Of a stretch of DNA of 64,000 nucleotides, positions 1 to 64,000 are shown piece after piece; within the stretch, counting starts at the first letter, position 1; the number at the start of each line of letters is the position of its first letter. The position numbers and the translations under genes are program-made. Source of the DNA: Flavobacterium zepuense (GTDB lineage: Bacteria; Bacteroidota; Bacteroidia; Flavobacteriales; Flavobacteriaceae); NCBI RefSeq assembly GCF_007097145.1, contig NZ_VJVZ01000003.1, positions 310,001 to 374,000 on the forward strand, read 5' to 3'. The notes under the pieces were generated by a model. The model was not told where the DNA came from and did not search any database. It saw only the letters and a program-made list of their open reading frames with translations.

Positions 1-105
1 TATTTTCTGCCTAAAACATAACTATCTAAAAAACAATAACTTATAGTTAAGGCTCTTTTTTTGGTTTACTGTTCATAAATCTTTTAATCATTTAATTTAA
101 AAATT

Positions 106-1089
106 ATGAATACCAATCAAGAACCAATTTCTTACTTACAAGACCCTGCCATTTCAAAAGGCACCAAGGCATTTTTAAAAGTGTTAAATTCCGGTGGTGT
201 ACCGTTAGAGACACTAACCCCCGAAGAAGCCAGGTTGGTACTGGTAGGCGCACAAAAATCGGTGGAGGTAGATTACTCGGGTATTGATGAATCAGAACAC
301 ACCATCACACAGGACGGTTACACCGTAAAGCTGAACATCGTTAGGCCACAGGGCAATACCGAAAAACTTCCCGCCTACATTTTTATACACGGCGGCGGCT
401 GGGTACTGGGCGACTACCCTACCCACAAACGCATGGTGCGCGACCTTACGGTACTAAGCGGTGCTGTAGGCATCTTTGTAAACTACACGCCATCGCCCGA
501 AGCACAGTACCCGCAGGCAGTTAACGAAATTTATGCCGCTACCAAATGGGTTGCCGAAAATGGCGCCGAAATTAACGTTGACGGTAGCAGGCTATCGGTA
601 GTGGGTAACAGCGTGGGCGGTAATATGACAGCGGTAACGGCAATTAAAGCAATAGAGAACAACGGCCCTAAAATAGCCTCGCTTATTATGTTCTGGCCTA
701 TAGTTGCTGCTGATTTTGAAACCGAAACCTACCAAAAATACGGTAAAGACCGTTTCTTAACCACATCGTTAATGAAATGGCTATACGACCAGTACACTAC
801 CAACCCTGCCGAGCGCGAGGAGATATATGCATCGCCACTAAACGCATCAGCAGATATCCTTAAAAATTTCCCTCCTACTTTAATCCAAGTAGCTGAAGCT
901 GATGTACTTCGCGAAGAAGGCGAAGCTTTTGGCCGCAAGTTAGATGATGCCGGTGTACAAGTTACCACCATCCGTTACAACGGCATGATACACGATTTTG
1001 GCCTGCTAAACCCACTGGCACAAGAGCCCCAGGTTAAATCGCTTTTCAGGCATGCGGCAGCCGACCTTAAAAAATACCTTTTTGCATAA
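106..1089 (+). CDS. Alpha/beta hydrolase, HSL/acetyl-esterase type
   Basis: A 327-residue cytoplasmic esterase of the hormone-sensitive-lipase-like group, expected to hydrolyse short-chain esters. The oxyanion-hole motif HGGGW is at residues 95-99, the nucleophile elbow is GNSVGG at 167-172 (Ser169, with Asn where the family usually has Asp), and the likely acid and base are Asp266 (in AEADVLREEGE) and His296 (in MIHDFGLL). No signal peptide is visible. It is the first of three co-oriented hydrolase genes separated by 18-25 bp, so an operon is likely. The substrate is unknown; the fold assignment is firm. Confidence 0.9.
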   Translation: MNTNQEPISYLQDPAISKGTKAFLKVLNSGGVPLETLTPEEARLVLVGAQKSVEVDYSGIDESEHTITQDGYTVKLNIVRPQGNTEKLPAYIFIHGGGWVLGDYPTHKRMVRDLTVLSGAVGIFVNYTPSPEAQYPQAVNEIYAATKWVAENGAEINVDGSRLSVVGNSVGGNMTAVTAIKAIENNGPKIASLIMFWPIVAADFETETYQKYGKDRFLTTSLMKWLYDQYTTNPAEREEIYASPLNASADILKNFPPTLIQVAEADVLREEGEAFGRKLDDAGVQVTTIRYNGMIHDFGLLNPLAQEPQVKSLFRHAAADLKKYLFA

Positions 1090-1114
1090 ACAAACCTCTT
1101 AAAACCATACAATT

Positions 1115-1813
1115 ATGAAGAATCAAATAAAAAATATCGTTATCGTTCACGGCGCTTTTGCCGATGCATCGGGTTGGGAAAGTGCTTATAAGATCCTTAA
1201 AACCAAAGGATACAATGTTAGCCTGGTTCAAAACCCAACCTCTACGCTGGAGGAAGATGTGGCCGCAACCAATGTTGTTTTAGACAGGCAGGATGGCCCC
1301 GCAGTACTGGTAGGCCACTCATGGGGCGGCACGGTTATTACCCAGGCAGGCCTGCACGATAAAGTGGCAAGCCTTGTTTATGTGGCGGCTTTTGTACCGC
1401 AGGAGGGGGAGTCTACTTTAGAACTGGTACAATCAGAGGCGATACTGGAGGTAAACGGCATACTTGCTCCCGATGATAAGGGGCTCGTATACCTTGATAA
1501 AGACCTGTTTAACGCCACTTTTGCCACGGGGCAAAGCGCAGATAAGTCGGCTTTTATGTACGATTCGCAAATTCCGTTAACGGTAAAATCGTTCATTACC
1601 CCGGTTACACAGGCTGCCTGGAGAACCAAGCCGTCTTTTGCCATACTGGCTACCGATGATGGCACCATTAACCCGGTGCTGGAGCGCAGCATGTACAACC
1701 GCGCAGGCTGTGTAATTACCGAAATGACCGGCGGGCACACTCTGTTTATGACAAAGCCCGAAGAAGTAGCCAACGTAATAATAGAGGCTGCTGAGCGATC
1801 GGCTACAGCCTAA
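1115..1813 (+). CDS. Alpha/beta hydrolase (small esterase, salicylate-esterase-like)
   Basis: A 232-residue cytoplasmic hydrolase. The N-terminal strand and VHGAFADASGW loop (11-21), the nucleophile elbow GHSWGG (67-72, Ser69), an acid in ATDDGT (Asp181 or Asp182) and His208 in TGGHTLFM give a complete catalytic triad. The form resembles the small plant methylesterase/hydroxynitrile-lyase-like hydrolases that are common in bacteria and often annotated only as alpha/beta hydrolase. It lies 25 bp after the preceding hydrolase and 18 bp before the next, suggesting one transcript. The substrate cannot be read from sequence. Confidence 0.88.
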   Translation: MKNQIKNIVIVHGAFADASGWESAYKILKTKGYNVSLVQNPTSTLEEDVAATNVVLDRQDGPAVLVGHSWGGTVITQAGLHDKVASLVYVAAFVPQEGESTLELVQSEAILEVNGILAPDDKGLVYLDKDLFNATFATGQSADKSAFMYDSQIPLTVKSFITPVTQAAWRTKPSFAILATDDGTINPVLERSMYNRAGCVITEMTGGHTLFMTKPEEVANVIIEAAERSATA

Positions 1814-1831
1814 CCAAAACCATACATAACT

Positions 1832-2794
1832 ATGAATGCATTTTACAAATTACTGAACCTGTCGGCATTAGCGGCACTTGCTGTATCGCTATCGTCGTGC
1901 TCTAAAAAAGACGAAACAAAATCTAAGCCTACAAATGGCGCTGCCACTACCCAAACCACCTCATCCCCAAAAGAGGCCCGTAAAGAATATATAGAGGTAG
2001 CGCCAAATGTAAGGCTGCATGTAACCGATATGGGCAATGGCCCTGTAGTGGTGCTAATACCGGGTTACCCGCTTGGCGATGCCATGTGGGAGTACCAGTA
2101 CAGCGCACTCGAAAAAGCCGGCTACCGCGTTATTGGTATCACTATGCGGGGCTTCGGGCTGTCGGACAAGCCGTACGGCAGGTATGATTACGACCAGTTT
2201 GCCGATGATATCAAGTCGGTTTTAGACCAGCTTGATGTTAAGGAGGCTACCATAGGTGGCTACTCTATGGGCGGGGCCATTGCACTGCATTATGTTGCAA
2301 AGTATGATGCTGCACATGTTAGCAAACTGGCATTGTTCTCGGCTGCGGCTCCTACCCACACTAAAAAGGCCGACTACCCTTACCCTTTATATACTCAAGA
2401 GGATATTACCCAGTGGGTTAACCTTAACAACACTAACAGGCCTGCACTACTGGCTGCTATGGGCGAACGCTTTACACTATCGGCTACGTCGCTATCACCG
2501 GGTATTGGTGCGTGGCTGGGCGGTATCGAAATGCAGTCGTCTCCCTATGCTATGGAGCAGTCGCTGATTGCCCTGCGTGATGAAGACCTGCGCGCCGACC
2601 TGCCTAAAATTAAAGTGCCTACCTTAATTTTTAATGCCAAAGAAGACAAGATAGTTGCCTTTGCCCTTGCCGAACAATTAAACAAAGCCATTGCAGGCTC
2701 TAAGCTTGTACCGTTTGATAAAAGCGGGCACGCATCGTTTGTAGAGGAAACCGATAAGTTTAATACCGAGCTTATTAAGTTTTTAAAAGAGTAA
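1832..2794 (+). CDS. Lipoprotein alpha/beta hydrolase (haloperoxidase-like)
   Basis: A 320-residue hydrolase with a lipoprotein signal: a hydrophobic stretch at about 8-20 followed by a lipobox ending at Cys23 (LSSC) and a Ser/Thr/Lys-rich linker to about residue 50. The mature part is a classical hydrolase: IPGYPLG loop, MRGFGLSD, nucleophile elbow GGYSMGG with Ser145, an acid in NAKEDKIVA and His in SGHASFVEE. It should be membrane-anchored, facing the periplasm or cell surface. It resembles non-heme chloroperoxidase/arylesterase-type hydrolases. It is the last gene of the three-hydrolase operon, followed after 11 bp by a strong hairpin. Confidence 0.88.
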   Translation: MNAFYKLLNLSALAALAVSLSSCSKKDETKSKPTNGAATTQTTSSPKEARKEYIEVAPNVRLHVTDMGNGPVVVLIPGYPLGDAMWEYQYSALEKAGYRVIGITMRGFGLSDKPYGRYDYDQFADDIKSVLDQLDVKEATIGGYSMGGAIALHYVAKYDAAHVSKLALFSAAAPTHTKKADYPYPLYTQEDITQWVNLNNTNRPALLAAMGERFTLSATSLSPGIGAWLGGIEMQSSPYAMEQSLIALRDEDLRADLPKIKVPTLIFNAKEDKIVAFALAEQLNKAIAGSKLVPFDKSGHASFVEETDKFNTELIKFLKE

Positions 2795-2805
2795 CCAAAA
2801 ACAAT

Positions 2806-2836
2806 AACCCTTGCAGCTTATTTAGCTGCAAGGGTT
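2806..2836 (+). terminator. Terminator-like hairpin after the hydrolase operon
   Basis: A perfect 13-bp stem (AACCCTTGCAGCT / AGCTGCAAGGGTT) with a 5-nt TATTT loop begins 11 bp after the third hydrolase. The T-tract after it is short (TTTATC), so it may terminate incompletely; it also protects the 3' end. Confidence 0.7.
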
Positions 2837-2869
2837 TATCAATATAAATCAACCATCAATTATAAGATC

Positions 2870-3187
2870 ATGCAAAATTTACAACCTTCTTTTGATACCG
2901 TTACCGAAACCCTTACCTGGCTGCGTAACGAAGGCTTTACCCGCGATTTTAACTTAGCTTACGAATACCTGGAATTTAACAGGGGCGCCAACGCCATGGC
3001 TCCCGAAGATTTTCATATAGAATGGGTATTTAGGTTTGAAGGCGATACCGATCCCGGCGATGAGGAAATTATTTACGGAATAACATCCACCAAATTCAAC
3101 GTTAAGGGTGCTGCTAAGCGCTTACGGCATGTATGCCGATCCGGTTTCAGAGCAAATGATCAGGAAGTTATCAGTGCATTAGAATAA
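2870..3187 (+). CDS. Small conserved Bacteroidota protein, function unknown
   Basis: A 105-residue soluble acidic protein without signal or membrane segment. The pattern FDTVTETLTWLRNEGFTRDFNL, then MAPEDFHIEWVFRFEG and ITSTKFNVKGA, matches a small family widespread in Bacteroidota that is sometimes mislabelled phosphoribosylpyrophosphate synthetase; nothing in it supports that activity. It starts 33 bp after the hairpin that closes the hydrolase operon, so it is probably a separate unit or is reached by read-through. It was recognized by family pattern only. Confidence 0.75.
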   Translation: MQNLQPSFDTVTETLTWLRNEGFTRDFNLAYEYLEFNRGANAMAPEDFHIEWVFRFEGDTDPGDEEIIYGITSTKFNVKGAAKRLRHVCRSGFRANDQEVISALE

Positions 3188-3196
3188 CTGTTTTCT

Positions 3197-3440
3197 AATT
3201 ATTTTTACCACAAAGACACAAGGCTCTTACTTGTATACAAGCACCAAGCCCGCAAAGAGAGCCACCTAAAGGTGGAAGGACACAAAGCTAAACGTGTATT
3301 TACATCAATGTATTCATACAGCCTTGTGACCTTAATAAGACAACAAAGTTGTCTCCTTGCGCATTCAAAGGAAATAATACTTTGTGAACCTTGTGTTTAA
3401 AAAGTATAAAAGGCTTTGTGTCTTTGTGGTAAAAATAATT
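3197..3440. repeat. Dispersed repeat element with perfect 25-bp terminal inverted repeats
   Basis: Bases 3197-3221 (AATTATTTTTACCACAAAGA then CACAA) are the exact reverse complement of 3416-3440. The 194 bp between them is rich in CACAAAG / CTTTGTG words and encodes nothing. The right arm overlaps the msrA stop codon (3439-3441). No target-site duplication was seen. Related CACAAAG-type sequence recurs at 61574-61620. This resembles the small non-coding dispersed repeats common between genes in Bacteroidota. Confidence 0.75.
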
Positions 3441-3987
3441 ATATGTACCTCATGCTTTTTAAATGCTGCAACTTAGCATCATCTGCCACATCTGCAAATT
3501 GTTTTAGTATCACCCGCAGTTTCGGATTGATGTAGGTTTCGCAAAACGGCCTTTGGGTATCGCTGTAATAATAGTTAAGCTGCTCTTCCTTGCTCAGGGT
3601 AAATTCGCTAAACGGCAGCACTTTTGTAATGATGGCATCTTCAAAATTGTTTTGCAGTTCCGCTATAGCGGATTCACCTAAAGCGATATCCTCATCATTA
3701 AAAGTGTAGATCGCCGACCTGTACTTACCCCGCATGCTGTGTAATGAAGTGGCGCTATGGGTATACAAATGCACCGCAATAAGGGTTTGCAGGTTTATTG
3801 TTTGGGTATCATATTCAATTACAACACCTTCAGAAAAAGAATCATTCTCTCCACTACCGGCTATCCACCCCTGCGCTACCGATACTACACCTTTAAGCGA
3901 GGCAAAAACCGCCTCGGTACACCAGTGGCACCCGCCGCCAAAACCTGCTTTTTTAATTGTTGTGTCCATCACTTTTACGGGTTGCAA
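3439..3987 (-). CDS. msrA: Peptide methionine sulfoxide reductase MsrA
   Basis: A 182-residue enzyme reducing methionine-S-sulfoxide in proteins. The active-site motif GGGCHWCTEAVF is at 17-28, with the catalytic Cys20 (GCFW in most MsrA; here GCHW) and a second Cys23. The downstream landmarks YTHSAT, KYRSAIY and the C-terminal QRPFCETYINPKLRV are typical. Met7 is an alternative start. There is no export signal, so it is cytoplasmic. It lies 11 bp downstream of the sensor kinase gene, so it is probably the third gene of the regulator-kinase-msrA transcript. The last codon lies in the arm of an inverted-repeat element. Confidence 0.93.
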   Translation of the reverse strand: MQPVKVMDTTIKKAGFGGGCHWCTEAVFASLKGVVSVAQGWIAGSGENDSFSEGVVIEYDTQTINLQTLIAVHLYTHSATSLHSMRGKYRSAIYTFNDEDIALGESAIAELQNNFEDAIITKVLPFSEFTLSKEEQLNYYYSDTQRPFCETYINPKLRVILKQFADVADDAKLQHLKSMRYI

Positions 3988-3998
3988 AAACTGTGCTA

Positions 3999-5318
3999 CT
4001 AAGTAATAAGGCTGATTATAAAGGTAGTGGTACCCTCGGTGGTGGTGTAGCTAAGGTATCCCCCGTGGGCTTCTACAATATTTTTAGAGAGCGTTAACCC
4101 AATGCCTGCCCCCTCTTTGCGCGTGGTAAAAAAAGGCAGGAATATCTTGTCTTCAATTTCTTTTTCTATGCCGTTGCCGGTATCGGTAATGTTGATGAAC
4201 AGTCGGTTGGTCTTAACCTCAGCGCTTACGTTTATATGTTTGTGCTCTTTATCCTTTAACGCATAAATGCTGTTAATAAAGAGGTTAATAAGCACCTGCT
4301 CCATTTGTTGGGGGTCGGCCATGAGCCAGCGCTTTATCGCTACCGTATTCGTGACTGTTACATTTGCTTTTTTAAACAGCGGAGCCATAATGTTAAGGGC
4401 ACTATCTAACAGTGCGGTAAGCTCAACTTTTTGCTTATCGGGCGATGGCAGCATGGCCAGCTTTCGGTAATTATCTATAAAGTTTTGCAGGTGGTCGCTG
4501 CGGTTAATCATGGTAGATACGCTTTCGCGGATGTCATCAAGGTCGTCTTTAGAGAATGCCTCCTGCTGCACGATATCCTCCAGGTTTTGCGCCAGCGAGC
4601 GTATGGGCGTAATGGAGTTCATAAGCTCGTGCGATATTACCTTCATAAGGTTTATCCAGGCATCTTTTTCTTTCTTCTCTATTACTTTTTGTATACTGTC
4701 TAACAAAACAATATAGTATTCGCGGTTGTAGGTTTTGGTTTTAGAAGCCTGTAATATAAACGTTTGGGTATCCTGCCCGTTAATGCTTATTTGTGCCGAT
4801 GTTTTAAGGTCGTCAAAATTGCGGCGCTCTATAACCTCACACAACGATGGCAGGTGCTTTTTTAAATACACCCATTTAGAAACCTTAGGCGTTTGAAAAT
4901 GATCAGAGAAATAATCGTTCATTAAAAAAATGTCCCAGTCGGCTTCCTGCTTTTCCAGGATAAGTACACCTGTCTCTATATTGTTTAAGATGGCACGGTA
5001 CACCAGGTCTTTAGATACCTGCTCGTCCTGCCTTACCTTTAAATGGTCGTACAGTTTAAACAGGCTTTTATAATTATCAAACGAGCTGTGTTTGGTAAAA
5101 TCGGCCGAGAAATCGTTGTTTAATATCGCGCTGATGGTTTTATCATAAAACAAAAAGGTGTTGCGCACAAAATAGAATAACTCCACCAAAAGCAGCACAA
5201 ACAATAACAGGCTAAACGCAGTAGTGTAGTACAAACCCTTTTGGTACAGCAAAAATCCCCCTCCCACGGCAAGGATAATAAGCACTAAACGAATAAAAAG
5301 CTGCTGGTATAACTTCAT
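3999..5318 (-). CDS. Membrane sensor histidine kinase (NtrY-like)
   Basis: I place the start at the ATG at 5316-5318 (439 residues), 4 bp after the regulator stop codon; a longer reading frame overlapping the regulator lacks support. Two closely spaced membrane helices (about 8-25 and 33-52) leave almost no periplasmic domain. A PAS-like region (about 105-210) follows, then the H-box VISHELMNSITP with His230, an N-box (NLFINSIYALKD) and G-boxes (DTGNGIEKE, GAGIGLTLSKNIVEAHGG). It probably phosphorylates the adjacent sigma54-type regulator and senses a membrane or cytoplasmic signal. Confidence 0.93.
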   Translation of the reverse strand: MKLYQQLFIRLVLIILAVGGGFLLYQKGLYYTTAFSLLLFVLLLVELFYFVRNTFLFYDKTISAILNNDFSADFTKHSSFDNYKSLFKLYDHLKVRQDEQVSKDLVYRAILNNIETGVLILEKQEADWDIFLMNDYFSDHFQTPKVSKWVYLKKHLPSLCEVIERRNFDDLKTSAQISINGQDTQTFILQASKTKTYNREYYIVLLDSIQKVIEKKEKDAWINLMKVISHELMNSITPIRSLAQNLEDIVQQEAFSKDDLDDIRESVSTMINRSDHLQNFIDNYRKLAMLPSPDKQKVELTALLDSALNIMAPLFKKANVTVTNTVAIKRWLMADPQQMEQVLINLFINSIYALKDKEHKHINVSAEVKTNRLFINITDTGNGIEKEIEDKIFLPFFTTRKEGAGIGLTLSKNIVEAHGGYLSYTTTEGTTTFIISLIT

Positions 5319-5322
5319 GGAC

Positions 5323-6672
5323 TTAATTGTTTTCGATACCGTATTTTTCCATCCTGCGGTATAGCGAAGCGCGGGACAATCCAAGCTCCTCTGCTGATTT
5401 GCTGATGTTAAAGTTATGCTTAGCCAGCGCCTTTTCTATTGTGTGCTTTTCAATTTCAGATAACGGCAAATCATCCTTGCTCTCATCTATTTTAGTAATG
5501 GTTTCAAGGTTAAGGTCAGCTACCGTAATAACGTTATCCTCACACAAAATTACGGCACGCTCTATCCGGTTTTCCATCTCACGGATATTGCCGGGCCACG
5601 CATGCAGTTGTATCTGTGCGAGTGCAGCATCGTCAAAAACTATCGAGGTACGCTCGTATTTGTCAATCATTTTGTCCAGTAAAAATTGCGCAAGCGGCAG
5701 TAGGTCGGCGCGGCGTTCGCGCAATGGCGGCAGGGTAATTTCCATAGTATTAATACGGTAATACAAATCTTCCCTAAAGTTTTTAAGGCTTACTTCCTGT
5801 GCCAAATTGCTGTTGGTAGCGGTTATAATACGCACATCAAGCTGGCGTGCTTTGCCTTCCCCCAATCGGCTAACGGCTTTGTTTTGTAATACCTGTAATA
5901 GTTTAGATTGTAGGCGCAGCGGTACGTTGCCTATCTCATCTAAAAACAGGGTGCCGTTGTTAGCCAACTCAAAACGTCCGGGGGTATCGGCTTTGGCATC
6001 GGTAAAAGCGCCTTTAGCATAGCCAAAGAGTTCGCTCTCAAAAATTGAATCGCTCAACGAGCCCAAATCCACATGCACAAACGGCTGCCCGCAACGGTTA
6101 GACTGCTGGTGAATGTAATGTGCCATAACATATTTGCCCGTACCATTTTCGCCTAAAATGAGCACATTGGCACTGGTTTTTGCTACCTTTTGCGCCAGCG
6201 CATAGGCACTTTTAATAGCAGGCGATTCGCCAATAAACAACACATCATTTTGAGATTGCTTTGCGGCCGTTTTCCTGTTCCTGCGGCTTTGGTCAACCGC
6301 TGCTTTAACCACCTCAACAAGCTTTTCATTATCCCAGGGTTTTAAAACGTAATCGGCTGCGCCACTTTTAAGCCCTTCCACAGCGGTTTGCACATGCCCA
6401 AAGGCCGTCATTAAAATAACTGACGTTTGTGGCGACAGCGCTTTTATCTCCTTCAATACATAAATTCCTTCGCGGCCGTCTTCAAAACCTATGCGGTAAT
6501 TCATATCCAGCAGCACCACATCAATTTGGTTTTCGGCAAGCAGCGTAACCACATTTTTTGGGTTGCTAAGGGTATAAATTGTTTCGAAATGCTTTTTTAA
6601 AACCATACGCGACGCAAAAAGAATGTCTTCCTGGTCGTCTATAATTAAAATGGCGGCGTTCGTTTTTTTCAT
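5323..6672 (-). CDS. Sigma54-dependent response regulator (NtrC/AtoC type)
   Basis: A 449-residue regulator with three domains: receiver (about 8-125, phosphoacceptor Asp56 in VVLLDMNY), AAA+ sigma54-activation domain (about 145-380; Walker A GENGTGK at 174-180, Walker B TLFLDE at 241-246), and a C-terminal Fis-type helix-turn-helix (about 420-445, SAEELGLSRASLYRRM). The sigma54-contact loop reads GAFTDA (221-226), not GAFTGA. I prefer the ATG at 6670-6672; a TTG seven codons upstream is possible. It is transcribed divergently from the efflux operon at 6815, which it probably controls. Confidence 0.95.
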   Translation of the reverse strand: MKKTNAAILIIDDQEDILFASRMVLKKHFETIYTLSNPKNVVTLLAENQIDVVLLDMNYRIGFEDGREGIYVLKEIKALSPQTSVILMTAFGHVQTAVEGLKSGAADYVLKPWDNEKLVEVVKAAVDQSRRNRKTAAKQSQNDVLFIGESPAIKSAYALAQKVAKTSANVLILGENGTGKYVMAHYIHQQSNRCGQPFVHVDLGSLSDSIFESELFGYAKGAFTDAKADTPGRFELANNGTLFLDEIGNVPLRLQSKLLQVLQNKAVSRLGEGKARQLDVRIITATNSNLAQEVSLKNFREDLYYRINTMEITLPPLRERRADLLPLAQFLLDKMIDKYERTSIVFDDAALAQIQLHAWPGNIREMENRIERAVILCEDNVITVADLNLETITKIDESKDDLPLSEIEKHTIEKALAKHNFNISKSAEELGLSRASLYRRMEKYGIENN

Positions 6673-6775
6673 GGGCTGTTCATTATCGTACAAAAGGTGT
6701 TCATATCCGGACAGTTAGCCATCTTATCCCAAATAAAAAACGCTGACAGTTAAGCACTTGCATATTTTAAAATCG

Positions 6776-6790
6776 TGGCACAAAATTGCT
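6776..6790 (+). promoter_or_regulatory. Sigma54-like -24/-12 element upstream of the efflux operon
   Basis: TGGCAC-AAAA-TTGCT lies 24 bp before the adaptor ATG, in the 142-bp gap between that gene and the divergent sigma54-type regulator. Both halves match the -24/-12 consensus well, but the spacing is one base shorter than the consensus (5 bases between CAC and TTGC), which normally weakens sigma54 promoters. Assignment rests on sequence plus context. Confidence 0.45.
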
Positions 6791-6814
6791 ATATAGTCTT
6801 ACAAAATTGTTAGT

Positions 6815-8056
6815 ATGGACACCGTTGTTCTTCGTAAAAATAGAAAAAATAAGTACCTGTATGTGGCTGTTCCCGCTTTTTTATTGGTGGGGTATTTTGT
6901 GTATGCATCTGCCACTAAAAAGCGCAGCCTTGATATTAAACGCAGCGAAATTGTAATTAAAACCGTAGAAGATGCCTTTTTTGAAGACTTTATTGTTTTT
7001 CAGGCTAAGGTGGAACCCTTAAACTCAATGCTGATAAACGTTGCCGAGGGTGGGTCGGTACAGGAAATATTTATAGAGAACGGCGACAGGGTTACTAAAG
7101 GCCAGCCGCTTGCCCGCCTGTACAACCCCAATACCGAACTGAGCTACGTTACCCAGGAAACCTCTATTATAGAACAGGTAAATAACCTCGACAAAGCCAA
7201 GCTCGATTTGCGCAACCAGGAGCTTAACCTGGCTAAGGATCTTGTAGCAATAGAGCACGATTACCTGGATGCCAAAACGCAATACGACCTTAACGAGAAA
7301 CTATTTAAAGAGGAAATATTATCGGCTAACGAATGGCAGAAAACAAAAGAAAACTTTCGTTTTCAGAAGGAGCGCAAGAACATCATACAGCAAAGCATCC
7401 AAAAGGAAAAACAGGCCAACAGCATACAGATAGCCCAAATTAACCAGTCGAAAATCTTTATGCAAAAAAGCCTGGAGATACTGCGCACCAATAAAAAGAA
7501 TTTTTTGGTTACCGCGCCGTTAGCAGGCAGGATATCATCTTTTGAACCGATATTGGGCAAGAACTACACCGTGGGCGAAAGTATTGGTAAAATAGATGTT
7601 ATGAAGGGCTACAAGCTGCTTGCGGAGGTAGACGAATATTATCTTGACAAAATAGCCGAAGGGCTTAAAGGCCATGTGGAATACCTGGGGCAGAATATAA
7701 ATGTTGTGGTTACTAAAGTTATACCGGAGGTTAAAAGCGGCCGCTTTATAGTAGAGCTTAACTTTACCGATGCCAAGGCACCCGACCTTAAACAGGGCCT
7801 TAGCTTTGGAGTAAGGCTTACGCTATCGGAAAAAAAGAAATCAACTGTACTTTCTAAAGGGGCATTTTATGGCGATACATCGGGTAAATGGGTGTTTGTT
7901 GCCCATGATGGCAAGGCAGTTAGAAAAGACATTAAACTGGGGCGCGAAAACCCTTTGTACTACGAGGTGCTTAGCGGGCTAAAACCCGGCGACAGTGTGG
8001 TAACATCGGCCTACACCGATTATAAAACCATAGAAGTGCTTAACATTAATAATTAA
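6815..8056 (+). CDS. Periplasmic adaptor (HlyD/MacA-type membrane fusion protein)
   Basis: A 413-residue adaptor linking the inner-membrane ABC exporter to an outer-membrane channel. It has one N-terminal membrane helix (about 14-31, YVAVPAFLLVGYFVYA), a biotinyl-lipoyl half motif (INVAEGGSVQEIFIENGDRV, then KGQPLARLYNP), a long charged alpha-helical hairpin (about 125-225, rich in Lys/Glu/Gln), the second half motif (VTAPLAGRISSFEPILGKNY) and a beta-barrel plus membrane-proximal region ending in a typical GLKPGDSVVTS. It is the first gene of a four-gene efflux operon and lies 80 bp before the ATPase gene. Confidence 0.93.
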   Translation: MDTVVLRKNRKNKYLYVAVPAFLLVGYFVYASATKKRSLDIKRSEIVIKTVEDAFFEDFIVFQAKVEPLNSMLINVAEGGSVQEIFIENGDRVTKGQPLARLYNPNTELSYVTQETSIIEQVNNLDKAKLDLRNQELNLAKDLVAIEHDYLDAKTQYDLNEKLFKEEILSANEWQKTKENFRFQKERKNIIQQSIQKEKQANSIQIAQINQSKIFMQKSLEILRTNKKNFLVTAPLAGRISSFEPILGKNYTVGESIGKIDVMKGYKLLAEVDEYYLDKIAEGLKGHVEYLGQNINVVVTKVIPEVKSGRFIVELNFTDAKAPDLKQGLSFGVRLTLSEKKKSTVLSKGAFYGDTSGKWVFVAHDGKAVRKDIKLGRENPLYYEVLSGLKPGDSVVTSAYTDYKTIEVLNINN

Positions 8057-8136
8057 ATTTACACGCAATCATCAATACAGGAGTTCAATCATCATCAATC
8101 AATCAAAAAACAAACAGTAATTAAAAATTAAAAGCC

Positions 8137-8844
8137 ATGATCAACATTCAAAACCTATCTAAAATTTTTAGTACCGAAGAAATTGAGACGAAAGCCTTAA
8201 ACAACGTTTCGCTGCAAATACAGCAGGGCGAATTTGTAACCATAATGGGCGCTTCGGGCTGCGGCAAGTCTACACTGCTTAATATTGTGGGCCTGCTGGA
8301 TAACGTAAGTTCGGGCAGCTACAAGTTACTCGACCGCGAAATTAACGGCCTTAGCGAAGCCGAAAAATCAAAGATAAGGAAACAGAATATTGGCTTTGTT
8401 TTCCAAAATTTTAACCTGATAGACGAGCTTTCGGTGTATGATAATATAGAGCTTCCGCTGATATACAACAACGTGCCGGCATCTGAAAGGAAGAAAAAAG
8501 TAGAAGCAATTGCCGAAAGGCTTGCCATATCGCACCGTTTAAAGCACTATCCGCAGCAGCTATCGGGCGGGCAACAGCAAAGGGTAGCCGTGGCGCGTGC
8601 GCTTATTAACGACCCTAAAATTATTCTGGCCGATGAGCCTACCGGTAACCTGGATAGTAAAAATGGTAATGAGGTTATGGAACTTTTGACCGACCTGCAT
8701 GCCAATGGTGCTACAATACTTATGGTTACCCACAGCGATTATGATGCATCATTCTCTCAAAAAACCATTTTTATGAAAGACGGCATGGTGCTTACCGAAA
8801 AGCAAAACAGCAGGAATGTAGATGTTTTAGTGTCTAACTCGTAA
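8137..8844 (+). CDS. ABC transporter ATPase (MacB/LolD type)
   Basis: A 235-residue nucleotide-binding subunit. Walker A is GASGCGKST (38-46), the Q-loop VFQNFNL is near 88-94, the signature is LSGGQ (142-146), Walker B with catalytic Glu is IILADEP (162-168), and the switch His is in VTHSD. The EIETKALNNVSL start and LADEPTGNLD are hallmarks of the MacB/LolD/FtsE group that pairs with FtsX-fold permeases. The permease gene starts 10 bp downstream. It should drive mechanotransmission-type export across the envelope together with the adaptor and the TolC-like channel. Confidence 0.95.
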   Translation: MINIQNLSKIFSTEEIETKALNNVSLQIQQGEFVTIMGASGCGKSTLLNIVGLLDNVSSGSYKLLDREINGLSEAEKSKIRKQNIGFVFQNFNLIDELSVYDNIELPLIYNNVPASERKKKVEAIAERLAISHRLKHYPQQLSGGQQQRVAVARALINDPKIILADEPTGNLDSKNGNEVMELLTDLHANGATILMVTHSDYDASFSQKTIFMKDGMVLTEKQNSRNVDVLVSNS

Positions 8845-8854
8845 TTACAACATC

Positions 8855-11281
8855 ATGCTAAAAAACTGGATAAAGATATTTTTGTATCAACTAAAGAATA
8901 ATAAGTTCTTTACCGCCTTAAATGTTTTGGGTCTTAGCCTGGGCATAGCCGGGCTGGTATTCGCCATTTTGTATTGGAACGACGAACAATCTTACAACGC
9001 CTGGAACCCTAATAAAGAAAAAGTATTTTATACGGTTACCAATCTTGGCGAGGGCAACATTTGGGGCAGCAGCAGCGCAGCACTGGCTCCTAAACTGCCT
9101 ACTGCCGTACCCGAAATAGAAAGTTTTTGCTATACCAATGGCTGGTATGATAATGGTATCTTTAAATACAAAGAAAAAAAGCAGCTTGTAGAAAAAGTAA
9201 TGAGCGCCCAGCAAAATTTTTTCTCCTTTTTTCCTTTTACAATACTTAGGGGCAACGCAGCTACAGCCCTGCAAAATGACGGCATGGCGGTATCTGAATC
9301 TGTTGCAAAACAATTTTTCGGTACCGAAGACCCTGTAAACAAACAGGTTTTTTACAAGAAAAAATATTATACCGTTAAGTGTGTTTATAAAATCGAGGGC
9401 AGATCGTCTTACGAGCCCGCGGTTATAGTTAACGACGTAGAAACGTATTTAAAGGAAAATCAGGATAAATGGGGTAATTTTAGTTACTCCTTATTGTTAA
9501 AACTAAAAAATCCGGCAGATGCCGATATTGCAAGGCAAAAAATAGATAAGCTGTACTTTGATTATCGTACTGTGCCATCGGCAAAAGAAAGTGGCATGAC
9601 ACCGCAGGAATACGAAAAAAAATACGAAAGTGCCCATGTAATTTTAGAGCCGCTAAAAAGCCTGCGCCTGCACTCTGTAGTTGAGGATGCGCCGGAAGGC
9701 CGCGGTAATTTACAGTTCTTAACCATTATGGTTGTGCTGTCATTGCTTATACTTATATTATCTATTGTAAATTATATAAACCTTGCCACAGCCGGTGCCA
9801 TAAAAAGGGCGAAAGAAGTTGGTGTGCGCAAAATACTGGGTGCAGGCAAAGCCAACATTATAAGGCAGTTTGTTTTTGAAACCGTTATAACTACCCTTTT
9901 TGCCATATTGTTATCATTAGTAATTGTAGAACTTTCTTTGCCGTATTATAATGATTTTCTATATAAAGAACTGGTAATATACGGTGGGCAGTTTTACCTT
10001 CAATTAATATTGATCTTTATAGTAGTGGTTATTGCAGCGGGTATTTTCCCGGCCGTGTATGTTAGTAATTTTGAAACCTTAAAGGTTTTGAAAGGCAACT
10101 TTGGCCGAAGCAAAAGCGGTATCTGGCTGCGCAACGCAATGTTGATACTACAATTTGCCATAGCCTCATTTTTTATTGTGGGCTCGTATATAGTATACCA
10201 GCAGGTTGACTATATGGCTACAAAAGACTTAGGTTTTAGCGGCAGTCAGGTTATAGATATAACGTACAACAACAGCTATGATCGTGAAGATGAAAATTCT
10301 GAAAAAATAACCCTGCAAAAATTTTACAGCATTAAAGACCGCCTGTCAAAAATTAAGGGAATAAAAGAAGTATCAGCGGGTACATTTGCTTTTGGCGGTG
10401 GGTCTATAAATACATCCGGGTTTATTTACAAGGATATTTTTGTGCAGCCACAAAATATGGCGGTCGATTTTAACATGCTCGAGATGATGAAAATAAAGAT
10501 CACACAAGGGCGTGGCCTATCCGAAAAATTTGCATCCGATACTATTGAGTCGGCCCTGCTTAACGAAACTGCAGTTAGGATGATAAAAGAAAAGGACCCT
10601 ATAGGAAAAACAATAGAATGGAACGATAAAAAACTAAAAGTTGTAGGTGTAGTGGCCGATTTTCATAACAAAGGCCTTAATCAGGATATCCCGCCAATGA
10701 TATTCTTCCACTTTAAAACCGTGCCCTGGATGATATATAATGTGCATAACATTTTTGCTACTGTAGACCCGAAAGAGTTGGAAACTACATTACCTGAAAT
10801 AGAGAAATACTGGGTTAGCGAGATAGATCCTGACTACCCGTTTTCATACGATTTTGTAGATAAGCGCTTTGCGCGTACTTACGAAAGTTATGCAAAACAA
10901 CGCAACCTGTTCTCGCTGCTAAACCTTGTAGTTATTACCATTGCATTGTTTGGTTTGTTTGCCCTGGCATCCTACTCCATCCAGCGCCGTATGAAGGAGA
11001 TAGCCATCCGAAAAACGCTTGGCGCAGAAACGCAAACCCTGCTTAAAGAACTGTCTAAGCAATACATAGTATTTTGTGTTATAGGCTTTGTTATAGCGCT
11101 GTTCCCGGCTTATATGCTGCTGGATAAATGGCTTGATAATTTTGCTTTCAGGATAAGCATTTCGCCAATACCGTTCATCGTTGGCTTTATAGTGCTGATG
11201 CTTTTAACGCTGATAGTTGTATTAAGCAAAGCATTTCAGGCTACACGGGTAAACGTGCTTAAATACCTTAAGTACGAATAA
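8855..11281 (+). CDS. ABC transporter permease with two MacB/FtsX modules
   Basis: An 808-residue inner-membrane permease of the double FtsX layout common in Bacteroidota. Helix 1 is at about 17-40, followed by a large MacB-like periplasmic domain (to about 275), helices near 283-305, 330-355, 370-392 and 418-438, a second periplasmic domain (about 445-680), and three C-terminal helices near 690-712, 738-758 and 768-790. Both cytoplasmic coupling signatures are present: RAKEVGVRKILGA and RMKEIAIRKTLGA. This is a fused equivalent of two MacB-type subunits, so one polypeptide per ATPase dimer is likely. The substrate is unknown (drug, peptide or lipoprotein). Confidence 0.93.
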   Translation: MLKNWIKIFLYQLKNNKFFTALNVLGLSLGIAGLVFAILYWNDEQSYNAWNPNKEKVFYTVTNLGEGNIWGSSSAALAPKLPTAVPEIESFCYTNGWYDNGIFKYKEKKQLVEKVMSAQQNFFSFFPFTILRGNAATALQNDGMAVSESVAKQFFGTEDPVNKQVFYKKKYYTVKCVYKIEGRSSYEPAVIVNDVETYLKENQDKWGNFSYSLLLKLKNPADADIARQKIDKLYFDYRTVPSAKESGMTPQEYEKKYESAHVILEPLKSLRLHSVVEDAPEGRGNLQFLTIMVVLSLLILILSIVNYINLATAGAIKRAKEVGVRKILGAGKANIIRQFVFETVITTLFAILLSLVIVELSLPYYNDFLYKELVIYGGQFYLQLILIFIVVVIAAGIFPAVYVSNFETLKVLKGNFGRSKSGIWLRNAMLILQFAIASFFIVGSYIVYQQVDYMATKDLGFSGSQVIDITYNNSYDREDENSEKITLQKFYSIKDRLSKIKGIKEVSAGTFAFGGGSINTSGFIYKDIFVQPQNMAVDFNMLEMMKIKITQGRGLSEKFASDTIESALLNETAVRMIKEKDPIGKTIEWNDKKLKVVGVVADFHNKGLNQDIPPMIFFHFKTVPWMIYNVHNIFATVDPKELETTLPEIEKYWVSEIDPDYPFSYDFVDKRFARTYESYAKQRNLFSLLNLVVITIALFGLFALASYSIQRRMKEIAIRKTLGAETQTLLKELSKQYIVFCVIGFVIALFPAYMLLDKWLDNFAFRISISPIPFIVGFIVLMLLTLIVVLSKAFQATRVNVLKYLKYE

Positions 11282-11320
11282 GATAACGTAAATTAATTTG
11301 AGTTTCCTGATTTTTTATCT

Positions 11321-11349
11321 GCCTGCGGAAGGTGCCAACTTCCGCAGGC
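11321..11349. other. Intra-operon hairpin between permease and tolC-like gene
   Basis: A perfect 11-bp stem (GCCTGCGGAAG / CTTCCGCAGGC) with a 7-nt loop lies 39 bp after the permease stop and 19 bp before the outer-membrane channel ATG. No T-tract follows on the plus strand, so it more likely sets mRNA processing, stability or relative expression than full termination. Confidence 0.6.
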
Positions 11350-11368
11350 TTACTAACTATTCCCTAAA

Positions 11369-12685
11369 ATGAACGCTATAAAACTGCTGGCTCTATTTAT
11401 ACTCCTCTCCTGCCACGCGACAGCCCAGGAAGTATGGACGCTTAAAAAGTGCCTGGAAACCGGCCTGCAAAACAAACTGGACTTTAAAATAAAACAGCTC
11501 GACATTTTAAGTGCCGATGTTACCCAGCGCCCTGCACTACTGGAATACCTGCCTACCGTAGGCTTTAGCGGTACACACAGCTACAGCATAGGCTCTACGA
11601 TAGACCCAGCAACCAATAACAGGGTAAGCTCTAAGATACAATCCGATAACGTATCGCTTAATGCGAGCATGAACATCCTCGACCTTAACATCTTTACCGT
11701 TGCCCGCCGCAATAAAATTGCCGCCCTTAAAGCCCGCGCCGATAAAGAAGCCGCCGAGAGCGAATATACGCTACTTGTTTTAGAACGTTACTTTACCGCC
11801 GTTTATACCCAGGAACTTTTAAAAATACAACGATCGCAGTTTGAGAATGCTGTTTTTAATCTGAACAGAATTGCTAAAGAAGTCGAAATAGGCAGCAAAC
11901 CTAAAAGCGACTTGTATGATATGCAGGTAAGCTATGCCCAGGAAGAAAACAACATACTGGAAACCACCCAGCTTTTAGAGAATCAAAAGCTGTTGCTGCT
12001 TCAGCTGCTAAACGTTACCAATACCACCCCTAACGCCATAGTTTTAGAAACCGTAGCCCAGTTGGAGTCTGCCCCCCTATCGGATATTTCCACATATGAA
12101 ACGGCCGTTACCAACAACCCTAAGGTTAAGTCGGCTTTACTAAATGAGGCAGTATTGCAAAAAAATGTAACTATAGAAAAGAACAATTACCTGCCGGTAC
12201 TCTCGGCATTTTATTCGTATTCTTCATTTTATTACCAGCCGCTCAATCAGCCCGGTGCTACGGTAAACCCATTTTGGACACAGCTTAACGATAATAAGAA
12301 CCATTACATAGGGTTGCAGTTATCGGTACCTATTTTTAACGGACTCAAAACCAACCGCGATGTGCAGCTTGCCAAATTAGAATACCAAAAAGGCACCGTT
12401 GTTACCGAACAATCTAAACTGGAACTGCGCCAATCTATAGAACAGGAAACCACAAAACAACAGCAAAACACCCTTTTAGTAAGCAAACTGGAAGACACAC
12501 AGGCTTTCGCCGAAAAGTCTTTTAATACCACACAGTCAAAATTCACTAACGGGCTAATCGAGGCCGTAGTATTTACTGCCTCTAAAAACCAATTGCTTAC
12601 GGCTCAATACAGCCTTCTAAAAGCCAAGGTTACATCGCAATATTTAGATTTAAAACTACGGTTTTTGCAGTACAATGCTTTGTAA
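11369..12685 (+). CDS. TolC-family outer membrane efflux channel
   Basis: A 438-residue outer-membrane protein with a signal peptide (MNAIKLLALFILLSC, cleavage probably after HATAQ near residue 20). Two homologous halves rich in long helices carry TolC landmarks: VWTLKKCLETGLQNKLDFK at the start, GSKPKSDLYDMQVSYAQEENN in the first half and VPIFNGLKTNRDVQLAKLEYQKG in the second. It completes the tripartite pump encoded with the adaptor, ATPase and double permease. A Cys in the signal region (LLSCH) makes a lipid anchor conceivable, but the HATAQ site is a better cleavage site. Confidence 0.92.
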   Translation: MNAIKLLALFILLSCHATAQEVWTLKKCLETGLQNKLDFKIKQLDILSADVTQRPALLEYLPTVGFSGTHSYSIGSTIDPATNNRVSSKIQSDNVSLNASMNILDLNIFTVARRNKIAALKARADKEAAESEYTLLVLERYFTAVYTQELLKIQRSQFENAVFNLNRIAKEVEIGSKPKSDLYDMQVSYAQEENNILETTQLLENQKLLLLQLLNVTNTTPNAIVLETVAQLESAPLSDISTYETAVTNNPKVKSALLNEAVLQKNVTIEKNNYLPVLSAFYSYSSFYYQPLNQPGATVNPFWTQLNDNKNHYIGLQLSVPIFNGLKTNRDVQLAKLEYQKGTVVTEQSKLELRQSIEQETTKQQQNTLLVSKLEDTQAFAEKSFNTTQSKFTNGLIEAVVFTASKNQLLTAQYSLLKAKVTSQYLDLKLRFLQYNAL

Positions 12686-12697
12686 ATGATAATAACA

Positions 12698-12731
12698 AAA
12701 AGCCCTGTACGGAACTATCCGCCAAGGCTTT
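12698..12731. terminator. Hairpin unit in the convergent gap (copy 1)
   Basis: Outer stem AAAGCC / GGCTTT and inner stem CGG / CCG around an AACTAT loop. It lies between the efflux operon and the convergent hydrolase gene and could terminate either. A structurally equivalent unit with different arm bases and the same CATCAATCAA tail occurs at 35434-35467. Confidence 0.55.
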
Positions 12732-12771
12732 CATCATCAATCAATAAACAGAACCAAACCATTAATAGTCC

Positions 12772-13572
12772 TTAATTTAATATCCCAAACTGTTTGTTTA
12801 TCCAGCTGTTGGTAAATTCGGCCTCATCGCGCCATGACGGTAATCCCAGCACGTAGTGGTTTTTACCTTCAAACTCCATATAATCCGTCACTGATTTTGG
12901 GTCTTTATACTTTTTGTAATTGGTGTAGTTAAGCGATGCAGGCATAATATGGTCGGCACTGCCGGCTATAAATAATAATGGCGGGTGGGGTTTCTTAAAA
13001 TTAATTTTACCCTGGCTGCCCAATGGCCCGCGCATTACCCTCCTCGACTCCGGAATGGTATTGTTCTCATACGATTCTTTTTGCTCTTCGTAAGATAAGC
13101 CGTTGGTAAAGGCATACTGCCATTCTTTAAAGCTCATAAGGTGTGTTTTCTTTAAAGAGCTAAACAAGCCAAGGGGTTTCCATAACGATTTTATGAACGA
13201 AAACTCAAACGTGGTTACACCCTGCGGCGGCACCGAGTGTATGGCAATACCTGCCACCCCTAAATTTCGTTGCAGTAACATTTGCACCGTTAACCCGCCT
13301 AATGAATGGCCTATTAAAATAGGTTTTTCATCCTGTTTAAGTATAATATGGGCGTAATGCTCTACCACATCACTGTAGTGCAAATCGGCCAGTTGGGTAT
13401 CATAAGGCTGCTTGCTGCGCAATTGGGCCGCTGTACCCCTTTTAAAAGGCCAGGGTTCGTTAATACAGGTATATCCCAGGTTTTCAAAGTAGGTTACCCA
13501 ATTTTCCCAGCCGGTATGTGTTACAAAAGCACCGGTAATAAATACTATTGTTTTAGATTGTATATTTTTCAT
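12772..13572 (-). CDS. Alpha/beta hydrolase
   Basis: A 266-residue cytoplasmic hydrolase. The first strand and loop read VFITGAFVTHTGWENW (10-25), the nucleophile elbow is GHSLGG (88-93, Ser90), the acid is in AGSADHIMP and the base is His in FEGKNHYVLG. It resembles the second hydrolase of this window (1115-1813) in its first loop and overall order, but it is longer, with an extended lid region between about 130 and 190. It lies 39 bp downstream of the short-chain dehydrogenase on the same strand, so the two probably form one operon. Substrate not known. Confidence 0.88.
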   Translation of the reverse strand: MKNIQSKTIVFITGAFVTHTGWENWVTYFENLGYTCINEPWPFKRGTAAQLRSKQPYDTQLADLHYSDVVEHYAHIILKQDEKPILIGHSLGGLTVQMLLQRNLGVAGIAIHSVPPQGVTTFEFSFIKSLWKPLGLFSSLKKTHLMSFKEWQYAFTNGLSYEEQKESYENNTIPESRRVMRGPLGSQGKINFKKPHPPLLFIAGSADHIMPASLNYTNYKKYKDPKSVTDYMEFEGKNHYVLGLPSWRDEAEFTNSWINKQFGILN

Positions 13573-13611
13573 GACCTCGTAATTTTATAATTAACAATTG
13601 GTTGCTGATGA

Positions 13612-14355
13612 TTATTCACTTTTATTCATTGCTGCCAGTGCCGCTGCCGGAGAAGACAGGAACAGCTTGTAAAAATCGGCTGTACCGGCCACGTGTTTTT
13701 CAAACTCATTGTTGGCAAGGGCTTCAACGGCGTCTTCGGCAACTTTTACAGGGCTAATGCCAGTGTTCCCTCCTATTGCCGATGAAAACTCTGTATCAAC
13801 CAGCGGTGGCATGATCTCGAAAACTTTAATGTTTGATACCCTCTCTAAAGTAACCCGCAGTACCTGCGAGTAGCTGTGCAGCGCAGCTTTGCTAACGGCA
13901 TAAGTAGGCAATACATGACCCGGGGCAAATGCAGCTATAGACGATATATTTACAAAAGCCGACTCCCCTTGTTTTTTAAGCTGAGGGATTAAAAGCCCGG
14001 TAAGCCTTACTATAGAAAGGTAATTGGTTTGTATCTCCTCACCAGCTAATTTATAAGCATTAGCACCTTCATCGCTTAGCTTGTAATAATGGGCCAGTCC
14101 GGCATTGTTAATTACAATATTAAGCTCAGGAAAATCAGTTGTAAGTTTCGCAACCAGGCGGTTTACATCGGCTTCGTTAGTAATATCAGCGGCAATAGCT
14201 GTTACATTTTGTAGTTGTTGGGTGGCTTTTAAAAGCCTTTCTTCACTGCGGCCGGTAATAATTACCTTGTTGTTTGCAGAAAATAATTTTGCGATCTCAA
14301 ACCCTATACCAGAACCTCCGCCGGTAATAAGGATGGTGTTGTTTGAAGTTTTCAT
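13612..14355 (-). CDS. Short-chain dehydrogenase/reductase (DltE-like SDR)
   Basis: A 247-residue NAD(P)-dependent oxidoreductase with a Rossmann fold. The cofactor motif TGGGSGIG is at 11-18, the structural NNAG at 83-86, and the catalytic Ser138/139, Tyr152 and Lys156 lie in VNISSIAAF and YAVSK. The general layout matches classical SDRs often annotated DltE or YqjQ in Bacteroidota. The residues after the first glycine motif (TGRSEER) suggest NADP preference, which is an inference. It is the first gene of a two-gene unit with the downstream hydrolase and has a good -7 element at 14424-14431. Confidence 0.9.
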   Translation of the reverse strand: MKTSNNTILITGGGSGIGFEIAKLFSANNKVIITGRSEERLLKATQQLQNVTAIAADITNEADVNRLVAKLTTDFPELNIVINNAGLAHYYKLSDEGANAYKLAGEEIQTNYLSIVRLTGLLIPQLKKQGESAFVNISSIAAFAPGHVLPTYAVSKAALHSYSQVLRVTLERVSNIKVFEIMPPLVDTEFSSAIGGNTGISPVKVAEDAVEALANNEFEKHVAGTADFYKLFLSSPAAALAAMNKSE

Positions 14356-14423
14356 ATCTATTGATTTTAATTGATTATGTTTTGTAAACCGGGAGCCTTA
14401 ACTGTTCCTCTTATTTTACATTA

Positions 14424-14431
14424 CAAAGATA
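14424..14431 (-). promoter_or_regulatory. -7 element TATCTTTG for the SDR/hydrolase pair
   Basis: On the minus strand the motif TATCTTTG, a perfect TAnnTTTG Bacteroidota -7 box, lies about 70 nt before the SDR ATG. No clear TTG -33 box was found at the usual 19-21 bp spacing. Confidence 0.5.
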
Positions 14432-14528
14432 TTTTGATACTGAGGCTGCGTGTGTTACGCTTTGCTATGTAGTGTTATTTACTGTTAACAAACCTCATAG
14501 GGCTAAAATCAGATAGAGTATAAAAACA

Positions 14529-14561
14529 AAAGAGCCGATAAACTTAGTTTACCAGCTCTTT
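14529..14561 (-). terminator. Intrinsic terminator of the polysaccharide locus
   Basis: On the minus strand AAAGAGC pairs with GCTCTTT, with an inner TAAAC/GTTTA stem, followed by a T-rich run (TTTTGTTTTTA). It begins 18 bp after the GH2 stop codon. Confidence 0.8.
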
Positions 14562-14578
14562 ATAGAATATGAAATGTA

Positions 14579-17008
14579 TTACTTAACGTTTACCGTTACT
14601 GTAACAGGCTGCAACCAGTGGCTGCTAAAGGTTACGGTTACAGGGCCGCCTTCGCCGGTTGCCTGCACATAAGCTAAAATGTGCCCGTTAAACACGCGTT
14701 GTACATTATCGGTATAATCGGTCATGTCACTGTTGTTACCGGCTTCAAGGCCAAGCAGCGTTGCAGGCCCGCTTATTTTGCAGGTAACCTCGTTATCGCT
14801 TAGCATAACCGGCAGGCCATCCTTATCTACAACCTCAACCATTATCTGGGCAATGCCTTTTTGCTTGTCTACCGTTACCGATTTTTCTTTAACCACAAGC
14901 GCATGCGGCTGGTTAGACGATGTTATGGCATAACGGCTAACCTCTTTATTGTTGGCATCTAAACCTACGGCTTCCAGCTTGCCGGCAGCAAAAGGTACAT
15001 CCCATGAAAGGATGCCCACATTAGGATCGTAGTTTTTAACTTCACCAACTACTTTACCGTTAAGCTCAAGGCGGGCTTTAACAGCATTGGTGTACACCAC
15101 TACGCGCACGGTTTGGCCGTTCTCGTAGTTCCATAAAGGCCATGCATCTTTAGATAAACCTTTCTCTTTAGTACGCGGAATATAAGTACCTGCAAATATC
15201 ATAGGCTTATCCGACCAAAGTGACTGGCGGAAATAACCCCTTGGTTTAATACGGCCTGCAAAGTCTACCAGGCCTGAATAAAAGCCCCTTGAAGGCCATT
15301 GGCCTGATTCGCCAAGGTAATCGATACCTGTCCATAAAAACTGGCCGAAGATGTGCTCGTTATTTTTAACGGCTAACCAAGGCTCAATATCGTGTACGTT
15401 CTCGCTGCCGTAAATAACCCTTTTAGGGTATTTTTTATGGTCAGTTGCATACTTGCTCTCTGTGTAATTATATCCTGTAATATCCAGCGCTCCCGGATAT
15501 TCTGTCTCGTTACTCATGGCAACACCCGCAAGGCCCGCCGTTGTAGGGCGCGATTTGTCGTATTTTTTAACCGCTGCAACAAGGCGTTTGGCAATACCGC
15601 CAAGCCTCATAGCGTCTGGCGCATCTTTTTTGTAGCCACCGTAAGCAGCCTGAGTAAAGCCTGTAGCATTTTTTTCGCCGTCAAGCACCGGGTGCGAATA
15701 CGGGTCGTTAGGGTAATCTACCTCATTACCAATGCTCCATGCAAATACCGATAGGTGGTTCCTGTCGCGGCGCACCATATCCTCTAAGTCTTTTTCTGAC
15801 CATTCGGCAAAAATATCAAACGATCCCTGAAAACCCGGAGTACCTACGTTCCAGCCTGTAAGCCATTTACGTTTAGGATATTCCCACTCATCATACGCCT
15901 CGTTAAGCACTAAAAGGCCAATCTCGTCGCAAAGCTCATAAAAATCAGGAGCCTGTGGGTTGTGGCTTGTACGTATTGCGGTAACGCCAATTTCTTTTAG
16001 GGTTTTAAGGCGGCCCCTCCAGACATCTCTTGGCACAGCCGAACCCAATACACCTGCATCGTGGTGAAGGCACACACCTTTAACCTTCATAAACTTGCCG
16101 TTAAGGGCAAAACCTTTATTAGGGTCGAAAGTAAATGTGCGGAAACCTGTGCGTGTTACCGCAGCATCTACCTGCTTGCCATCTTTTAAAACCGTGGTTT
16201 TTAACTGGTACAGGTTAGGATTGTTTAAATCCCATAGCTTAGCATTGCTTACTTTAAGGGTTGTGGTTACCGGTTGGTTTTGTCCTGCTGCAACCTGAAC
16301 TTTATTGGTTGCTTTAGCTACCGATTTACCATCGGGGCCAAGCAGCTCGTTAACAACCGTAAGGCTTTGCTTAGCCGTTGAGCCATTCTCTACTGTTACT
16401 TCAATGTTTAAAGTACCGTTGTTGCCCTTAACTTCGGGGTATGCATACACGCCCCATTGTGCAATGTGCACAGGGTTTGCATATACCACCCATACGTTAC
16501 GGTAAATACCTGAGCCTGTGTACCAGCGTGAATCCGCACTCTGGCTGTGGTCTACCCTTACCGCTATGGTATTGTTTTCGCCATATTTAATATATGGTGT
16601 GGCATCATAAGCAAAAGAAATGTAACCGTTAGGGCGCTTACCCAGCGAATGCCCGTTTAAAAACACTTCGCTCCTGTTGTATACGCCTTCAAAATACAGG
16701 TATACCTTTTCGCCTTTAGCCTGTGCAGGCACATTAAGGTTTTTGCGGTACCAGCCTATACCTCCCGGTAAAAAGCCTGTACAGCTTGCCAATGTAGGGC
16801 TAAGCTGGCCTTTTATGCTCCAGTCGTGTGGTAATTGTACTGTTTGCCAGTCTTTGTCGTCAAAACCGGGATCTTTTGCCTCCTGTTTGTCTTCGAGCAC
16901 AAATTTCCAGTCTTCATTTATTTTTTTTGCATCGCCAAAAGAAATCTGGCTAAAAGCAGTGATCCATGAAAGGCTAAGGATGAATAAGAATAGTTTTTTG
17001 GTTGTCAC
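14579..17008 (-). CDS. Secreted glycoside hydrolase family 2 enzyme (beta-galactosidase-like)
   Basis: An 809-residue exo-glycosidase with a signal peptide (to about Gln21, ITAFSQ). Order: GH2 sugar-binding jelly roll (about 28-185, including GIGWYRK and GVYNRSEVFLNGHSLG), Ig-like domain (about 187-290), TIM barrel (about 295-590) with the acid/base Glu429 in SIGNEVDYPN and the probable nucleophile Glu536 in IYGSEN, then a DUF4982-like domain (about 620-690, NAVKARLELNGKVVGE) and a C-terminal Ig-like domain. It should act in the periplasm on oligosaccharides imported by the SusC/D pair. Beta-galactosidase is the likeliest activity; beta-glucuronidase or another GH2 specificity remains possible. 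Confidence 0.9.
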   Translation of the reverse strand: MTTKKLFLFILSLSWITAFSQISFGDAKKINEDWKFVLEDKQEAKDPGFDDKDWQTVQLPHDWSIKGQLSPTLASCTGFLPGGIGWYRKNLNVPAQAKGEKVYLYFEGVYNRSEVFLNGHSLGKRPNGYISFAYDATPYIKYGENNTIAVRVDHSQSADSRWYTGSGIYRNVWVVYANPVHIAQWGVYAYPEVKGNNGTLNIEVTVENGSTAKQSLTVVNELLGPDGKSVAKATNKVQVAAGQNQPVTTTLKVSNAKLWDLNNPNLYQLKTTVLKDGKQVDAAVTRTGFRTFTFDPNKGFALNGKFMKVKGVCLHHDAGVLGSAVPRDVWRGRLKTLKEIGVTAIRTSHNPQAPDFYELCDEIGLLVLNEAYDEWEYPKRKWLTGWNVGTPGFQGSFDIFAEWSEKDLEDMVRRDRNHLSVFAWSIGNEVDYPNDPYSHPVLDGEKNATGFTQAAYGGYKKDAPDAMRLGGIAKRLVAAVKKYDKSRPTTAGLAGVAMSNETEYPGALDITGYNYTESKYATDHKKYPKRVIYGSENVHDIEPWLAVKNNEHIFGQFLWTGIDYLGESGQWPSRGFYSGLVDFAGRIKPRGYFRQSLWSDKPMIFAGTYIPRTKEKGLSKDAWPLWNYENGQTVRVVVYTNAVKARLELNGKVVGEVKNYDPNVGILSWDVPFAAGKLEAVGLDANNKEVSRYAITSSNQPHALVVKEKSVTVDKQKGIAQIMVEVVDKDGLPVMLSDNEVTCKISGPATLLGLEAGNNSDMTDYTDNVQRVFNGHILAYVQATGEGGPVTVTFSSHWLQPVTVTVNVK

Positions 17009-17066
17009 AATACGTTGTTTTATCAGTTATTATTAATTTTTCTCAATGTGAGAATTAGGGCGTGTA

Positions 17067-18632
17067 CTAATTTGTCAGGGTTACGATGGAGCGTGCCGGT
17101 ACAGCAAAAGCCTCATTGTTATTCAGGTTTTGAACCTTCAGGTTTTTATCTGATGACGTTACATAAGCCTTAAGCCCGGTTAGCGCCGCACCCTGCTTTT
17201 GCAGATTGATGTTTACGGCTTCGTTACCGGAATTTACAATTACCGTAACCAGCTTACCGGTTAACGGATCTTTATACGATGAAAATAAAAAGTTCTTTGT
17301 AATAGCGTTACCCTGAGAGCTCTCTACCTTAACCCTTTTAAAGCCGGGGCGTATAAAGCGGCTGTAATTACCAAGCGCCCAAAGCATTTTGCTATCGTAA
17401 TAATTGCCGTTTTCCTTTTGCTTATCAATATAGATAAGCCCATCTTTATAATCGTAAGGAGAAATAGCTATCCACCAGTGCCATGCGGTGGCCTGCGCTA
17501 CACTCAGGTCGGTAAAAATGGTACGGGCAAGGTACAACGCCGGTTCTATGCCCAGGTCGCGGCCGTTGCCATTAATTTCGCCTGAATTATCGCCCAGGAT
17601 GCAGTATTCGCTCATCCAGTATTTTAGTCCGTTAACCTGGCTTACGGCTGTGTTAAGCTGCTGCCTTTGCGCTACAGCGGCATCAAACGCCGATGTGGTA
17701 AAGTAACTGTGGCCTGATATGGCATTTTCAAGATGCGAAAGGTTGCCCACGTAATTTGGCGATCCTGTTACAAAAAAATCCTTAACCTGATCTGACCTGC
17801 CCGGCTTGTTGCCAACTTCATACAAGTAGTTAATTTGCCCTGCTTCAGCAATATTGATTTTAGAAGCTAACCCTTTGTTTTCAAGCTTTTGATTTAACAG
17901 GGTTGTAATTTGCGAGATCTCATTATTATAAAATGGAGTACCTTCCTGGCCTCCGTCACTCCAGTCCCACTGAGGCTCGTTCATAGGGCTAATATAATCT
18001 ACAGTTAACCCCATGGTTTGAAGGCCTTCAGTAACACTTGTAAGGTAATCAGTATAGGCATTAAATTTATCTGCCGCAAGGTTAGACTCTAAGCCAACAT
18101 TGGCATACGCCTTACCATTACGTGTAATAGAAACCGGTGGGCTGTTAGGAAAAATAAGCAGTTTGCTTACACCACGTTGTTTAGCCGCGTTAGCAAACCA
18201 TACCTGTCCCTGTTGCCTGTTCCAGTCGTACGTGCCATTAGGCTGCAAAAACGACTCTGCCCTGCGCCACTCATCACCAATACCGCTTGCAGCGCCTTGT
18301 TCTGCACTGCCTGCTCCCACATTAAAGCGCCAAATAGAAAGGCCAATACCCTGCGGGTTGCCTTCGGCATCATTTTGCTGGCTAAAAAGCAAATCGGCAA
18401 TACCGTTCTTTTTAGCATCGGGCCAATTGCCTACAAACTGGCACGACCACGCATCAGATGCGCCAAAGTGCTCTATAGTTTGGTAAGCAGTTGCATCATC
18501 AATATTTAGCGTAACTGTAGTTGCATCTACCGTTGGGGCAGATTCCTTGGGCGTATCGCTGCTGCTGCATGAGCCGCTTAGCACTGCAAACAGCATGGCT
18601 GCGTATTGTGAGTAAATAGTTTTATATATCAT
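17067..18632 (-). CDS. Lipoprotein glycoside hydrolase family 30 enzyme
   Basis: A 521-residue lipoprotein (lipobox LSGSC, Cys22) with a GH30-type (beta/alpha)8 barrel and beta side domain. Family landmarks: YQTIEHFGASDAW (50-62), GLSIWRFNVGAGS (97-109), acid/base Glu219 in SPMNEPQWDW, and nucleophile Glu342 in YWMSEYCILG. The C-terminal 80 residues look like the beta domain (VNSGNEAVNINLQ). It is probably surface-exposed and endo-acting, opening a beta-linked polymer for the SusC/D system; beta-1,6-galactan, beta-1,6-glucan or xylan are all known GH30 substrates. It lies 58 bp before the GH2 gene. Confidence 0.88.
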   Translation of the reverse strand: MIYKTIYSQYAAMLFAVLSGSCSSSDTPKESAPTVDATTVTLNIDDATAYQTIEHFGASDAWSCQFVGNWPDAKKNGIADLLFSQQNDAEGNPQGIGLSIWRFNVGAGSAEQGAASGIGDEWRRAESFLQPNGTYDWNRQQGQVWFANAAKQRGVSKLLIFPNSPPVSITRNGKAYANVGLESNLAADKFNAYTDYLTSVTEGLQTMGLTVDYISPMNEPQWDWSDGGQEGTPFYNNEISQITTLLNQKLENKGLASKINIAEAGQINYLYEVGNKPGRSDQVKDFFVTGSPNYVGNLSHLENAISGHSYFTTSAFDAAVAQRQQLNTAVSQVNGLKYWMSEYCILGDNSGEINGNGRDLGIEPALYLARTIFTDLSVAQATAWHWWIAISPYDYKDGLIYIDKQKENGNYYDSKMLWALGNYSRFIRPGFKRVKVESSQGNAITKNFLFSSYKDPLTGKLVTVIVNSGNEAVNINLQKQGAALTGLKAYVTSSDKNLKVQNLNNNEAFAVPARSIVTLTN

Positions 18633-18662
18633 AGTAATTTTAGTAGTGTAGCATGATGTAAT

Positions 18663-18696
18663 AAATGCCGGAGGGGTTTAAACCGCTCCGGCATTT
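18663..18696 (-). terminator. Terminator-like hairpin after susD
   Basis: A perfect 11-bp stem (AAATGCCGGAG / CTCCGGCATTT) lies just after the SusD stop. On the minus strand it is followed by only ATT-type sequence, so it may act as a partial terminator or processing site that makes the transporter genes more abundant than the downstream enzymes. Confidence 0.65.
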
Positions 18697-18704
18697 TTAT
18701 TTTA

Positions 18705-20402
18705 TTAGTAGCCCGGATTTTGTGGCAATAAATTGTTTGAAGCCTGAATTTCGAACCTTGGTATTGGCAGCCAGTAATGTTTATCCTGGAAGCTTTTACC
18801 TGTTAAAGCCGTTACAACTTCATACGTTAAGTTACCTGCGCCATCCCTTAATATCCTGATGCCCTCAGCTTCTTCATTCTCAACCTGAGATGCGATCATC
18901 CAACGCCTCACATCATAAAAACGGTGCTCTTCAAACGCAAGCTCTATCCTGCGCTCATGGCGGATGCGATCACGCATTTCGCTTTGCGATAAACCCGCAG
19001 GCAATGCCGGCATGTTAACGCCTTGTCTTCCCCTTATTGCGTTTATAGCTTCATACACGGTAGCATCGGGACCTACAGCCTCGTTTTGCGCTTCAGCATA
19101 ATTTAAAAGGATTTCGCCATAACGGAAATAGATCCAGTTTTGTACCCCTGCAACATCCCACGGGTTAATGATAGGTAGGTCTTCACGTATAAATTTCTTT
19201 AGGTAATAACCTGTCCTGCTCGAGTTCCAGTTGTCTGGTCCCTCTGGGCTGTCAAGTCCGTTTGGCCTAAAGGTTTCTACAGCTCTGCCACGGTATTGAG
19301 CGCCGTTAAAAAGAACAGTTTCGTAAAAACGCGGATCCCTGTTTTCATATGGCGCAGCAGCCTGTGTAGGGTTGCTCCAGCTAAACATGGTACCATCGGC
19401 CATTTCGTAATCATCTACAAGGTTTTGTAACGGTACGTTACCCCCCCATCCGCCATAGCCATTAGGGCCGTTAGCAATTTCTAACGCCAGGTGGCGCGCC
19501 GTAATGTTGTAAAAACGGGCAAATATATACTCCTGGTTACTTCCCTGTCCTGTAAATAACGAGCCGTAACCACCCTGATAAAGGCTGTACGTTCCCATAT
19601 CCATAACGGCTTTTGCAGCAGCTGCAGCCTGAGCCCATTTTTGAGCATCAGATGATCCGTTAGTATATAACGGGCTTGCAGCATAAAGCAATAGCCTTGA
19701 TTTTAATGCAAGGGCAGCACCCCTTGTAGCACGGCCTTCGCCATAGCTACCACTGTTACTTACAGGAAGTCCTGCAGCGGCAGCGTCAAGTTCACTTGTT
19801 ACATAAGCCATAGCCTCTGCTATAGGCCTGCGGTCAAACAATGCAGGATCGGTGTAATCGTCTCCAAGTTCTGTTACATGGTCACCCACAAGTACAACCT
19901 CTCCATAATTTCTAATAAGGTCATGGTACCTAAACGCTCTTATAAATTTTAACTCTGCAACAAGCAGGTTAACATGGCTTGGGCTCATACCTACTTCATT
20001 AATATGCGCTAAAGCATAGTTAATTTCGCGTATGCTACGGTAGCTCCTTGCCCAAAATGTACCGGCAATACCAAGGTTTTCCGGCGCAAGCTGCCCTTGC
20101 TGAATAAGCCATGTATCATCGTTATTATTGTAGATAGACTCATCTGTAAGCGAGCTCCACATACCGTATTCAAAACCACGGCCAAAGCCCGGTTGGTTAC
20201 TATCGCCCTCTTTGTTAGTTAGTTTAACACCCAGGTAGCGGTTTACCACAAAAGCATCAAACAATACCGAATCGTTTAAGATAGAGCTATCATTAAGAAC
20301 GTCTGTAGGTGTAATTTCAAGAAAATCTTTTTCGCATCCTGTTAGCGCAACACTTGCCGCTATACCGAATACTACCGATTTAAATATATTAATATTTTTC
20401 AT
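18705..20402 (-). CDS. SusD/RagB-family glycan-binding lipoprotein
   Basis: A 565-residue outer-membrane lipoprotein that captures glycan and forms a lid on the partner TonB channel. I choose the ATG at 20400-20402 because it gives a clean signal (MKNINIFKSVVFGIAASVAL) and lipobox LTGC with Cys23; an upstream in-frame ATG would add 11 residues overlapping the susC end. The fold landmarks are present: NYALAHINEVG and AELKFIRAFRYHDLIRNYGEV, an extended helical TPR scaffold, and the C-terminal RIELAFEEHRFYDVRRWM and FQDKHYWLPIPRFEI. Start is 10 bp after the susC stop codon. Confidence 0.96.
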   Translation of the reverse strand: MKNINIFKSVVFGIAASVALTGCEKDFLEITPTDVLNDSSILNDSVLFDAFVVNRYLGVKLTNKEGDSNQPGFGRGFEYGMWSSLTDESIYNNNDDTWLIQQGQLAPENLGIAGTFWARSYRSIREINYALAHINEVGMSPSHVNLLVAELKFIRAFRYHDLIRNYGEVVLVGDHVTELGDDYTDPALFDRRPIAEAMAYVTSELDAAAAGLPVSNSGSYGEGRATRGAALALKSRLLLYAASPLYTNGSSDAQKWAQAAAAAKAVMDMGTYSLYQGGYGSLFTGQGSNQEYIFARFYNITARHLALEIANGPNGYGGWGGNVPLQNLVDDYEMADGTMFSWSNPTQAAAPYENRDPRFYETVLFNGAQYRGRAVETFRPNGLDSPEGPDNWNSSRTGYYLKKFIREDLPIINPWDVAGVQNWIYFRYGEILLNYAEAQNEAVGPDATVYEAINAIRGRQGVNMPALPAGLSQSEMRDRIRHERRIELAFEEHRFYDVRRWMIASQVENEEAEGIRILRDGAGNLTYEVVTALTGKSFQDKHYWLPIPRFEIQASNNLLPQNPGY

Positions 20403-20412
20403 AGTCTGATTT

Positions 20413-23400
20413 TTAGAATTGAACGTTAAAACCAAAGTTTATAATTTTTTGCTGCGGATAAAACTGGCCGTTCTCACTGCTACCCTCAGGATCAAAATCT
20501 TTAACTTTTGTAAGGGTAAATAAGTTAAAGGCACTTGCATACAGCCTAAAGCTGCTAACACCATATTTCTCTGTAATATCTTTAGGTAATGTATAGCCTA
20601 ACTGTACATTTTTAAGCCTTACAAACGCAGTGTTATGTAACCAGAAATCGTTACGGTAACGGCCACCGTTTATTGATGATCCAGAGCTTTCATCAACCCT
20701 TGGGAATGACCCTGTAGGGTTTGTTGGGCTCCACCTGTTATCTGCCCAGGTGCTGTAAAAGTTACCTGTAGTACCAGACTCTGTTAATAAATACTGGCTA
20801 ACCTGTGCCTGACCTGCAAATACAACAGATACATCAAAATTTTTGTAAGCAGCATCCATTACAAAGCCGTAAGTTATACGAGGCAGGTTGCTGTATTTGC
20901 TCCTTGTCATGTCATCCGGCGTAATTTCGCCATCGCCATTGGTATCTTTGTAAATAAGGTCGCCCGGTTGTGCATCTTCTAAGTGAGGAGTGCTGTCAAT
21001 TTGTTCCTGGCTCGTGTAAATACCCGCTGTATTGTATAGCAAATACGTATTAAATGGTTGCCCTGTTTGTTTTTGGTAATCTAAAAGCCCAGGTGCTTCA
21101 TCTATGTATTTAACTTCGTTTTTAGCGTAGGTAAAGTTACCCGATACACCCCAGCTAAAGTCGCCGTTTTTGCGGTAACCTAAAGTAGCCTCTATACCAT
21201 TACTTTTCATTTTAGCAATGTTTTCCTGAGGCACTAATGCTCCGCTTCCGTAAGGGTTAACTATACCTGTAGAGCCCGGTATAGATGCATTTCTTGTCCA
21301 CAGAATGTCCGACCTGTCCTGCATAAAGTAGATAGCCTCTAAAGTAAAGTTCTTTAAAAACGTGGCATTTACACCCACATCTGTTTTAGTAGCTACTTCC
21401 CAGGTAATGTTAGGGTTGCCCAACCTTGTAAGATCTATACCTGATACAACCTGGTTACCAACCACATACCTGTTATTAAACTGGTAGTTATCATAATATT
21501 GGAAGTTACCAATGTTATCATTACCTAACTGGCCCCATGATGCACGTACTTTTAAATCGTTAACTACACCATCGCTCTTAAACCAATCTTCCTTAGAAAT
21601 CCTATAACCTGCCGATACTGATGGGAAGAAACCAAACTGATTGCCTTTAGGGAAGTTAGATGATCCATCTATCCTTGCCTGTAGCTCCAAAAGGTATTTT
21701 TCCTGAAAGTTATATGCAATACGGCTTAAATAACTCTGCCTTGTAAAATTCCAAGAGCGGCCTGAGTTTCTGGCATCAGCAGTAGCAGCTCCTCCCTGAG
21801 ATAATTCTGGTAATGTTGTTGTTGGGAAATTAAAACGTGTAGCATCAAACGTGCTGAATTTATATTCGCTTTGCTCATAGCCTACAAACGCATCTATATT
21901 GTGGCTGCCAAGCTGGCGCTTAAAATTAACTTTAATGTTAGCCACTTCCTGAGATGTACTGGTTTGTGACTGATACAACGATGCCATTTGATTAGGGCCG
22001 CCACCATACAAACTCTCGTCATAATTGCCGGTAGTTTCGTTATAATTGTACAGTGTAAATGGTGTCGAAAAACTTTTTGTACGGCTTTCGCTAACATCGG
22101 CAGAATAAAAACCATCTACAGATAAGCCTTTAAGAAATCCAAAATCATAGCTACCTCTTAAAATACCGTTGAATACATACGTTGGGTTTTCGTTTGAGCC
22201 AGCTACATTTGTAGCGTCTATCAATGGATTACTGCCTTCTATACCCCTTGATGGTAAACCATTAGGATAAATACCTGCAACGGTAGGGTATGCCCTGTAA
22301 ATAGCACGGAATATGTTTCCTGCACTTTGTATAGGGAACAGCCTGTCTTCTTTACGCCCTGATAATGAAACCCCAATTTTTAATTTATCATTAATTTGAG
22401 TATCAATATTAGTACGCACATTGTACTGGTCGTAATTAGCAACACCATTTCTGTAAAGGCCTTCCTGAGATAATTTACCAACAGAGAAGAAATAGTTAGT
22501 AGTTTCGCTACCACCCTGAACGTTAATGTTGTGCTGACTTTGTAGTGCTGCTGATTTTAATGCCGCCTTTGCCCAATCTGTATTGGGATTTGTAACCGGA
22601 TTAGAACCATCCCTAAACATATCAATGTCGTTTTGGTCATAAATCTGGTTCATGCCAAGGTCTGGCGAGTTGTAGTATGCTATCTCATTACGTATTTGCG
22701 CGTAGGTAGCTGCATCTGCCATATCCGGTAGGCGTGTAGGCGATGAGAAACCCTGATCAAAATTGTAGCTAACGCTTAATTTTGAACCTTTTTTACCTTT
22801 TTTAGTTGTAACAAGTATTACACCATTTGCTGCACGGCTACCGTAAATAGCTGCCGATGCATCTTTAAGTACTGTAATACTTTCTATTTCCTGTGCAGAT
22901 AGCCTGCTAAGACCACCAATTTGTCCAGGAATACCATCTACAACTACAAGTACATCATTATTACCCATAGTACCAAGGCCCCTTATAGAGATACCTGAGT
23001 CATCATAACCCGGCTCACCGCTCCTGTTGGTAGCTATAACACCCGATACCCTGCCGGCAAAACCGTTAGAGATATTTACTGCCGGGCTTTTTGCAACATC
23101 TTTACCATTAATTTCTGATATAGATCCTGTTACGGTAGCTTTCTTTTTAACACCGTAACCTACAACAACAACTTCTTCAAGAGTTTTCACGTCTTCGGCA
23201 AGAGTAACCGATATATTGGTTTGATTGTTAACCGGGATCTCCTGGTTTGCAAATCCTATACTGCTAAAGATCAAAACCGCAGAAGGATCGGCTACTGATA
23301 TTTCAAAGTTACCATCAATATCGGTAGTAGTGGCAATGCTGGTACCTTTTACCATTACCGTTACGCCGGGTACGGGTAAATTATCAGTACCTGATTTTAC

Positions 23401-23547
23401 AGTACCTTTTACAATGGTTTGAAAATAGGTGCTCTCGCTGGCAACCGGCCCATAAGCCCTCGCTTCCTGATTGGCACCAATAATGCACAGAGCCAGCATG
23501 CAGCCCTGCAAAACATTTTTAGGTTTAAAAAACGTAATGTTATTCAT
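20413..23547 (-). CDS. SusC/RagA-family TonB-linked outer membrane transporter
   Basis: A 1044-residue TonB-dependent transporter that imports oligosaccharides. A signal region is at about 1-33, a carboxypeptidase-D regulatory-like domain at about 45-125 (VKGTVKSGTDNLPVPGVTVMV), the SusC plug signature LEEVVVVGYGVKKK near 126-139, the plug with SIRGLGTMGNNDVLVVVDGIPG (about 190-210), then a 22-strand barrel ending in INFGFNVQF. It pairs with the adjacent SusD. No sigma/anti-sigma STN domain is present, consistent with control by the HTCS upstream. Transcription probably starts near 23870, leaving a long leader with a hairpin at 23727-23756. Confidence 0.97.
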   Translation of the reverse strand: MNNITFFKPKNVLQGCMLALCIIGANQEARAYGPVASESTYFQTIVKGTVKSGTDNLPVPGVTVMVKGTSIATTTDIDGNFEISVADPSAVLIFSSIGFANQEIPVNNQTNISVTLAEDVKTLEEVVVVGYGVKKKATVTGSISEINGKDVAKSPAVNISNGFAGRVSGVIATNRSGEPGYDDSGISIRGLGTMGNNDVLVVVDGIPGQIGGLSRLSAQEIESITVLKDASAAIYGSRAANGVILVTTKKGKKGSKLSVSYNFDQGFSSPTRLPDMADAATYAQIRNEIAYYNSPDLGMNQIYDQNDIDMFRDGSNPVTNPNTDWAKAALKSAALQSQHNINVQGGSETTNYFFSVGKLSQEGLYRNGVANYDQYNVRTNIDTQINDKLKIGVSLSGRKEDRLFPIQSAGNIFRAIYRAYPTVAGIYPNGLPSRGIEGSNPLIDATNVAGSNENPTYVFNGILRGSYDFGFLKGLSVDGFYSADVSESRTKSFSTPFTLYNYNETTGNYDESLYGGGPNQMASLYQSQTSTSQEVANIKVNFKRQLGSHNIDAFVGYEQSEYKFSTFDATRFNFPTTTLPELSQGGAATADARNSGRSWNFTRQSYLSRIAYNFQEKYLLELQARIDGSSNFPKGNQFGFFPSVSAGYRISKEDWFKSDGVVNDLKVRASWGQLGNDNIGNFQYYDNYQFNNRYVVGNQVVSGIDLTRLGNPNITWEVATKTDVGVNATFLKNFTLEAIYFMQDRSDILWTRNASIPGSTGIVNPYGSGALVPQENIAKMKSNGIEATLGYRKNGDFSWGVSGNFTYAKNEVKYIDEAPGLLDYQKQTGQPFNTYLLYNTAGIYTSQEQIDSTPHLEDAQPGDLIYKDTNGDGEITPDDMTRSKYSNLPRITYGFVMDAAYKNFDVSVVFAGQAQVSQYLLTESGTTGNFYSTWADNRWSPTNPTGSFPRVDESSGSSINGGRYRNDFWLHNTAFVRLKNVQLGYTLPKDITEKYGVSSFRLYASAFNLFTLTKVKDFDPEGSSENGQFYPQQKIINFGFNVQF

Positions 23548-23726
23548 AAATTAGAGTTTGTTTAAAATTCTGTCCCTTTCGGGATTCGTGTTAATGGTTT
23601 ATTTGTTCTCTTGGTTTAAACACGTCATAGGCACAAAAATGGTTTGATTTAAAATTATGGTTGTTCTATATAATTTAATTGGTTATTCATTTTTTTAAAG
23701 CTTGTTTTTAAAGGTTCTATTTAAAA

Positions 23727-23756
23727 CTGCCTGCAGTGTATGAATACCGCAGGCAG
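23727..23756 (-). promoter_or_regulatory. Terminator-like hairpin in the susC leader
   Basis: On the minus strand CTGCCTGC pairs with GCAGGCAG (14-nt loop) followed by TTTT. It lies about 180 nt upstream of the susC ATG and 357 nt downstream of the HTCS stop. It could be the distant HTCS terminator or a leader element through which susC transcription must read. Confidence 0.5.
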
Positions 23757-23909
23757 GTGTAAAAAACCCAAATAATCCTAAAACTTAACCCAAACAAGTT
23801 TTATTTATTTTTAAGTGCGTAGTACACACCTTTTATATGCCTGCTGTTTTTAATGTTCATAATAACCATAACTAAATCGTTGTAGCTATAATGGTATGAT
23901 GCAAAGTAA

Positions 23910-23962
23910 GGGGGGTAAACAATGATTTAAGGGGGGTAAAATGGAAAATTTAGGGGGGTAAA
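23910..23962. promoter_or_regulatory. Three phased GGGGGGTAAA iterons upstream of susC
   Basis: Identical decamers GGGGGGTAAA start at 23910, 23931 and 23953 (21- and 22-bp spacing, about two helical turns). Read toward susC they are TTTACCCCCC, the last one ending just upstream of a TTTG -33-like box (23902-23905). The phasing and position suit activation by the AraC-type domain of the adjacent HTCS. The rest of the 565-bp gap 23548-24112 contains only the leader hairpin and AT-rich DNA. Confidence 0.6.
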
Positions 23963-24112
23963 TTCGCAAAAAAGTGAAATTAAAACCTATAAAATCAAAT
24001 AAGTACAATTTTAAGAATCGTAATAAGTGTTAAATACACATTAATTTATTCTTATAATTCTTCAAAATAATTTGATTTGCCCTATTTAAAACAACAATAT
24101 TTTTTTAAAATA

Positions 24113-27100
24113 TTATTTTATAACATTAAGCTCCCTGTTAAATGAGCTTTTGTATTTCCTGATATAATCAGACGGATTCATGCCAAACAGCTTTACAAAC
24201 TGCTGCCTGAAATATTGCTGGTCTTCAAAACCTACCTGAGCGCTGGCATGCGCAATATTAATATCTTCTGTAAGCATTAACAAAGCTGCCCTGCGCAGGC
24301 GTACCGACCTGATAAAAGCATTCAGGGTTTGCCCCGATATTAGCTTTATTTTATCGTAAAGGCTACGGTGGCTCATGCCCATAGCTTTAGAGAATGATTT
24401 TATTGTAAAATCTTTATCGTCCAGGTTGGCCTCAATAATGCGAATGCATTTGGTTAAAAATTCCTGGTATTCTGCCGGTACTTTATGGTTGTTCTCTTTA
24501 AGGGTTATGCTGTTTAAGAAATAACTGCGCAGGTTTTCACGGCTTTTAAGCAGCGTTTCTACCCTTGCCATTAATATATCACTGTCAAAAGGCTTGGTAA
24601 TGTAATCATCGGCACCAAACGTAATTCCTTGTAAATGAATTTCGCTGCTTGTAGTTGCCGTAAGTAATATTACCGGTATGTGGCTCAGGTTATTGTTCTC
24701 CTTAATTTTTTGGCATACCTCTAACCCGTCCATGCCATCCATTGCAATGTCGCTTATTACAAGGTCCGGCAGGTGCTTAATGGTATTCTCTAACCCCTCG
24801 ATTCCGTTAATGGCCGAATACACCAGGTATAGCGGACTAAACAACTGCACCAAATATTCCCTTATCTCATCATTATCATCTATAATCAGCACCGATTTTT
24901 TGCCTGTAAGTATCTCGGTACTGGTTTGGCTTTCTATCTCTTTTTCCAGCTGTGTAGTGCTAACCTCAATTTCATGGGGTGCTTTTTCTTCCATAAGCTC
25001 CTCAACAAGTTCGCTCATCTTAGAGCTGACTTCACTAATAGGGAGTTCGGCAAAATGCTCGTTGCCTTTTAAAAAGTTAAGCGTAAAAGTACTGCCTTTG
25101 CCGGGCTCGCTGCTGCAACTGACCGTGCCCTTATGTTTTTCTATAAAATATTTTACAATATACAGCCCTATGCCAAACCCGCTGGCTGATGCCGACTTAC
25201 TGTTAAGCTGCCTGAATTTCTCGAATATAAAAGGTATATCGGCCTGGGCTATACCTTTACCGGTATCTATAATACTTACAGCTGCCTCATCATCATTTTC
25301 AGATAATTGCAATGTAATTGTACCACCCCCGGTAGTATATTTAAACGCATTTGATGTTAGGTTAAATAGCGCTATCTCAATTTTCTCATAATCGCCATAA
25401 ATTTCAACAGGAGTTTCGGGCACAAGCAGGTTAAAGGTTATGCTCTGCCCTTTTGCCTGGTTTACAAAGCATTCGTACACTTCGTTGCAAATGTGAGTTA
25501 AATTAATGGGAGATATTTTAAGCGAATCGGCATCGCTTTCGGCTTTCCTTAATAATAAGAGCTGGTCTACAAGGCTAAGCAGCCTCCGGGCATTGCGGTG
25601 TGCAACGGCAAGGTCGTTAGGCAGGTCGGGGTTATCGGCAACAGGTTTGCGTACTGCCCTTTTTAGCGGATTAATTATCAGCGAAAGCGGGGTCCTTAAC
25701 TCATGTGATATATAGGTAAACATAGAAAGTTGCTTTTCGGCCAGTTCTTTCTCCTTGCGGCTTTCCATTTGTGCCAGTTTAACGCTATAACGCAGCTGTT
25801 CCTTATACCTGCTATACCTAATATAAGCATAAATACCGGCAGCAACAAGCATACTATACAGCAAATAAGCCCAAATTGTGCGGTACCACGGCGGCATTAC
25901 ATTTATTTGAAGCAGGTTTACGGGCTTGTTCCAGGTACCATCGGCATTTTTGGTCTTAACTTTAAACGTGTAATCGCCTTCATGTAGCCGGGTGTAATTG
26001 GCCTTACGCGCGTTATCTACATAGTTCCACTCATCATCCCAGCCTTCTAAGGTGTAGGCATAATCTATATTATCCGAATTATTATAGTCAATCTCGGCAA
26101 ACTCTATAGATAGTGTGGTCTCATCAAAAGGCAGGCGTATATCTTTTATCAACCCACCTGGCATAGGGGTAATGTACCCAGCCTTTTGCTCAATAGGCGA
26201 ATTATTTACCGATAAAGATGTAAGCTGTATCTTACTGCTGTGGTGTATGCTTTTAATACGCTCAGGGAAAAAAATATTAAACCCGTTGATGCCGCCAAAC
26301 AAAAATTCTCCCGTAGAAAGCTGCAATCCTGCATTAAAGCTAAACTGGTTACCCTGTAGTCCATCGGTTATGGTAAAATTTCTGGATGTTTTAGTTTTCA
26401 CGTCAAAGCGGGTAAGCCCGTTGTAGGTACTCATCCATAAATAGCCTTCCCTGTCCTGCAATAGCCTTAAAACGGTATTACCCGAAAGCCCATCCTGCGT
26501 GGTGTAGCGCGTAAATTTGTGGCTTTTCCTATCAAATAACAATAAACCACCCTCCTGCGTACCAACCCATAAATTATTATAACTTTCTTCTAAAACACTA
26601 CGCACGGGATAGCCAACATCAAACGCCTCATGTTTTTTAGTTATGGGATCTATAAGAAAAAGTTGTGAATAATTGCCTGCCCATAGCCTGCCCTGTTTAT
26701 CTTCTATAAGGCATTGCAGGTTGTTAATGGCATTACTAAATAACTCAAAGGTGTTGGTAACTTTATTAAACTTATAAAGGGCCCCCTCATTAGTAGCGCC
26801 TGCCCAAATATTCTTTTTTGAATCCTGAAAAACAAACCACACATTCTTTTCTACCTGCTTAGTAACCGGGTTGTAGCAGTTAAGATAATCTATGGCGCCG
26901 GTTTTAGGGTTGATGCGGTTAATGCCGCCGGCCCAGGTTGAGAGCCATATAAGGTTATTTTCATCTCGTATAATACTCGTAATAAAATTACTGGTTAACG
27001 TGCCGTTAGTGCCACCGCCGGTATTATACAGCTTGTACGTGTTTTGCTTCCTGTCCCAATAGCGCAGCCCTGCCCCATCAGTACCTATCCAGATGTTGTT

Positions 27101-28192
27101 TTTTTCGTCTTCGCAAAAAGACAATATAAAATTATTTATCAGGTTAGATGGGTCGGTGCCCGTGTATTTAATATGCTCAAAAGCTGTGGGTACCGCGCTT
27201 ATCATACTGATGCCACCCCTTAGCGTGCCTATCCATTTATTACCCCTTGTATCGCGGTACTGGCACCAAACCGAATTACTCTTTACAATACGTCCCTTAT
27301 CCTTATCATAAGGCACAGCCATTTTGCTGTCACGGTACAGGTTATACACCCCTGCACCATCTGTAGCTATCCAAAGCTGGCCGTTATCGGGCAGCACATT
27401 AGTAATATTGATTTTCCGCGGCATGTAATTACCTGAAAGCGAATTTTTAACCGGATCGTACAAAAACAGTCCTTCATCGGTACCAAGCCATAAATTATCG
27501 CTCGTAGCAGCTGCAAAGCAATTTGCCTTTATAGCAGATGCAAATACAACTTTTAATTTCTTATTTACTATATCATACCTGCAAATGCCCTCGTTATTTA
27601 CATACACCCAGCAAAAGGTTTTATAATCGCCCGGCTGTATGGCAGTTACATCATAAACATGTTTATTGTTTTTAGCACCGTCAAGGGTTATTTGTTTTCC
27701 GGTAAACGAATTTTCATTAAAACTTATGAGGCCCTTTTGTTGAGAGGCTACCAAAATTGTACCAGTACGCGCCAGTTTTATCTGGTGTACAATATCGTTA
27801 AGAAGCTGTGGCGTAGTGCTGTTGTACGGCATGTAGTGCAACTGCTTAAATTTATCGGTGGTTTGGTTAAGCACACTGGCTCCTTTAGAGCCTCCTACCC
27901 AAATATTGTTTTTAGAATCGTTTTGTATGCAGTATACCGAATTGCTTGCTATAGAAGTGCTGTCGCCAATAAGGTTGCGATAGGTTTTAAAGCTGTAGCC
28001 GTCATAACGGTTAAGGCCATCATAAGTACCAAACCACATAAACTCGTTAGCATCCTGGTGAATTGTTATAACCGAATTGTTAGACAGTCCTTGGGTAATA
28101 TCTAAAAATTTTACAGGCAGTTCCTGTGCTTTTACACCTGCAAAGCAACAAATTAACAAAAGCACCGTGGCTATATTTTGGTATAATTTCAT
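24113..28192 (-). CDS. Hybrid two-component system regulator (HTCS) of the polysaccharide locus
   Basis: A one-polypeptide sensor, kinase and DNA-binding regulator of about 1359 residues. I choose the ATG at 28190-28192, which begins directly with a signal peptide (MKLYQNIATVLLLICCFAG, cut after VKAQ); in-frame ATGs 2 and 8 codons upstream exist. Order: a periplasmic double beta-propeller of reg_prop repeats (NNIWVGGSKG, WIGTDGAGLRYW, LWMSTYNGLTRF), a Y_Y_Y domain (about 690-760), one membrane helix (about 775-795), the kinase with His near 831 in TYISHELRTPLS and ATPase boxes, a receiver with Asp in VISDIAMDGMDG (about 1145), and a C-terminal AraC helix-turn-helix. It should sense a glycan degradation product and activate susC. 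Confidence 0.96.
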   Translation of the reverse strand: MKLYQNIATVLLLICCFAGVKAQELPVKFLDITQGLSNNSVITIHQDANEFMWFGTYDGLNRYDGYSFKTYRNLIGDSTSIASNSVYCIQNDSKNNIWVGGSKGASVLNQTTDKFKQLHYMPYNSTTPQLLNDIVHQIKLARTGTILVASQQKGLISFNENSFTGKQITLDGAKNNKHVYDVTAIQPGDYKTFCWVYVNNEGICRYDIVNKKLKVVFASAIKANCFAAATSDNLWLGTDEGLFLYDPVKNSLSGNYMPRKINITNVLPDNGQLWIATDGAGVYNLYRDSKMAVPYDKDKGRIVKSNSVWCQYRDTRGNKWIGTLRGGISMISAVPTAFEHIKYTGTDPSNLINNFILSFCEDEKNNIWIGTDGAGLRYWDRKQNTYKLYNTGGGTNGTLTSNFITSIIRDENNLIWLSTWAGGINRINPKTGAIDYLNCYNPVTKQVEKNVWFVFQDSKKNIWAGATNEGALYKFNKVTNTFELFSNAINNLQCLIEDKQGRLWAGNYSQLFLIDPITKKHEAFDVGYPVRSVLEESYNNLWVGTQEGGLLLFDRKSHKFTRYTTQDGLSGNTVLRLLQDREGYLWMSTYNGLTRFDVKTKTSRNFTITDGLQGNQFSFNAGLQLSTGEFLFGGINGFNIFFPERIKSIHHSSKIQLTSLSVNNSPIEQKAGYITPMPGGLIKDIRLPFDETTLSIEFAEIDYNNSDNIDYAYTLEGWDDEWNYVDNARKANYTRLHEGDYTFKVKTKNADGTWNKPVNLLQINVMPPWYRTIWAYLLYSMLVAAGIYAYIRYSRYKEQLRYSVKLAQMESRKEKELAEKQLSMFTYISHELRTPLSLIINPLKRAVRKPVADNPDLPNDLAVAHRNARRLLSLVDQLLLLRKAESDADSLKISPINLTHICNEVYECFVNQAKGQSITFNLLVPETPVEIYGDYEKIEIALFNLTSNAFKYTTGGGTITLQLSENDDEAAVSIIDTGKGIAQADIPFIFEKFRQLNSKSASASGFGIGLYIVKYFIEKHKGTVSCSSEPGKGSTFTLNFLKGNEHFAELPISEVSSKMSELVEELMEEKAPHEIEVSTTQLEKEIESQTSTEILTGKKSVLIIDDNDEIREYLVQLFSPLYLVYSAINGIEGLENTIKHLPDLVISDIAMDGMDGLEVCQKIKENNNLSHIPVILLTATTSSEIHLQGITFGADDYITKPFDSDILMARVETLLKSRENLRSYFLNSITLKENNHKVPAEYQEFLTKCIRIIEANLDDKDFTIKSFSKAMGMSHRSLYDKIKLISGQTLNAFIRSVRLRRAALLMLTEDINIAHASAQVGFEDQQYFRQQFVKLFGMNPSDYIRKYKSSFNRELNVIK

Positions 28193-28214
28193 TACCATAA
28201 ATCCTTTAAACCAC

Positions 28215-28236
28215 AAGATTATAAAATTATAATCTT
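28215..28236. promoter_or_regulatory. Palindrome upstream of the HTCS gene
   Basis: AAGATTATAA-AA-TTATAATCTT, a 10-bp perfect inverted repeat around an AA centre, lies 22 bp upstream of the chosen HTCS ATG. It may be an operator or a 5'-UTR hairpin. Immediately beyond, TTTAAGGGG at 28235-28243 is a degenerate relative of the susC iterons (TTTAAGGGGGG). Confidence 0.4.
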
Positions 28237-28439
28237 TAAGGGGTTTACATTTTTTTCAATCGAAATAGTGGTGTGTAAATATAACACATATATAAGGTAT
28301 ATACGCGTTTTTTGCCGATGCGGTAAAAAATACCATCGTTTTTTATAAAGCAATTTTATTATACCCTAATAATCATGCTTTTAAATGAAGCAATAATTAT
28401 TTTCCTGATTATAATCCTTATTAAAATGTACAAGAATTT

Positions 28440-30008
28440 TTACACAATGCCCCTTGCCTTGTTTTTAGCAGCAACTTTTTTGGCTATAACCACGGCAATA
28501 GGCTGTCCGGTTATGTTGCTTTCCAGCCACGAAAGTAAATCCAGGTATAAAAATGCCCTGCGCTCAAAAGGGTGGTTCTCATATTCGCTTAAAACAGCAT
28601 GGAATCTTTTAAACTCAGCCTTAATACGTAATGGTGAAATTTGTGGCAGGTTCTTTAAAAATTCCATCAGCGCTTTTTGTACTTCGTGCAGGTGGTTCAT
28701 CTTACTTAAAAACGTGTGGGTAGATTTTATAAGCGCTTCCAGCCTGTAATCAAGCCCGGCCTCATAATGGGCCGCAAGGTTAAGTATCCGCGCAAAACAC
28801 ACCAAATCTTCCCTTAGGTGGGTGGCCTTGCTGTGTATAATTTTCTTTAGGAAGAAAATACATTTATCATACTTATTGTTGCCAAAATGAAGGCATGCCA
28901 TTTTATAATACAGTATCATAATATGGTGCTCGTCTATCTTGTCTCTGTAGCGGTTTAGTTTTTTATGAATGGTGTCCAGTAATTCCTCCCCATCGCTATA
29001 ATCGGCCTTCATAAACCTAAGGTTAAGCTTGTTGGAGTACAGGTACAGGAAAGACAATACAGTTATATTATCATCATCCGGAATATCGGGCCCGCTTACA
29101 ATGGTTTCAAAATTATTCAGCGCTGCCTCAAACTGCTTAGGGCGGTTAAGGTAAAACAGCGACTCTAATATATAATGGTTGCCCTTAATGTAAAACACCG
29201 GGTGTACTACAATAAGGTGCGGATTCTTATCAAACAGAGCCACCCAGCGCGTGGCATGGCGGTAGCAGGAAATAAAATCCTGGATTATAAAACTGTACCA
29301 CAGGTAGGCCTGGTTGTACCAAAGCTTTTCCCTAAAGCCCAGGCGGGCATCATCATAATCGGGCAGGTTATTAAAAAAATGATTTGATATTTCTTTAGAC
29401 TCCTCCTCCATACGGGCATACCCGTTCTTTAAAAAGGTATTGTACATGTGCAGCGCCAAATTAGATAGCTGGCTCGCTACCCCGTTTAAAAACGTAAGCT
29501 CATTGGTTTGCCCAATTAGCAAATCGGCACGGTTGGGGCGGCTACGGGTAATGTATTGCGACTCGATTATTTTTTCAAGGTCTAAAATCTCATAACCTAT
29601 GTTCTTTTCCTCATAATGCAGTGCAAGTGTTTTTAGCTTATCCAACAACTTAAGGCTTTGCTGATAAAGGCCTTTGCGGTACAATATAAAAGCAAAATCC
29701 AGCTGCTCACGTATTTGCAGCGGTATATTGCGTTTAGATGGGTTAAGCCTCAGGCTGGTAAGTATCTGGTTATAAAGGTGCGACTTAACGTTGCTAAGCT
29801 GTTGCTTGGAGATATCGGTACATTGTAAAATCTCTGTCTCATTATATTTTTCCTGCGTGCTAAGTATTTTAAACAGGCTAATAAACTTACTTTCATTATT
29901 AAGCGGCACCCTGCCCACGTACAGCGTAAACTGCCGCTTCTCGGATGCGGTAAGCGATTTTACCAGCGAAAACAGGTTATCGGTTAATTCGTTGTGGTTT
30001 TTATACAC
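28440..30008 (-). CDS. Conserved Bacteroidota helical-repeat protein, function unknown
   Basis: A 522-residue soluble protein without signal or membrane segments. The N-terminal part (ELTDNLFSLVKSLTASEKR then QFTLYVGRV, 6-35) and the following segment (EKYNETEIL, SKQQLSNVKSHLYNQILTSLRL, 52-93) belong to a recurrent but uncharacterized Bacteroidota family. The rest is TPR-like alpha-helical repeats, for example LYRKGLYQQSLKLLDKLKTLA and CLHFGNNKYDKCIFFLKKII. It stands alone between the HTCS and the leucine operon, with AT-rich gaps of 217-247 bp. It may be a scaffold or regulator; no catalytic motif is visible. Confidence 0.75.
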   Translation of the reverse strand: MYKNHNELTDNLFSLVKSLTASEKRQFTLYVGRVPLNNESKFISLFKILSTQEKYNETEILQCTDISKQQLSNVKSHLYNQILTSLRLNPSKRNIPLQIREQLDFAFILYRKGLYQQSLKLLDKLKTLALHYEEKNIGYEILDLEKIIESQYITRSRPNRADLLIGQTNELTFLNGVASQLSNLALHMYNTFLKNGYARMEEESKEISNHFFNNLPDYDDARLGFREKLWYNQAYLWYSFIIQDFISCYRHATRWVALFDKNPHLIVVHPVFYIKGNHYILESLFYLNRPKQFEAALNNFETIVSGPDIPDDDNITVLSFLYLYSNKLNLRFMKADYSDGEELLDTIHKKLNRYRDKIDEHHIMILYYKMACLHFGNNKYDKCIFFLKKIIHSKATHLREDLVCFARILNLAAHYEAGLDYRLEALIKSTHTFLSKMNHLHEVQKALMEFLKNLPQISPLRIKAEFKRFHAVLSEYENHPFERRAFLYLDLLSWLESNITGQPIAVVIAKKVAAKNKARGIV

Positions 30009-30225
30009 GGCTTAATAATGTTAGTGCTTAAAAGTATCAATTAAAAACATACAATCAAAATATAAAATTATTTAGCCATCGTAATTCAAACGTATATAAA
30101 TTACTAATTATCAATATTTTGAGTTTTAAATTTCGAGTTAAGGTGCCGTAAAGGGTATCTTGTTAAAATAATATTCGCGCATAATACATGGTAATTTTAT
30201 CTTTCAATCTAACAATACAAGAGCT

Positions 30226-31392
30226 ATGGAGCGCGTAGAAATTTTTGATACCACATTAAGAGACGGCGAGCAGGTGCCCGGCTGTAAGTTAAATACATCT
30301 CAAAAACTGCGAATAGCTACCCAACTCGATGAACTGGGGGTTGATGTAATAGAGGCCGGTTTCCCGATATCGAGCCCCGGCGATTTTAAGTCGGTTTCAG
30401 AGATTGCAAAACTGGTTAAAAACGCCACAGTATGCGGTTTAACGCGCGCCGTGGAGAAAGATATAGAAGTTGCCGCAGAAGCACTTAAATACGCCCGCAG
30501 GCCACGCATACATACGGGTATTGGCACATCTGAGACGCATATAAAATACAAATTCAACACCACGCCCGATAAGATATTAGAGCGTGCCTACGAGGCTGTT
30601 GCATACGCTAAAACCTATGTTAATGATGTTGAGTTTTATGCCGAAGATGCCGGCCGTACCGATAATGAGTTTCTTGCAAAGGTGTGCGCCGAAGCCATAC
30701 GTGCCGGTGCAACTGTACTTAATATTCCTGATACTACAGGTTATTGCCTGCCCGATGAATATGGCGCTAAGATTAAATATTTAATGGAGAACGTGCCGGG
30801 TATACACAAGGTGCGCATTTCCTGCCATTGCCATAACGATCTTGGCCTTGCCACAGCTAATGCCATTGCCGGTGTTATAAACGGTGCCCGCCAAATAGAG
30901 TGTACCATTAACGGCATTGGCGAACGTGCAGGCAACACCTCGTTAGAAGAGGTGGTTATGATATTGCGCCAGCACCCAAGGCTTGACCTTGAAACCAATA
31001 TTAACACTAAAAAATTGCTTAGCATCAGTAAAATGGTGGCCGAAGAAATGGGTATGATGGTACAGGCCAACAAAGCCATTGTGGGCGATAATGCATTTGC
31101 ACACAGCAGCGGCATCCATCAGGATGGTATGATTAAAAACCGCTCAACCTATGAGATAATAAACCCGACCGATGTAGGCGTAAACGAATCGTCTATTGTG
31201 CTAACAGCACGTAGCGGCAGGTCGGCGCTGGCGTACAGGGCAAAAAATATAGGTTACGATTTTACAAAGCTGGACCTGGATTTGGTATATTCTGAATTTG
31301 TAAACTTTGCCGATACCTGCAAAGTGGTTGCCGATAATGATATTCACCATATCGTACAGATGTCTAAAAGCAAATTTCAATTAAGTCTTTAA
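30226..31392 (+). CDS. leuA: 2-Isopropylmalate synthase, short form lacking the regulatory domain
   Basis: A 388-residue DRE-TIM metallolyase catalysing the first committed step of leucine synthesis (2-oxoisovalerate plus acetyl-CoA). The N-terminal [14 protein letters not shown] (7-20) carries the metal/catalytic Arg-Asp, [15 protein letters not shown] provides the metal-binding His pair, and [15 protein letters not shown] is the family signature. The chain stops after the second catalytic subdomain; the roughly 120-residue C-terminal LeuA allosteric domain of the standard 510-residue enzyme is missing, so classical leucine feedback is not expected in this polypeptide. Operon context makes leuA more likely than citramalate or homocitrate synthase. 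It is 4 bp upstream of leuC. Confidence 0.9.
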
Positions 31393-31396
31393 TACA

Positions 31397-32779
31397 ATGA
31401 AAAAAACGCTGTTTGATAAAGTTTGGGATGCCCATGTGGTGGAGTCGATACCTAACGGCCCCGATATTTTATATATAGATAAGCACCTTATACATGAGGT
31501 TACAAGCCCTCAGGCCTTTAACGAACTGGAGCAAAGGGATATCCCTATTTTCCGCCCTGATAAAATTGTTGCCACTGCCGATCATAACACCCCTACCCTT
31601 AACCAGCACCTGCCCATTAAGGATGATATGTCGCGCAAGCAAATTGAAGAGCTTACCGCCAATTGTAAAAAGAACAACATAGAGTTTTACGGCCTTGGCC
31701 ATAAGTATAACGGCATTGTGCACGTAATTGCGCCTGAACTGGGCATAACCCAACCGGGCATGACCATTGTGTGCGGCGACAGCCATACCTCTACCCACGG
31801 GGCATTTGGTACTATTGCATTTGGCATCGGCACCAGCCAGGTGGCACAGGTATTTGCCAGCCAAAGCCTTCTGCTGGAAAAGCCTATGAAAATGCGCATC
31901 AATGTAAATGGTACGCTAAAAAAAGGGGTATCTCCTAAAGATGTGATATTGTACATTATCAGCCAACTGGGCACCAACTCCGGTACCGGATATTTTTGCG
32001 AGTATGCCGGTAATGTGTTCAGGGAGATGTCTATGGAAGGACGCATGACAGTGTGCAATATGAGCATTGAAATGGGCGCACGCGGCGGACTAATAGCCCC
32101 GGATGAAACTACATATGCGTATGTTGCAGGCAGGGAATTTGCCCCAAAAGGCGAAGAACTTACCGCTAAGATAGCCCACTGGGAAACCCTAAAAACCGAT
32201 GAAGGCGCTGTTTTTGACAAGGAATATGATATTGACGCTAACGATATTGCCCCAATGATAACCTACGGTACTAATCCTGGTATGGGCATAAAAATAGGCG
32301 GAACTATCCCTGAAACAATAGAAACCAGTACCGATAAGGCACTGGCATACATGGGTTTTGAGTATGGGCAGTCGCTTTTAGGCACTAAAATAAATTACAT
32401 ATTTATAGGCAGCTGTACCAATTCGCGCATAGAGGATTTCCGCACCGTGGCCGGTTATATTAACGGTAAAAAGAAAGCCGATAATGTTACCGCGCTTATA
32501 GTGCCGGGATCGCGCCAGGTAGCCGATGAAATGAAAGCCGAAGGCCTGTATAAAATATTTGAAGAAGCTGGTTTCCAGGTACGCCAGCCGGGCTGCTCGG
32601 CATGTTTGGCCATGAACGATGACAAGATCCCTGCCGAGGAATACTGTGTATCTACCAGCAACCGCAATTTTGAAGGCCGCCAGGGCCCCGGTGCACGTAC
32701 CATACTGGCAAGCCCGCTAACGGCTGCTGCCATTGCTATTGAAGGAAAAATAATCGACTTTACCCAAAACCTTAATTAG
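31397..32779 (+). CDS. leuC: 3-Isopropylmalate dehydratase large subunit
   Basis: A 460-residue aconitase-superfamily subunit that, with LeuD, isomerizes 2- to 3-isopropylmalate. The [4Fe-4S] ligands are Cys340 (IGSCTNSR), Cys400 and Cys403 (QPGCSACLA). Other landmarks are ADHNTPT (61-67), [14 protein letters not shown] (125-138), GLIAPDETT and the [17 protein letters not shown] signature. Full length is as expected. It lies 4 bp after leuA and 1 bp before leuD, so translation is probably coupled throughout the operon. Confidence 0.97.
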
Positions 32780-32780
32780 T

Positions 32781-33368
32781 ATGCAAAAGTTCACAACACT
32801 TACCGATGTGGCCATGACGGTTAATATTGAGAACGTTGATACCGACCAGATTATCCCCGCAAGGTTTTTAAAATCTACCGATAAGGATGGCTTTGGCAAT
32901 AACCTTTTCAGGGACTGGAGGTACAGCAGCGGCGATATCCTTAACCCTGATTTTAGCCTTAACAAGCAGTCGCAAAAGGGTTCTATACTGGTTACTGGCA
33001 ACAACTTTGGCTGTGGGTCCAGCAGGGAGCATGCTGCATGGGCGCTCGCGGGCTTTGGGTTTAAAGTAATCGTATCGAGCTATTTTGCCGATATTTTTAA
33101 GGAAAACTGCCTCAACAACGGTTTACTACCCTTGCAGGTTAGTCCGCAATTTTTAAGCAAACTCTTTAAGGCTTTAGAAATTAACCCTACAGAAAAAGTA
33201 ACGGTTAACCTGGAAGAGCAAACCATAAGCTTTGGCGATGATGCAAATATAGAAGGTTTCGACATCAATCCGTATAAAAAAGTATGCCTTATTAACGGTT
33301 ATGATGATATCGATTTCCTGCTGAGCAAGCGGGACGCAATTAAACAATTTGAAGAAAAAATAAGTTAG
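32781..33368 (+). CDS. leuD: 3-Isopropylmalate dehydratase small subunit
   Basis: A 195-residue swivel-domain subunit completing the LeuCD heterodimer. Typical motifs are [16 protein letters not shown] (17-32), [14 protein letters not shown] (about 75-88, with the substrate-binding Ser-Arg) and [22 protein letters not shown]. The ATG lies one base after the leuC TAG. Length and sequence are normal for the bacterial enzyme. Confidence 0.96.
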
Positions 33369-33370
33369 TT

Positions 33371-34483
33371 ATGATCTTAAAGATAGCAGTATTGGCCGGC
33401 GACGGTATAGGACCGGAGGTTACCCACGAAGCGGTAAAAGTATTAAAAGCCGTTGCATCACGATACGGGCACCGGTTTGATTTTGCCGAGGCACTGCTTG
33501 GTGCCTGCGCTATAGATAAATACAACGAAGCATTGCCTGCATCTACCCTGCAAATTTGCCGGGAGGCAGATGCGGTATTGTTAGGCGCGGTAGGCCATCC
33601 TAAATATGACAATAACCCTGATGCGCCCATAAGGCCGGAGCAGGGGTTGCTTGCCATCCGTAAGGCGCTACAGCTGTTTGCAAACATAAGGCCCATAACT
33701 ATTTATGATAAGCTTATACCGCAATCACCGCTTAAAGCCGACAGGATAGCCGGTGTAGATATTGCCATTTACAGGGAGCTTACGGGCGGCATTTACTTTG
33801 GCGAAAAATTTCTTAGTGATGATAAAACCGTAGCTACCGATGTGTGCAGCTACTCTGTTAAAGAAATAGAGCAGATTACCCACATGGCGTTTAAAGCGGC
33901 ACAAAACAGGCGCAAAAAAGTTACGCTGGTAGATAAGGCTAACGTACTGGAAACCTCCCGCTTATGGAGGCGCATAGTGACCGAAATTGCCAAAGAATAC
34001 CCTGACGTGGCACTCGACTTTTTATTTGTAGATAACGCCGCTATGCAGCTTATCCTTAACCCAAAACAGTTTGATGTAATGCTTACCGAAAATATGTTTG
34101 GCGATATCCTATCAGATGAAGCCAGTGTAATTGGCGGAAGCATCGGGCTGGCAGCATCAGCCTCTGTGGGCGATGAATACAGCCTGTTTGAACCTATTCA
34201 CGGCTCCTACCCTGCTGCAACGGGAAAAGGCATTGCCAACCCAGTGGCATCCATACTATCAGCTGCTTTGTTGTTAGAGCATTTTGACCTGTATGAAGAA
34301 GCCGACGCCATTAAAAACGCTGTGGCTGTAAGTATCGAACAGGATTTTTGCACCCTGGACATCGACCCGGAAAGCACTTATTCCACCGGCGATGTAGGCG
34401 ATTTTATTGAAAGCCTGATACTTGGCAACGAAATTTTTACCAACAGCAGCAACATGAGCATTGGCAAGTCAACCATAATTTAA
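33371..34483 (+). CDS. leuB: 3-Isopropylmalate dehydrogenase
   Basis: A 370-residue NAD-dependent oxidative decarboxylase that makes 2-oxoisocaproate. Motifs: VLAGDGIGPEVT (7-18), the substrate region LLAIRKALQLFANIRP, the catalytic Tyr in IYRELTGGIYFGEK and Lys in VTLVDKANVLETSR, the metal-binding Asps in VDNAAMQL and FGDILSDEASV, and the NAD loop EPIHGSYPAATGKGIANP. It is 2 bp after leuD. Its TAA stop shares its last A with the ATG of ilvE (TAATG), indicating termination-reinitiation coupling. Confidence 0.96.
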   Translation: MILKIAVLAGDGIGPEVTHEAVKVLKAVASRYGHRFDFAEALLGACAIDKYNEALPASTLQICREADAVLLGAVGHPKYDNNPDAPIRPEQGLLAIRKALQLFANIRPITIYDKLIPQSPLKADRIAGVDIAIYRELTGGIYFGEKFLSDDKTVATDVCSYSVKEIEQITHMAFKAAQNRRKKVTLVDKANVLETSRLWRRIVTEIAKEYPDVALDFLFVDNAAMQLILNPKQFDVMLTENMFGDILSDEASVIGGSIGLAASASVGDEYSLFEPIHGSYPAATGKGIANPVASILSAALLLEHFDLYEEADAIKNAVAVSIEQDFCTLDIDPESTYSTGDVGDFIESLILGNEIFTNSSNMSIGKSTII

Positions 34484-35346
34484 TGTATTATAACGAAAAC
34501 ACTATAGTTTTCCTTAACGGAAACTGGATCCCTGCAGCGCAGGCAAACACCAGCCTTTATAACCAGACCATGCATTACGGTAATGGTATTTTTGAAGGCA
34601 TAAGAGCGTATGATACACCCAATGGCGTAAAGATATTTAAGGCTAAAGAGCATTATCAGCGGATGCTGGATTCGGCAAAGCTGATGCACATTAAAACCTA
34701 TTATACTGTAGAAGAGCTTATTGCGCTGAGTTATGAGTTGCTCGAAAAAAATAATATTACCAATGCCTATATAAGGCCGTTGTTTTACCTGGGCCCTAAT
34801 ATGACCCTCATGCCGGTTGAAGAAACCAACCTGTTTTTATGCGCGTGGGAATGGGGTAAATACCTGGGCGACAACCTGCTGCGGCTGGGTACATCGTCCT
34901 ATCAAAGGCCCAACCCTAAATCGTGCCATGTTGAGGCTAAGACTGTGGGGCATTACATCAACTCCATACTCGCCAGTACAGAGGCCAAACAAAACGGGTT
35001 TGATGAAGCCCTGATGCTGGATGCTGCCGGTTTTGTAGCCGAAGGCCCCGGTGCCAACTTTTTTTATGAAAAGGATGGATGCCTGTATACGTGCCCGTTA
35101 GGTAATATTTTACCGGGAATAACACGCAATACTATATTAGATCTGGCACAGCAACTTAACATCCGTACCGAGGTAAAACTCTTTACTATAGAGGATGTAA
35201 AGCAGGCTGATAGCGCCTTTTTTACCGGCACTGCTGCCGAGGTTATCGGCATAAAATCGTTAGATGATTATACGTTCCCTATGGAGTGGAACAGCAGCTT
35301 TGGCAAAAGGCTGTTAACCGCTTACCAGGAGGAAGTTAGAAGATAG
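34483..35346 (+). CDS. ilvE: Branched-chain amino acid aminotransferase (class IV PLP enzyme)
   Basis: A 287-residue fold-type IV aminotransferase that performs the last step of leucine (and valine, isoleucine) synthesis using glutamate. The start FLNGNWIPAAQANTSLYNQTM and HYGNGIFEGIRAYDTPNG (31-48) are typical. The PLP-binding Lys is most likely Lys153 (VEAKTVGHYINS), Glu187 sits in FVAEGPGANFF, and GNILPGITRNTILDL is the signature. D-amino-acid aminotransferase is a related alternative, but location at the end of leuACDB decides for ilvE. Its start codon overlaps the leuB stop; a strong terminator begins about 25 bp after its end. Confidence 0.94.
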   Translation: MYYNENTIVFLNGNWIPAAQANTSLYNQTMHYGNGIFEGIRAYDTPNGVKIFKAKEHYQRMLDSAKLMHIKTYYTVEELIALSYELLEKNNITNAYIRPLFYLGPNMTLMPVEETNLFLCAWEWGKYLGDNLLRLGTSSYQRPNPKSCHVEAKTVGHYINSILASTEAKQNGFDEALMLDAAGFVAEGPGANFFYEKDGCLYTCPLGNILPGITRNTILDLAQQLNIRTEVKLFTIEDVKQADSAFFTGTAAEVIGIKSLDDYTFPMEWNSSFGKRLLTAYQEEVRR

Positions 35347-35371
35347 TAGTAGTTAAAAATTGTTCTTTTTT

Positions 35372-35402
35372 AAAAGGCTGCCCTGCTGAAGGCAGCCTTT
35401 TT
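35372..35402 (+). terminator. Intrinsic terminator of the leu-ilvE operon
   Basis: AAAAGGCTGCC / GGCAGCCTTTT with an 8-nt loop and a T5 tail, starting 26 bp after the ilvE stop codon. It is close to symmetrical and could function in both directions. Confidence 0.9.
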
Positions 35403-35433
35403 GCTATTTAAAACTTCAGTATCAACTATAAAG

Positions 35434-35467
35434 AAAAGGCTCTGCACGGATTACCGGCAAAGCCTTT
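35434..35467. repeat. Hairpin unit with CATCAATCAA tail (copy 2)
   Basis: Outer stem AAAGGCT / AGCCTTT and inner stem CGG / CCG around ATTA. It has the same layout as 12698-12731, with both strands of the outer stem changed in a compensatory way, and is again followed by CATCAATCAA. The rest of the 504-bp gap 35347-35850 (from about 35480) is AT-rich and shows no gene; it presumably holds the promoter of the lipoprotein gene. Confidence 0.55.
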
Positions 35468-35850
35468 AACATCAATCAACCAATCAATCAAAGCGTAAAA
35501 TTGTTCCCTCACGAACACCACAAACTTGCTCCATATCTCAAACATGGGCATTGAACTGGGACAAGAAACGAGCATGCCCTAATATTTCGCTAATAGTTTT
35601 CGAAATACAGAGATGTTTACAATTTCTGTCATCATAAAATACTGGAATTTAACTCGTTAATTTAGAGGTATACTATTTGGAATTCAGGATCGACAATTCA
35701 TCTTAACACTAATTAACACAACATAGCAATGCGTAACACAACCAATTGTTTATGCAGGGTAACTTGCAGGGTATAAGAATGTTTAAAAACAACAGTTTAT
35801 AAAACGCTGAATTTTACTACATTTATTTATCAACCAACAACTATCATTTT

Positions 35851-36252
35851 ATGAAAAAGCTACTGCCTTTACTCCTCCTACTCGCTCTACTATCCTGCAG
35901 CGATAAGGAAAAACCCGATTATAACATCCAGATAACTGCTGTTAAACAGGCCTTTGAGCAAAAAAAGATCGATCCGCTGCAACCCTACCTCGCTATTGGC
36001 TACACTATAAAAGGCTTGCCCGAAGGTTTAGAGGCTTTGGCTATACCACAGATATTACAGCAAGTTCCTGCTCCAATAAAGTATGAGATAAAAAGCGAGG
36101 CCAAAGAAGAAATGGGCACACGGGTTAAAGCATTATTTTATTACGCTGACGGCAAACCCAAAAATGTAGACTTTTTAATAGCAGGCGACGGTAAAATACT
36201 GGAGCTTAACATTATGAACGATGCTAAAATAGACGCCACAAGCGGTAAATAA
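35851..36252 (+). CDS. Small lipoprotein, function unknown
   Basis: A 133-residue lipoprotein: a strongly hydrophobic signal (LLPLLLLLALL, 4-14) ends in lipobox LLSC with Cys16, followed by a short charged linker. The mature domain of about 110 residues has alternating strands (YKIKSEAKEE-type charged segments, ALFYYADGKPKNVDFLIAGDGKILELNIM), suggesting a small alpha+beta fold of NTF2-like or similar type, but I do not recognise the family. It lies 47 bp before a sensor kinase and regulator on the same strand; it may be an accessory sensory lipoprotein or only a neighbour. Confidence 0.75.
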   Translation: MKKLLPLLLLLALLSCSDKEKPDYNIQITAVKQAFEQKKIDPLQPYLAIGYTIKGLPEGLEALAIPQILQQVPAPIKYEIKSEAKEEMGTRVKALFYYADGKPKNVDFLIAGDGKILELNIMNDAKIDATSGK

Positions 36253-36299
36253 CGCTGCATTAAACACTAAGCAGCTAAGAATTTCTATATTTTTGTTAT

Positions 36300-37709
36300 A
36301 TGAGAAGCATTAACCTCTGGAAAAACCGTAAGGCAATTCGCATTTATGTCACCCTGGCGGTAGTTGTTATTACTGTTTTCCAAATGTATTGGCTGTGCAG
36401 TGTTTACCAGGAAAAAAAGGATATTATCATTGGCGAGGCACAAAACATACTCGAAAAAACGGTGTACGAGCAGGAACGCAGGGATGCTGTAAACCAGCTT
36501 ATGGATCTTAATGCCGAAAATAACCCTGCGCTTGGCAACGTACCGTTAGAGCTCATACGGATGCTAAGGAAAAATAAAGCCCTTAAGATACAGGTTAGTA
36601 TGGAAGACGAAGATTCAATATCTCAGGAAATTACAAAGCGCATTGCAGATACTGTCAGTCAAACCCAAAAAAGCACTAATAGCAAACCCGCTGAAAATAA
36701 AGCGATAAGGGTTTACAAGAGCATGAAGAGCCCTTTGCAAACGGCAATGCAACGGTTAAACTTCAGTGTGTTACATTTTATTAACGGAGCAAAAGAGTAT
36801 TATCCTTTACGGTCAGCTCTTCCTGATGCTGAGACAGCTCCCGTATATTCTGCAGCAAACAGCCGCGAGTATTACCAATTGCAGTTTAACAGCCTTTCGG
36901 TAGTGGTTATCAGGGAGATGATACTATCAATTGTTTTGTCACTGGTGTACCTCATAATCTGTATCAGCGCCGTTATCTTTCTTATGGTTAACGTAAACAA
37001 AAGCAGGCGGTTAATGCAGCAAAAAGATAATTTTACTAATAATCTTACACACGAATTTAAAACGCCTATGGCGGGTATATCAGCTGGTATAGAGGCGTTA
37101 ACGAATTTTGGTTTCCTGGACGACAGGGAAATGACGCTCTCCTACCTGGGCATGATGAAAACCGACCTGAACCGCCTCATTAAAATGACCGACTCTATAC
37201 TATATAATGCTAAAATGAGCGACGGTAAAATGCACCTCAACCTCGAAAACACTAATTTACCGGGCTTTGTGACTGAGGTTACCAAGAGCCTGAAAACGGT
37301 TCTGGATAGCCGGAATGTATCACTTTCGGTGGAATCTACTGTAAATGATATCTTTATAAATGCCGACAAAGAGCACCTGGGTAACGTGTTTAGAAACCTG
37401 ATAGACAACTCAATAAAATATTCTAAGGACGATGCAGTAATTTTGATACATTTAATGCGTCAGGGAAGTTTTGCCCGTATTATTTTTAGCGATAAAGGCA
37501 TTGGCATACCCAATAAATATGGGGCTGAGATCTTTAAGCCCTACTTTAGGGTGGTAGAAAATGATGTGTACACCGTTAAAGGCTACGGCCTGGGGCTTAG
37601 CTACATACATGAGGTTATCCGCCTGCACAAGGGCAGGATAAGCCTTGTAAATACACGAGAAAAAATTGGGACAACATTTGAAATAACCATACCCCTTACC
37701 AATGAATAA
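36300..37709 (+). CDS. Membrane sensor histidine kinase
   Basis: A 469-residue kinase with a cytoplasmic N-terminus, membrane helix 1 (about 14-35), a periplasmic sensor domain of about 170 residues with many charged helices (36-204), membrane helix 2 (about 207-231), then the kinase core: H-box NNLTHEFKTPMAGI with His251, N-box NVFRNLIDNSIKYS, G1 DKGIGIP and G2 GYGLGLSYIHEVIRLHKG. It overlaps the regulator gene by 8 bp, so the two are a cognate pair. TATTTTTG at 36288-36295 looks like a -7 box but is too close to the ATG to serve this start. Confidence 0.94.
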   Translation: MRSINLWKNRKAIRIYVTLAVVVITVFQMYWLCSVYQEKKDIIIGEAQNILEKTVYEQERRDAVNQLMDLNAENNPALGNVPLELIRMLRKNKALKIQVSMEDEDSISQEITKRIADTVSQTQKSTNSKPAENKAIRVYKSMKSPLQTAMQRLNFSVLHFINGAKEYYPLRSALPDAETAPVYSAANSREYYQLQFNSLSVVVIREMILSIVLSLVYLIICISAVIFLMVNVNKSRRLMQQKDNFTNNLTHEFKTPMAGISAGIEALTNFGFLDDREMTLSYLGMMKTDLNRLIKMTDSILYNAKMSDGKMHLNLENTNLPGFVTEVTKSLKTVLDSRNVSLSVESTVNDIFINADKEHLGNVFRNLIDNSIKYSKDDAVILIHLMRQGSFARIIFSDKGIGIPNKYGAEIFKPYFRVVENDVYTVKGYGLGLSYIHEVIRLHKGRISLVNTREKIGTTFEITIPLTNE

Positions 37710-38385
37710 CGTAAAAGTACTTTACCTGGAAGACGAAGGTACCATAGGCACCATAACCCGCGATTCACTTGTAAAGAGCGGTTTTACAGTAGACTGGCAG
37801 CAGGACGGCCGCAAAGCGCTGGATGCCTTTAACAACAATAGTTACAGCATTTGCGTGGTTGATATCATGACGCCCGGTATAGACGGCTACACGTTTGTAA
37901 ACGAGGTAAGGAAAAAAGATCAATCAATACCGGTTATCTTCTTAACAGCAAGGTCATTAACTCAGGATGTTATTAAAGGTTTTGAGATTGGCGGCAACGA
38001 TTACCTTAAGAAACCCTTTAGTATTGAGGAACTTATCGTTAGGATAAACGCCTTGCTTAACCGCGCGCCTAAAGCCCCTGAGGCCATCCCTGTCTTTACC
38101 ATTGGCAAATACACTTTTAACTACCCGCTGATGGAACTAAGCAGCGAGAGTAAAAAAATTACGCTTACTAATCTTGAAAATGAGGTGCTTTATCGCCTGA
38201 TAACCAATAAGAACGCACTCGTAGAACGTCAAAAGGTACTTATAGAGCTGTGGGGTGATGATACCTTTTTTAACGCCCGAAGCATGGATGTTTTTATAAC
38301 CAAGCTGAGGAAACATTTTGCAGATGACGACTCCATTGCCATATTAAACATACGTGGCAAAGGCTATAAAATGACAGTTAGGTGA
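37702..38385 (+). CDS. OmpR-family response regulator
   Basis: A 227-residue regulator: receiver domain (1-120) with the acidic pair Glu10/Asp11, phosphoacceptor Asp54 in VVDIMTPGIDGY, Thr in FLTARS and Lys in YLKKPF; and a C-terminal winged-helix domain (about 130-227; LTNLENEVLYRLITNKN, SMDVFITKLRKHF, IRGKGYKM). It is the partner of the kinase whose gene it overlaps. No palindromic target was identified near these genes. It is convergent with the met8-like gene, with an 11-bp gap. Confidence 0.95.
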   Translation: MNNVKVLYLEDEGTIGTITRDSLVKSGFTVDWQQDGRKALDAFNNNSYSICVVDIMTPGIDGYTFVNEVRKKDQSIPVIFLTARSLTQDVIKGFEIGGNDYLKKPFSIEELIVRINALLNRAPKAPEAIPVFTIGKYTFNYPLMELSSESKKITLTNLENEVLYRLITNKNALVERQKVLIELWGDDTFFNARSMDVFITKLRKHFADDDSIAILNIRGKGYKMTVR

Positions 38386-38396
38386 TTGATATACAA

Positions 38397-39125
38397 CTAT
38401 TTAAAACCAATAGGAATATTTTGCACATAACCCAATAAAGCAGTAAAAGACAGTACAGTAGAAAGCCCGTATCCTGCCACGAACACAATAAGCATTACCA
38501 ACACTTCTAAACCTAAATACCTGTAATTGAGCTTATTTATATAAGCTGGAGACGTTGCCGAAAGGTTTTGGGTAATGCGGTTAAGATCGGCCAGCTTTTC
38601 CTGAAAGCTGCCTTTATGGCTGTTCCTAAACGCATTAAGGCTGTCAATACTATCGTTAATATCCTCAGGTATAGCCTCTTCCAGATGCTCTCGCATGCGC
38701 CGCGCCAGTACGGGCGACTTACCATTGGTTGATATGGCTATCTTTAAACTGCCTTTGTTTACAATAGAACCCAGGTAAAAATCGCACAATTGGGGCTGGT
38801 CGGCGGCATTTACAAGGATGTTACGGCTGTTTGCGCAGGTTTTTATGGCTGTATTAAGCTCTTTATCGTTAGTGGCGGCAATTACAAAATCGGCATTGAT
38901 CACATCACTTTCTTCAAAGTTTTTTGCCTGATATTTCACTTTTGGATGTTGAGTTACCACCTTTTTTAGCTCCGGTAAAATAGAAATCGACACGATTGTG
39001 ATACTCACATCCGGATTTTGCCGCAAAAGTGTCTGCGTTTTTTCGAGCCCAACGTTACCACCACCCACAATTAAGAATCTGGCGGTCTCAGTTTTTAAAA
39101 AAACGGGGAATAATGTGTTATTCAT
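38397..39125 (-). CDS. Siroheme synthase dehydrogenase/ferrochelatase (Met8/CysG-B type) with C-terminal membrane helix
   Basis: A 242-residue protein that should oxidise precorrin-2 to sirohydrochlorin and insert iron, giving siroheme for sulfite reductase. The NAD-binding motif is VGGGNVGLEKT (20-30), the probable catalytic Asp109 is in LVNAADQPQLCDF, and NGKSPVLARRMREHLEEAIPED (134-155) is the family signature. Unusually, residues about 204-226 form a strong membrane helix (LGLEVLVMLIVFVAGYGL) not present in CysG or Met8. It is the last gene of the siroheme/sulfite reductase cluster, 90 bp after cysI, and that gap carries two palindromic operators. Confidence 0.88.
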   Translation of the reverse strand: MNNTLFPVFLKTETARFLIVGGGNVGLEKTQTLLRQNPDVSITIVSISILPELKKVVTQHPKVKYQAKNFEESDVINADFVIAATNDKELNTAIKTCANSRNILVNAADQPQLCDFYLGSIVNKGSLKIAISTNGKSPVLARRMREHLEEAIPEDINDSIDSLNAFRNSHKGSFQEKLADLNRITQNLSATSPAYINKLNYRYLGLEVLVMLIVFVAGYGLSTVLSFTALLGYVQNIPIGFK

Positions 39126-39148
39126 GGCTGTATTTTTAGGTAAAAAAA

Positions 39149-39164
39149 TATACCGGTCGGTATA
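39149..39164. promoter_or_regulatory. TetR-like operator palindrome 1
   Basis: TATACCG-GT-CGGTATA, a perfect 7-bp inverted repeat, 24 bp upstream of the met8-like ATG. Its core TACCNNYCGGTA is shared with the second palindrome. The form is typical of TetR-family operators; no tetR gene is in the window. Confidence 0.6.
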
Positions 39165-39193
39165 AAATATATTTTTGCTTAAAATGCTTGTTT

Positions 39194-39217
39194 AAAATAT
39201 ACCAACCGGTATATTTT
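39194..39217. promoter_or_regulatory. TetR-like operator palindrome 2
   Basis: AAAATATACC-AACC-GGTATATTTT, a perfect 10-bp inverted repeat that runs into the cysI stop codon (39216-39218). Centre-to-centre distance to palindrome 1 is 49 bp. Confidence 0.6.
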
Positions 39218-40865
39218 AGTTGTTCTGTACAAAAAATTTACGGTTACCAAAGTCGCCCAGTGTTTCGCCGGGGGTACGTTCGTTTACATATAAGTTAAGG
39301 AGGTTATCTACTTCCGATAAAATTTCTTCTTCATTTAATTTTTCCTTATAAACCTTGTTAAGCCTTTCGCCAAAACGATCGCCACCTAACATAAAATTAT
39401 ACTGGCCGGGCGCAGTACCCACAAAACCAAGCTCGGCTACATAAGGGCGGCCACAACCGTTGGGGCAGCCCGTCATGCGTATTACGATCTCCTCATTTTC
39501 AAGGTTGTATTTCTCTAAATACGGCTCAATTTTGGTAACCAGTTCCGGCAGGTAGCGTTGCGCCTCTGCCAAAGCAAGCGGACACGTAGGCAACGCCACA
39601 CAGGCCATCGAGTTTTTACGCAGGGCACTATCCTTATCCTCAATGCTGTATTTGGAAATAAGTGATTGTATAACAGGCTTATTTTCAGCGTTTATCTCCC
39701 CTAAAATAAGGTTTTGGTTGCCTGTAAATATAAAGTTAGAAGCATTTAGCTTTGCAACCTCATACAGCAGTTGCTTTTGGTAAGGCTTTATCACGCCATT
39801 TTCTACAAACAGGGTGTAATACCACTTGCCCTCATAGTTTTGCTGCCAGCCGTAACGGTCGGTGCGCTCTGTAAATTCATAAGGCTGTTCAGGCAACAGT
39901 GTAAAGCCAATGCGGCGTTCCAGCTCATCTCTAAAGCCTTCAACCGTCATCTTATCAATGGTGTACTTTAGGCGCGAAAATTTCCTGTCGCTCCTGTTGC
40001 CAAAATCCCGCTGTATGGTAGCTACTTCATAAACAGCCTTTAAGGTTTTCTCCTCGGTATCGGTAAAGCCTAATATGGTACCCAGGCGCGAATAGGTATC
40101 GGGGTTGCCATGCGTGGTAGCCATGCCCCCACCCACTACGATGTTAAAACCCTTAAGTTCATTGTTTTTTATTATGGCAATAAGGCCCAGGTCGTTAGCA
40201 AAAACATCAACGTCATTACTGGGCGGTATGGCAACGGCTATCTTAAACTTGCGTGGCAGGTAGCGGTCTTCATACAGCGGGTCGGCCTCCTGCGAGCGTT
40301 CATATATCTTTTCGCCATCAATCCAAATTTCGTAATACGACTGCGTTTTAGGCAGCAACAGTGCCGATATCTTATCGGCATACCCATACACCTGCTGGTG
40401 CAGCGGCGATACCTGCGGGTGCGCACTTGTAATCACGTTACGGTTAACATCGCCACAGGCGGCTATAGAGTCCAGTTCGGCAAGGTTAAATGCCTGTATG
40501 GTAGGGCGCAACTGGTGCTTTAACAGGCCGTGCAGCTGCAGTGTTTGGCGGGTAGTAATTTTTAGGGTACCTGTACCATATTGCTCTGATATGCTGTGGG
40601 CTGCCAGCCATTGCGGTGCGGTAATAGTACCACCGGGAATGCGAAGCCTAAGCATAAAACTGTACAGCTTATCCAGCTTTTTTTCGGCACGCTCAGCACG
40701 GCGGTCGCGATCATCCTGAACGTACATACCGTGAAATTTAACCAACACCTCATCATCGGCACGCAGGCCGCCGGTATGGTTATCGTTAAGGCTCTCTTTT
40801 AGCGTACCACGAAGGCCATCGCTGTTGGTTTTTATAGTTTCTACGTGCGATAATTTCTCACTCAT
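39216..40865 (-). CDS. cysI: Assimilatory sulfite reductase hemoprotein subunit
   Basis: A 549-residue siroheme and [4Fe-4S] enzyme that reduces sulfite to sulfide with six electrons. Two homologous halves are visible: the parachute region GIxPGGxxT-type (RLRIPGGTITAPQW), TTRQTLQLHG (first siroheme-binding loop), and the cluster ligands Cys422-X5-Cys428 (ACVALPTCPLAL) and Cys467-X3-Cys471 (TGCPNGCGRPY), matching the E. coli CysI spacing. Dissimilatory or nitrite reductase types are less likely because the flavoprotein partner is encoded next door, 67 bp upstream in the operon. Normal length. Confidence 0.95.
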   Translation of the reverse strand: MSEKLSHVETIKTNSDGLRGTLKESLNDNHTGGLRADDEVLVKFHGMYVQDDRDRRAERAEKKLDKLYSFMLRLRIPGGTITAPQWLAAHSISEQYGTGTLKITTRQTLQLHGLLKHQLRPTIQAFNLAELDSIAACGDVNRNVITSAHPQVSPLHQQVYGYADKISALLLPKTQSYYEIWIDGEKIYERSQEADPLYEDRYLPRKFKIAVAIPPSNDVDVFANDLGLIAIIKNNELKGFNIVVGGGMATTHGNPDTYSRLGTILGFTDTEEKTLKAVYEVATIQRDFGNRSDRKFSRLKYTIDKMTVEGFRDELERRIGFTLLPEQPYEFTERTDRYGWQQNYEGKWYYTLFVENGVIKPYQKQLLYEVAKLNASNFIFTGNQNLILGEINAENKPVIQSLISKYSIEDKDSALRKNSMACVALPTCPLALAEAQRYLPELVTKIEPYLEKYNLENEEIVIRMTGCPNGCGRPYVAELGFVGTAPGQYNFMLGGDRFGERLNKVYKEKLNEEEILSEVDNLLNLYVNERTPGETLGDFGNRKFFVQNN

Positions 40866-40932
40866 TGTTTCAATTTTTAAATCTTAATGCTTTTTTCAAT
40901 CTTTCAATCTTAAATTTTTCAATCTTAAATCC

Positions 40933-42630
40933 CTAATACACATCCTTTTGGTACCTGCCCTGCTCCTCAAGTTCATTCAGCACCTCCCGGGCGGCATCAG
41001 GGCTAAGGCCACGGGCTGCGGCAATTACCTCTATTATGGTATTCTCTACATCGGTGCCCATAGGGTGTCTTTGCCCGCAGATGTAAAGGCTTGCACCGTT
41101 TTGTAGCCACTCGTTAAACTGGCCGGCATTCTCCCTAATACGGTCCTGAACGTAAATTTTATCCTGTTGGTCGCGCGAGAACGCAACATCTAACTTAGTA
41201 AGCACCGCAGTAGTTATCCATTCCTGAATCTCGGTTTGGTAATAAAAGTCGAGCACAAAATACTGTTCGCCAAAAAACAGCCAGTTCCTGCCCCCTGCCC
41301 CGGTGGCGTCGCGGTACGACAGGAAACTCCTAAAGGGCGCTATACCTGTACCGGGGCCTATCATTATAATATCGGTATCATTTGTCGGGAGGCGGAAATG
41401 CGTGTTTTTATGAATGTAGAAGTTGATAGCCGTACCAATGGGGTAATGTGCCAAAAAGTGCGATGCGAGGCCGGTTTTTTGGGTATTATTCGCTGTAAAC
41501 GTGTCTAACGTAACGGTTAGGTGCACCTGCCCGTCGTGCGCTTCCGCAGAAGACGAAATGGAGTACAGGCGCGGTGCAATAGGCAGTAATACCCCAATAA
41601 GGTCATCGATAGAAACCTGTGCAGGAATTACGGCTACGGCAAGGATGTCAAGCAGGTCGGCCTTTTCTGCCTCATAAGTAACCAGTAACAATTCTGCAAC
41701 CTGGCCAATGCTGCGTTTGCTTAGTCCTTTTATATTGCGTTCTGCCAGCCAATTGGATACCGACTGCGATTTATCTTTAATTGAGATATGCCTGCTGCCC
41801 TCTTCCTTAAAGTAAGCCAGCACCTGGTTTACAGTATGTGCATCGTTCCTTGCAAAAATGCCAAGTGCATCTCCGGGTTCGTAATCTACCGTATCATCGG
41901 CAGTAATTTCAATATGGTAGGTTTCCTTGTTAGAACCCCTGTCGTTCAATACTACCTTATGGGTTATGACCCCGCTGTAATTTTTCTTATTTGAAGCCGG
42001 TGCCGAAGGCTTTGCAACAGCTACTCCAGTTGATGGATTTACAGCGTTTGCCAAATGATCGTGCAGGCTTTTTTCCCAATGATTTACGGGTTCGGCATAA
42101 TCAACATCGGCTTTAACCAAGGGCAAAATGCGTTGTGCGCCCAGTTGGGCAAGGGCTTCATCAAGCAACTCACCGGCATAGCAAAACAAGGGGTATGAGG
42201 TATCGCCCAGGCCTAATACAGCATACTTAAGGTGGCTTAGGCTGGGCTTAGATGCCTGTAACTTCTCATAAAAGGCTACGGCATTTTGAGGGAACTCCCC
42301 CTCGCCCTGCGTGCTCATTACAAACAGGGCATGGGTTTCTTTCTCAAGCTTAGCAATATCGTACTGAAAAACATCGGCAGCCTTAGCCTGTACCTTGTTC
42401 TTTTTAAAGTTTGCCAGCAACTGCGATGCTACTTTTTTAGAATTACCAGTCTCGGTACCATACAATATGGTTGGCTTTACTGCGATGGCAGCAGGCGTAA
42501 CCGATATGTTTATAGGTACATTAGCAGCATCAAGATAGCCTGCAAGGTAGCCTTTGGCCCATATTATCTCTTCTTTAGAGGCATTGTGCACCAGTTGCTG
42601 CAACAGTTGTAGTTTGTTTTCAGATAGCAT
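40933..42630 (-). CDS. cysJ: Sulfite reductase flavoprotein subunit
   Basis: A 565-residue NADPH-dependent diflavin reductase feeding electrons to CysI. I choose the ATG at 42628-42630 (MLSENKLQLL), which overlaps the cobA end by 11 bp and fits the CysJ N-terminus; a longer frame starting 22 codons upstream lies within cobA and is unlikely. Order: flavodoxin domain (about 52-200, FMN loop LYGTETGNSKK at 56-66), FAD domain with RLYSISSS, and an NADPH domain with GPGTGIAPFRSFLSYRD, RDQQDKIYVQDRI and the C-terminal RYQKDVY, a typical CysJ ending. Confidence 0.95.
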   Translation of the reverse strand: MLSENKLQLLQQLVHNASKEEIIWAKGYLAGYLDAANVPINISVTPAAIAVKPTILYGTETGNSKKVASQLLANFKKNKVQAKAADVFQYDIAKLEKETHALFVMSTQGEGEFPQNAVAFYEKLQASKPSLSHLKYAVLGLGDTSYPLFCYAGELLDEALAQLGAQRILPLVKADVDYAEPVNHWEKSLHDHLANAVNPSTGVAVAKPSAPASNKKNYSGVITHKVVLNDRGSNKETYHIEITADDTVDYEPGDALGIFARNDAHTVNQVLAYFKEEGSRHISIKDKSQSVSNWLAERNIKGLSKRSIGQVAELLLVTYEAEKADLLDILAVAVIPAQVSIDDLIGVLLPIAPRLYSISSSAEAHDGQVHLTVTLDTFTANNTQKTGLASHFLAHYPIGTAINFYIHKNTHFRLPTNDTDIIMIGPGTGIAPFRSFLSYRDATGAGGRNWLFFGEQYFVLDFYYQTEIQEWITTAVLTKLDVAFSRDQQDKIYVQDRIRENAGQFNEWLQNGASLYICGQRHPMGTDVENTIIEVIAAARGLSPDAAREVLNELEEQGRYQKDVY

Positions 42631-43435
42631 TTTGGTAGGTAGATTTATGGTTATCAAAATAAGAAGCCGTAGTATCGCCCTCCTTAAACCAGGCATACTG
42701 CTTGTGCAGGTTTACCACATTGCCTATAATTATAAGGGTGGGCACGTACTCAAACCCCGGCAGGCCTTTATCTCGCAACTCCCTGAAGGTAAATACACTC
42801 GATTTTTGGTTGGGCGTTGTAGCCTGTTGTATTACCGCAATGCCCTTACTATCGTCTATACCAAAAGCCACCAGCTTTTGCGCCAGGGTAACCAGCTTTT
42901 GCCCGCTCATGTAGTAAACAAGCGTATCATCGGTTTCTGCCCAGTCGCGCCACTGGTTTACGCTAACCGATTTGAGGTCGAACAAGGTTAAAAACCGTAC
43001 CCCGCGCGAATGCTCGCGGGCGGTTAATGGTATCGCAGCATAGGCCGCAGCCCCAAATGCCGCCGATATTCCCGGTATAATTTCATAAGGTATGTTGCCG
43101 GCTTTTAGCACTTCCAGCTCATCTAAAACATTAGAGAACAATGATGCATCGCCACCCTTTAACCGCAGCACCAGCTTACCCTGCACGGCCAGCTCTGTCA
43201 TTAAAGCATTGATGTCTTCCTGGGGGGTATGTATGCCGCGCGAGCATTGCTTGCCTACATAAATTACCTGAGCATCAGGGCGGGCATTATCACTAATCAG
43301 CACGGGCGATACGAGCCTGTCGGTCAGGATAACATCGGCAGTTTGTATGTACCTCAGCGCTTTAACGCTTATCAGGTCGGGGTCGCCGGGCCCGGCGCCG
43401 GCAAGTATTACTTTTCCTTTAAAATCTATATTCAT
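42620..43435 (-). CDS. cobA: Uroporphyrinogen-III C-methyltransferase
   Basis: A 271-residue SAM-dependent methyltransferase converting uroporphyrinogen III to precorrin-2, the entry to siroheme. Motifs: GAGPGDPDL (13-21), TDRLVSP (38-44), RLKGGDASLF (91-100), EIIPGISAAFG and the C-terminal GFEYVPTLIIIGNVV. It is a stand-alone SUMT; the dehydrogenase/ferrochelatase activity is in the separate met8-like gene. No cobalamin gene is nearby, so siroheme for sulfite reductase is the evident purpose. It is the first structural gene after the tandem cysteine leader region, 33 nt after the second terminator. Confidence 0.94.
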   Translation of the reverse strand: MNIDFKGKVILAGAGPGDPDLISVKALRYIQTADVILTDRLVSPVLISDNARPDAQVIYVGKQCSRGIHTPQEDINALMTELAVQGKLVLRLKGGDASLFSNVLDELEVLKAGNIPYEIIPGISAAFGAAAYAAIPLTAREHSRGVRFLTLFDLKSVSVNQWRDWAETDDTLVYYMSGQKLVTLAQKLVAFGIDDSKGIAVIQQATTPNQKSSVFTFRELRDKGLPGFEYVPTLIIIGNVVNLHKQYAWFKEGDTTASYFDNHKSTYQNAI

Positions 43436-43462
43436 TTTGTGTGTATTTTAAATTTTGTTGAA

Positions 43463-43497
43463 TAAAAAAAGCCCCCTTGAGTTAACAAGAGGGCTTT
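43463..43497 (-). terminator. Attenuator terminator 2 before cobA
   Basis: Minus-strand RNA: AAAGCCCUCUUG-uuaacu-CAAGGGGGCUUU followed by UUUUU. The only imperfect position is a U-G wobble in this orientation (it would be C-A on the other strand), which supports minus-strand function. It starts 22 nt after leader ORF 2 and sits 33 nt before the cobA ATG. Confidence 0.88.
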
Positions 43498-43518
43498 AGG
43501 CATGTATAAGTGAGTTAG

Positions 43519-43629
43519 TTAGTAACAGCAGCATACAGGGCGTCCTCTTGCAAAATTTTGCAAACAACAAGCCATGCACATGCATAATGCTGCCGATGTT
43601 ATTGTAAATATGTTTGTTACTGTGTTCAT
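43519..43629 (-). CDS. Cysteine-rich leader peptide 2 (36 residues)
   Basis: A short ORF, ATG at 43627-43629, TAA at 43519-43521, with 7 Cys among 36 residues: Cys16, 18, 21, 22 (segment LCMCMACC, 15-22) and 33-35 (segment RPVCCCY at the very end). It is followed directly by terminator 2. Codons 27-29 contain CAAGAGG (plus-strand 43544-43550), perfectly complementary to CCUCUUG in the 5' arm of that terminator and thus a candidate antiterminator. I interpret it as a translated attenuator leader sensing Cys-tRNA supply for the sulfite reductase operon. A metal-sensing nascent peptide is an alternative. Confidence 0.75.
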   Translation of the reverse strand: MNTVTNIFTITSAALCMCMACCLQNFARGRPVCCCY

Positions 43630-43657
43630 TGTTAATTTTTTAGAAACGTTGTAAAAC

Positions 43658-43686
43658 AAAAAACTCCCCGGGGGTTACCGGGGAGT
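43658..43686 (-). terminator. Attenuator terminator 1
   Basis: Minus-strand RNA: ACUCCCCGG / CCGGGGAGU (perfect 9-bp GC-rich stem, 6-nt loop) followed by UUUUUG. It lies 34 nt after leader ORF 1 and 28 nt before leader ORF 2, that is, far upstream of any structural gene, which only makes sense as a regulated terminator or as the end of a tiny transcript. Confidence 0.88.
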
Positions 43687-43720
43687 CTTCGCTTAAAATA
43701 TATATTATAATATCTACAAT

Positions 43721-43792
43721 TTATACCACAGCAAATGTACTCCCCTTGGTTGGGCAGCAGCATACGGTACATGATGTAGATTGAAATTGCAT
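43721..43792 (-). CDS. Cysteine-rich leader peptide 1 (23 residues)
   Basis: A short ORF, ATG at 43790-43792, TAA at 43721-43723, with Cys8 and the triplet Cys11-12-13 (segment SCTVCCCPTKGS, 7-18). The GGGGAGT formed by the last base of codon 16 and codons 17-18 (plus-strand 43739-43745) is perfectly complementary to ACUCCCC of terminator 1. The same layout as leader 2 (Cys codons, then an antiterminator-like segment, then terminator) supports function. It begins about 20 nt downstream of the predicted transcription start. Confidence 0.72.
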   Translation of the reverse strand: MQFQSTSCTVCCCPTKGSTFAVV

Positions 43793-43814
43793 GTTTTTAT
43801 CTGTTGAGATACTG

Positions 43815-43822
43815 CAAACATA
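43815..43822 (-). promoter_or_regulatory. -7 element TATGTTTG for the cys leader/operon
   Basis: A perfect TAnnTTTG box on the minus strand, 22 nt upstream of the leader 1 ATG. No convincing TTG -33 box was seen, which may indicate an activator. The remaining gap to 44187 is AT-rich and shows no other gene. Confidence 0.6.
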
Positions 43823-44187
43823 GTGAGTTTTTTAATTGGATATACATTCTACCTAAAAAAATTATAGATAAACTTAAAAAAGGGTAAATCTCTCCCGCAC
43901 CCGCATGTTACCAACTTGATTTAGTCTACAAATTTAAAAACAACGATATATCGTGAAAAATTTAAAAACTAAATTATTTAAAATGTTAAAAATCAAACAG
44001 TTACAAAACAGGCTTTATTTTGGTTATTACATGAACCGGGAAAAACAAGCGGTTGTGCTTTCTTGTTCCAGTTCAATGTATAGAGTTTTAGGATATCACA
44101 ACTTTGTACTATAAAAATTAGACAAAAGAAATTACAAGTATCAAATAAAAATCAAATAATCATTATTAATCACAAAATTTAGTTATC

Positions 44188-44871
44188 ATGAAAAATCTTT
44201 TCTTAACAGCAACACTACTACTTACAACAGTAACGGCATTTGCTCAAAAACCATCGCCATCACTTTTAACACCTACCAACCACACCCTGATCCTTATCGA
44301 TTACGAAGGGCAAATGACATTCCCAACTGCCAGCATACCAATAGATCAGCTGCGTAACAACACGGCTCTTGTAGCAGGTGCTTCTAAAATCTTTAACGTA
44401 GCAACTATTGTAACTACTGTAGCCGAGAAATCCTTCAGTGGCCCGGTATTCCCTGAGGTTCAGGAGCTTTACCCAACCTCTACCTACATAGACAGGACTA
44501 CTATGAATACCTGGGAAGATGCCGCTGCCTACAAAGCTATTGTTGCCGAAGGCAAGAAAAAAATTGTGTTAGGTGGTTTATGGACAGGCGTTTGCATTGT
44601 TGGACCGGCACTATCGGCAATTAGTGAAGGGTATGATGTATACTTTATTAGCGATGCTTGTGGTGATGTTAGCAAAGAAGCCCATGAAATGGCTATAGCC
44701 CGTATGATACAGGCCGGTGCACACCCAATGACCTCTTTACAGTACCTTTTGGAGCTACAACGCGACTGGGCTCGTAAAGAAACCTACAAGCCTGTAAACG
44801 ACCTTGTTGTAAAATACGGCGGCGCTTATGGTATTGGTGTTCAGTACGCAAGGGAAATGGTTAAACATTAA
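44188..44871 (+). CDS. Secreted isochorismatase-like cysteine hydrolase
   Basis: A 227-residue protein with a signal peptide (MKNLFLTATLLLTTVTAFAQ, cut after residue 20). The mature domain has the isochorismatase fold: TLILIDYEGQM (Asp38), a Lys near 81, GLWTGVCIVGPAL with the nucleophile Cys136, and DVYFISDACGDVS. The closest form is the YcaC-like hydrolase group of unknown substrate. Export to the periplasm is unusual for this fold. The 107-bp gap to the amidohydrolase and common orientation suggest one operon with the DoxX and porin genes. Confidence 0.85.
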   Translation: MKNLFLTATLLLTTVTAFAQKPSPSLLTPTNHTLILIDYEGQMTFPTASIPIDQLRNNTALVAGASKIFNVATIVTTVAEKSFSGPVFPEVQELYPTSTYIDRTTMNTWEDAAAYKAIVAEGKKKIVLGGLWTGVCIVGPALSAISEGYDVYFISDACGDVSKEAHEMAIARMIQAGAHPMTSLQYLLELQRDWARKETYKPVNDLVVKYGGAYGIGVQYAREMVKH

Positions 44872-44978
44872 TATTCGTTAGCCATGTTAATTTAGTTTTT
44901 AGTCCGGTGAAAGGTTGGCAAAAAACAGCCAACTTTTCACTTTCGGACTTTGAGTTTACCAACAAAATCCCCTCAATT

Positions 44979-46796
44979 ATGAAAATTCCAATTCACAACT
45001 CAATACTTACATTTTTGCTTTTATTGTGTACCGGTAGTTTTGCGCAATCTAAAGTTGCACCTACCCTGATTGTTCACAATGCAAAAATCCATACGCTCGA
45101 TGAAAATAACACCGTAACCGAAGCCATGGCAGTTGCCAATGGCAAAGTGATAAAAACAGGCAAGAGCAGCGATATCCTTAAACTAAAGGCAAAAAACACC
45201 CAGGTAATAGATGCCAAAGGCAAAGTGGTGGTACCGGGATTGTTTGATTCGCACATGCACATCATCCGTGGTGGGCGTTTTTTTAATACCGAACTCAGGT
45301 GGGATGGCGTGCGCTCACTAAAAAGGGCGCTGGCCATGCTAAAGGAGCAGGCACAAAGAACCCCAAAAGGCCAGTGGGTGCGCGTTGTAGGCGGCTGGAA
45401 CGCCTACCAGTTTGAAGAAAAGAGGCTCCCAACACTGGAGGAGATCAACGAGGCCACAGGCGATGTACCTGCTTTTGTTTTACACCTTTACGGCCATGCT
45501 TACCTTAACAAAGCAGGTATTAAAGCACTTAATATAGATGCCAATACCCCTAACCCTGCAGGCGGCCTTGTAGAGAGGGACATAAACGGCAACCCTACCG
45601 GGCTACTGGTGGCAGAGCCTAACGCTTTTATATTGTACTCTACCCTCTCTAAACTGCCGGAGCTTACCCTTGAAGAGAAAGTAAACTCTACAAAACAGTT
45701 CATGACAGAAATGAACCGCCTGGGTGTTACCGCCATTATGGATGCCGGTGGTGGTTTCCAAAATTTCCCTGATGATTACGGCGTTACCAATAACCTGTGC
45801 CAAAACAACGAGCTTACCATACGCATGCCTTACTATCTTTTTGCCCAGAAGGCAGGCAGTGAACTGGCCGATTACACCCGCTGGATAAGCAGTGTAGAAG
45901 TTGGCGCGGGTTGCGATGTACCTCAGGATGGTACTAAGAAATTCGGCAAGATGCCTAAAATGGAATACCACGTACAGGGCGGCGGCGAAAACCTTGTGAT
46001 GAGTGCCGGTGACTTTGAAAATTTTGATGAGCCAAGGCCGGAACTTAGCCCCGCTATGGAAGGTCAGCTTAAACAGGTATTATCGTTACTAATAAAAAAC
46101 AGGTGGCCTTTTAGGATACACGCCACGTATAATGAAAGCGTTAGCCGCTTTTTAAATGTGATTGAAGATATAAATAAAGAAACCCCGCTTAACGGCCTGC
46201 TTTGGTTTTTTGACCATTCCGAAACAGTTTCTGTTGAAAATCTTCAACGGATAAAAGCCCTTAACGGCGGTATTGCCATACAACACAGGATGGCCTACCA
46301 GGGCGAAGCTTTTATAAAACGCTACGGTAAAACGGCGGCTGCAAATACGGTTCCGCTTAAAAAGATCATGGATATGGGCATACGTGTGGGCATGGGTACC
46401 GATGGTACACGTGTGGCAAGCTACAACCCATGGGTGGGCCTGTACTGGCTTACTACCGGTAAAACTTTGGGAGGCTTAAAATATATGAATGACGAGAATA
46501 TTGCCGATCGTACTACTGCCCTTAAGCTCTTTACTTACGGCAGTGCACAGCTTATTAACCTGGAAAAAGACAGGGGGATGCTTAAACCGGATTATCTGGC
46601 TGATTTTATTATCCTGTCAGACGATTACTTTTCCACTGCCGAAGAGAACATCCTAAAGATAGAATCGAAACTTACAGTAGTTAACGGCAAGGTGGTATAT
46701 GCCGATGATGAGTACCGTGCTTTTGCTAAACCAACACCAAAGGCCCTGCCGGAATGGAGCCCTGTTAACTACTTTGGCGGCTATCAAAAAAACTAA
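44979..46796 (+). CDS. Secreted amidohydrolase (YtcJ-like, metal-dependent)
   Basis: A 605-residue amidohydrolase-3 family enzyme. I place the start at the ATG at 44979-44981, which begins a clean signal peptide (MKIPIHNSILTFLLLLCTGS, cut after FAQ near residue 23); a longer frame upstream adds 24 polar residues. Metal ligands: His92 and His94 in GLFDSHMH, a later His in PFRIHATYNE and FFDHSE, and Asp in GMGTDGTRV. The N-terminal composite beta-sandwich (NAKIHTLDENNTVTEAMAV) is typical. It should hydrolyse a cyclic amide or related substrate in the periplasm. The DoxX gene starts 2 bp downstream. Confidence 0.88.
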   Translation: MKIPIHNSILTFLLLLCTGSFAQSKVAPTLIVHNAKIHTLDENNTVTEAMAVANGKVIKTGKSSDILKLKAKNTQVIDAKGKVVVPGLFDSHMHIIRGGRFFNTELRWDGVRSLKRALAMLKEQAQRTPKGQWVRVVGGWNAYQFEEKRLPTLEEINEATGDVPAFVLHLYGHAYLNKAGIKALNIDANTPNPAGGLVERDINGNPTGLLVAEPNAFILYSTLSKLPELTLEEKVNSTKQFMTEMNRLGVTAIMDAGGGFQNFPDDYGVTNNLCQNNELTIRMPYYLFAQKAGSELADYTRWISSVEVGAGCDVPQDGTKKFGKMPKMEYHVQGGGENLVMSAGDFENFDEPRPELSPAMEGQLKQVLSLLIKNRWPFRIHATYNESVSRFLNVIEDINKETPLNGLLWFFDHSETVSVENLQRIKALNGGIAIQHRMAYQGEAFIKRYGKTAAANTVPLKKIMDMGIRVGMGTDGTRVASYNPWVGLYWLTTGKTLGGLKYMNDENIADRTTALKLFTYGSAQLINLEKDRGMLKPDYLADFIILSDDYFSTAEENILKIESKLTVVNGKVVYADDEYRAFAKPTPKALPEWSPVNYFGGYQKN

Positions 46797-46798
46797 CC

Positions 46799-47239
46799 AT
46801 GAAAAGAATCTTCATAGACTTAATAAAGTCCGACTTAAAGTCGGGGCTTTACAACTTTGGGATACTTTTTTTTAGGGTAGCCATAGCATCAGAACTTATT
46901 TACGTGCACGGCCTCAAAAAAATAGGCATAGGCGTCGCCCAGCCAGAGGTTATTCCCAACCCTATTGGCCTGCCCGATGCGCTTAATAACTTTGTTGCCA
47001 TTGCTGCAAATGTATACCTGCCTTTCCTTATCATCATAGGGCTGTTTACCCGCGTGGCGGCGCTTCCTGCATTAGCGGTTACAGCAACAGGTTACTTTTT
47101 AATGCATTTTAACGACGACCCTATGGTTAGGGACATGCCGTTTATGTATGCCACATCGCTGTTATTAATAGTACTGCTTGGTGGAGGCCGCTATTCTTTA
47201 GATAATTTAATCTACAATAAGTTAAACAAAGACGCATGA
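46799..47239 (+). CDS. DoxX-family membrane protein
   Basis: A 146-residue integral membrane protein with about four helices (near 18-40, 60-80, 85-105 and 118-138) and the DoxX landmarks FRVAIASELIYVHGLKKI and GLFTRVAALPALAVT. DoxX proteins are membrane partners of redox or thiol enzymes, but their exact role is not settled. It starts 2 bp after the amidohydrolase stop, and its TGA overlaps the next ATG (ATGA), so translation of the porin is probably coupled. Confidence 0.85.
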   Translation: MKRIFIDLIKSDLKSGLYNFGILFFRVAIASELIYVHGLKKIGIGVAQPEVIPNPIGLPDALNNFVAIAANVYLPFLIIIGLFTRVAALPALAVTATGYFLMHFNDDPMVRDMPFMYATSLLLIVLLGGGRYSLDNLIYNKLNKDA

Positions 47240-48603
47240 AAAACTCAGTCATACTGCTACTCGTTATCGTATTAGGCATATCGGCATCGGCACAGCAAAC
47301 GCCCGATTTTAAAAAGATGCGGTATGATGATGTTTTTTACCTGGAGCCGGACTCTACCCGAAACACTTATAACAAGATAAAATACATACCGCTGGGGCAA
47401 GACAGCGCGTATTATGCATCTGTGGGTGGCGATATAAGGTACCAGTACATTGTAACCAAAAACAACAAATGGGGCGATGAATCGGACACGGCAGATGGCT
47501 ACCTGCTCTCACGCTATCTGTTTCATACCGATATTCACCTGGATAGATTCAGGGTTTTTGCTCAATTTCAGAGCAGCCTTGCCAACAGCCTGCCCGATCC
47601 AAGTCCGGTAGACGAAAATACGGCCGACATACACCAGGTATTTGCAGATGTAAACCTTTTAGGCAAGCAGAAAACCAAACTTACAGTTCGTGTGGGCAGG
47701 CAGGAAATGCTGTACGGGTCGCAGCGTTTAATAGGCGTTCGCGAAGGCCCTAACAGCAGGTTAGCGTTTGATGGCGCTAAAGTATTTTTAAATAAGGATA
47801 ATTTTAAGAGCGATGTTTTTTACACCCATCCTGTAGCCAATGTACCTGGTGCTTTTAATGATAAATTTAACGAGAATGCCAAGCTTTGGGGCAGCTATAA
47901 CGTGTTTAATGACGTTCCGTTCATTCAGAATGTCGACTTGTACTATTTAGGGTTATGGAAACGCAATTCGGATTTTGATGGTACCGAAGGAAGAGAGTTA
48001 CGGCACTCTATAGGCACCCGAATATGGAAGAACAAAGGCAGCTGGAACTATGATTTTGAAGCTGTTTTTCAGTTCGGTAAACATGCCGGTACAAGTTTAA
48101 GGGCATATACCCTTTCGTCTAACAGCAGTTATACGTTTCAGGATGTAAAATTACAGCCCACGCTGGGGCTAAAGACAGAGCTTATTTCGGGAGATAAACA
48201 TGCCGATGATAACCGTATACAAACTTTTAATCCACTATACCCACGTGGCGCTTACTTTGGGTTGGTAGCGCTCATTGGCCCGTCTAACCTGTACGACATT
48301 CACCCGTCTTTAGACCTTGCACTTACCAAAAACCTGAACTTTGGTATAGACTACGATATGTTTTGGCGTTGGAGCATTAACGATGGCCTGTACGCGCCTA
48401 ACATGCAGCTGCTATACTCCGGGCAGGGTACTAATAAAAGTTTTATAGGCACGCAGTTGGGTTCTAACATTGAGTATGATCCTAACCCCTACCTTTCTTT
48501 TGTGTTGGAAGGTTCGTGGTTTGATGCAGGTGCTTTCCTTAAAGAAGCAGGTACTGGCAAGGATTACCTGTATGCCGCTTTTACGGCACAATTAAAGTTT
48601 TAG
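47236..48603 (+). CDS. Alginate-export-family outer membrane porin
   Basis: A 455-residue outer-membrane beta-barrel with a signal peptide (MKNSVILLLVIVLGISASAQ). The Alginate_exp-type pattern is seen in VGGDIRYQYIV, RVFAQFQSSLANSLPDPSPVDENTADIHQVF, KLTVRVGRQEMLYGSQRLIGVREGPNSR and RLAFDGAKVFL, and it ends with a barrel strand and a terminal aromatic (FTAQLKF). In this setting it is more likely a substrate-specific uptake porin than an alginate exporter. It overlaps the DoxX gene by 4 bp and ends the operon; no terminator was found, only repeat DNA. Confidence 0.88.
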   Translation: MKNSVILLLVIVLGISASAQQTPDFKKMRYDDVFYLEPDSTRNTYNKIKYIPLGQDSAYYASVGGDIRYQYIVTKNNKWGDESDTADGYLLSRYLFHTDIHLDRFRVFAQFQSSLANSLPDPSPVDENTADIHQVFADVNLLGKQKTKLTVRVGRQEMLYGSQRLIGVREGPNSRLAFDGAKVFLNKDNFKSDVFYTHPVANVPGAFNDKFNENAKLWGSYNVFNDVPFIQNVDLYYLGLWKRNSDFDGTEGRELRHSIGTRIWKNKGSWNYDFEAVFQFGKHAGTSLRAYTLSSNSSYTFQDVKLQPTLGLKTELISGDKHADDNRIQTFNPLYPRGAYFGLVALIGPSNLYDIHPSLDLALTKNLNFGIDYDMFWRWSINDGLYAPNMQLLYSGQGTNKSFIGTQLGSNIEYDPNPYLSFVLEGSWFDAGAFLKEAGTGKDYLYAAFTAQLKF

Positions 48604-48618
48604 GTATAATTAAAACAG

Positions 48619-48693
48619 GCCTCACCCCCGGCCCCTCTCCAAAGGCTATCGTGTGCAGACTCTATAATCCCCAGCCCTCTCCGAAGGAGAGGG
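48619..48693. repeat. CCCTCTCC-type dispersed repeat
   Basis: Two CCCTCTCC-like blocks (CCCCGGCCCCTCTCC and CCCAGCCCTCTCC), the second forming a perfect hairpin CCCTCTCC-GAA-GGAGAGGG at 48675-48693. This is a familiar intergenic motif in Bacteroidota. It may also terminate the porin operon. Confidence 0.6.
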
Positions 48694-48790
48694 AGAAGCT
48701 ACACTCATTTGACTACACTGTTGATATATCCAATTGTATGGAAGTGACGGTATGAGTGAAGCTAAGGCATTAAACTTCGTTGCGTTAAAC

Positions 48791-48871
48791 AAAATAGAAG
48801 TTGAGGCGTTAAAAATCATTTGCTGTCTGAGCGCAAGCGAGTTCAAATGATTTAGCCAAGACTTCTATTTT
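48791..48871. repeat. Nested palindromic element (81 bp)
   Basis: Outer arms AAAATAGAAGT (48791-48801) and ACTTCTATTTT (48861-48871), inner arms AAATCATTTG (48813-48822) and CAAATGATTT (48844-48853), all perfect. It would fold as a long interrupted hairpin. The whole gap 48604-49174 holds only such repeats and the uvrB promoter. Confidence 0.7.
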
Positions 48872-48902
48872 GTAGCATAAGAAGTTAGAGCCTTGAATTT
48901 TT

Positions 48903-48931
48903 GTTTCTTTTGTTTCAAGACAAAAGAAAAC
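48903..48931. repeat. GTTTCTTTTGT inverted repeat
   Basis: GTTTCTTTTGT-TTCAAG-ACAAAAGAAAAC, arms matching except for one extra A. A commonly dispersed intergenic word pair in this phylum, adjacent to the nested palindrome. Confidence 0.55.
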
Positions 48932-49149
48932 GAATAACTCCCAGCCCTGATAGAGCCAATATCCTCTTAGCGCAGCGAAGAGATAAAGGCGATAGCAGGG
49001 AATATGGCCTCATGCAAATACCCATACCTCACGCTCCTTAAAAATATACAATTGGGCATAGTTGTTGCTTAATTATGCATCGGTAAAAAGGTAAATACAT
49101 TAGCACTTAACTGACTGTTAACTGTGACCGAACACTAACTACTTATTAC

Positions 49150-49157
49150 TATCTTTG
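49150..49157 (+). promoter_or_regulatory. -7 element TATCTTTG for uvrB
   Basis: A perfect TAnnTTTG box 17 bp upstream of the uvrB ATG; a possible -33 region (TGTG) lies 23 bp upstream. The predicted 5' UTR is only about 10 nt. Confidence 0.6.
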
Positions 49158-49174
49158 TATAAAAGCTTAAGAGA

Positions 49175-51160
49175 ATGAAATTTAACGTAGTATCGGATTA
49201 TAAACCTACGGGCGATCAGCCGCAGGCTATAAAACAACTGGTTGCAGGCATACAGTCGGGCGAACCGTTCCAAACGCTGTTGGGTGTTACGGGGTCGGGT
49301 AAAACATTTACCATGGCCAATGTTATAGAGCAGGTAGAAAAACCCACACTGGTACTGGCGCACAACAAAACGCTAGCAGCACAGCTGTACAGCGAGTTCA
49401 AGCAGTTCTTCCCCAATAACGCGGTAGAATATTTTGTGTCGTACTACGACTACTACCAGCCCGAAGCCTATATACCCGTTAGCGGAACCTATATAGAAAA
49501 AGACCTTTCCATCAACGAGGAGTTGGAAAAAATGCGCCTTAGTACCACCTCCTCCCTCCTATCGGGGCGAAGGGATATCATTGTGGTGGCATCGGTTTCA
49601 TGTTTGTACGGTATCGGTAACCCGGTAGAGTTTCAAAAAAACGTGGTGTCTATTCACAAAGACCAGGTTATAAGCCGTACCAAGTTGCTGCACCAACTGG
49701 TGCAAAGCCTTTATTCGCGCACCGAGGCCGACTTTACCCCCGGTACCTTCCGCATTAAGGGCGATACAGTAGAGGTTTTCCCAAGCTATGGCGATGAGCC
49801 GTTCCGCATTCACTTTTTTGGCGATGAGATAGAAGATATTGAGGCTTTTGATAAGGCTACATCTAAAGTTATAGAAAAGTATAACCGGCTAAATATTTAC
49901 CCGGCTAATATGTTCGTAACAAGCCCCGATGTGCTGCAAAGCGCCATTTGGGATATTCAGCAGGACCTTGTAAAGCAGGTAGATTATTTTAAAGAAATTG
50001 GTAAGCACCTGGAGGCCAAACGCCTTGAAGAGCGTACCAATTTTGACCTGGAAATGATTCGCGAACTGGGCTATTGTTCGGGCATCGAGAACTATTCGAG
50101 GTATTTAGACCGCAGGCTGCCGGGCACGCGCCCGTTCTGTTTGCTGGATTATTTCCCAAAAGACTTTTTAATGGTGATAGATGAAAGCCACGTTACCGTG
50201 AGCCAGGTGCATGCCATGTATGGCGGCGACCGATCCCGTAAGGAAAACCTTGTGGAATACGGTTTCAGGCTGCCGGCAGCAATGGATAACCGCCCGCTTA
50301 AGTTTGAAGAGTTTGAGGCCATGCAAAACCAGGTGGTGTATGTTAGCGCGACACCGGCTGATTACGAGCTGCAAAAAAGCGGCGGTATTTATGTAGAGCA
50401 AATTATTCGCCCTACCGGCCTGTTAGATCCTGTTATAGAAATTCGCCCAAGCCTTAACCAGATAGACGACCTAATAGAGGAAATCCAGCAGCGTGTAGAG
50501 CTGGATGAGCGTACCCTTGTTACCACCCTTACCAAACGTATGGCCGAGGAACTTGCCAAATACCTTACCAAGGTATCCATACGTTGCCGTTACATTCACA
50601 GTGAGGTAGATACGCTGGAGCGTGTAGAGATCATGCAGGATTTGCGTAAAGGGCTGTTTGACGTGCTTATTGGCGTGAACCTGCTTAGGGAAGGGCTCGA
50701 TTTACCCGAGGTATCCTTAGTTGCCATTTTAGATGCCGATAAAGAGGGCTTTTTGCGCAGCAACCGTTCGCTTACCCAAACCGTGGGGCGTGCGGCACGT
50801 AACGTTAACGGCAAGGCCATTATGTATGCCGATAAAATAACCGACAGCATGCAACGCACTATAGATGAAACTATTTATAAACGCGAAAAGCAGCACAACT
50901 ACAACATAGAGCATGGCAAGGTGCCTATGGCGCTTAACAAAAAAATTGAGAAAAACACCCTTGGCAAAAGCAACGCCTACAAGCTGGAGCATGCCCCTAA
51001 AATTGCCGCCGAACCCGATGTTACCTACATGGCCAAAGGCGATATAGAAAAGATCATCCGCGATAAGCGCAAAAACATGGAAAAAGCCGCCAAAGAGCTG
51101 GACTTTTTACAGGCTGCGAAACTAAGGGACGAGATTAAAGCGTTGCAGGAGAAGGTTTAA
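49175..51160 (+). CDS. uvrB: Excinuclease ABC subunit B
   Basis: A 661-residue helicase-like damage verification subunit of nucleotide excision repair. Walker A GVTGSGKT (37-44), the beta-hairpin YYDYYQPEAYIP (90-101), Walker B/DESH (MVIDESHVTVSQ), QTVGRAARN (motif VI), and a C-terminal UVR motif (KAAKELDFLQAAKLRDEI) for UvrC contact are all present. Full length and well conserved. The next small gene starts on the uvrB stop codon (TAATG), so they are translationally coupled. Confidence 0.98.
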   Translation: MKFNVVSDYKPTGDQPQAIKQLVAGIQSGEPFQTLLGVTGSGKTFTMANVIEQVEKPTLVLAHNKTLAAQLYSEFKQFFPNNAVEYFVSYYDYYQPEAYIPVSGTYIEKDLSINEELEKMRLSTTSSLLSGRRDIIVVASVSCLYGIGNPVEFQKNVVSIHKDQVISRTKLLHQLVQSLYSRTEADFTPGTFRIKGDTVEVFPSYGDEPFRIHFFGDEIEDIEAFDKATSKVIEKYNRLNIYPANMFVTSPDVLQSAIWDIQQDLVKQVDYFKEIGKHLEAKRLEERTNFDLEMIRELGYCSGIENYSRYLDRRLPGTRPFCLLDYFPKDFLMVIDESHVTVSQVHAMYGGDRSRKENLVEYGFRLPAAMDNRPLKFEEFEAMQNQVVYVSATPADYELQKSGGIYVEQIIRPTGLLDPVIEIRPSLNQIDDLIEEIQQRVELDERTLVTTLTKRMAEELAKYLTKVSIRCRYIHSEVDTLERVEIMQDLRKGLFDVLIGVNLLREGLDLPEVSLVAILDADKEGFLRSNRSLTQTVGRAARNVNGKAIMYADKITDSMQRTIDETIYKREKQHNYNIEHGKVPMALNKKIEKNTLGKSNAYKLEHAPKIAAEPDVTYMAKGDIEKIIRDKRKNMEKAAKELDFLQAAKLRDEIKALQEKV

Positions 51161-51588
51161 TGGCAGAATATACATTAGTTGATATTATTAAGGAATACCA
51201 AGCGGGAGCCGATACGGCGGTAACCATATTTAAAGAAAAGTTTGGTACTGGTGATATTTTACACGGCCGACGCCAAAAAAATTATCCACGAGTAGGTAAA
51301 TTGATTGAAAATGGCATTTACCGCTATGCTTTTCACGGTAGTGGCTTAGAAGTTCATTTTAAAGATAAAGTAATAGATTTTGATTTTGCATTCTTTCCGG
51401 AGCCGAGACATGATGGTTTCGACCTTTGGCGGCTATCTATCTTTATTAGCAACCAACGCAATAAATATCCTGAATATTTAGATAACAATAAGCTTGAAGC
51501 AGAATTTAAAGAGCTCATTAACAATGGAATTATTGCTAAATCATTGTTAGATTCAACGCATTTGTATTTTTTTAAAGATACTATTTAA
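51160..51588 (+). CDS. Uncharacterized protein, DUF6896-like
   Basis: A 142-residue soluble protein with the pattern YRYAFHGSGLEVHFKDKVIDFDFAFF then DGFDLWRLSIFI, which matches my recollection of the DUF6896 family, some members of which sit beside polymorphic toxins as possible immunity proteins. Its ATG overlaps the uvrB stop codon (TAATG). Function unknown; a link to DNA repair through coupling to uvrB is conceivable but not indicated by any motif. Base composition is more AT-rich than uvrB, hinting at a later arrival. Confidence 0.65.
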   Translation: MAEYTLVDIIKEYQAGADTAVTIFKEKFGTGDILHGRRQKNYPRVGKLIENGIYRYAFHGSGLEVHFKDKVIDFDFAFFPEPRHDGFDLWRLSIFISNQRNKYPEYLDNNKLEAEFKELINNGIIAKSLLDSTHLYFFKDTI

Positions 51589-51817
51589 GAATATTTATAG
51601 CTAAGTTTGGCTACATTTTTGCTATACTTGAATAACCAAAACTTCAACCAGATACAACGTTATCTTTACGTGGTTTGGTTGGAAAATATTCCGAAAATTT
51701 TCGACTGTCGATAATTTCGGGGCTCCAAATGATGATGAAAAGCCTAAAAGATGTATTTTTACGGGCTGTGAAATTGAGAAAATAAATTTAAGCACTTCAG
51801 GCAGAAGGTTTAACATT

Positions 51818-52261
51818 ATGAGCAATACAAATATTAATCCGTGGAATTTTGAGGCGGCATACCCCTCCCCAGATCATACACATACCATAACCTACAATGA
51901 CCTTGAAGAAATGGCCATTGGCGCTCCGCTAAACGGACAGTGTTTTTTACATTTTCCTAACGGTAAAAGCATTAAGCTTGGCGGCTGGTGTGGCGGCCCT
52001 CCCGTTTGGGAACCTGATGGTAAAAAGGTTGCCCTGCCCCTATGGAAACGCAAAATTTTTGTAGGCACCGTGCAACAGCTTGCCATTATAGATGTTGCCA
52101 AACTCGAAATGAAAATTTACAATAAGGTCTTTAACGTGCTCGATGTACAATCGTTTATAAGCAACATTATAAAAGGCTGCAACACCCCTCTTAACAAGTG
52201 CGAACCTGTAACGTTTGACATCAGTAAGGAAAAGGTTGGCAAAATTGTAGATTTAAAGTAA
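51818..52261 (+). CDS. Hypothetical protein
   Basis: A 147-residue soluble protein. It contains NPWNFEAAYPSPDHTHTITYNDL, LEEMAIGAPLNGQCFL, GGWCGGPPVWEPDGKKVALPLW and VQQLAIIDVAKLEMKI, that is, beta-rich segments with conserved Trp and Gly such as those of small WD/beta-propeller-like or immunity proteins; I do not recognise the family. The reading frame remains open upstream to 51634 without an ATG, translating to plausible but unproven sequence. It ends 8 bp before the convergent kinase gene. Confidence 0.6.
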   Translation: MSNTNINPWNFEAAYPSPDHTHTITYNDLEEMAIGAPLNGQCFLHFPNGKSIKLGGWCGGPPVWEPDGKKVALPLWKRKIFVGTVQQLAIIDVAKLEMKIYNKVFNVLDVQSFISNIIKGCNTPLNKCEPVTFDISKEKVGKIVDLK

Positions 52262-52269
52262 ACGCGCGG

Positions 52270-53622
52270 TTATAAATTATCCGGCAAGTAAATATTAAAG
52301 TTCGCGCCGCTAAACTCGGCACCGTTGGCTTTTATATAGCCGTTGTGGTTGCTTACGATCTTTTTAACGATGGTAAGGCCTATACCGGTACCCATTTGCA
52401 CATCAGTACTATGCAGGCGCTGAAAAAGGTTGAAAATCTTTTCGCTATACTTGTTATTAAACCCCATCCCGTTGTCGGATACGCTAATGCGCGTGTAACC
52501 CATATTTTTTTGTAATTCTGCAATGCCAAATTCACGGCCGGTATTGTAGCCGGTAGTAATGTTTATAACCGGCGAAACATCTTCCCTGCTAAATTTTAAG
52601 GCATTAGAGAACAAGTTATAAAGTAACTGCGTAAACTGAAACGGTATCACACTAATCTCTGCCTCGCAGTTGCAAACCACCACAGCACCTTTTTGCTGGA
52701 TTTCCTCATTTAGGTCGGCTACCACTTCATGCACCACTTTTTGCAGCGAAATGCTTTCAAAAACCCTGTCGGTACTTGTAGTGCGGGAATAGGCCAGCAG
52801 GTCGCGTATAAGGGCGCTCATGCGCGATGTACTCTTTTGTATCTTGGTAAAATATTCCTTTCCCTGGCCAGACAGGCTGCCGAATTCTTTTTCCAGTATC
52901 AAAGAGCAAAATATCTGTATTTTACGCAGCGGCTCCTGTAAATCATGACTGGATATATAGCTAAACGAGCGCAGCTCCTCATTCATGCGTTCCAGTTCGG
53001 CATTCTGGGCTTCAATTTCGTTAAGCCTGTCATACATATGCTCTTCAAGCTGTTTTTCAAGGCCTTTACCATATACATCAAGCTCAAAATTTTTATGCTC
53101 CAGCTCTTTTGTAGCCTGTGCAAGCCGCTTGTTGGTTTTCCTTAGGTTAAGCAACGTAATAGTCTGGCGCGATAGTATTTGCAGTGCGTCAAGCTGATCG
53201 CTAGTAAGCACACGTGGTTTAGTATCAATAATACAAACGGTGCCCAGCCCAAAGCCGTCATCGCTAACCAGCGGTATACCCGCATAAAAAACAATGTTGG
53301 GGTCGCCCGTTACAAGCGGGTTATCTTTAAAACGTATATCAATTCTCGAATCTTCTACAATAAACGGCTGATGTTTTGTTTGTATGGCGTGCGAGCAAAA
53401 TGAATGCTCACGGGCGGTTTCGCTAACGGACAGTCCGCGCGCCGACTTGAACCATTGCCTGTCCTGGTCTACAAAACTTATTAGTGCAATGGGAGCCTCA
53501 CAAATTATCGAAGCCATCTTTGTTATATCGTCATAATCAGTTTCCGAAAAGGTATCCAGTATACCGAAACTCCTTAAATTTAATAACCGTTCCCTTTCTT
53601 CAGTTAAATTAGCTGTAACCAT
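52270..53622 (-). CDS. Soluble GAF-domain sensor histidine kinase
   Basis: A 450-residue cytoplasmic kinase. GAF domain at about 22-160 (ISFVDQDRQWFKSARGL, REHSFCSHAIQT, FYAGIPLVSDDGFGLGTVCIID), coiled coil at about 163-218, H-box SYISSHDLQEPLRK with His226 (the HDLQEPLR form of phytochrome-like kinases), N-box LYNLFSNALKFS, G1 DNGMGF and G2 GTGIGLTIVKKIVSNHNG. No chromophore Cys pattern was recognised. No response regulator is adjacent, so it is an orphan. An SHD-Q-type H-box and no membrane helix imply a cytoplasmic signal. Confidence 0.92.
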   Translation of the reverse strand: MVTANLTEERERLLNLRSFGILDTFSETDYDDITKMASIICEAPIALISFVDQDRQWFKSARGLSVSETAREHSFCSHAIQTKHQPFIVEDSRIDIRFKDNPLVTGDPNIVFYAGIPLVSDDGFGLGTVCIIDTKPRVLTSDQLDALQILSRQTITLLNLRKTNKRLAQATKELEHKNFELDVYGKGLEKQLEEHMYDRLNEIEAQNAELERMNEELRSFSYISSHDLQEPLRKIQIFCSLILEKEFGSLSGQGKEYFTKIQKSTSRMSALIRDLLAYSRTTSTDRVFESISLQKVVHEVVADLNEEIQQKGAVVVCNCEAEISVIPFQFTQLLYNLFSNALKFSREDVSPVINITTGYNTGREFGIAELQKNMGYTRISVSDNGMGFNNKYSEKIFNLFQRLHSTDVQMGTGIGLTIVKKIVSNHNGYIKANGAEFSGANFNIYLPDNL

Positions 53623-53759
53623 TCTTATGTGATCATTAAATTTTGGCTAAATATAGGTGTTTATTTAAATTATAATTACCAACTAAATGTTAACTTGGCT
53701 TATAACTTAACACCTATTTTATTAAAATTTATTATATTTAATACTACAAATATCCGATC

Positions 53760-54137
53760 ATGAATACTGTTGCTTACTTTGAAATTCAGGCTACTGATGT
53801 ACCTAAAGCCGTAGCTTTTTACCGCGCCGCCTTTAACTGGGATTTTGTAAAGGAGGAATACTTTCCCATAGAATATTATCGCATAGAAACGCCGGGCATG
53901 TATGGCGGTGTATTAAAGCGCCCTGTGCCGCCTCCCCCTATGGGTACGGGTACCAACGCCTTTACCTGCTCTATACAAGTAGAAAATTTTGATGCCACAG
54001 CACAGATTATAATGGATAATGGCGGACAAGTAGCCATGCCTAAATTTGCCGTACCGGGCAGGTGCTGGCAGGGTTATTTTTTAGATGTTGACAATAATGT
54101 ATTCGGTATCTTTGAGGTAGATGCCGATGCAAGGTAA
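53760..54137 (+). CDS. VOC-superfamily (glyoxalase/dioxygenase fold) protein
   Basis: A 125-residue two-module VOC protein: VAYFEIQATDVPKAVAFYRAAFNWDF (4-29) and a second half ending DVDNNVFGIFEVD. Metal-site candidates are a Glu in YFEIQ and in GIFEVD. Such short proteins are often annotated glyoxalase/bleomycin resistance or dioxygenase; the actual substrate is unknown. It stands alone, divergent from the GAF kinase. Confidence 0.85.
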   Translation: MNTVAYFEIQATDVPKAVAFYRAAFNWDFVKEEYFPIEYYRIETPGMYGGVLKRPVPPPPMGTGTNAFTCSIQVENFDATAQIIMDNGGQVAMPKFAVPGRCWQGYFLDVDNNVFGIFEVDADAR

Positions 54138-54197
54138 GTTGGCAATCGCTACGCCTGATTTACAATAATAACCGTAAAATGTAGTTTATCATTTCAT

Positions 54198-54205
54198 TAC
54201 TTTTG
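54198..54205 (+). promoter_or_regulatory. -7 element TACTTTTG for the TPM gene
   Basis: A perfect TAnnTTTG box 17 bp before the ATG at 54223. No clear -33 box. Confidence 0.5.
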
Positions 54206-54222
54206 CAATCTATTTAAACTAC

Positions 54223-54741
54223 ATGAAACTACACAAGCAACTGCTGTCCTTACTATTGTTCTTTTTTACTCTTACCATTTTTGCACAATCAACCGAAAAA
54301 CCTTTTTGGGAAGCGTTCCCCAAGCCGGATAAATGGGTAACCGATTACGAGGATATTTTTACCGATAACCAGGAACTGGCGCTTATAGAAATGGTTACAG
54401 CTTATGAAAAAAAGACCGGGGTAAGCATTATCATCGTAACATTAAATTCGCCTAAAGGACTTGATCAAATCACAGTTGACATTGCCACACAATGGCTTGC
54501 ACCAAAAAAAGTGGTTGATAATTCTATACTTATAGCCATATCTAAAGGGATGCACCGCATGCGCATACAAAACGGCAACAAAATAAAAGAAACCATTAGC
54601 GATGCCGAAACTAAGGACATAATTAACAATGTTTTTGTACCGGAGTTTCAAAAAAACAACTATTATGAGGCTACGTCTAACGGTATTATGGCAATCAGCA
54701 AACAGCTAAAGCATTTGGAAAAACCGGTTACTGATAAGTAG
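54223..54741 (+). CDS. TPM-domain protein (TLP18.3/Psb32/MOLO-1 fold)
   Basis: A 172-residue exported protein: a signal peptide (MKLHKQLLSLLLFFFTLTIF, cut after AQ at about 22) and a TPM domain with WVTDYEDIFTDNQELALIEMV, GVSIIIVTLNS, DNSILIAISKGMHRMRIQNG and DIINNVFVPEFQKNNYYEA. The C-terminal Gly-rich tail and membrane helix of larger TPM proteins are missing, so it should be periplasmic and soluble. The domain is thought to aid repair or assembly of membrane complexes; no specific role here. Confidence 0.85.
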   Translation: MKLHKQLLSLLLFFFTLTIFAQSTEKPFWEAFPKPDKWVTDYEDIFTDNQELALIEMVTAYEKKTGVSIIIVTLNSPKGLDQITVDIATQWLAPKKVVDNSILIAISKGMHRMRIQNGNKIKETISDAETKDIINNVFVPEFQKNNYYEATSNGIMAISKQLKHLEKPVTDK

Positions 54742-54768
54742 TTGAAAGACGTTTTAGAATAGCTGTTC

Positions 54769-54834
54769 CCTTTCGACCGCAGGGAGGAATATCTCTTATT
54801 TAACATTGAGATTTCCCCACTTCACTGCGTTGGA
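54769..54834. repeat. REP-like inverted repeat between convergent genes
   Basis: TTTCGACCGCAGGGAGGAAT then ATCTC faces GAGATTTCCCC then ACTTCACTGCGTTGGA, an imperfect inverted repeat around a TTATTTAACATT loop. It resembles widespread Bacteroidota intergenic repeats and fills the gap between the TPM gene and the thioredoxin-like gene. Confidence 0.55.
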
Positions 54835-54852
54835 TTACTAATAAGAGCTTAA

Positions 54853-55407
54853 TTACTTTAACAGCGGCTCAATCCTGCTTTTAACCATATCACTGTCGTC
54901 TTTCCAGTCACCGGGGTTATCTTTATAGTTGGTAACCATAATCACTTTACCTTCTGCATTCAGCACAATATACTTAGAAAAATCATCTATGTTTTCAAAC
55001 TGTGGCGGGGTAATTTCGGTAACAAACTTTTTGTTGCGTTTATTGGTTTTATCGCCATATACCGCATCTTTTAAGACCGCGATCTTAATGTTTTCATCCA
55101 GTTTTTGTAAATAATCAACAGCTCCGGTAATCTTCTCGCTGGTTTGCGGATCAACCAGCAGCACATAAAACTCCATATCATAGTCTTTAGACAGTTTAAT
55201 GGCAGTAGGCAAATGCAGGCGGCACGGTTCGCACCAAATGCCAAAGGTGTAAAACAGGGTGTTTTTTTTACCCGACTTTTGCGCCAGTTTGTAAATATCG
55301 TTACTATCAACAGTGGTAATATTTACATTTTTAGGTTCGGTTTTTGTTTGCTGCGCATTTACGTATATAGAACATACAAAGGCAAATAGTAGTAAAAATC
55401 GTTTCAT
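54853..55407 (-). CDS. Secreted thioredoxin-fold protein
   Basis: A 184-residue exported protein with a signal peptide (to about residue 18, IYVNA) and a thioredoxin fold. The active-site motif WCEPC (58-62, Cys59 and Cys62) is followed by RLHLPTAIKLSKDY, resembling TlpA/ResA-type proteins of the periplasm. The later part (VTEITPPQFENIDDFSKYIVLN) holds the cis-Pro region. It could reduce disulfides of exported proteins or act in cytochrome c maturation; no partner is adjacent. Confidence 0.88.
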   Translation of the reverse strand: MKRFLLLFAFVCSIYVNAQQTKTEPKNVNITTVDSNDIYKLAQKSGKKNTLFYTFGIWCEPCRLHLPTAIKLSKDYDMEFYVLLVDPQTSEKITGAVDYLQKLDENIKIAVLKDAVYGDKTNKRNKKFVTEITPPQFENIDDFSKYIVLNAEGKVIMVTNYKDNPGDWKDDSDMVKSRIEPLLK

Positions 55408-55498
55408 GGTTATTGGTTTTATTATATAGACGCTTAAAATTACACAATGGTTGCACGCCTATGTTAAAAATCATAAGGCCACCCCATAAAAATAACCA

Positions 55499-55527
55499 TA
55501 AAAAAACTGCCTTATCACTAAGGCAGT
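55499..55527 (-). terminator. Intrinsic terminator
   Basis: Minus strand: ACTGCCTT-agtgat-AAGGCAGT followed by a T7 run, 28 nt after the stop codon of the gene at 55555-55926. Confidence 0.88.
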
Positions 55528-55554
55528 CCGGAATATGGTATAAAATAAGAGGTG

Positions 55555-55926
55555 TTAATTAAAATTAGCCTCAATCATTTCTACAAATTTTTCATCGCTC
55601 ATTTTGTTCGATGTGCTTTCTTTAGCGACGGCATTTTTATACTGCGGCGTTTCCGACAGGTATTTAATAAACTGCTCCTGGGCATCGCCCGTACCGGTTA
55701 TGTGTATGGCATCTACGTTTTGCATAAAGGCAGTAATTTCTTTAAAAAATTTTTGCCTAAGCGTAATTTCATGGTTGTTAGCGGCATTTTCGCTGCTGTT
55801 ACCTTCAGCACCCTCATTAGTGGCATGGCCCAGTACAATAAATTTTCCTTCAGTTACATCTTCCCTGCCCACTACGGTTGCATGGTGCGAATCCATCCAT
55901 ACACCAAATTGTTTTTTCCCTGACAT
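55555..55926 (-). CDS. Uncharacterized protein (release-factor-like fold suspected)
   Basis: A 123-residue soluble protein beginning KKQFGVWMDSHHATVVGRED, with HITGTGDAQEQFIKYLSETPQYKN in the second half. This pattern recurs in Bacteroidota proteins of unknown function and recalls the eRF1 domain-2-like host-attachment/VLRF1 family (strand, then GxGxA/DAQ loop, then helix), but this is an inference from pattern. On the minus strand a TACCTTTA box (55944-55951) with TTG 18 bp upstream could be its promoter. It ends at a strong terminator and is monocistronic. Confidence 0.7.
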   Translation of the reverse strand: MSGKKQFGVWMDSHHATVVGREDVTEGKFIVLGHATNEGAEGNSSENAANNHEITLRQKFFKEITAFMQNVDAIHITGTGDAQEQFIKYLSETPQYKNAVAKESTSNKMSDEKFVEMIEANFN

Positions 55927-56073
55927 ATATTTTGTTATTTTCTTAAAGGTACTGTAATTGGCGGGTGGCCAACCTCATATTGGGTTAAGATTGTGATTAA
56001 ATATAAATTACGCACAGGTTAAAAATTACACAAAACACTGCGCTATTTGCTGCCGAAATAGTATTTTCAACAC

Positions 56074-56829
56074 ATGAAAACCACCTCTGAAGATAAGACC
56101 TTAGGCACCGTAACCGAATTTACAATTAACGCCCCGCAACTGGGCCGCGACAAAACCATTTGGGTGTACCTGCCTTATAATTATAACGATACTGCACAAA
56201 GCTTCCCTGTAATTTACATGCACGACGGGCAAAATGTTTTTAACCATACCGAATCGCCTAAGCGTGAATGGTTTGTGGAGGACAAACTTAACGACCTGCA
56301 TTCGGAGGCTATAATAATAGGGATAGAACACGGCGGCATTAATCGCCGTATAGATGAGATGACGCCTTATAAAAACGAAAAATATGGTGGCGGCCATGCC
56401 GATGATTACCTTGATTTTATTGTAAATACACTTAAGCCGTATGTAGATGAGAACTATAGGACGCTATCGGATACAAAAAACACCACGATATTTGGCAGTT
56501 CGGTTGGCGGGTTAATATCGTTTTATGCGCTGTTAAAGTTCCCCAACGTGTTTGGCAATGCCGGGGTGTTTTCGCCGTCGTTTTGGTTTAGCGAAGAGAT
56601 CTTCACCCTGATGGAAACCGTAAAGCACATAGAAGGCCGCATATACTTTATGGCGGGCGACCATGAAAGCCAGGCCATGCTGCCCGATTTAGAGCAGATG
56701 GAGCAATTGGTTTTAGAGCGCGTAACTACCAAAGAACAGGTGCATAAAAAAATAGTGCATAACGGCCACCACAACGAAAAGCTGTGGCGAAAGGAATTTA
56801 GCGATGCCTACAGCTGGCTAATGGATTAA
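56074..56829 (+). CDS. Cytoplasmic esterase (esterase-D/Fes-type alpha/beta hydrolase)
   Basis: A 251-residue hydrolase of the putative-esterase group: WVYLPYNYN (30-38), IYMHDGQNVF (47-56), nucleophile elbow GSSVGG with Ser143, acid probably in MAGDHES, and base His in NGHHNEKLW. No signal peptide. It is paralogous to the secreted esterase at 57288-58106; both share the HDGQN, EHGG, MTPYKNE or LTPYKNE and GVFSPSFWF segments. It might act on carbohydrate or siderophore esters. Its stop codon abuts the stop of the convergent TerB-like gene. Confidence 0.88.
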   Translation: MKTTSEDKTLGTVTEFTINAPQLGRDKTIWVYLPYNYNDTAQSFPVIYMHDGQNVFNHTESPKREWFVEDKLNDLHSEAIIIGIEHGGINRRIDEMTPYKNEKYGGGHADDYLDFIVNTLKPYVDENYRTLSDTKNTTIFGSSVGGLISFYALLKFPNVFGNAGVFSPSFWFSEEIFTLMETVKHIEGRIYFMAGDHESQAMLPDLEQMEQLVLERVTTKEQVHKKIVHNGHHNEKLWRKEFSDAYSWLMD

Positions 56830-57231
56830 TTAATTCTGCTGTGCCCTGAACAAAGCCAATAGCACCTCCGGGTCGATAAGCCCTGTAGGCGATCGTTGCA
56901 TCTCTACAAGTACGCTTTTCATGGCAAAAGGGCTCAGGCCCATATTAATACCCATTTCGCGTATGGCCTTTTGCTCATTGCTGTGTAAAACGCCGTCGGC
57001 CTGCATTAGCAGTGCCAGCCTGTAAAATTGCAGTATGCGCTCATGTTCGGTTTTTAGTACCTTTTTAGGCGCAGGATGTTTAAATAGTTCTTTAAAGGCA
57101 GTGGTTTCCACACGAAGCTGCTCTGCCACGATACTCAAAAAACGGTATTCGCGTTCGTGTACCTCGCCATCTATTTTTGCAAAAGCGATCATTTCAGACA
57201 ATAAACTCAGCTTTTCTTCGTATGTATTCAT
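56830..57231 (-). CDS. TerB-like helical protein
   Basis: A 133-residue all-helical protein of the tellurite-resistance TerB fold: LLSEMIAFAKIDGEVHEREYRFL (10-32) and LLMQADGVLHSNEQKAI in the second half, each with the acidic Asp-Gly loop typical of TerB-type metal-binding helices. Role unknown; TerB folds often work in stress or membrane-associated chemistry, but no ter genes are near. It is embedded, in opposite orientation, between two paralogous esterase genes. Confidence 0.78.
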   Translation of the reverse strand: MNTYEEKLSLLSEMIAFAKIDGEVHEREYRFLSIVAEQLRVETTAFKELFKHPAPKKVLKTEHERILQFYRLALLMQADGVLHSNEQKAIREMGINMGLSPFAMKSVLVEMQRSPTGLIDPEVLLALFRAQQN

Positions 57232-57287
57232 ATCGGCACTATTTTTCGCTAAAATATCTTATTTGGCCTAAAAAAACAAACCATTTT

Positions 57288-58106
57288 ATGAAACCTTACT
57301 TGTTTTTATTTTTTGCGGTGCTAACAGTGGCGGGTGGAAAGGCTCAGCAAAAAACGGTATCGCCTAATGTTAGCTCCTATAGCCTTTTGGCTCATGAGCT
57401 TAACACATCTAAAAAAATATGGGTGTACCTGCCGTATAATTACAATAAAACATCTAAAAGCTACCCGGTTGTGTACATGCACGACGGGCAAAACCTGTTT
57501 GATAAAACCACTTCTTTTGCAGGCGAATGGCGCGTAGATGAAACGTTGGACAGCCTTAAGGTCGAGGTTATTGTGGTTGGGATAGAGCACGGCGGCGATG
57601 AACGTACCAAAGAGCTTACTCCTTACAAGAATGAGCAATATGGCGGCGGCGGCGCTGATGTGTACCTCGACTTTATAATGAATACCCTTAAACCGGATAT
57701 TGATAAACGTTACCGCACTAAAAAAGACCGCGAAAACACGGCGCTCTTTGGCAGTTCATTGGGTGGGCTGGTTTCGTATTACGCGCTTATCAATTACCCC
57801 GATACCTTTGGCAAAGCAGGAGTGTTTTCCCCTTCCTTTTGGTTTACCAAAGATATTTTTGAGCTTACCGAGTATGTAGACCATATTGATGCTAAAATAT
57901 ACTTTATGGCGGGCGATAAGGAGAGTAAGGATATGGTACCCGACCTGAACCGTATGTACCAGCTGGTGCGTAAAAAAGACCGCAAGCCTAACCGGTTAAA
58001 GAAAAAAATCGTGCCCGGCGGCAATCATAACGAGGCGCTTTGGTCACGCGAATTTGCCGAGGCCATTACATGGCTCATGGCCGAAGAAAAGCAAATAGGT
58101 AAGTGA
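57288..58106 (+). CDS. Secreted esterase, paralogue of the preceding esterase
   Basis: A 272-residue exported hydrolase; I place the start at the ATG at 57288-57290, which gives a clean signal peptide (MKPYLFLFFAVLTVAGGKAQ). Catalytic motifs match the cytoplasmic paralogue: VVYMHDGQNLF (61-71), GSSLGG with Ser157, MAGDKES, and GGNHNEALW for His. The two genes are separated only by the opposed TerB-like gene, so they likely arose by local duplication followed by a change of location (signal gained or lost). Confidence 0.87.
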   Translation: MKPYLFLFFAVLTVAGGKAQQKTVSPNVSSYSLLAHELNTSKKIWVYLPYNYNKTSKSYPVVYMHDGQNLFDKTTSFAGEWRVDETLDSLKVEVIVVGIEHGGDERTKELTPYKNEQYGGGGADVYLDFIMNTLKPDIDKRYRTKKDRENTALFGSSLGGLVSYYALINYPDTFGKAGVFSPSFWFTKDIFELTEYVDHIDAKIYFMAGDKESKDMVPDLNRMYQLVRKKDRKPNRLKKKIVPGGNHNEALWSREFAEAITWLMAEEKQIGK

Positions 58107-58118
58107 TTGATAAAACAC

Positions 58119-58126
58119 TATCTTTG
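58119..58126 (+). promoter_or_regulatory. -7 element TATCTTTG for the DUF1456 gene
   Basis: A perfect TAnnTTTG box 14 bp before the ATG at 58141; the 5' UTR would be very short. Confidence 0.55.
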
Positions 58127-58140
58127 CCAAAATATTATTT

Positions 58141-58599
58141 ATGAATAACAACGACGTTTTTAAAAAATTACGTGTAGCATTGCAGCTTCGCGACGACCAG
58201 ATCGTACAAATATTAGAACTTGTAGATTTTAGGATCTCTAAGGCAGAGCTGGGCGCTTTCTTTCGCAATGCAGACCACCCTAACTATATGGAGTGTGGCG
58301 ACCAGGTATTGCGTAATTTTTTAAACGGGCTTGTAATTCACCTTCGTGGCACTAAAGATAACCCTACCAATGCCATGGATGTTATTGAGAAAAACAAAGA
58401 AGCCGTTAAAAATCAGCCGTTTATCAGCACAGAAAAATCAGCGTCATCTAAAGGCGCACCTGCCCCAAGGCCAAAGGCTGCTAACAAGCCTGCCGCTAAA
58501 AAAGGCCCCTCTCAAAACAAAAAATTCGACAAAACTAAAAAACCGGCACCTGTTGTAGAGCAGGTTAAGTTTAACAACGGCAAGAATAAAAAAGGATAA
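58141..58599 (+). CDS. DUF1456 (YehS-like) protein with basic tail
   Basis: A 152-residue protein. Residues 1-75 hold the DUF1456 helices (DVFKKLRVALQLRDDQIVQILELVDFRISKAELGAFFRN-type, MECGDQVLRNFLNGLVIHLRG). The E. coli YehS has two such repeats; here the C-terminal part (about 95-152) is instead an Ala/Lys/Pro-rich, strongly basic tail (AAKKGPSQNKKFDKTKK) suggesting nucleic-acid binding. Function unknown. It is 13 bp before the DUF4269 gene on the same strand. Confidence 0.82.
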   Translation: MNNNDVFKKLRVALQLRDDQIVQILELVDFRISKAELGAFFRNADHPNYMECGDQVLRNFLNGLVIHLRGTKDNPTNAMDVIEKNKEAVKNQPFISTEKSASSKGAPAPRPKAANKPAAKKGPSQNKKFDKTKKPAPVVEQVKFNNGKNKKG

Positions 58600-58612
58600 C
58601 CCCTTCTTTTTT

Positions 58613-59137
58613 GTGGATACGTTTACAACCCTACACTACCTTGCAAAAGGCAGCACCATGCAGCGCGAAGCATTTACGGTGCTGACCCGCCATAACATTA
58701 TGCCGCTGCTTGGTGGCTATACACCTATGCTTGCCGGTACGTTTCCGCTTGATATTGCGGTTAAGGGCAGCGACCTTGATATTTTATGCTACTGGCAGGA
58801 TGCTGAAGTTTTTAAGCAGGATGTAACCCGACATTTTTCGGGTTTTAATGGCTTCACGCTTAGGGAAGCCATCATCAACAATCAAAAAAGCATCATTGCC
58901 AATTTTTTTGCCGATGGTTTGGAAGTCGAAATTTTTGGGCAAAATATTCCGGTAAAGGAGCAATTGGGCTACAGCCACATGGTTATAGAATACAAGATCT
59001 TACAGCAAAAAGGCGATGATTTTAAAAACAAAATCATTGCCCTTAAGCAATCCGGCCTAAAAACCGAACCCGCTTTTGCTCAATTATTAGGCCTTAATGG
59101 CAATCCTTATCTCGCGCTTTTAGAATATGTGCTGTAA
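58613..59137 (+). CDS. DUF4269 protein (nucleotidyltransferase-like)
   Basis: A 174-residue protein starting at a GTG codon (58613-58615), which fits the family N-terminus better than the next Met at residue 16. The central motif AGTFPLDIAVKGSDLDILCYW recalls the GS-x-DxD active site of nucleotidyltransferases, with a later VEIFGQNIPVKEQ. DUF4269 family membership is by pattern; the activity is inferred. It is coupled to the DUF1456 gene upstream, with a 13-bp gap. Confidence 0.8.
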   Translation: MDTFTTLHYLAKGSTMQREAFTVLTRHNIMPLLGGYTPMLAGTFPLDIAVKGSDLDILCYWQDAEVFKQDVTRHFSGFNGFTLREAIINNQKSIIANFFADGLEVEIFGQNIPVKEQLGYSHMVIEYKILQQKGDDFKNKIIALKQSGLKTEPAFAQLLGLNGNPYLALLEYVL

Positions 59138-59349
59138 CAATTAAAATGCGTTAAATCCCCGCCTGTGCCATTCGGGCAGGCGCGATTGCCTGCATCCGCG
59201 TTCCTTATCTGCAAGTAAAATTCCAAGAATAAAAATCGGTAATATTTTATAACAATAGTTACGATACCCATAAAACAGCCCTAATAAAATGTTAAGTAAC
59301 ATTTTATAAACCCCCTTTAAAATAAGGCTTTTGTAACTTTACATAAATA

Positions 59350-59375
59350 GCCTGTACGGGCTACACCCCGCAGGC
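59350..59375. promoter_or_regulatory. Hairpin in the otsA leader
   Basis: GCCTG / CAGGC outer stem and CGGG / CCCG inner stem, 13 bp before the trehalose gene ATG. It shares the TGTACGG...CCG core of the units at 12698 and 35434. TAACTTTA at 59334-59341 is a near -7 box; if used, the hairpin sits at the extreme 5' end of the mRNA. Confidence 0.45.
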
Positions 59376-59388
59376 GAAAAAGCCATAC

Positions 59389-61572
59389 ATGAAAATTATT
59401 ACCATTTCTTACAGGTTGCCCCTGTCTATAAAAAAGCAAAACCGAAAAACTACAATTACCCAAACCGCGGGTGGCCTGGCCACAGCAGTACTCTCGTATT
59501 CTGAGAAAAGCAATGCCAACTTAACATGGGTGGGCGTAGCCGATTTTGAGAAAAGTACGTGGGAAAACCATAAAGACGGCTTCAGCAAAAATTTTGAAAT
59601 AGAACCCGTTTTCCTTGATAAAAAACTCAACAAGAATTTTTATAATGTATTCAGCAATTCGGTGCTCTGGGCGCTGTTTCATTACTTTCCGTCATATATG
59701 GAATATAACGACGAAGCGTTTGAAGCCTACAAAACTGCCAACCAGATCGTTGCCGACAAAGTAAACGAAATTTACGAACCCGGCGATATTGTATGGATAC
59801 ACGATTACCATTTTTTAGGGCTTGCTAATTTAATCCGCCAGCAACACCCCGATGCTAAAATTGGGTTCTTTTTGCACATACCCTTCCCTAATTTCGAGAT
59901 CTTCAGGATCATGCCCAACAAAGTTAAGCGTTACTTACTGGAGGGTATGCTGGGCGCCAACCTCGTGGGGTTTCATACCTGGGATAATGCCATACATTTT
60001 ACCGAGTGTGTAGAAAAGATACTGGGCCTTAACCAGCGCGGCTTTGTGTTTAGCCAGGACAGCCACCGCACCAAGGTGGGCTCCTTTCCTATCAGTATCG
60101 ATTTTGATAAGTTTTACGATGCTTACGATAAACCCAATGTTATTGCCCTGCGCAACGAGATTGCCGAACTGTACCACGACAAAAAAGTCATATTTTCGGT
60201 AGACCGGCTGGATTACAGCAAAGGCATCAATAACCGCCTTAATGCATTTGAAAGCTTTTTAGAAAAATTCCCTGAGTGGAAAGAAAAAGTAGTGTTCCTG
60301 CTTGTTATCGTTCCGTCGCGTGAAGAAATTGGCAAATATGGCGAGCGTAAGCGCATGATAGAGAACAACATTAGCCGCATTAACGGTGCATTGGGTAACT
60401 ATAAGTGGACACCCGTGGTGTACCAATACCAGTCGGTTGATTTTGATAAGCTTATTGCACTTTATAGTAGTGCTCATGTGGCGTTAATATCGCCTGTGCG
60501 CGACGGTATGAACCTTGTGGCAAAAGAGTATGTTGCCGCCCGTAAAGACCTGCGTGGCGTGCTGCTTTTAAGCGTATTGGCGGGTGCTGCGAAAGAATTG
60601 CAGGAAGCCATTACCATCAATCCGTTTGATACTGAGCTTATTGCCGAAAAAATAAACCTTGCCCTGCTAATGGACGAAAGCGAGCAGGAACGCCGTATGC
60701 AGCGCATGCAAAATTACCTGCGCACGCACGACGTGTTTAGGTGGGCAAGCCGCTTTTTAAGCGAAACCGAAGAAATGCACAGCCACGATAACCAGGCACA
60801 GCCGTTAAAAGGAAAGCTTAAGGCAGAATTGTTTGAGAAATTTGAACAGGCACATAAGCGATTGCTTTTATTGGATTTTGACGGTACACTTGTTAACCTA
60901 AAATCGAAACCTGAGTTGGCCGTGCCCGATGATATGCTTATTAACCTGCTTACCAGCCTTGCATCCAATCCTAAAAATGAGGTGTGGATAATTAGCGGGC
61001 GCGATAAGAATTTCTTAGAAAAATACCTGGGACATTTACCTGTGGGCCTTGTGGCCGAACACGGCGGTTATATTAAGCGCGGTGGCTGGGAACCTATTAT
61101 CCAGGGTGTACCGGAGTGGAAAGACCGCGTTATTGATGTGATGCAGGAGTACGTAAACACCAATGCCGAGAGTTTTATTGAGGTTAAAGAGTTTGGTGTG
61201 GCGTGGCATTACCGCAATGTAGATGAGAAACAGGGTTTCTTAACATCTCGTGAGTTGCTTACCCTGCTTAAAAACCACCTGTACAACACCCCTACCCAAA
61301 TTATAGACGGCAATAAAGTTATTGAGGTTAAACACTTTATGGCGCATAAGGGCTCTACCTGCCGTGATAAGATTTTATGCAATCCGCACGATTTCGTATT
61401 GGCCTTTGGCGATGATAAAACCGATGAGGATTTATTTGAACAACTAACCGGCAACACTGAATTTTCGGTTAAAGTAGGCCCCGGCAATACTGCCGCAAAA
61501 TACAGGGTTAGCACTGTAGAAGAGGTATTGGAGTTTTTGAATCAGTTAGAAGAGCGTTCTGTAGTAAAGTAA
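59389..61572 (+). CDS. Bifunctional trehalose-6-phosphate synthase/phosphatase
   Basis: A 727-residue fusion. The GT20 synthase (about 1-465; GGLATAV, WIHDYHFLGLANLIR, FLHIPFPNFEIFR, VDRLDYSKGI, RDGMNLVAKEYVAA) makes trehalose-6-phosphate from UDP-glucose and glucose-6-phosphate. A HAD-type phosphatase follows from about 490 (LLLLDFDGTLVNL with the nucleophile Asp, IISGRDKNFLEKYLG, AEHGGYIK, FGDDKTDEDLF), yielding free trehalose. The fusion is typical of several Bacteroidota. Probable role: osmotic or desiccation protection. A hairpin lies just before the start codon. Confidence 0.95.
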   Translation: MKIITISYRLPLSIKKQNRKTTITQTAGGLATAVLSYSEKSNANLTWVGVADFEKSTWENHKDGFSKNFEIEPVFLDKKLNKNFYNVFSNSVLWALFHYFPSYMEYNDEAFEAYKTANQIVADKVNEIYEPGDIVWIHDYHFLGLANLIRQQHPDAKIGFFLHIPFPNFEIFRIMPNKVKRYLLEGMLGANLVGFHTWDNAIHFTECVEKILGLNQRGFVFSQDSHRTKVGSFPISIDFDKFYDAYDKPNVIALRNEIAELYHDKKVIFSVDRLDYSKGINNRLNAFESFLEKFPEWKEKVVFLLVIVPSREEIGKYGERKRMIENNISRINGALGNYKWTPVVYQYQSVDFDKLIALYSSAHVALISPVRDGMNLVAKEYVAARKDLRGVLLLSVLAGAAKELQEAITINPFDTELIAEKINLALLMDESEQERRMQRMQNYLRTHDVFRWASRFLSETEEMHSHDNQAQPLKGKLKAELFEKFEQAHKRLLLLDFDGTLVNLKSKPELAVPDDMLINLLTSLASNPKNEVWIISGRDKNFLEKYLGHLPVGLVAEHGGYIKRGGWEPIIQGVPEWKDRVIDVMQEYVNTNAESFIEVKEFGVAWHYRNVDEKQGFLTSRELLTLLKNHLYNTPTQIIDGNKVIEVKHFMAHKGSTCRDKILCNPHDFVLAFGDDKTDEDLFEQLTGNTEFSVKVGPGNTAAKYRVSTVEEVLEFLNQLEERSVVK

Positions 61573-61573
61573 G

Positions 61574-61620
61574 GTTACACAAAGTACCGCAAAGAAGCCA
61601 CAAAGTTTCGCTAAGATAAA
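61574..61620. repeat. CACAAAG-type repeat fragment
   Basis: TTACACAAAGTACCGCAAAG then AAGCCACAAAGTTTCGCTAAG: three phased (C)ACAAAG/GCAAAG/GCTAAG words. It resembles the interior of the element at 3197-3440 and looks like a decayed or partial copy. Confidence 0.5.
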
Positions 61621-61738
61621 AATATTACAACCTAATCGTAAAGATTGTAAAGATTGGATTGTGATTTCAGATTGTCATGAGCCAGCTTATTTACAAGGCG
61701 GGTATGAATGTATGCTGTAACTAAGACTGTAAACTAAA

Positions 61739-62281
61739 TTACTCTTTTAAATTTGTGCCTAAAATTTTTACGCTACTGCCTATCTCTTTAAACGATGGCA
61801 GATACTTTTCAAATTCCGATGCGTTGGCCGAACTCATCACTACTGTGGCAATAGTGTGGGTGCATTCAATTATTAAGAGTGCCTCCTTTTTACCGTCGGG
61901 GTACAAATAGGTTACAACATTATAACGCCCTGTTGCGAAATCGTCTTTTTTGATGTTGGGGAAGCTGAGTTTAAGGGTATCTATTTTTATGCCCGGAAAG
62001 TTCTGCTTCATATAATCATTGTTTCCATCAATCCACTGGTCCATATTAGGGTTATCCTCATAATCAATCCCGTACACATACATGTAATTAAGTTCATGGT
62101 CGTTTATTACATTGGTCTTAATAAAAAACGGAACCTTATTATCTACCGCAAGTAGCCAGTTTTTTGGCACATCGACAGATATGGTGTGCTTTTCACCTAC
62201 TATCATTTTTGTTTGCGCCTTAATAGTAATAGTAGTAAAAGCAAATAGTAAAAACAGTATCGTTTTGAAATATTTTGTCAT
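61739..62281 (-). CDS. Exported hypothetical protein
   Basis: A 180-residue protein with a signal peptide (MTKYFKTILFLLFAFTTITI, cut after KAQ at about 23); I choose the ATG at 62279-62281, since a longer frame adds 14 residues that spoil the signal. The mature part resembles small PsbP-like domains: ISVDVPKNWLLAVDNK, a long strand-rich middle, DFATGRYNVVTYLYPDGKKEALLIIECTHT and IATVVMSS. I do not recognise a named family. Monocistronic. Confidence 0.68.
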   Translation of the reverse strand: MTKYFKTILFLLFAFTTITIKAQTKMIVGEKHTISVDVPKNWLLAVDNKVPFFIKTNVINDHELNYMYVYGIDYEDNPNMDQWIDGNNDYMKQNFPGIKIDTLKLSFPNIKKDDFATGRYNVVTYLYPDGKKEALLIIECTHTIATVVMSSANASEFEKYLPSFKEIGSSVKILGTNLKE

Positions 62282-62444
62282 AAGATTGGATATTATTTGC
62301 AGGATGAGCAGCCTGCTATACAAAAATACAGTAGTTATGAAATAAATTGATAAACCTACACTAAAAATATGGCTGCCCCTGTTTATGTTTTAATTATTGA
62401 CGGTGGTTTTTATATATTTACAATCCGATAAACATTAACCTTAA

Positions 62445-63083
62445 ATGAAAAAACTCTTATATATAATTGCTCTCCTGCCTGCCCTGCTTACTGCCCAGGA
62501 AATCGCCGTGCTAAAATATTCCGGCGGCGGCGACTGGTACGGCAACCCTACCTCACTACCTAATTTGGCTAAGTTTTGCAACCAGAATATTAACACTAAG
62601 CTAAAGCCCAAAACCAGCGTGGTTGAGGCCGGTAGCCCCGACCTCTTCTCGTATGCCTTTGTACACATGACGGGCCATGGCAACGTGGTATTTAGCGATA
62701 ATGACGTGATTAACCTGCGCAACTACCTTACATCGGGCGGGTTTTTACATATTGATGATAACTACGGTATGGATAAATTTATCCGTAAAGAGATCAAAAA
62801 GATCTTCCCCGATAAAGAACTGACACAGGTACCCATAAACCACGAAATTTATAAGGGACCATTTGCTTTCCCACAGGGCATGCCAAAAATTCATGAACAT
62901 GATAACAAACCGCCGCAAGCGTGGGGTATTTTTATAGAAGACCGCCTTGTACTGCTTTACACCCTGGAAACCGACCTTGGTGATGGCTGGGAAGACCAGG
63001 AGGTGCACAACGACCCTGTTGAAGTGCGCACAAAAGCACTACGCATGGGTGCCAATATTGTGAACTACGCGTTTAAGGAATAA
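62445..63083 (+). CDS. DUF4159-domain exported protein
   Basis: A 212-residue protein with a signal peptide (MKKLLYIIALLPALLTAQE) and a single DUF4159 domain: VLKYSGGGDWYGNPTSLPNL, YAFVHMTGHGNVVFSD, FLHIDDNYGMDKFIRKEI, and VNYAFKE at the end. The domain has a class-I glutamine-amidotransferase-like fold (HMTGHG loop, GGFLHIDDN) and is often found with BatA-type gliding or aerotolerance proteins. No catalytic Cys is visible. It stands alone here. Confidence 0.85.
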   Translation: MKKLLYIIALLPALLTAQEIAVLKYSGGGDWYGNPTSLPNLAKFCNQNINTKLKPKTSVVEAGSPDLFSYAFVHMTGHGNVVFSDNDVINLRNYLTSGGFLHIDDNYGMDKFIRKEIKKIFPDKELTQVPINHEIYKGPFAFPQGMPKIHEHDNKPPQAWGIFIEDRLVLLYTLETDLGDGWEDQEVHNDPVEVRTKALRMGANIVNYAFKE

Positions 63084-63087
63084 TTTT

Positions 63088-63121
63088 AATTACGAATTAC
63101 GTATTACGTATTACGTATTAC
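63088..63121. repeat. ATTACGT tandem repeat
   Basis: Four or five near-identical 7-bp units (ATTACGT / AATTACG) directly after the DUF4159 gene. Too short-period for CRISPR; a slipped-strand microsatellite. Confidence 0.75.
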
Positions 63122-63150
63122 TAAATCAACGATTACTTCACGCACTGTCA

Positions 63151-63239
63151 TTGCGAATGAAGCGTAGCGGAATGTGGCAATCTCATAATTTTGAAACACA
63201 ACGATAAGATTGCCACGCTCCATTGCATTCCGCTCGCAA
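63151..63239. repeat. Dispersed imperfect palindrome (89 bp)
   Basis: Left arm 63151-63183 starts TTGCGAATG and ends TGGCAATCT; right arm 63207-63239 starts AGATTGCCA and ends GCTCGCAA. The outermost TTGCGA and inner TGGCAATCT match exactly; the middle has permuted GCGGAATG and AGCG words. This is the ATTGCGA/GCAATCT-type BIME-like repeat seen in many Bacteroidota. The gap 63084-63522 has no gene. Confidence 0.65.
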
Positions 63240-63318
63240 CAATATCAAACAACCCGCAGTACTGAAGCCGTTCTTTCAGTAAAACAAACTTTACATCATT
63301 TCATACAATTTACAAAAC

Positions 63319-63357
63319 AAAAAACAGCCCTGTAAAGTATATACACGGCTGTTTTTT
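63319..63357. terminator. Bidirectional intrinsic terminator
   Basis: AAAAACAGCC / GGCTGTTTTTT around a 17-nt loop that contains TGT/ACA; T-run on both strands. It is between the DUF4159 gene and the convergent poxB-like gene and may serve both. Confidence 0.8.
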
Positions 63358-63522
63358 ATGTTTTATGCGATCTTGCAAAAAAAAGGCACATTCCAAAATC
63401 CGAAAGTGAAATATTAAAAATTAATATTCTCTAAATCAGCATATTTTAATATTGCCTTTCACTCAGTTTTCATGATTAATTTTTACTGCTAAATACGTAT
63501 ACATTGTAAGCAATGTACTATG

Positions 63523-64000
63523 TTATAAAACTTCTTTAAGGTGTTTATAATTTGCCTTAACGGTATCTAAAACTTCATCCATTTTACCGCCTAAAATAAG
63601 CTTGCTCATGGTTGTGGCATAGCCCGCCATTTGTTTCCACTCAATTTTAGGAGGCATGGCAAGCGAGTCAGGGTTCGTCATAACATTCAAAAGCACAGGC
63701 CCATGCGATGCAAAAGCCTCTCTTAGCGCAGGCTCAAGTTCTTTAGGTTCATCAACTGTGATGCCCCTAAAGCCCATAGCAGCGGCCACTAAGGCAAAAT
63801 CAGGGTTAACCATATCAGTCTCATTATCAGGTAGTCCGGCAACCTCCATCTCCAATTTTACCATCCCTAACGACCTGTTATTAAACACGATAAGCTTAAT
63901 AGGCAGCTTGTATTGGTGGATGGTAGCTAAATCGCCCAACAACATAGAGAGTCCGCCATCGCCACAAAGCGCAACTACCTGTTGTTCAGGGTGGCTAAGT
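63523..64000 (-). CDS. poxB: PoxB-type pyruvate dehydrogenase/oxidase, C-terminal part
   Basis: The C-terminal 158 codons of a thiamine-diphosphate enzyme; the 5' part lies beyond the window edge. The TPP-Mg motif starts with CGDGGLSMLLGD and ends at VFNN (SLGMVKLEMEVAG follows), as in E. coli PoxB. The ending (LAMPPKIEWKQMAGYATTMSKLILGG) also parallels PoxB and not acetolactate synthase. The product likely converts pyruvate to acetate and CO2, donating electrons to quinone. The membrane-binding C-terminal helix typical of E. coli PoxB is not evident. Confidence 0.87.
   Translation of the reverse strand, partial: LSHPEQQVVALCGDGGLSMLLGDLATIHQYKLPIKLIVFNNRSLGMVKLEMEVAGLPDNETDMVNPDFALVAAAMGFRGITVDEPKELEPALREAFASHGPVLLNVMTNPDSLAMPPKIEWKQMAGYATTMSKLILGGKMDEVLDTVKANYKHLKEVL

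Follow-up and report, generated by a model that had tools for sequence, protein, structure and literature searches.

Tandem cysteine-rich leader peptides with intrinsic terminators as probable transcription attenuators of the cobA-cysJ-cysI-met8 operon in Flavobacterium zepuense

Analysis of a 64,000 nucleotide stretch of the F. zepuense genome (the whole of which is called the window) indicated that the cobA-cysJ-cysI-met8 operon is very probably controlled by two ribosome-mediated transcription attenuators, placed in series on one transcript. The evidence in hand for this attenuation model comprises the sequence parts, their conservation, cognate pairing, geometry, predicted folds, the position of a promoter motif and the genes of the operon; we infer that the leaders are translated, that ribosomes stall on them, that transcripts terminate in vivo, which molecule is the signal and what two units in series bring about.

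The region 43463-43822 was read directly on the minus strand, on which all window features described here lie. It contains, from 5' to 3': the promoter-like element TATGTTTG, leader ORF 1, terminator 1, leader ORF 2 and terminator 2, with cobA-cysJ-cysI-met8 located 3' of terminator 2. The -7-like element TATGTTTG (43815..43822) has the form TAnnTTTG, which we take to be the Bacteroidota-type promoter consensus. The ATG of leader 1 is 22 nt from this motif, a spacing that would suggest a short 5' UTR.

Leader ORF 1 (MQFQSTSCTVCCCPTKGSTFAVV; 43721..43792), which has counterparts in relatives, comprises 23 codons with Cys at position 8 and positions 11-13, and has no internal Met. It includes the segment GGGGAGT (43739..43745), complementary to the 5' arm of terminator 1 with a duplex energy of -14.5 kcal/mol. 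Terminator 1 (43659..43690) has a 9-bp stem, ACTCCCCGG-TAACCC-CCGGGGAGT, followed by a T-run. Leader ORF 2 (MNTVTNIFTITSAALCMCMACCLQNFARGRPVCCCY; 43519..43629) comprises 36 codons with seven Cys and two internal Met, and includes the segment CAAGAGG (43544..43550), complementary to the 5' arm of terminator 2 (duplex -10.6 kcal/mol). Terminator 2 (43468..43497) reads AGCCCTCTTG-TTAACT-CAAGGGGGCT followed by a T-run. Both terminators were identified by terminator prediction as well as by direct reading.

The first gene downstream, cobA (42620..43435), codes for a uroporphyrinogen-III C-methyltransferase (NCBIfam NF004790 and TIGR01469, above cut-off). It is followed by cysJ (40933..42696), the sulfite reductase flavoprotein subunit, for which TIGR01931 was the best model (3.3e-159, below the equivalog cut-off) and whose coordinates are those of the longest ORF, so that the true start may be further in; by cysI (39216..40865), the sulfite reductase hemoprotein subunit (NF010029, above cut-off); and by met8/cysG N-terminal domain (38397..39125), a siroheme synthase N-terminal protein of the precorrin-2 dehydrogenase type (TIGR01470, above cut-off). 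Direct reading and the NCBIfam models thus bore out the whole layout given by the original prediction: a promoter-like element, two Cys-rich leaders, two terminators, and then cobA-cysJ-cysI-met8. That prediction had also described each segment as a copy of the 3' arm of its terminator, fully complementary to the 5' arm. CAAGAGG does pair fully with the 5' arm of terminator 2, but it is one base off the 3' arm (CAAGGGG).

Attenuators of the trp, his, thr and ilv type consist of a short ORF with regulatory codons, a protector, an antiterminator and an intrinsic terminator ahead of the matching biosynthetic operon; in thr and ilv the regulatory codons are mixed. The two units of the window have the same part order ahead of a matching operon. 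The sequence architecture that defines the trp/his type is complete: a cluster of end-product codons in a short ORF, an intrinsic terminator between this ORF and the first gene, an antiterminator just past the regulatory codons, a predicted protector, and downstream genes that make or import the sensed amino acid. The differences are the use of Cys (and Met) codons, the presence of two complete units in series and the promoter motif, presumably of Bacteroidota type. This would be ribosome-mediated attenuation in a new form, the principle itself being already known.

The frequency of such arrangements in the same genome was estimated from 752.5 kb in 36 stretches, the window included. A loose scan for a Cys-rich ORF with a terminator gave 17 matches, most of which were judged to be out-of-frame coding noise. 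When little overlap with long ORFs and an upstream TAnnTTTG were demanded, leader 1 and a leader preceding metNIQ (see below) were left; leader 2, before which no separate promoter motif is present, is absent from this filtered set. The leader-plus-terminator RNAs folded better than their dinucleotide shuffles, with z values of -4.78 for leader 1 and -2.6 for leader 2. The observed arrangement is far above chance.

Relatives were collected through cobA and through cysH. The CobA search yielded 22 loci of 66-86% identity: 20 from Flavobacterium/Flavobacteria, one from Chishuiella and one from a MAG labelled Limnohabitans. Two Cys-rich leaders and two terminators precede cobA in L031, L034 and L037. 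In the other 18 Flavobacterium-type CobA loci, cobA follows cysH-cysD-cysN-cysE-cysK and the leaders, where present, are located before cysH; the operon families were checked by NCBIfam in one of these loci, L033, with cysE below its equivalog cut-off. The cysH search (E<=1e-50) matched 231 of 398 genomes of the genus, among them 23 loci (L141-L163) with a first type of cysH, 62-75% identical to the query. Loci with identical leader sequences, nine of these 23, were counted once, and 32 distinct cysH-led loci were obtained, 18 from the CobA search and 14 from the cysH search.

Absence of the ORFs or terminators from relatives had been named beforehand as an outcome that would speak against the original prediction. 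Leaders and terminators were found to be kept, as pairs, in 4/4 cobA-led loci (the window included) and in 25/32 cysH-led loci, counts that are not independent given the relatedness of the leaders. The 25 include L035, L044, L153 and L160, in which the second leader or both were found by eye after the scan had missed them; the open frames of the leaders found by eye were then checked, and several of their terminators were identified by eye only. Four of the 32 loci carry a single leader (L036, L038, L071 and L145), and no leader was found in two, L051 and L163. Homology to the window's leader 2 is recognisable in the second leaders of the relatives (for example MNTLTTITTILASTACVMMMCCMRNFARGRLLYYLL in L040), with the shared pattern MNTxTxxT...CMxMxCC-x-R/QNFARGR.

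The remaining locus, L045, has one leader and a second unit upstream of cysH (902) whose leader frame is closed from its ATG (at about 735-755), and the Cys codons, the segment and the terminator of this unit are kept; in the near relative L049 this leader is open. The closed frame in L045 may reflect decay or a sequencing error. No leader was found by scanning up to 1.5 kb upstream of nine cysH loci from other genera of the family (L111-L113, L115-L118, L120 and L121). In Chishuiella changwenlii L050, a cysD-like gene is preceded, at 3576-3670, by a leader, MKINVLDITMCMCNSLNKEVDIVLY, together with TATATTTG and a terminator. This single MCMC leader has a weak segment (-6.9). As it occurs outside Flavobacterium, the leader system may predate the genus.

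Pairing between segments and terminators was analyzed in a set of 57 distinct leaders from 32 loci (4 cobA-led and 28 cysH-led). To obtain it from 79 scan rows, six peptides from out-of-frame ORFs were discarded, two starts that lay too far upstream were shortened and each sequence was kept once; the second leaders of L044 and L160, both leaders of L153 and L035, L050 and all metN leaders were left out. The mean duplex energy between the segment and the terminator 5' arm was -11.2 kcal/mol, compared with -6.4 in codon shuffles. Pairing was better than in codon shuffles at p<=0.05 for 45/57 leaders and at p<=0.01 for 27/57. Both window leaders were significant, neither being among the 12/57 that individually were not. 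These 12 include four of five second leaders with terminator arms that begin AAAGTCC. In all five (second leaders of L033, L046, L146, L149 and L151) no clear segment was seen (-4.9 to -7.2 kcal/mol).

The pairing also favours the cognate terminator. The own arm paired better than the mean of the other arms in 56/57 leaders, and it was among the best 25% of arms in 48/57 and among the best 10% in 19/57. With one leader taken for each of the 27 distinct arms, the own-arm mean was -11.20, compared with -8.14 (sd 0.45) when arms were permuted; none of 5000 permutations was as good. The own arm ranked first in only 5/27 representatives, and the terminator arms share a common C/T-rich theme. Segment and arm change together, within this theme.

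The segment starts 3-20 nt past a Cys codon in 54/57 leaders; the null mean was 15.0 and the maximum 29 in 2000 trials. The footprint of a stalled ribosome reaches about 12 nt past the codon on which it halts, so that the segment would be located at about the edge of a ribosome stalled on the Cys codons. In predicted folds of the ribosome-free leader the segment was paired upstream, over at least 4 nt, in 51/57 leaders, whereas shuffling gave 26.4 (at most 33 over 30 rounds), and was paired downstream in 1/57, compared with 15.1 in shuffles. The predicted upstream partner of the segment, the protector, overlaps a Cys codon in 41/57. For leader 1 of the window, RNA folding predicts a protector (1:2) fold at 43712..43781 in which the Cys codons and the antiterminator segment are paired. 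The antiterminator arrangement that had been proposed for the window is supported by the cognate pairing, by the constant spacing between Cys codons and segment and by the predicted protector.

The Cys clusters could bind a metal or be oxidised, and the peptides have some family resemblance, as would suit arrest peptides, that is, nascent Cys-rich peptides that stall the ribosome on a small molecule, a metal or a redox state. The peptide sequence, however, varies by group while the Cys/Met codons, the segment and the distance between them are kept, and the conserved NFARG residues correspond to the codons of the antiterminator segment itself; we regard arrest peptides as improbable. The same fixed position of the segment relative to the Cys codons bears on another explanation: that the region acts as a riboswitch for a metabolite or gives rise to terminated small RNAs, the ORFs being incidental. 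The leader is indeed structured and has terminators, and terminated leaders would be short RNAs. Against this, Cys/Met-cluster ORFs recur with differing RNA sequence, and a search of window positions 42000-45000 on both strands gave no Rfam family at the gathering score. The riboswitch or small RNA explanation is accordingly very improbable. The sub-threshold Rfam matches were VrrA (33.2 bits, threshold 50) and BSnc120 (24.6 bits, threshold 114), unrelated families that were taken as chance.

Leader 2 is the only one of the two window leaders with Cys codons near the stop. The original prediction had remarked that this last Cys triplet does not fit the simplest model, and we agree that it is out of place there. 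The triplet is not conserved: among 11 homologous leaders a Cys run of at least three past the segment was found in the window, L034 and L037, a single Cys in two and none in six, and most have Tyr or Leu codons at this position. The triplet had been considered as a second stall site, and a conserved role in sensing was rejected on this ground. The predicted protector fold of leader 2 extends over 43521..43621, its 3' side consisting of the terminal Cys codons (ATGCTGCTGTTAC). Pairing upstream of the first Cys codon is predicted for 14 of the bases past the segment in the window, 16 in L034 and 18 in L037; in two of the 11, L150 and L156, there are no such pairs. The terminal triplet may therefore be read as the 3' side of a protector stem.

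Folding of both alternatives, which had been suggested as a check, supported the attenuation model in part. When a ribosome was placed on the Cys cluster before synthesis of the terminator 3' arm, upstream pairing took in at least 5 bases of the 5' arm in 52/57 leaders. In the complete leader, by contrast, the terminator was the minimum-energy fold in 56/57, even with a stalled ribosome, so that antitermination must be kinetic and settled during transcription. When the ribosome was placed at the stop codon instead, again before synthesis of the 3' arm, such upstream pairing of at least 5 bases was still available to the 5' arm in 34/57. This predicted pairing is not explained by the simple model, and the off state would then rest on the protector fold and on timing.

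TAnnTTTG occurs no further than 60 nt from the ATG in 28/32 first leaders and in 0/25 second leaders; as background, it occurred in 7 of 384 stretches of 110 nt, most of them coding sequence. As the motif precedes first leaders only, both leaders are probably on one transcript.

According to the proposed mechanism, when cysteine is plentiful the ribosome would clear the Cys run and depart, and the protector fold (1:2) would hold the segment. The terminator (3:4) would then form and RNA polymerase would halt at the first or the second terminator. When charged Cys-tRNA is scarce, the ribosome would stall on the Cys/Met cluster and open the protector fold, leaving the segment free just past its footprint. 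The free segment would pair with the terminator 5' arm ahead of synthesis of the 3' arm, allowing transcription to continue. Met codons being interleaved, scarcity of Met-tRNA would possibly cause stalling too. Both terminators must be passed, and the outputs of the two units should therefore multiply; a sharper response from two units in series, as the original prediction proposed, would be possible.

Past the start codon, the 57 leaders (1441 residues) contain 15.5% Cys and 9.9% Met, whereas long ORFs of the window have 0.60% and 1.69%. Cys was the only residue for which the scan selected, and the excess of Met is thus unforced; the signal may be the supply of both Cys and Met. At least two internal Met are present in 38/57 leaders. 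In L036 and L038 (MNFTMCNMCMMMWNNPQRKPVA) the Met codons are the closest to the segment (10 nt), the last Cys being 19 nt off.

A Cys/Met-rich leader with a terminator was also found by the scan of the own genome at 16319-16402 of L195 (G000:C37:138001-158000), on the minus strand. The genes directly 3' of this leader, MAPFTNIAIMQMCCCMKLFSCCESACV, are metN-metI-metQ, with families above the NCBIfam cut-offs. MetN matches at E<=1e-110 were obtained in 26 of the 150 genus genomes searched, and a short Cys/Met leader with a terminator precedes metN in 21/26, the own genome being counted in both numbers. YY...MMCC is present in 16 of these 21 leaders; that of the own genome is not one of them. Antiterminator pairing is weaker in the metN leaders (-5.3 to -9.2). 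Taken over all leaders, the downstream genes serve sulfide, siroheme or cysteine synthesis, or methionine import.

These observations bear on a variant of the attenuation model, not exclusive of it, in which the leaders sense the sulfur amino acids jointly, or mainly methionine, with Met and Cys stall codons together being decisive. The unselected enrichment of Met, the proximity of Met codons to the segment in L036/L038, the MMCC leaders before metN in relatives and the MetN-MetI-MetQ operon speak for it. It is at odds with the lack of internal Met in window leader 1 and in 11/57 leaders overall, and with Cys being commoner than Met, albeit in a scan selected for Cys. We consider joint or mainly Met sensing a serious possibility, slightly less likely than not.

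Among known systems with two short ORFs in one leader is Salmonella mgtCBR, a virulence/Mg transport operon with another signal, which is not known to repeat an amino-acid codon run for one pathway. PMC3641672 describes these two ORFs, placed in a long leader, as thought to control transcription by attenuation, and in having two the leader resembles the present one. For the genus itself, strong clues for leader-peptide attenuation before amino-acid biosynthesis operons have been noted in Flavobacterium psychrophilum; the portion of this source that was available names no cysteine/sulfur operon or tandem units (PMC9723704). Cysteine-responsive regulation in mycobacteria is cited to Canestrari et al. 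2020 in the accessible passages of PMC9094748 and PMC13236596. The polycysteine leaders described there are likewise short Cys-run ORFs upstream of cys operons; the present units differ in having intrinsic terminators, antiterminators, Met codons and two tandem units. The mycobacterial type is further marked by a leaderless ORF at the transcript's 5' end and by a Cys run close to the stop codon; in the window, 22 nt separate the -7-like motif from the leader 1 ATG, and Cys codons close to the stop occur in leader 2 alone, most homologous leaders having no run there.

In Actinobacteria, Cys-run leaders without conserved hairpin terminators were predicted before cys operons and Rho-dependent termination was suggested, according to the part of the paper available (Seliverstov et al. 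2005, PMC1262725). Such terminator-less leaders lend some weight to Rho-dependent or translational attenuation by Cys runs, as proposed for mycobacteria, with the hairpins being secondary. Both terminators of the window, however, are of intrinsic type, have counterparts in relatives and come with matching antiterminator segments, which makes the Rho-dependent or translational reading hardly credible. The openly accessible literature that was searched gave no report of a Cys/Met attenuator, or of attenuators in tandem, in Bacteroidota; the available parts of PMC2965389, PMC4833913 and PMC2864571 held nothing bearing directly on the case.

A second type of cysH, near 58% identity, was present among the matches listed, and 19 such loci on large contigs were chosen as a sample. 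In 19/19 an Rrf2-type ORF is located within a few kb upstream, sometimes with genes between; calls were made by the N-terminus, and those in L172, L173, L174, L185 and L189 were confirmed as Rrf2 superfamily. We infer protein control of cysH by Rrf2 from this gene position. A Cys/Met leader was found in 1/19 of these loci, L174: the leader MRINNLNMVMCMCKCFSKEE and a terminator lie at 4850-4912 (reverse-complement coordinates of the locus), before the Rrf2 gene, and this attenuator may control a regulator of its own pathway. A scan match in L187 was judged by eye to be spurious.

The cysH operon of the own genome was considered as a leader carrier and ruled out, an Rrf2 gene being upstream instead. 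This operon, cysH-cysD-cysN, lies on another contig with its Rrf2 (CymR-like) gene and has no Cys leaders (L171, 6603-10252). The Rrf2 gene scored 104.3 bits against the Rrf2 superfamily (cut-off 73.3) and 66.8 bits against CymR (NCBIfam NF047409), below the cut-off of 195, and the regulator can thus be called only CymR-like. CymR-type Rrf2 regulators probably do the same regulatory job, judging by their position near cysH, but they are a protein family and not an RNA element.

Close relatives of this Rrf2 protein, with identities of at least 50%, were found in the window's genome, in G024 (the genome of L037), in G556 and in 10/10 second-type genomes. No Rrf2 relative above 34% was found in 21/22 first-type genomes, the incomplete first-type genome G656 being left out of the comparison. 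In this sample attenuators and Rrf2 regulators are therefore nearly complementary, and the window's genome is among the few with both.

These results lead to a broader proposal, for and against which we see the case as evenly balanced: that Flavobacterium has a sulfur-amino-acid attenuator regulon, comprising the cysH operon, cobA-cysJI-met8 and metNIQ, whose leaders read Cys-tRNA and Met-tRNA together. In one clade the attenuators would replace an Rrf2/CymR-like regulator; in F. zepuense and a few others the two would coexist, with Rrf2 next to the cysHDN branch, and with the siroheme/sulfite-reductase branch under the tandem attenuators. If this is true, the genus would offer a tRNA-sensing switch with natural variants: one or two units, differing Cys/Met mixtures, and presence or absence of the Rrf2 regulator. 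Ribosome-polymerase coupling in these bacteria and the contribution of a second attenuator in series would become testable. It would also be a promising case of one pathway with different controls: an RNA switch in one clade and what seems to be a protein regulator in its sisters.
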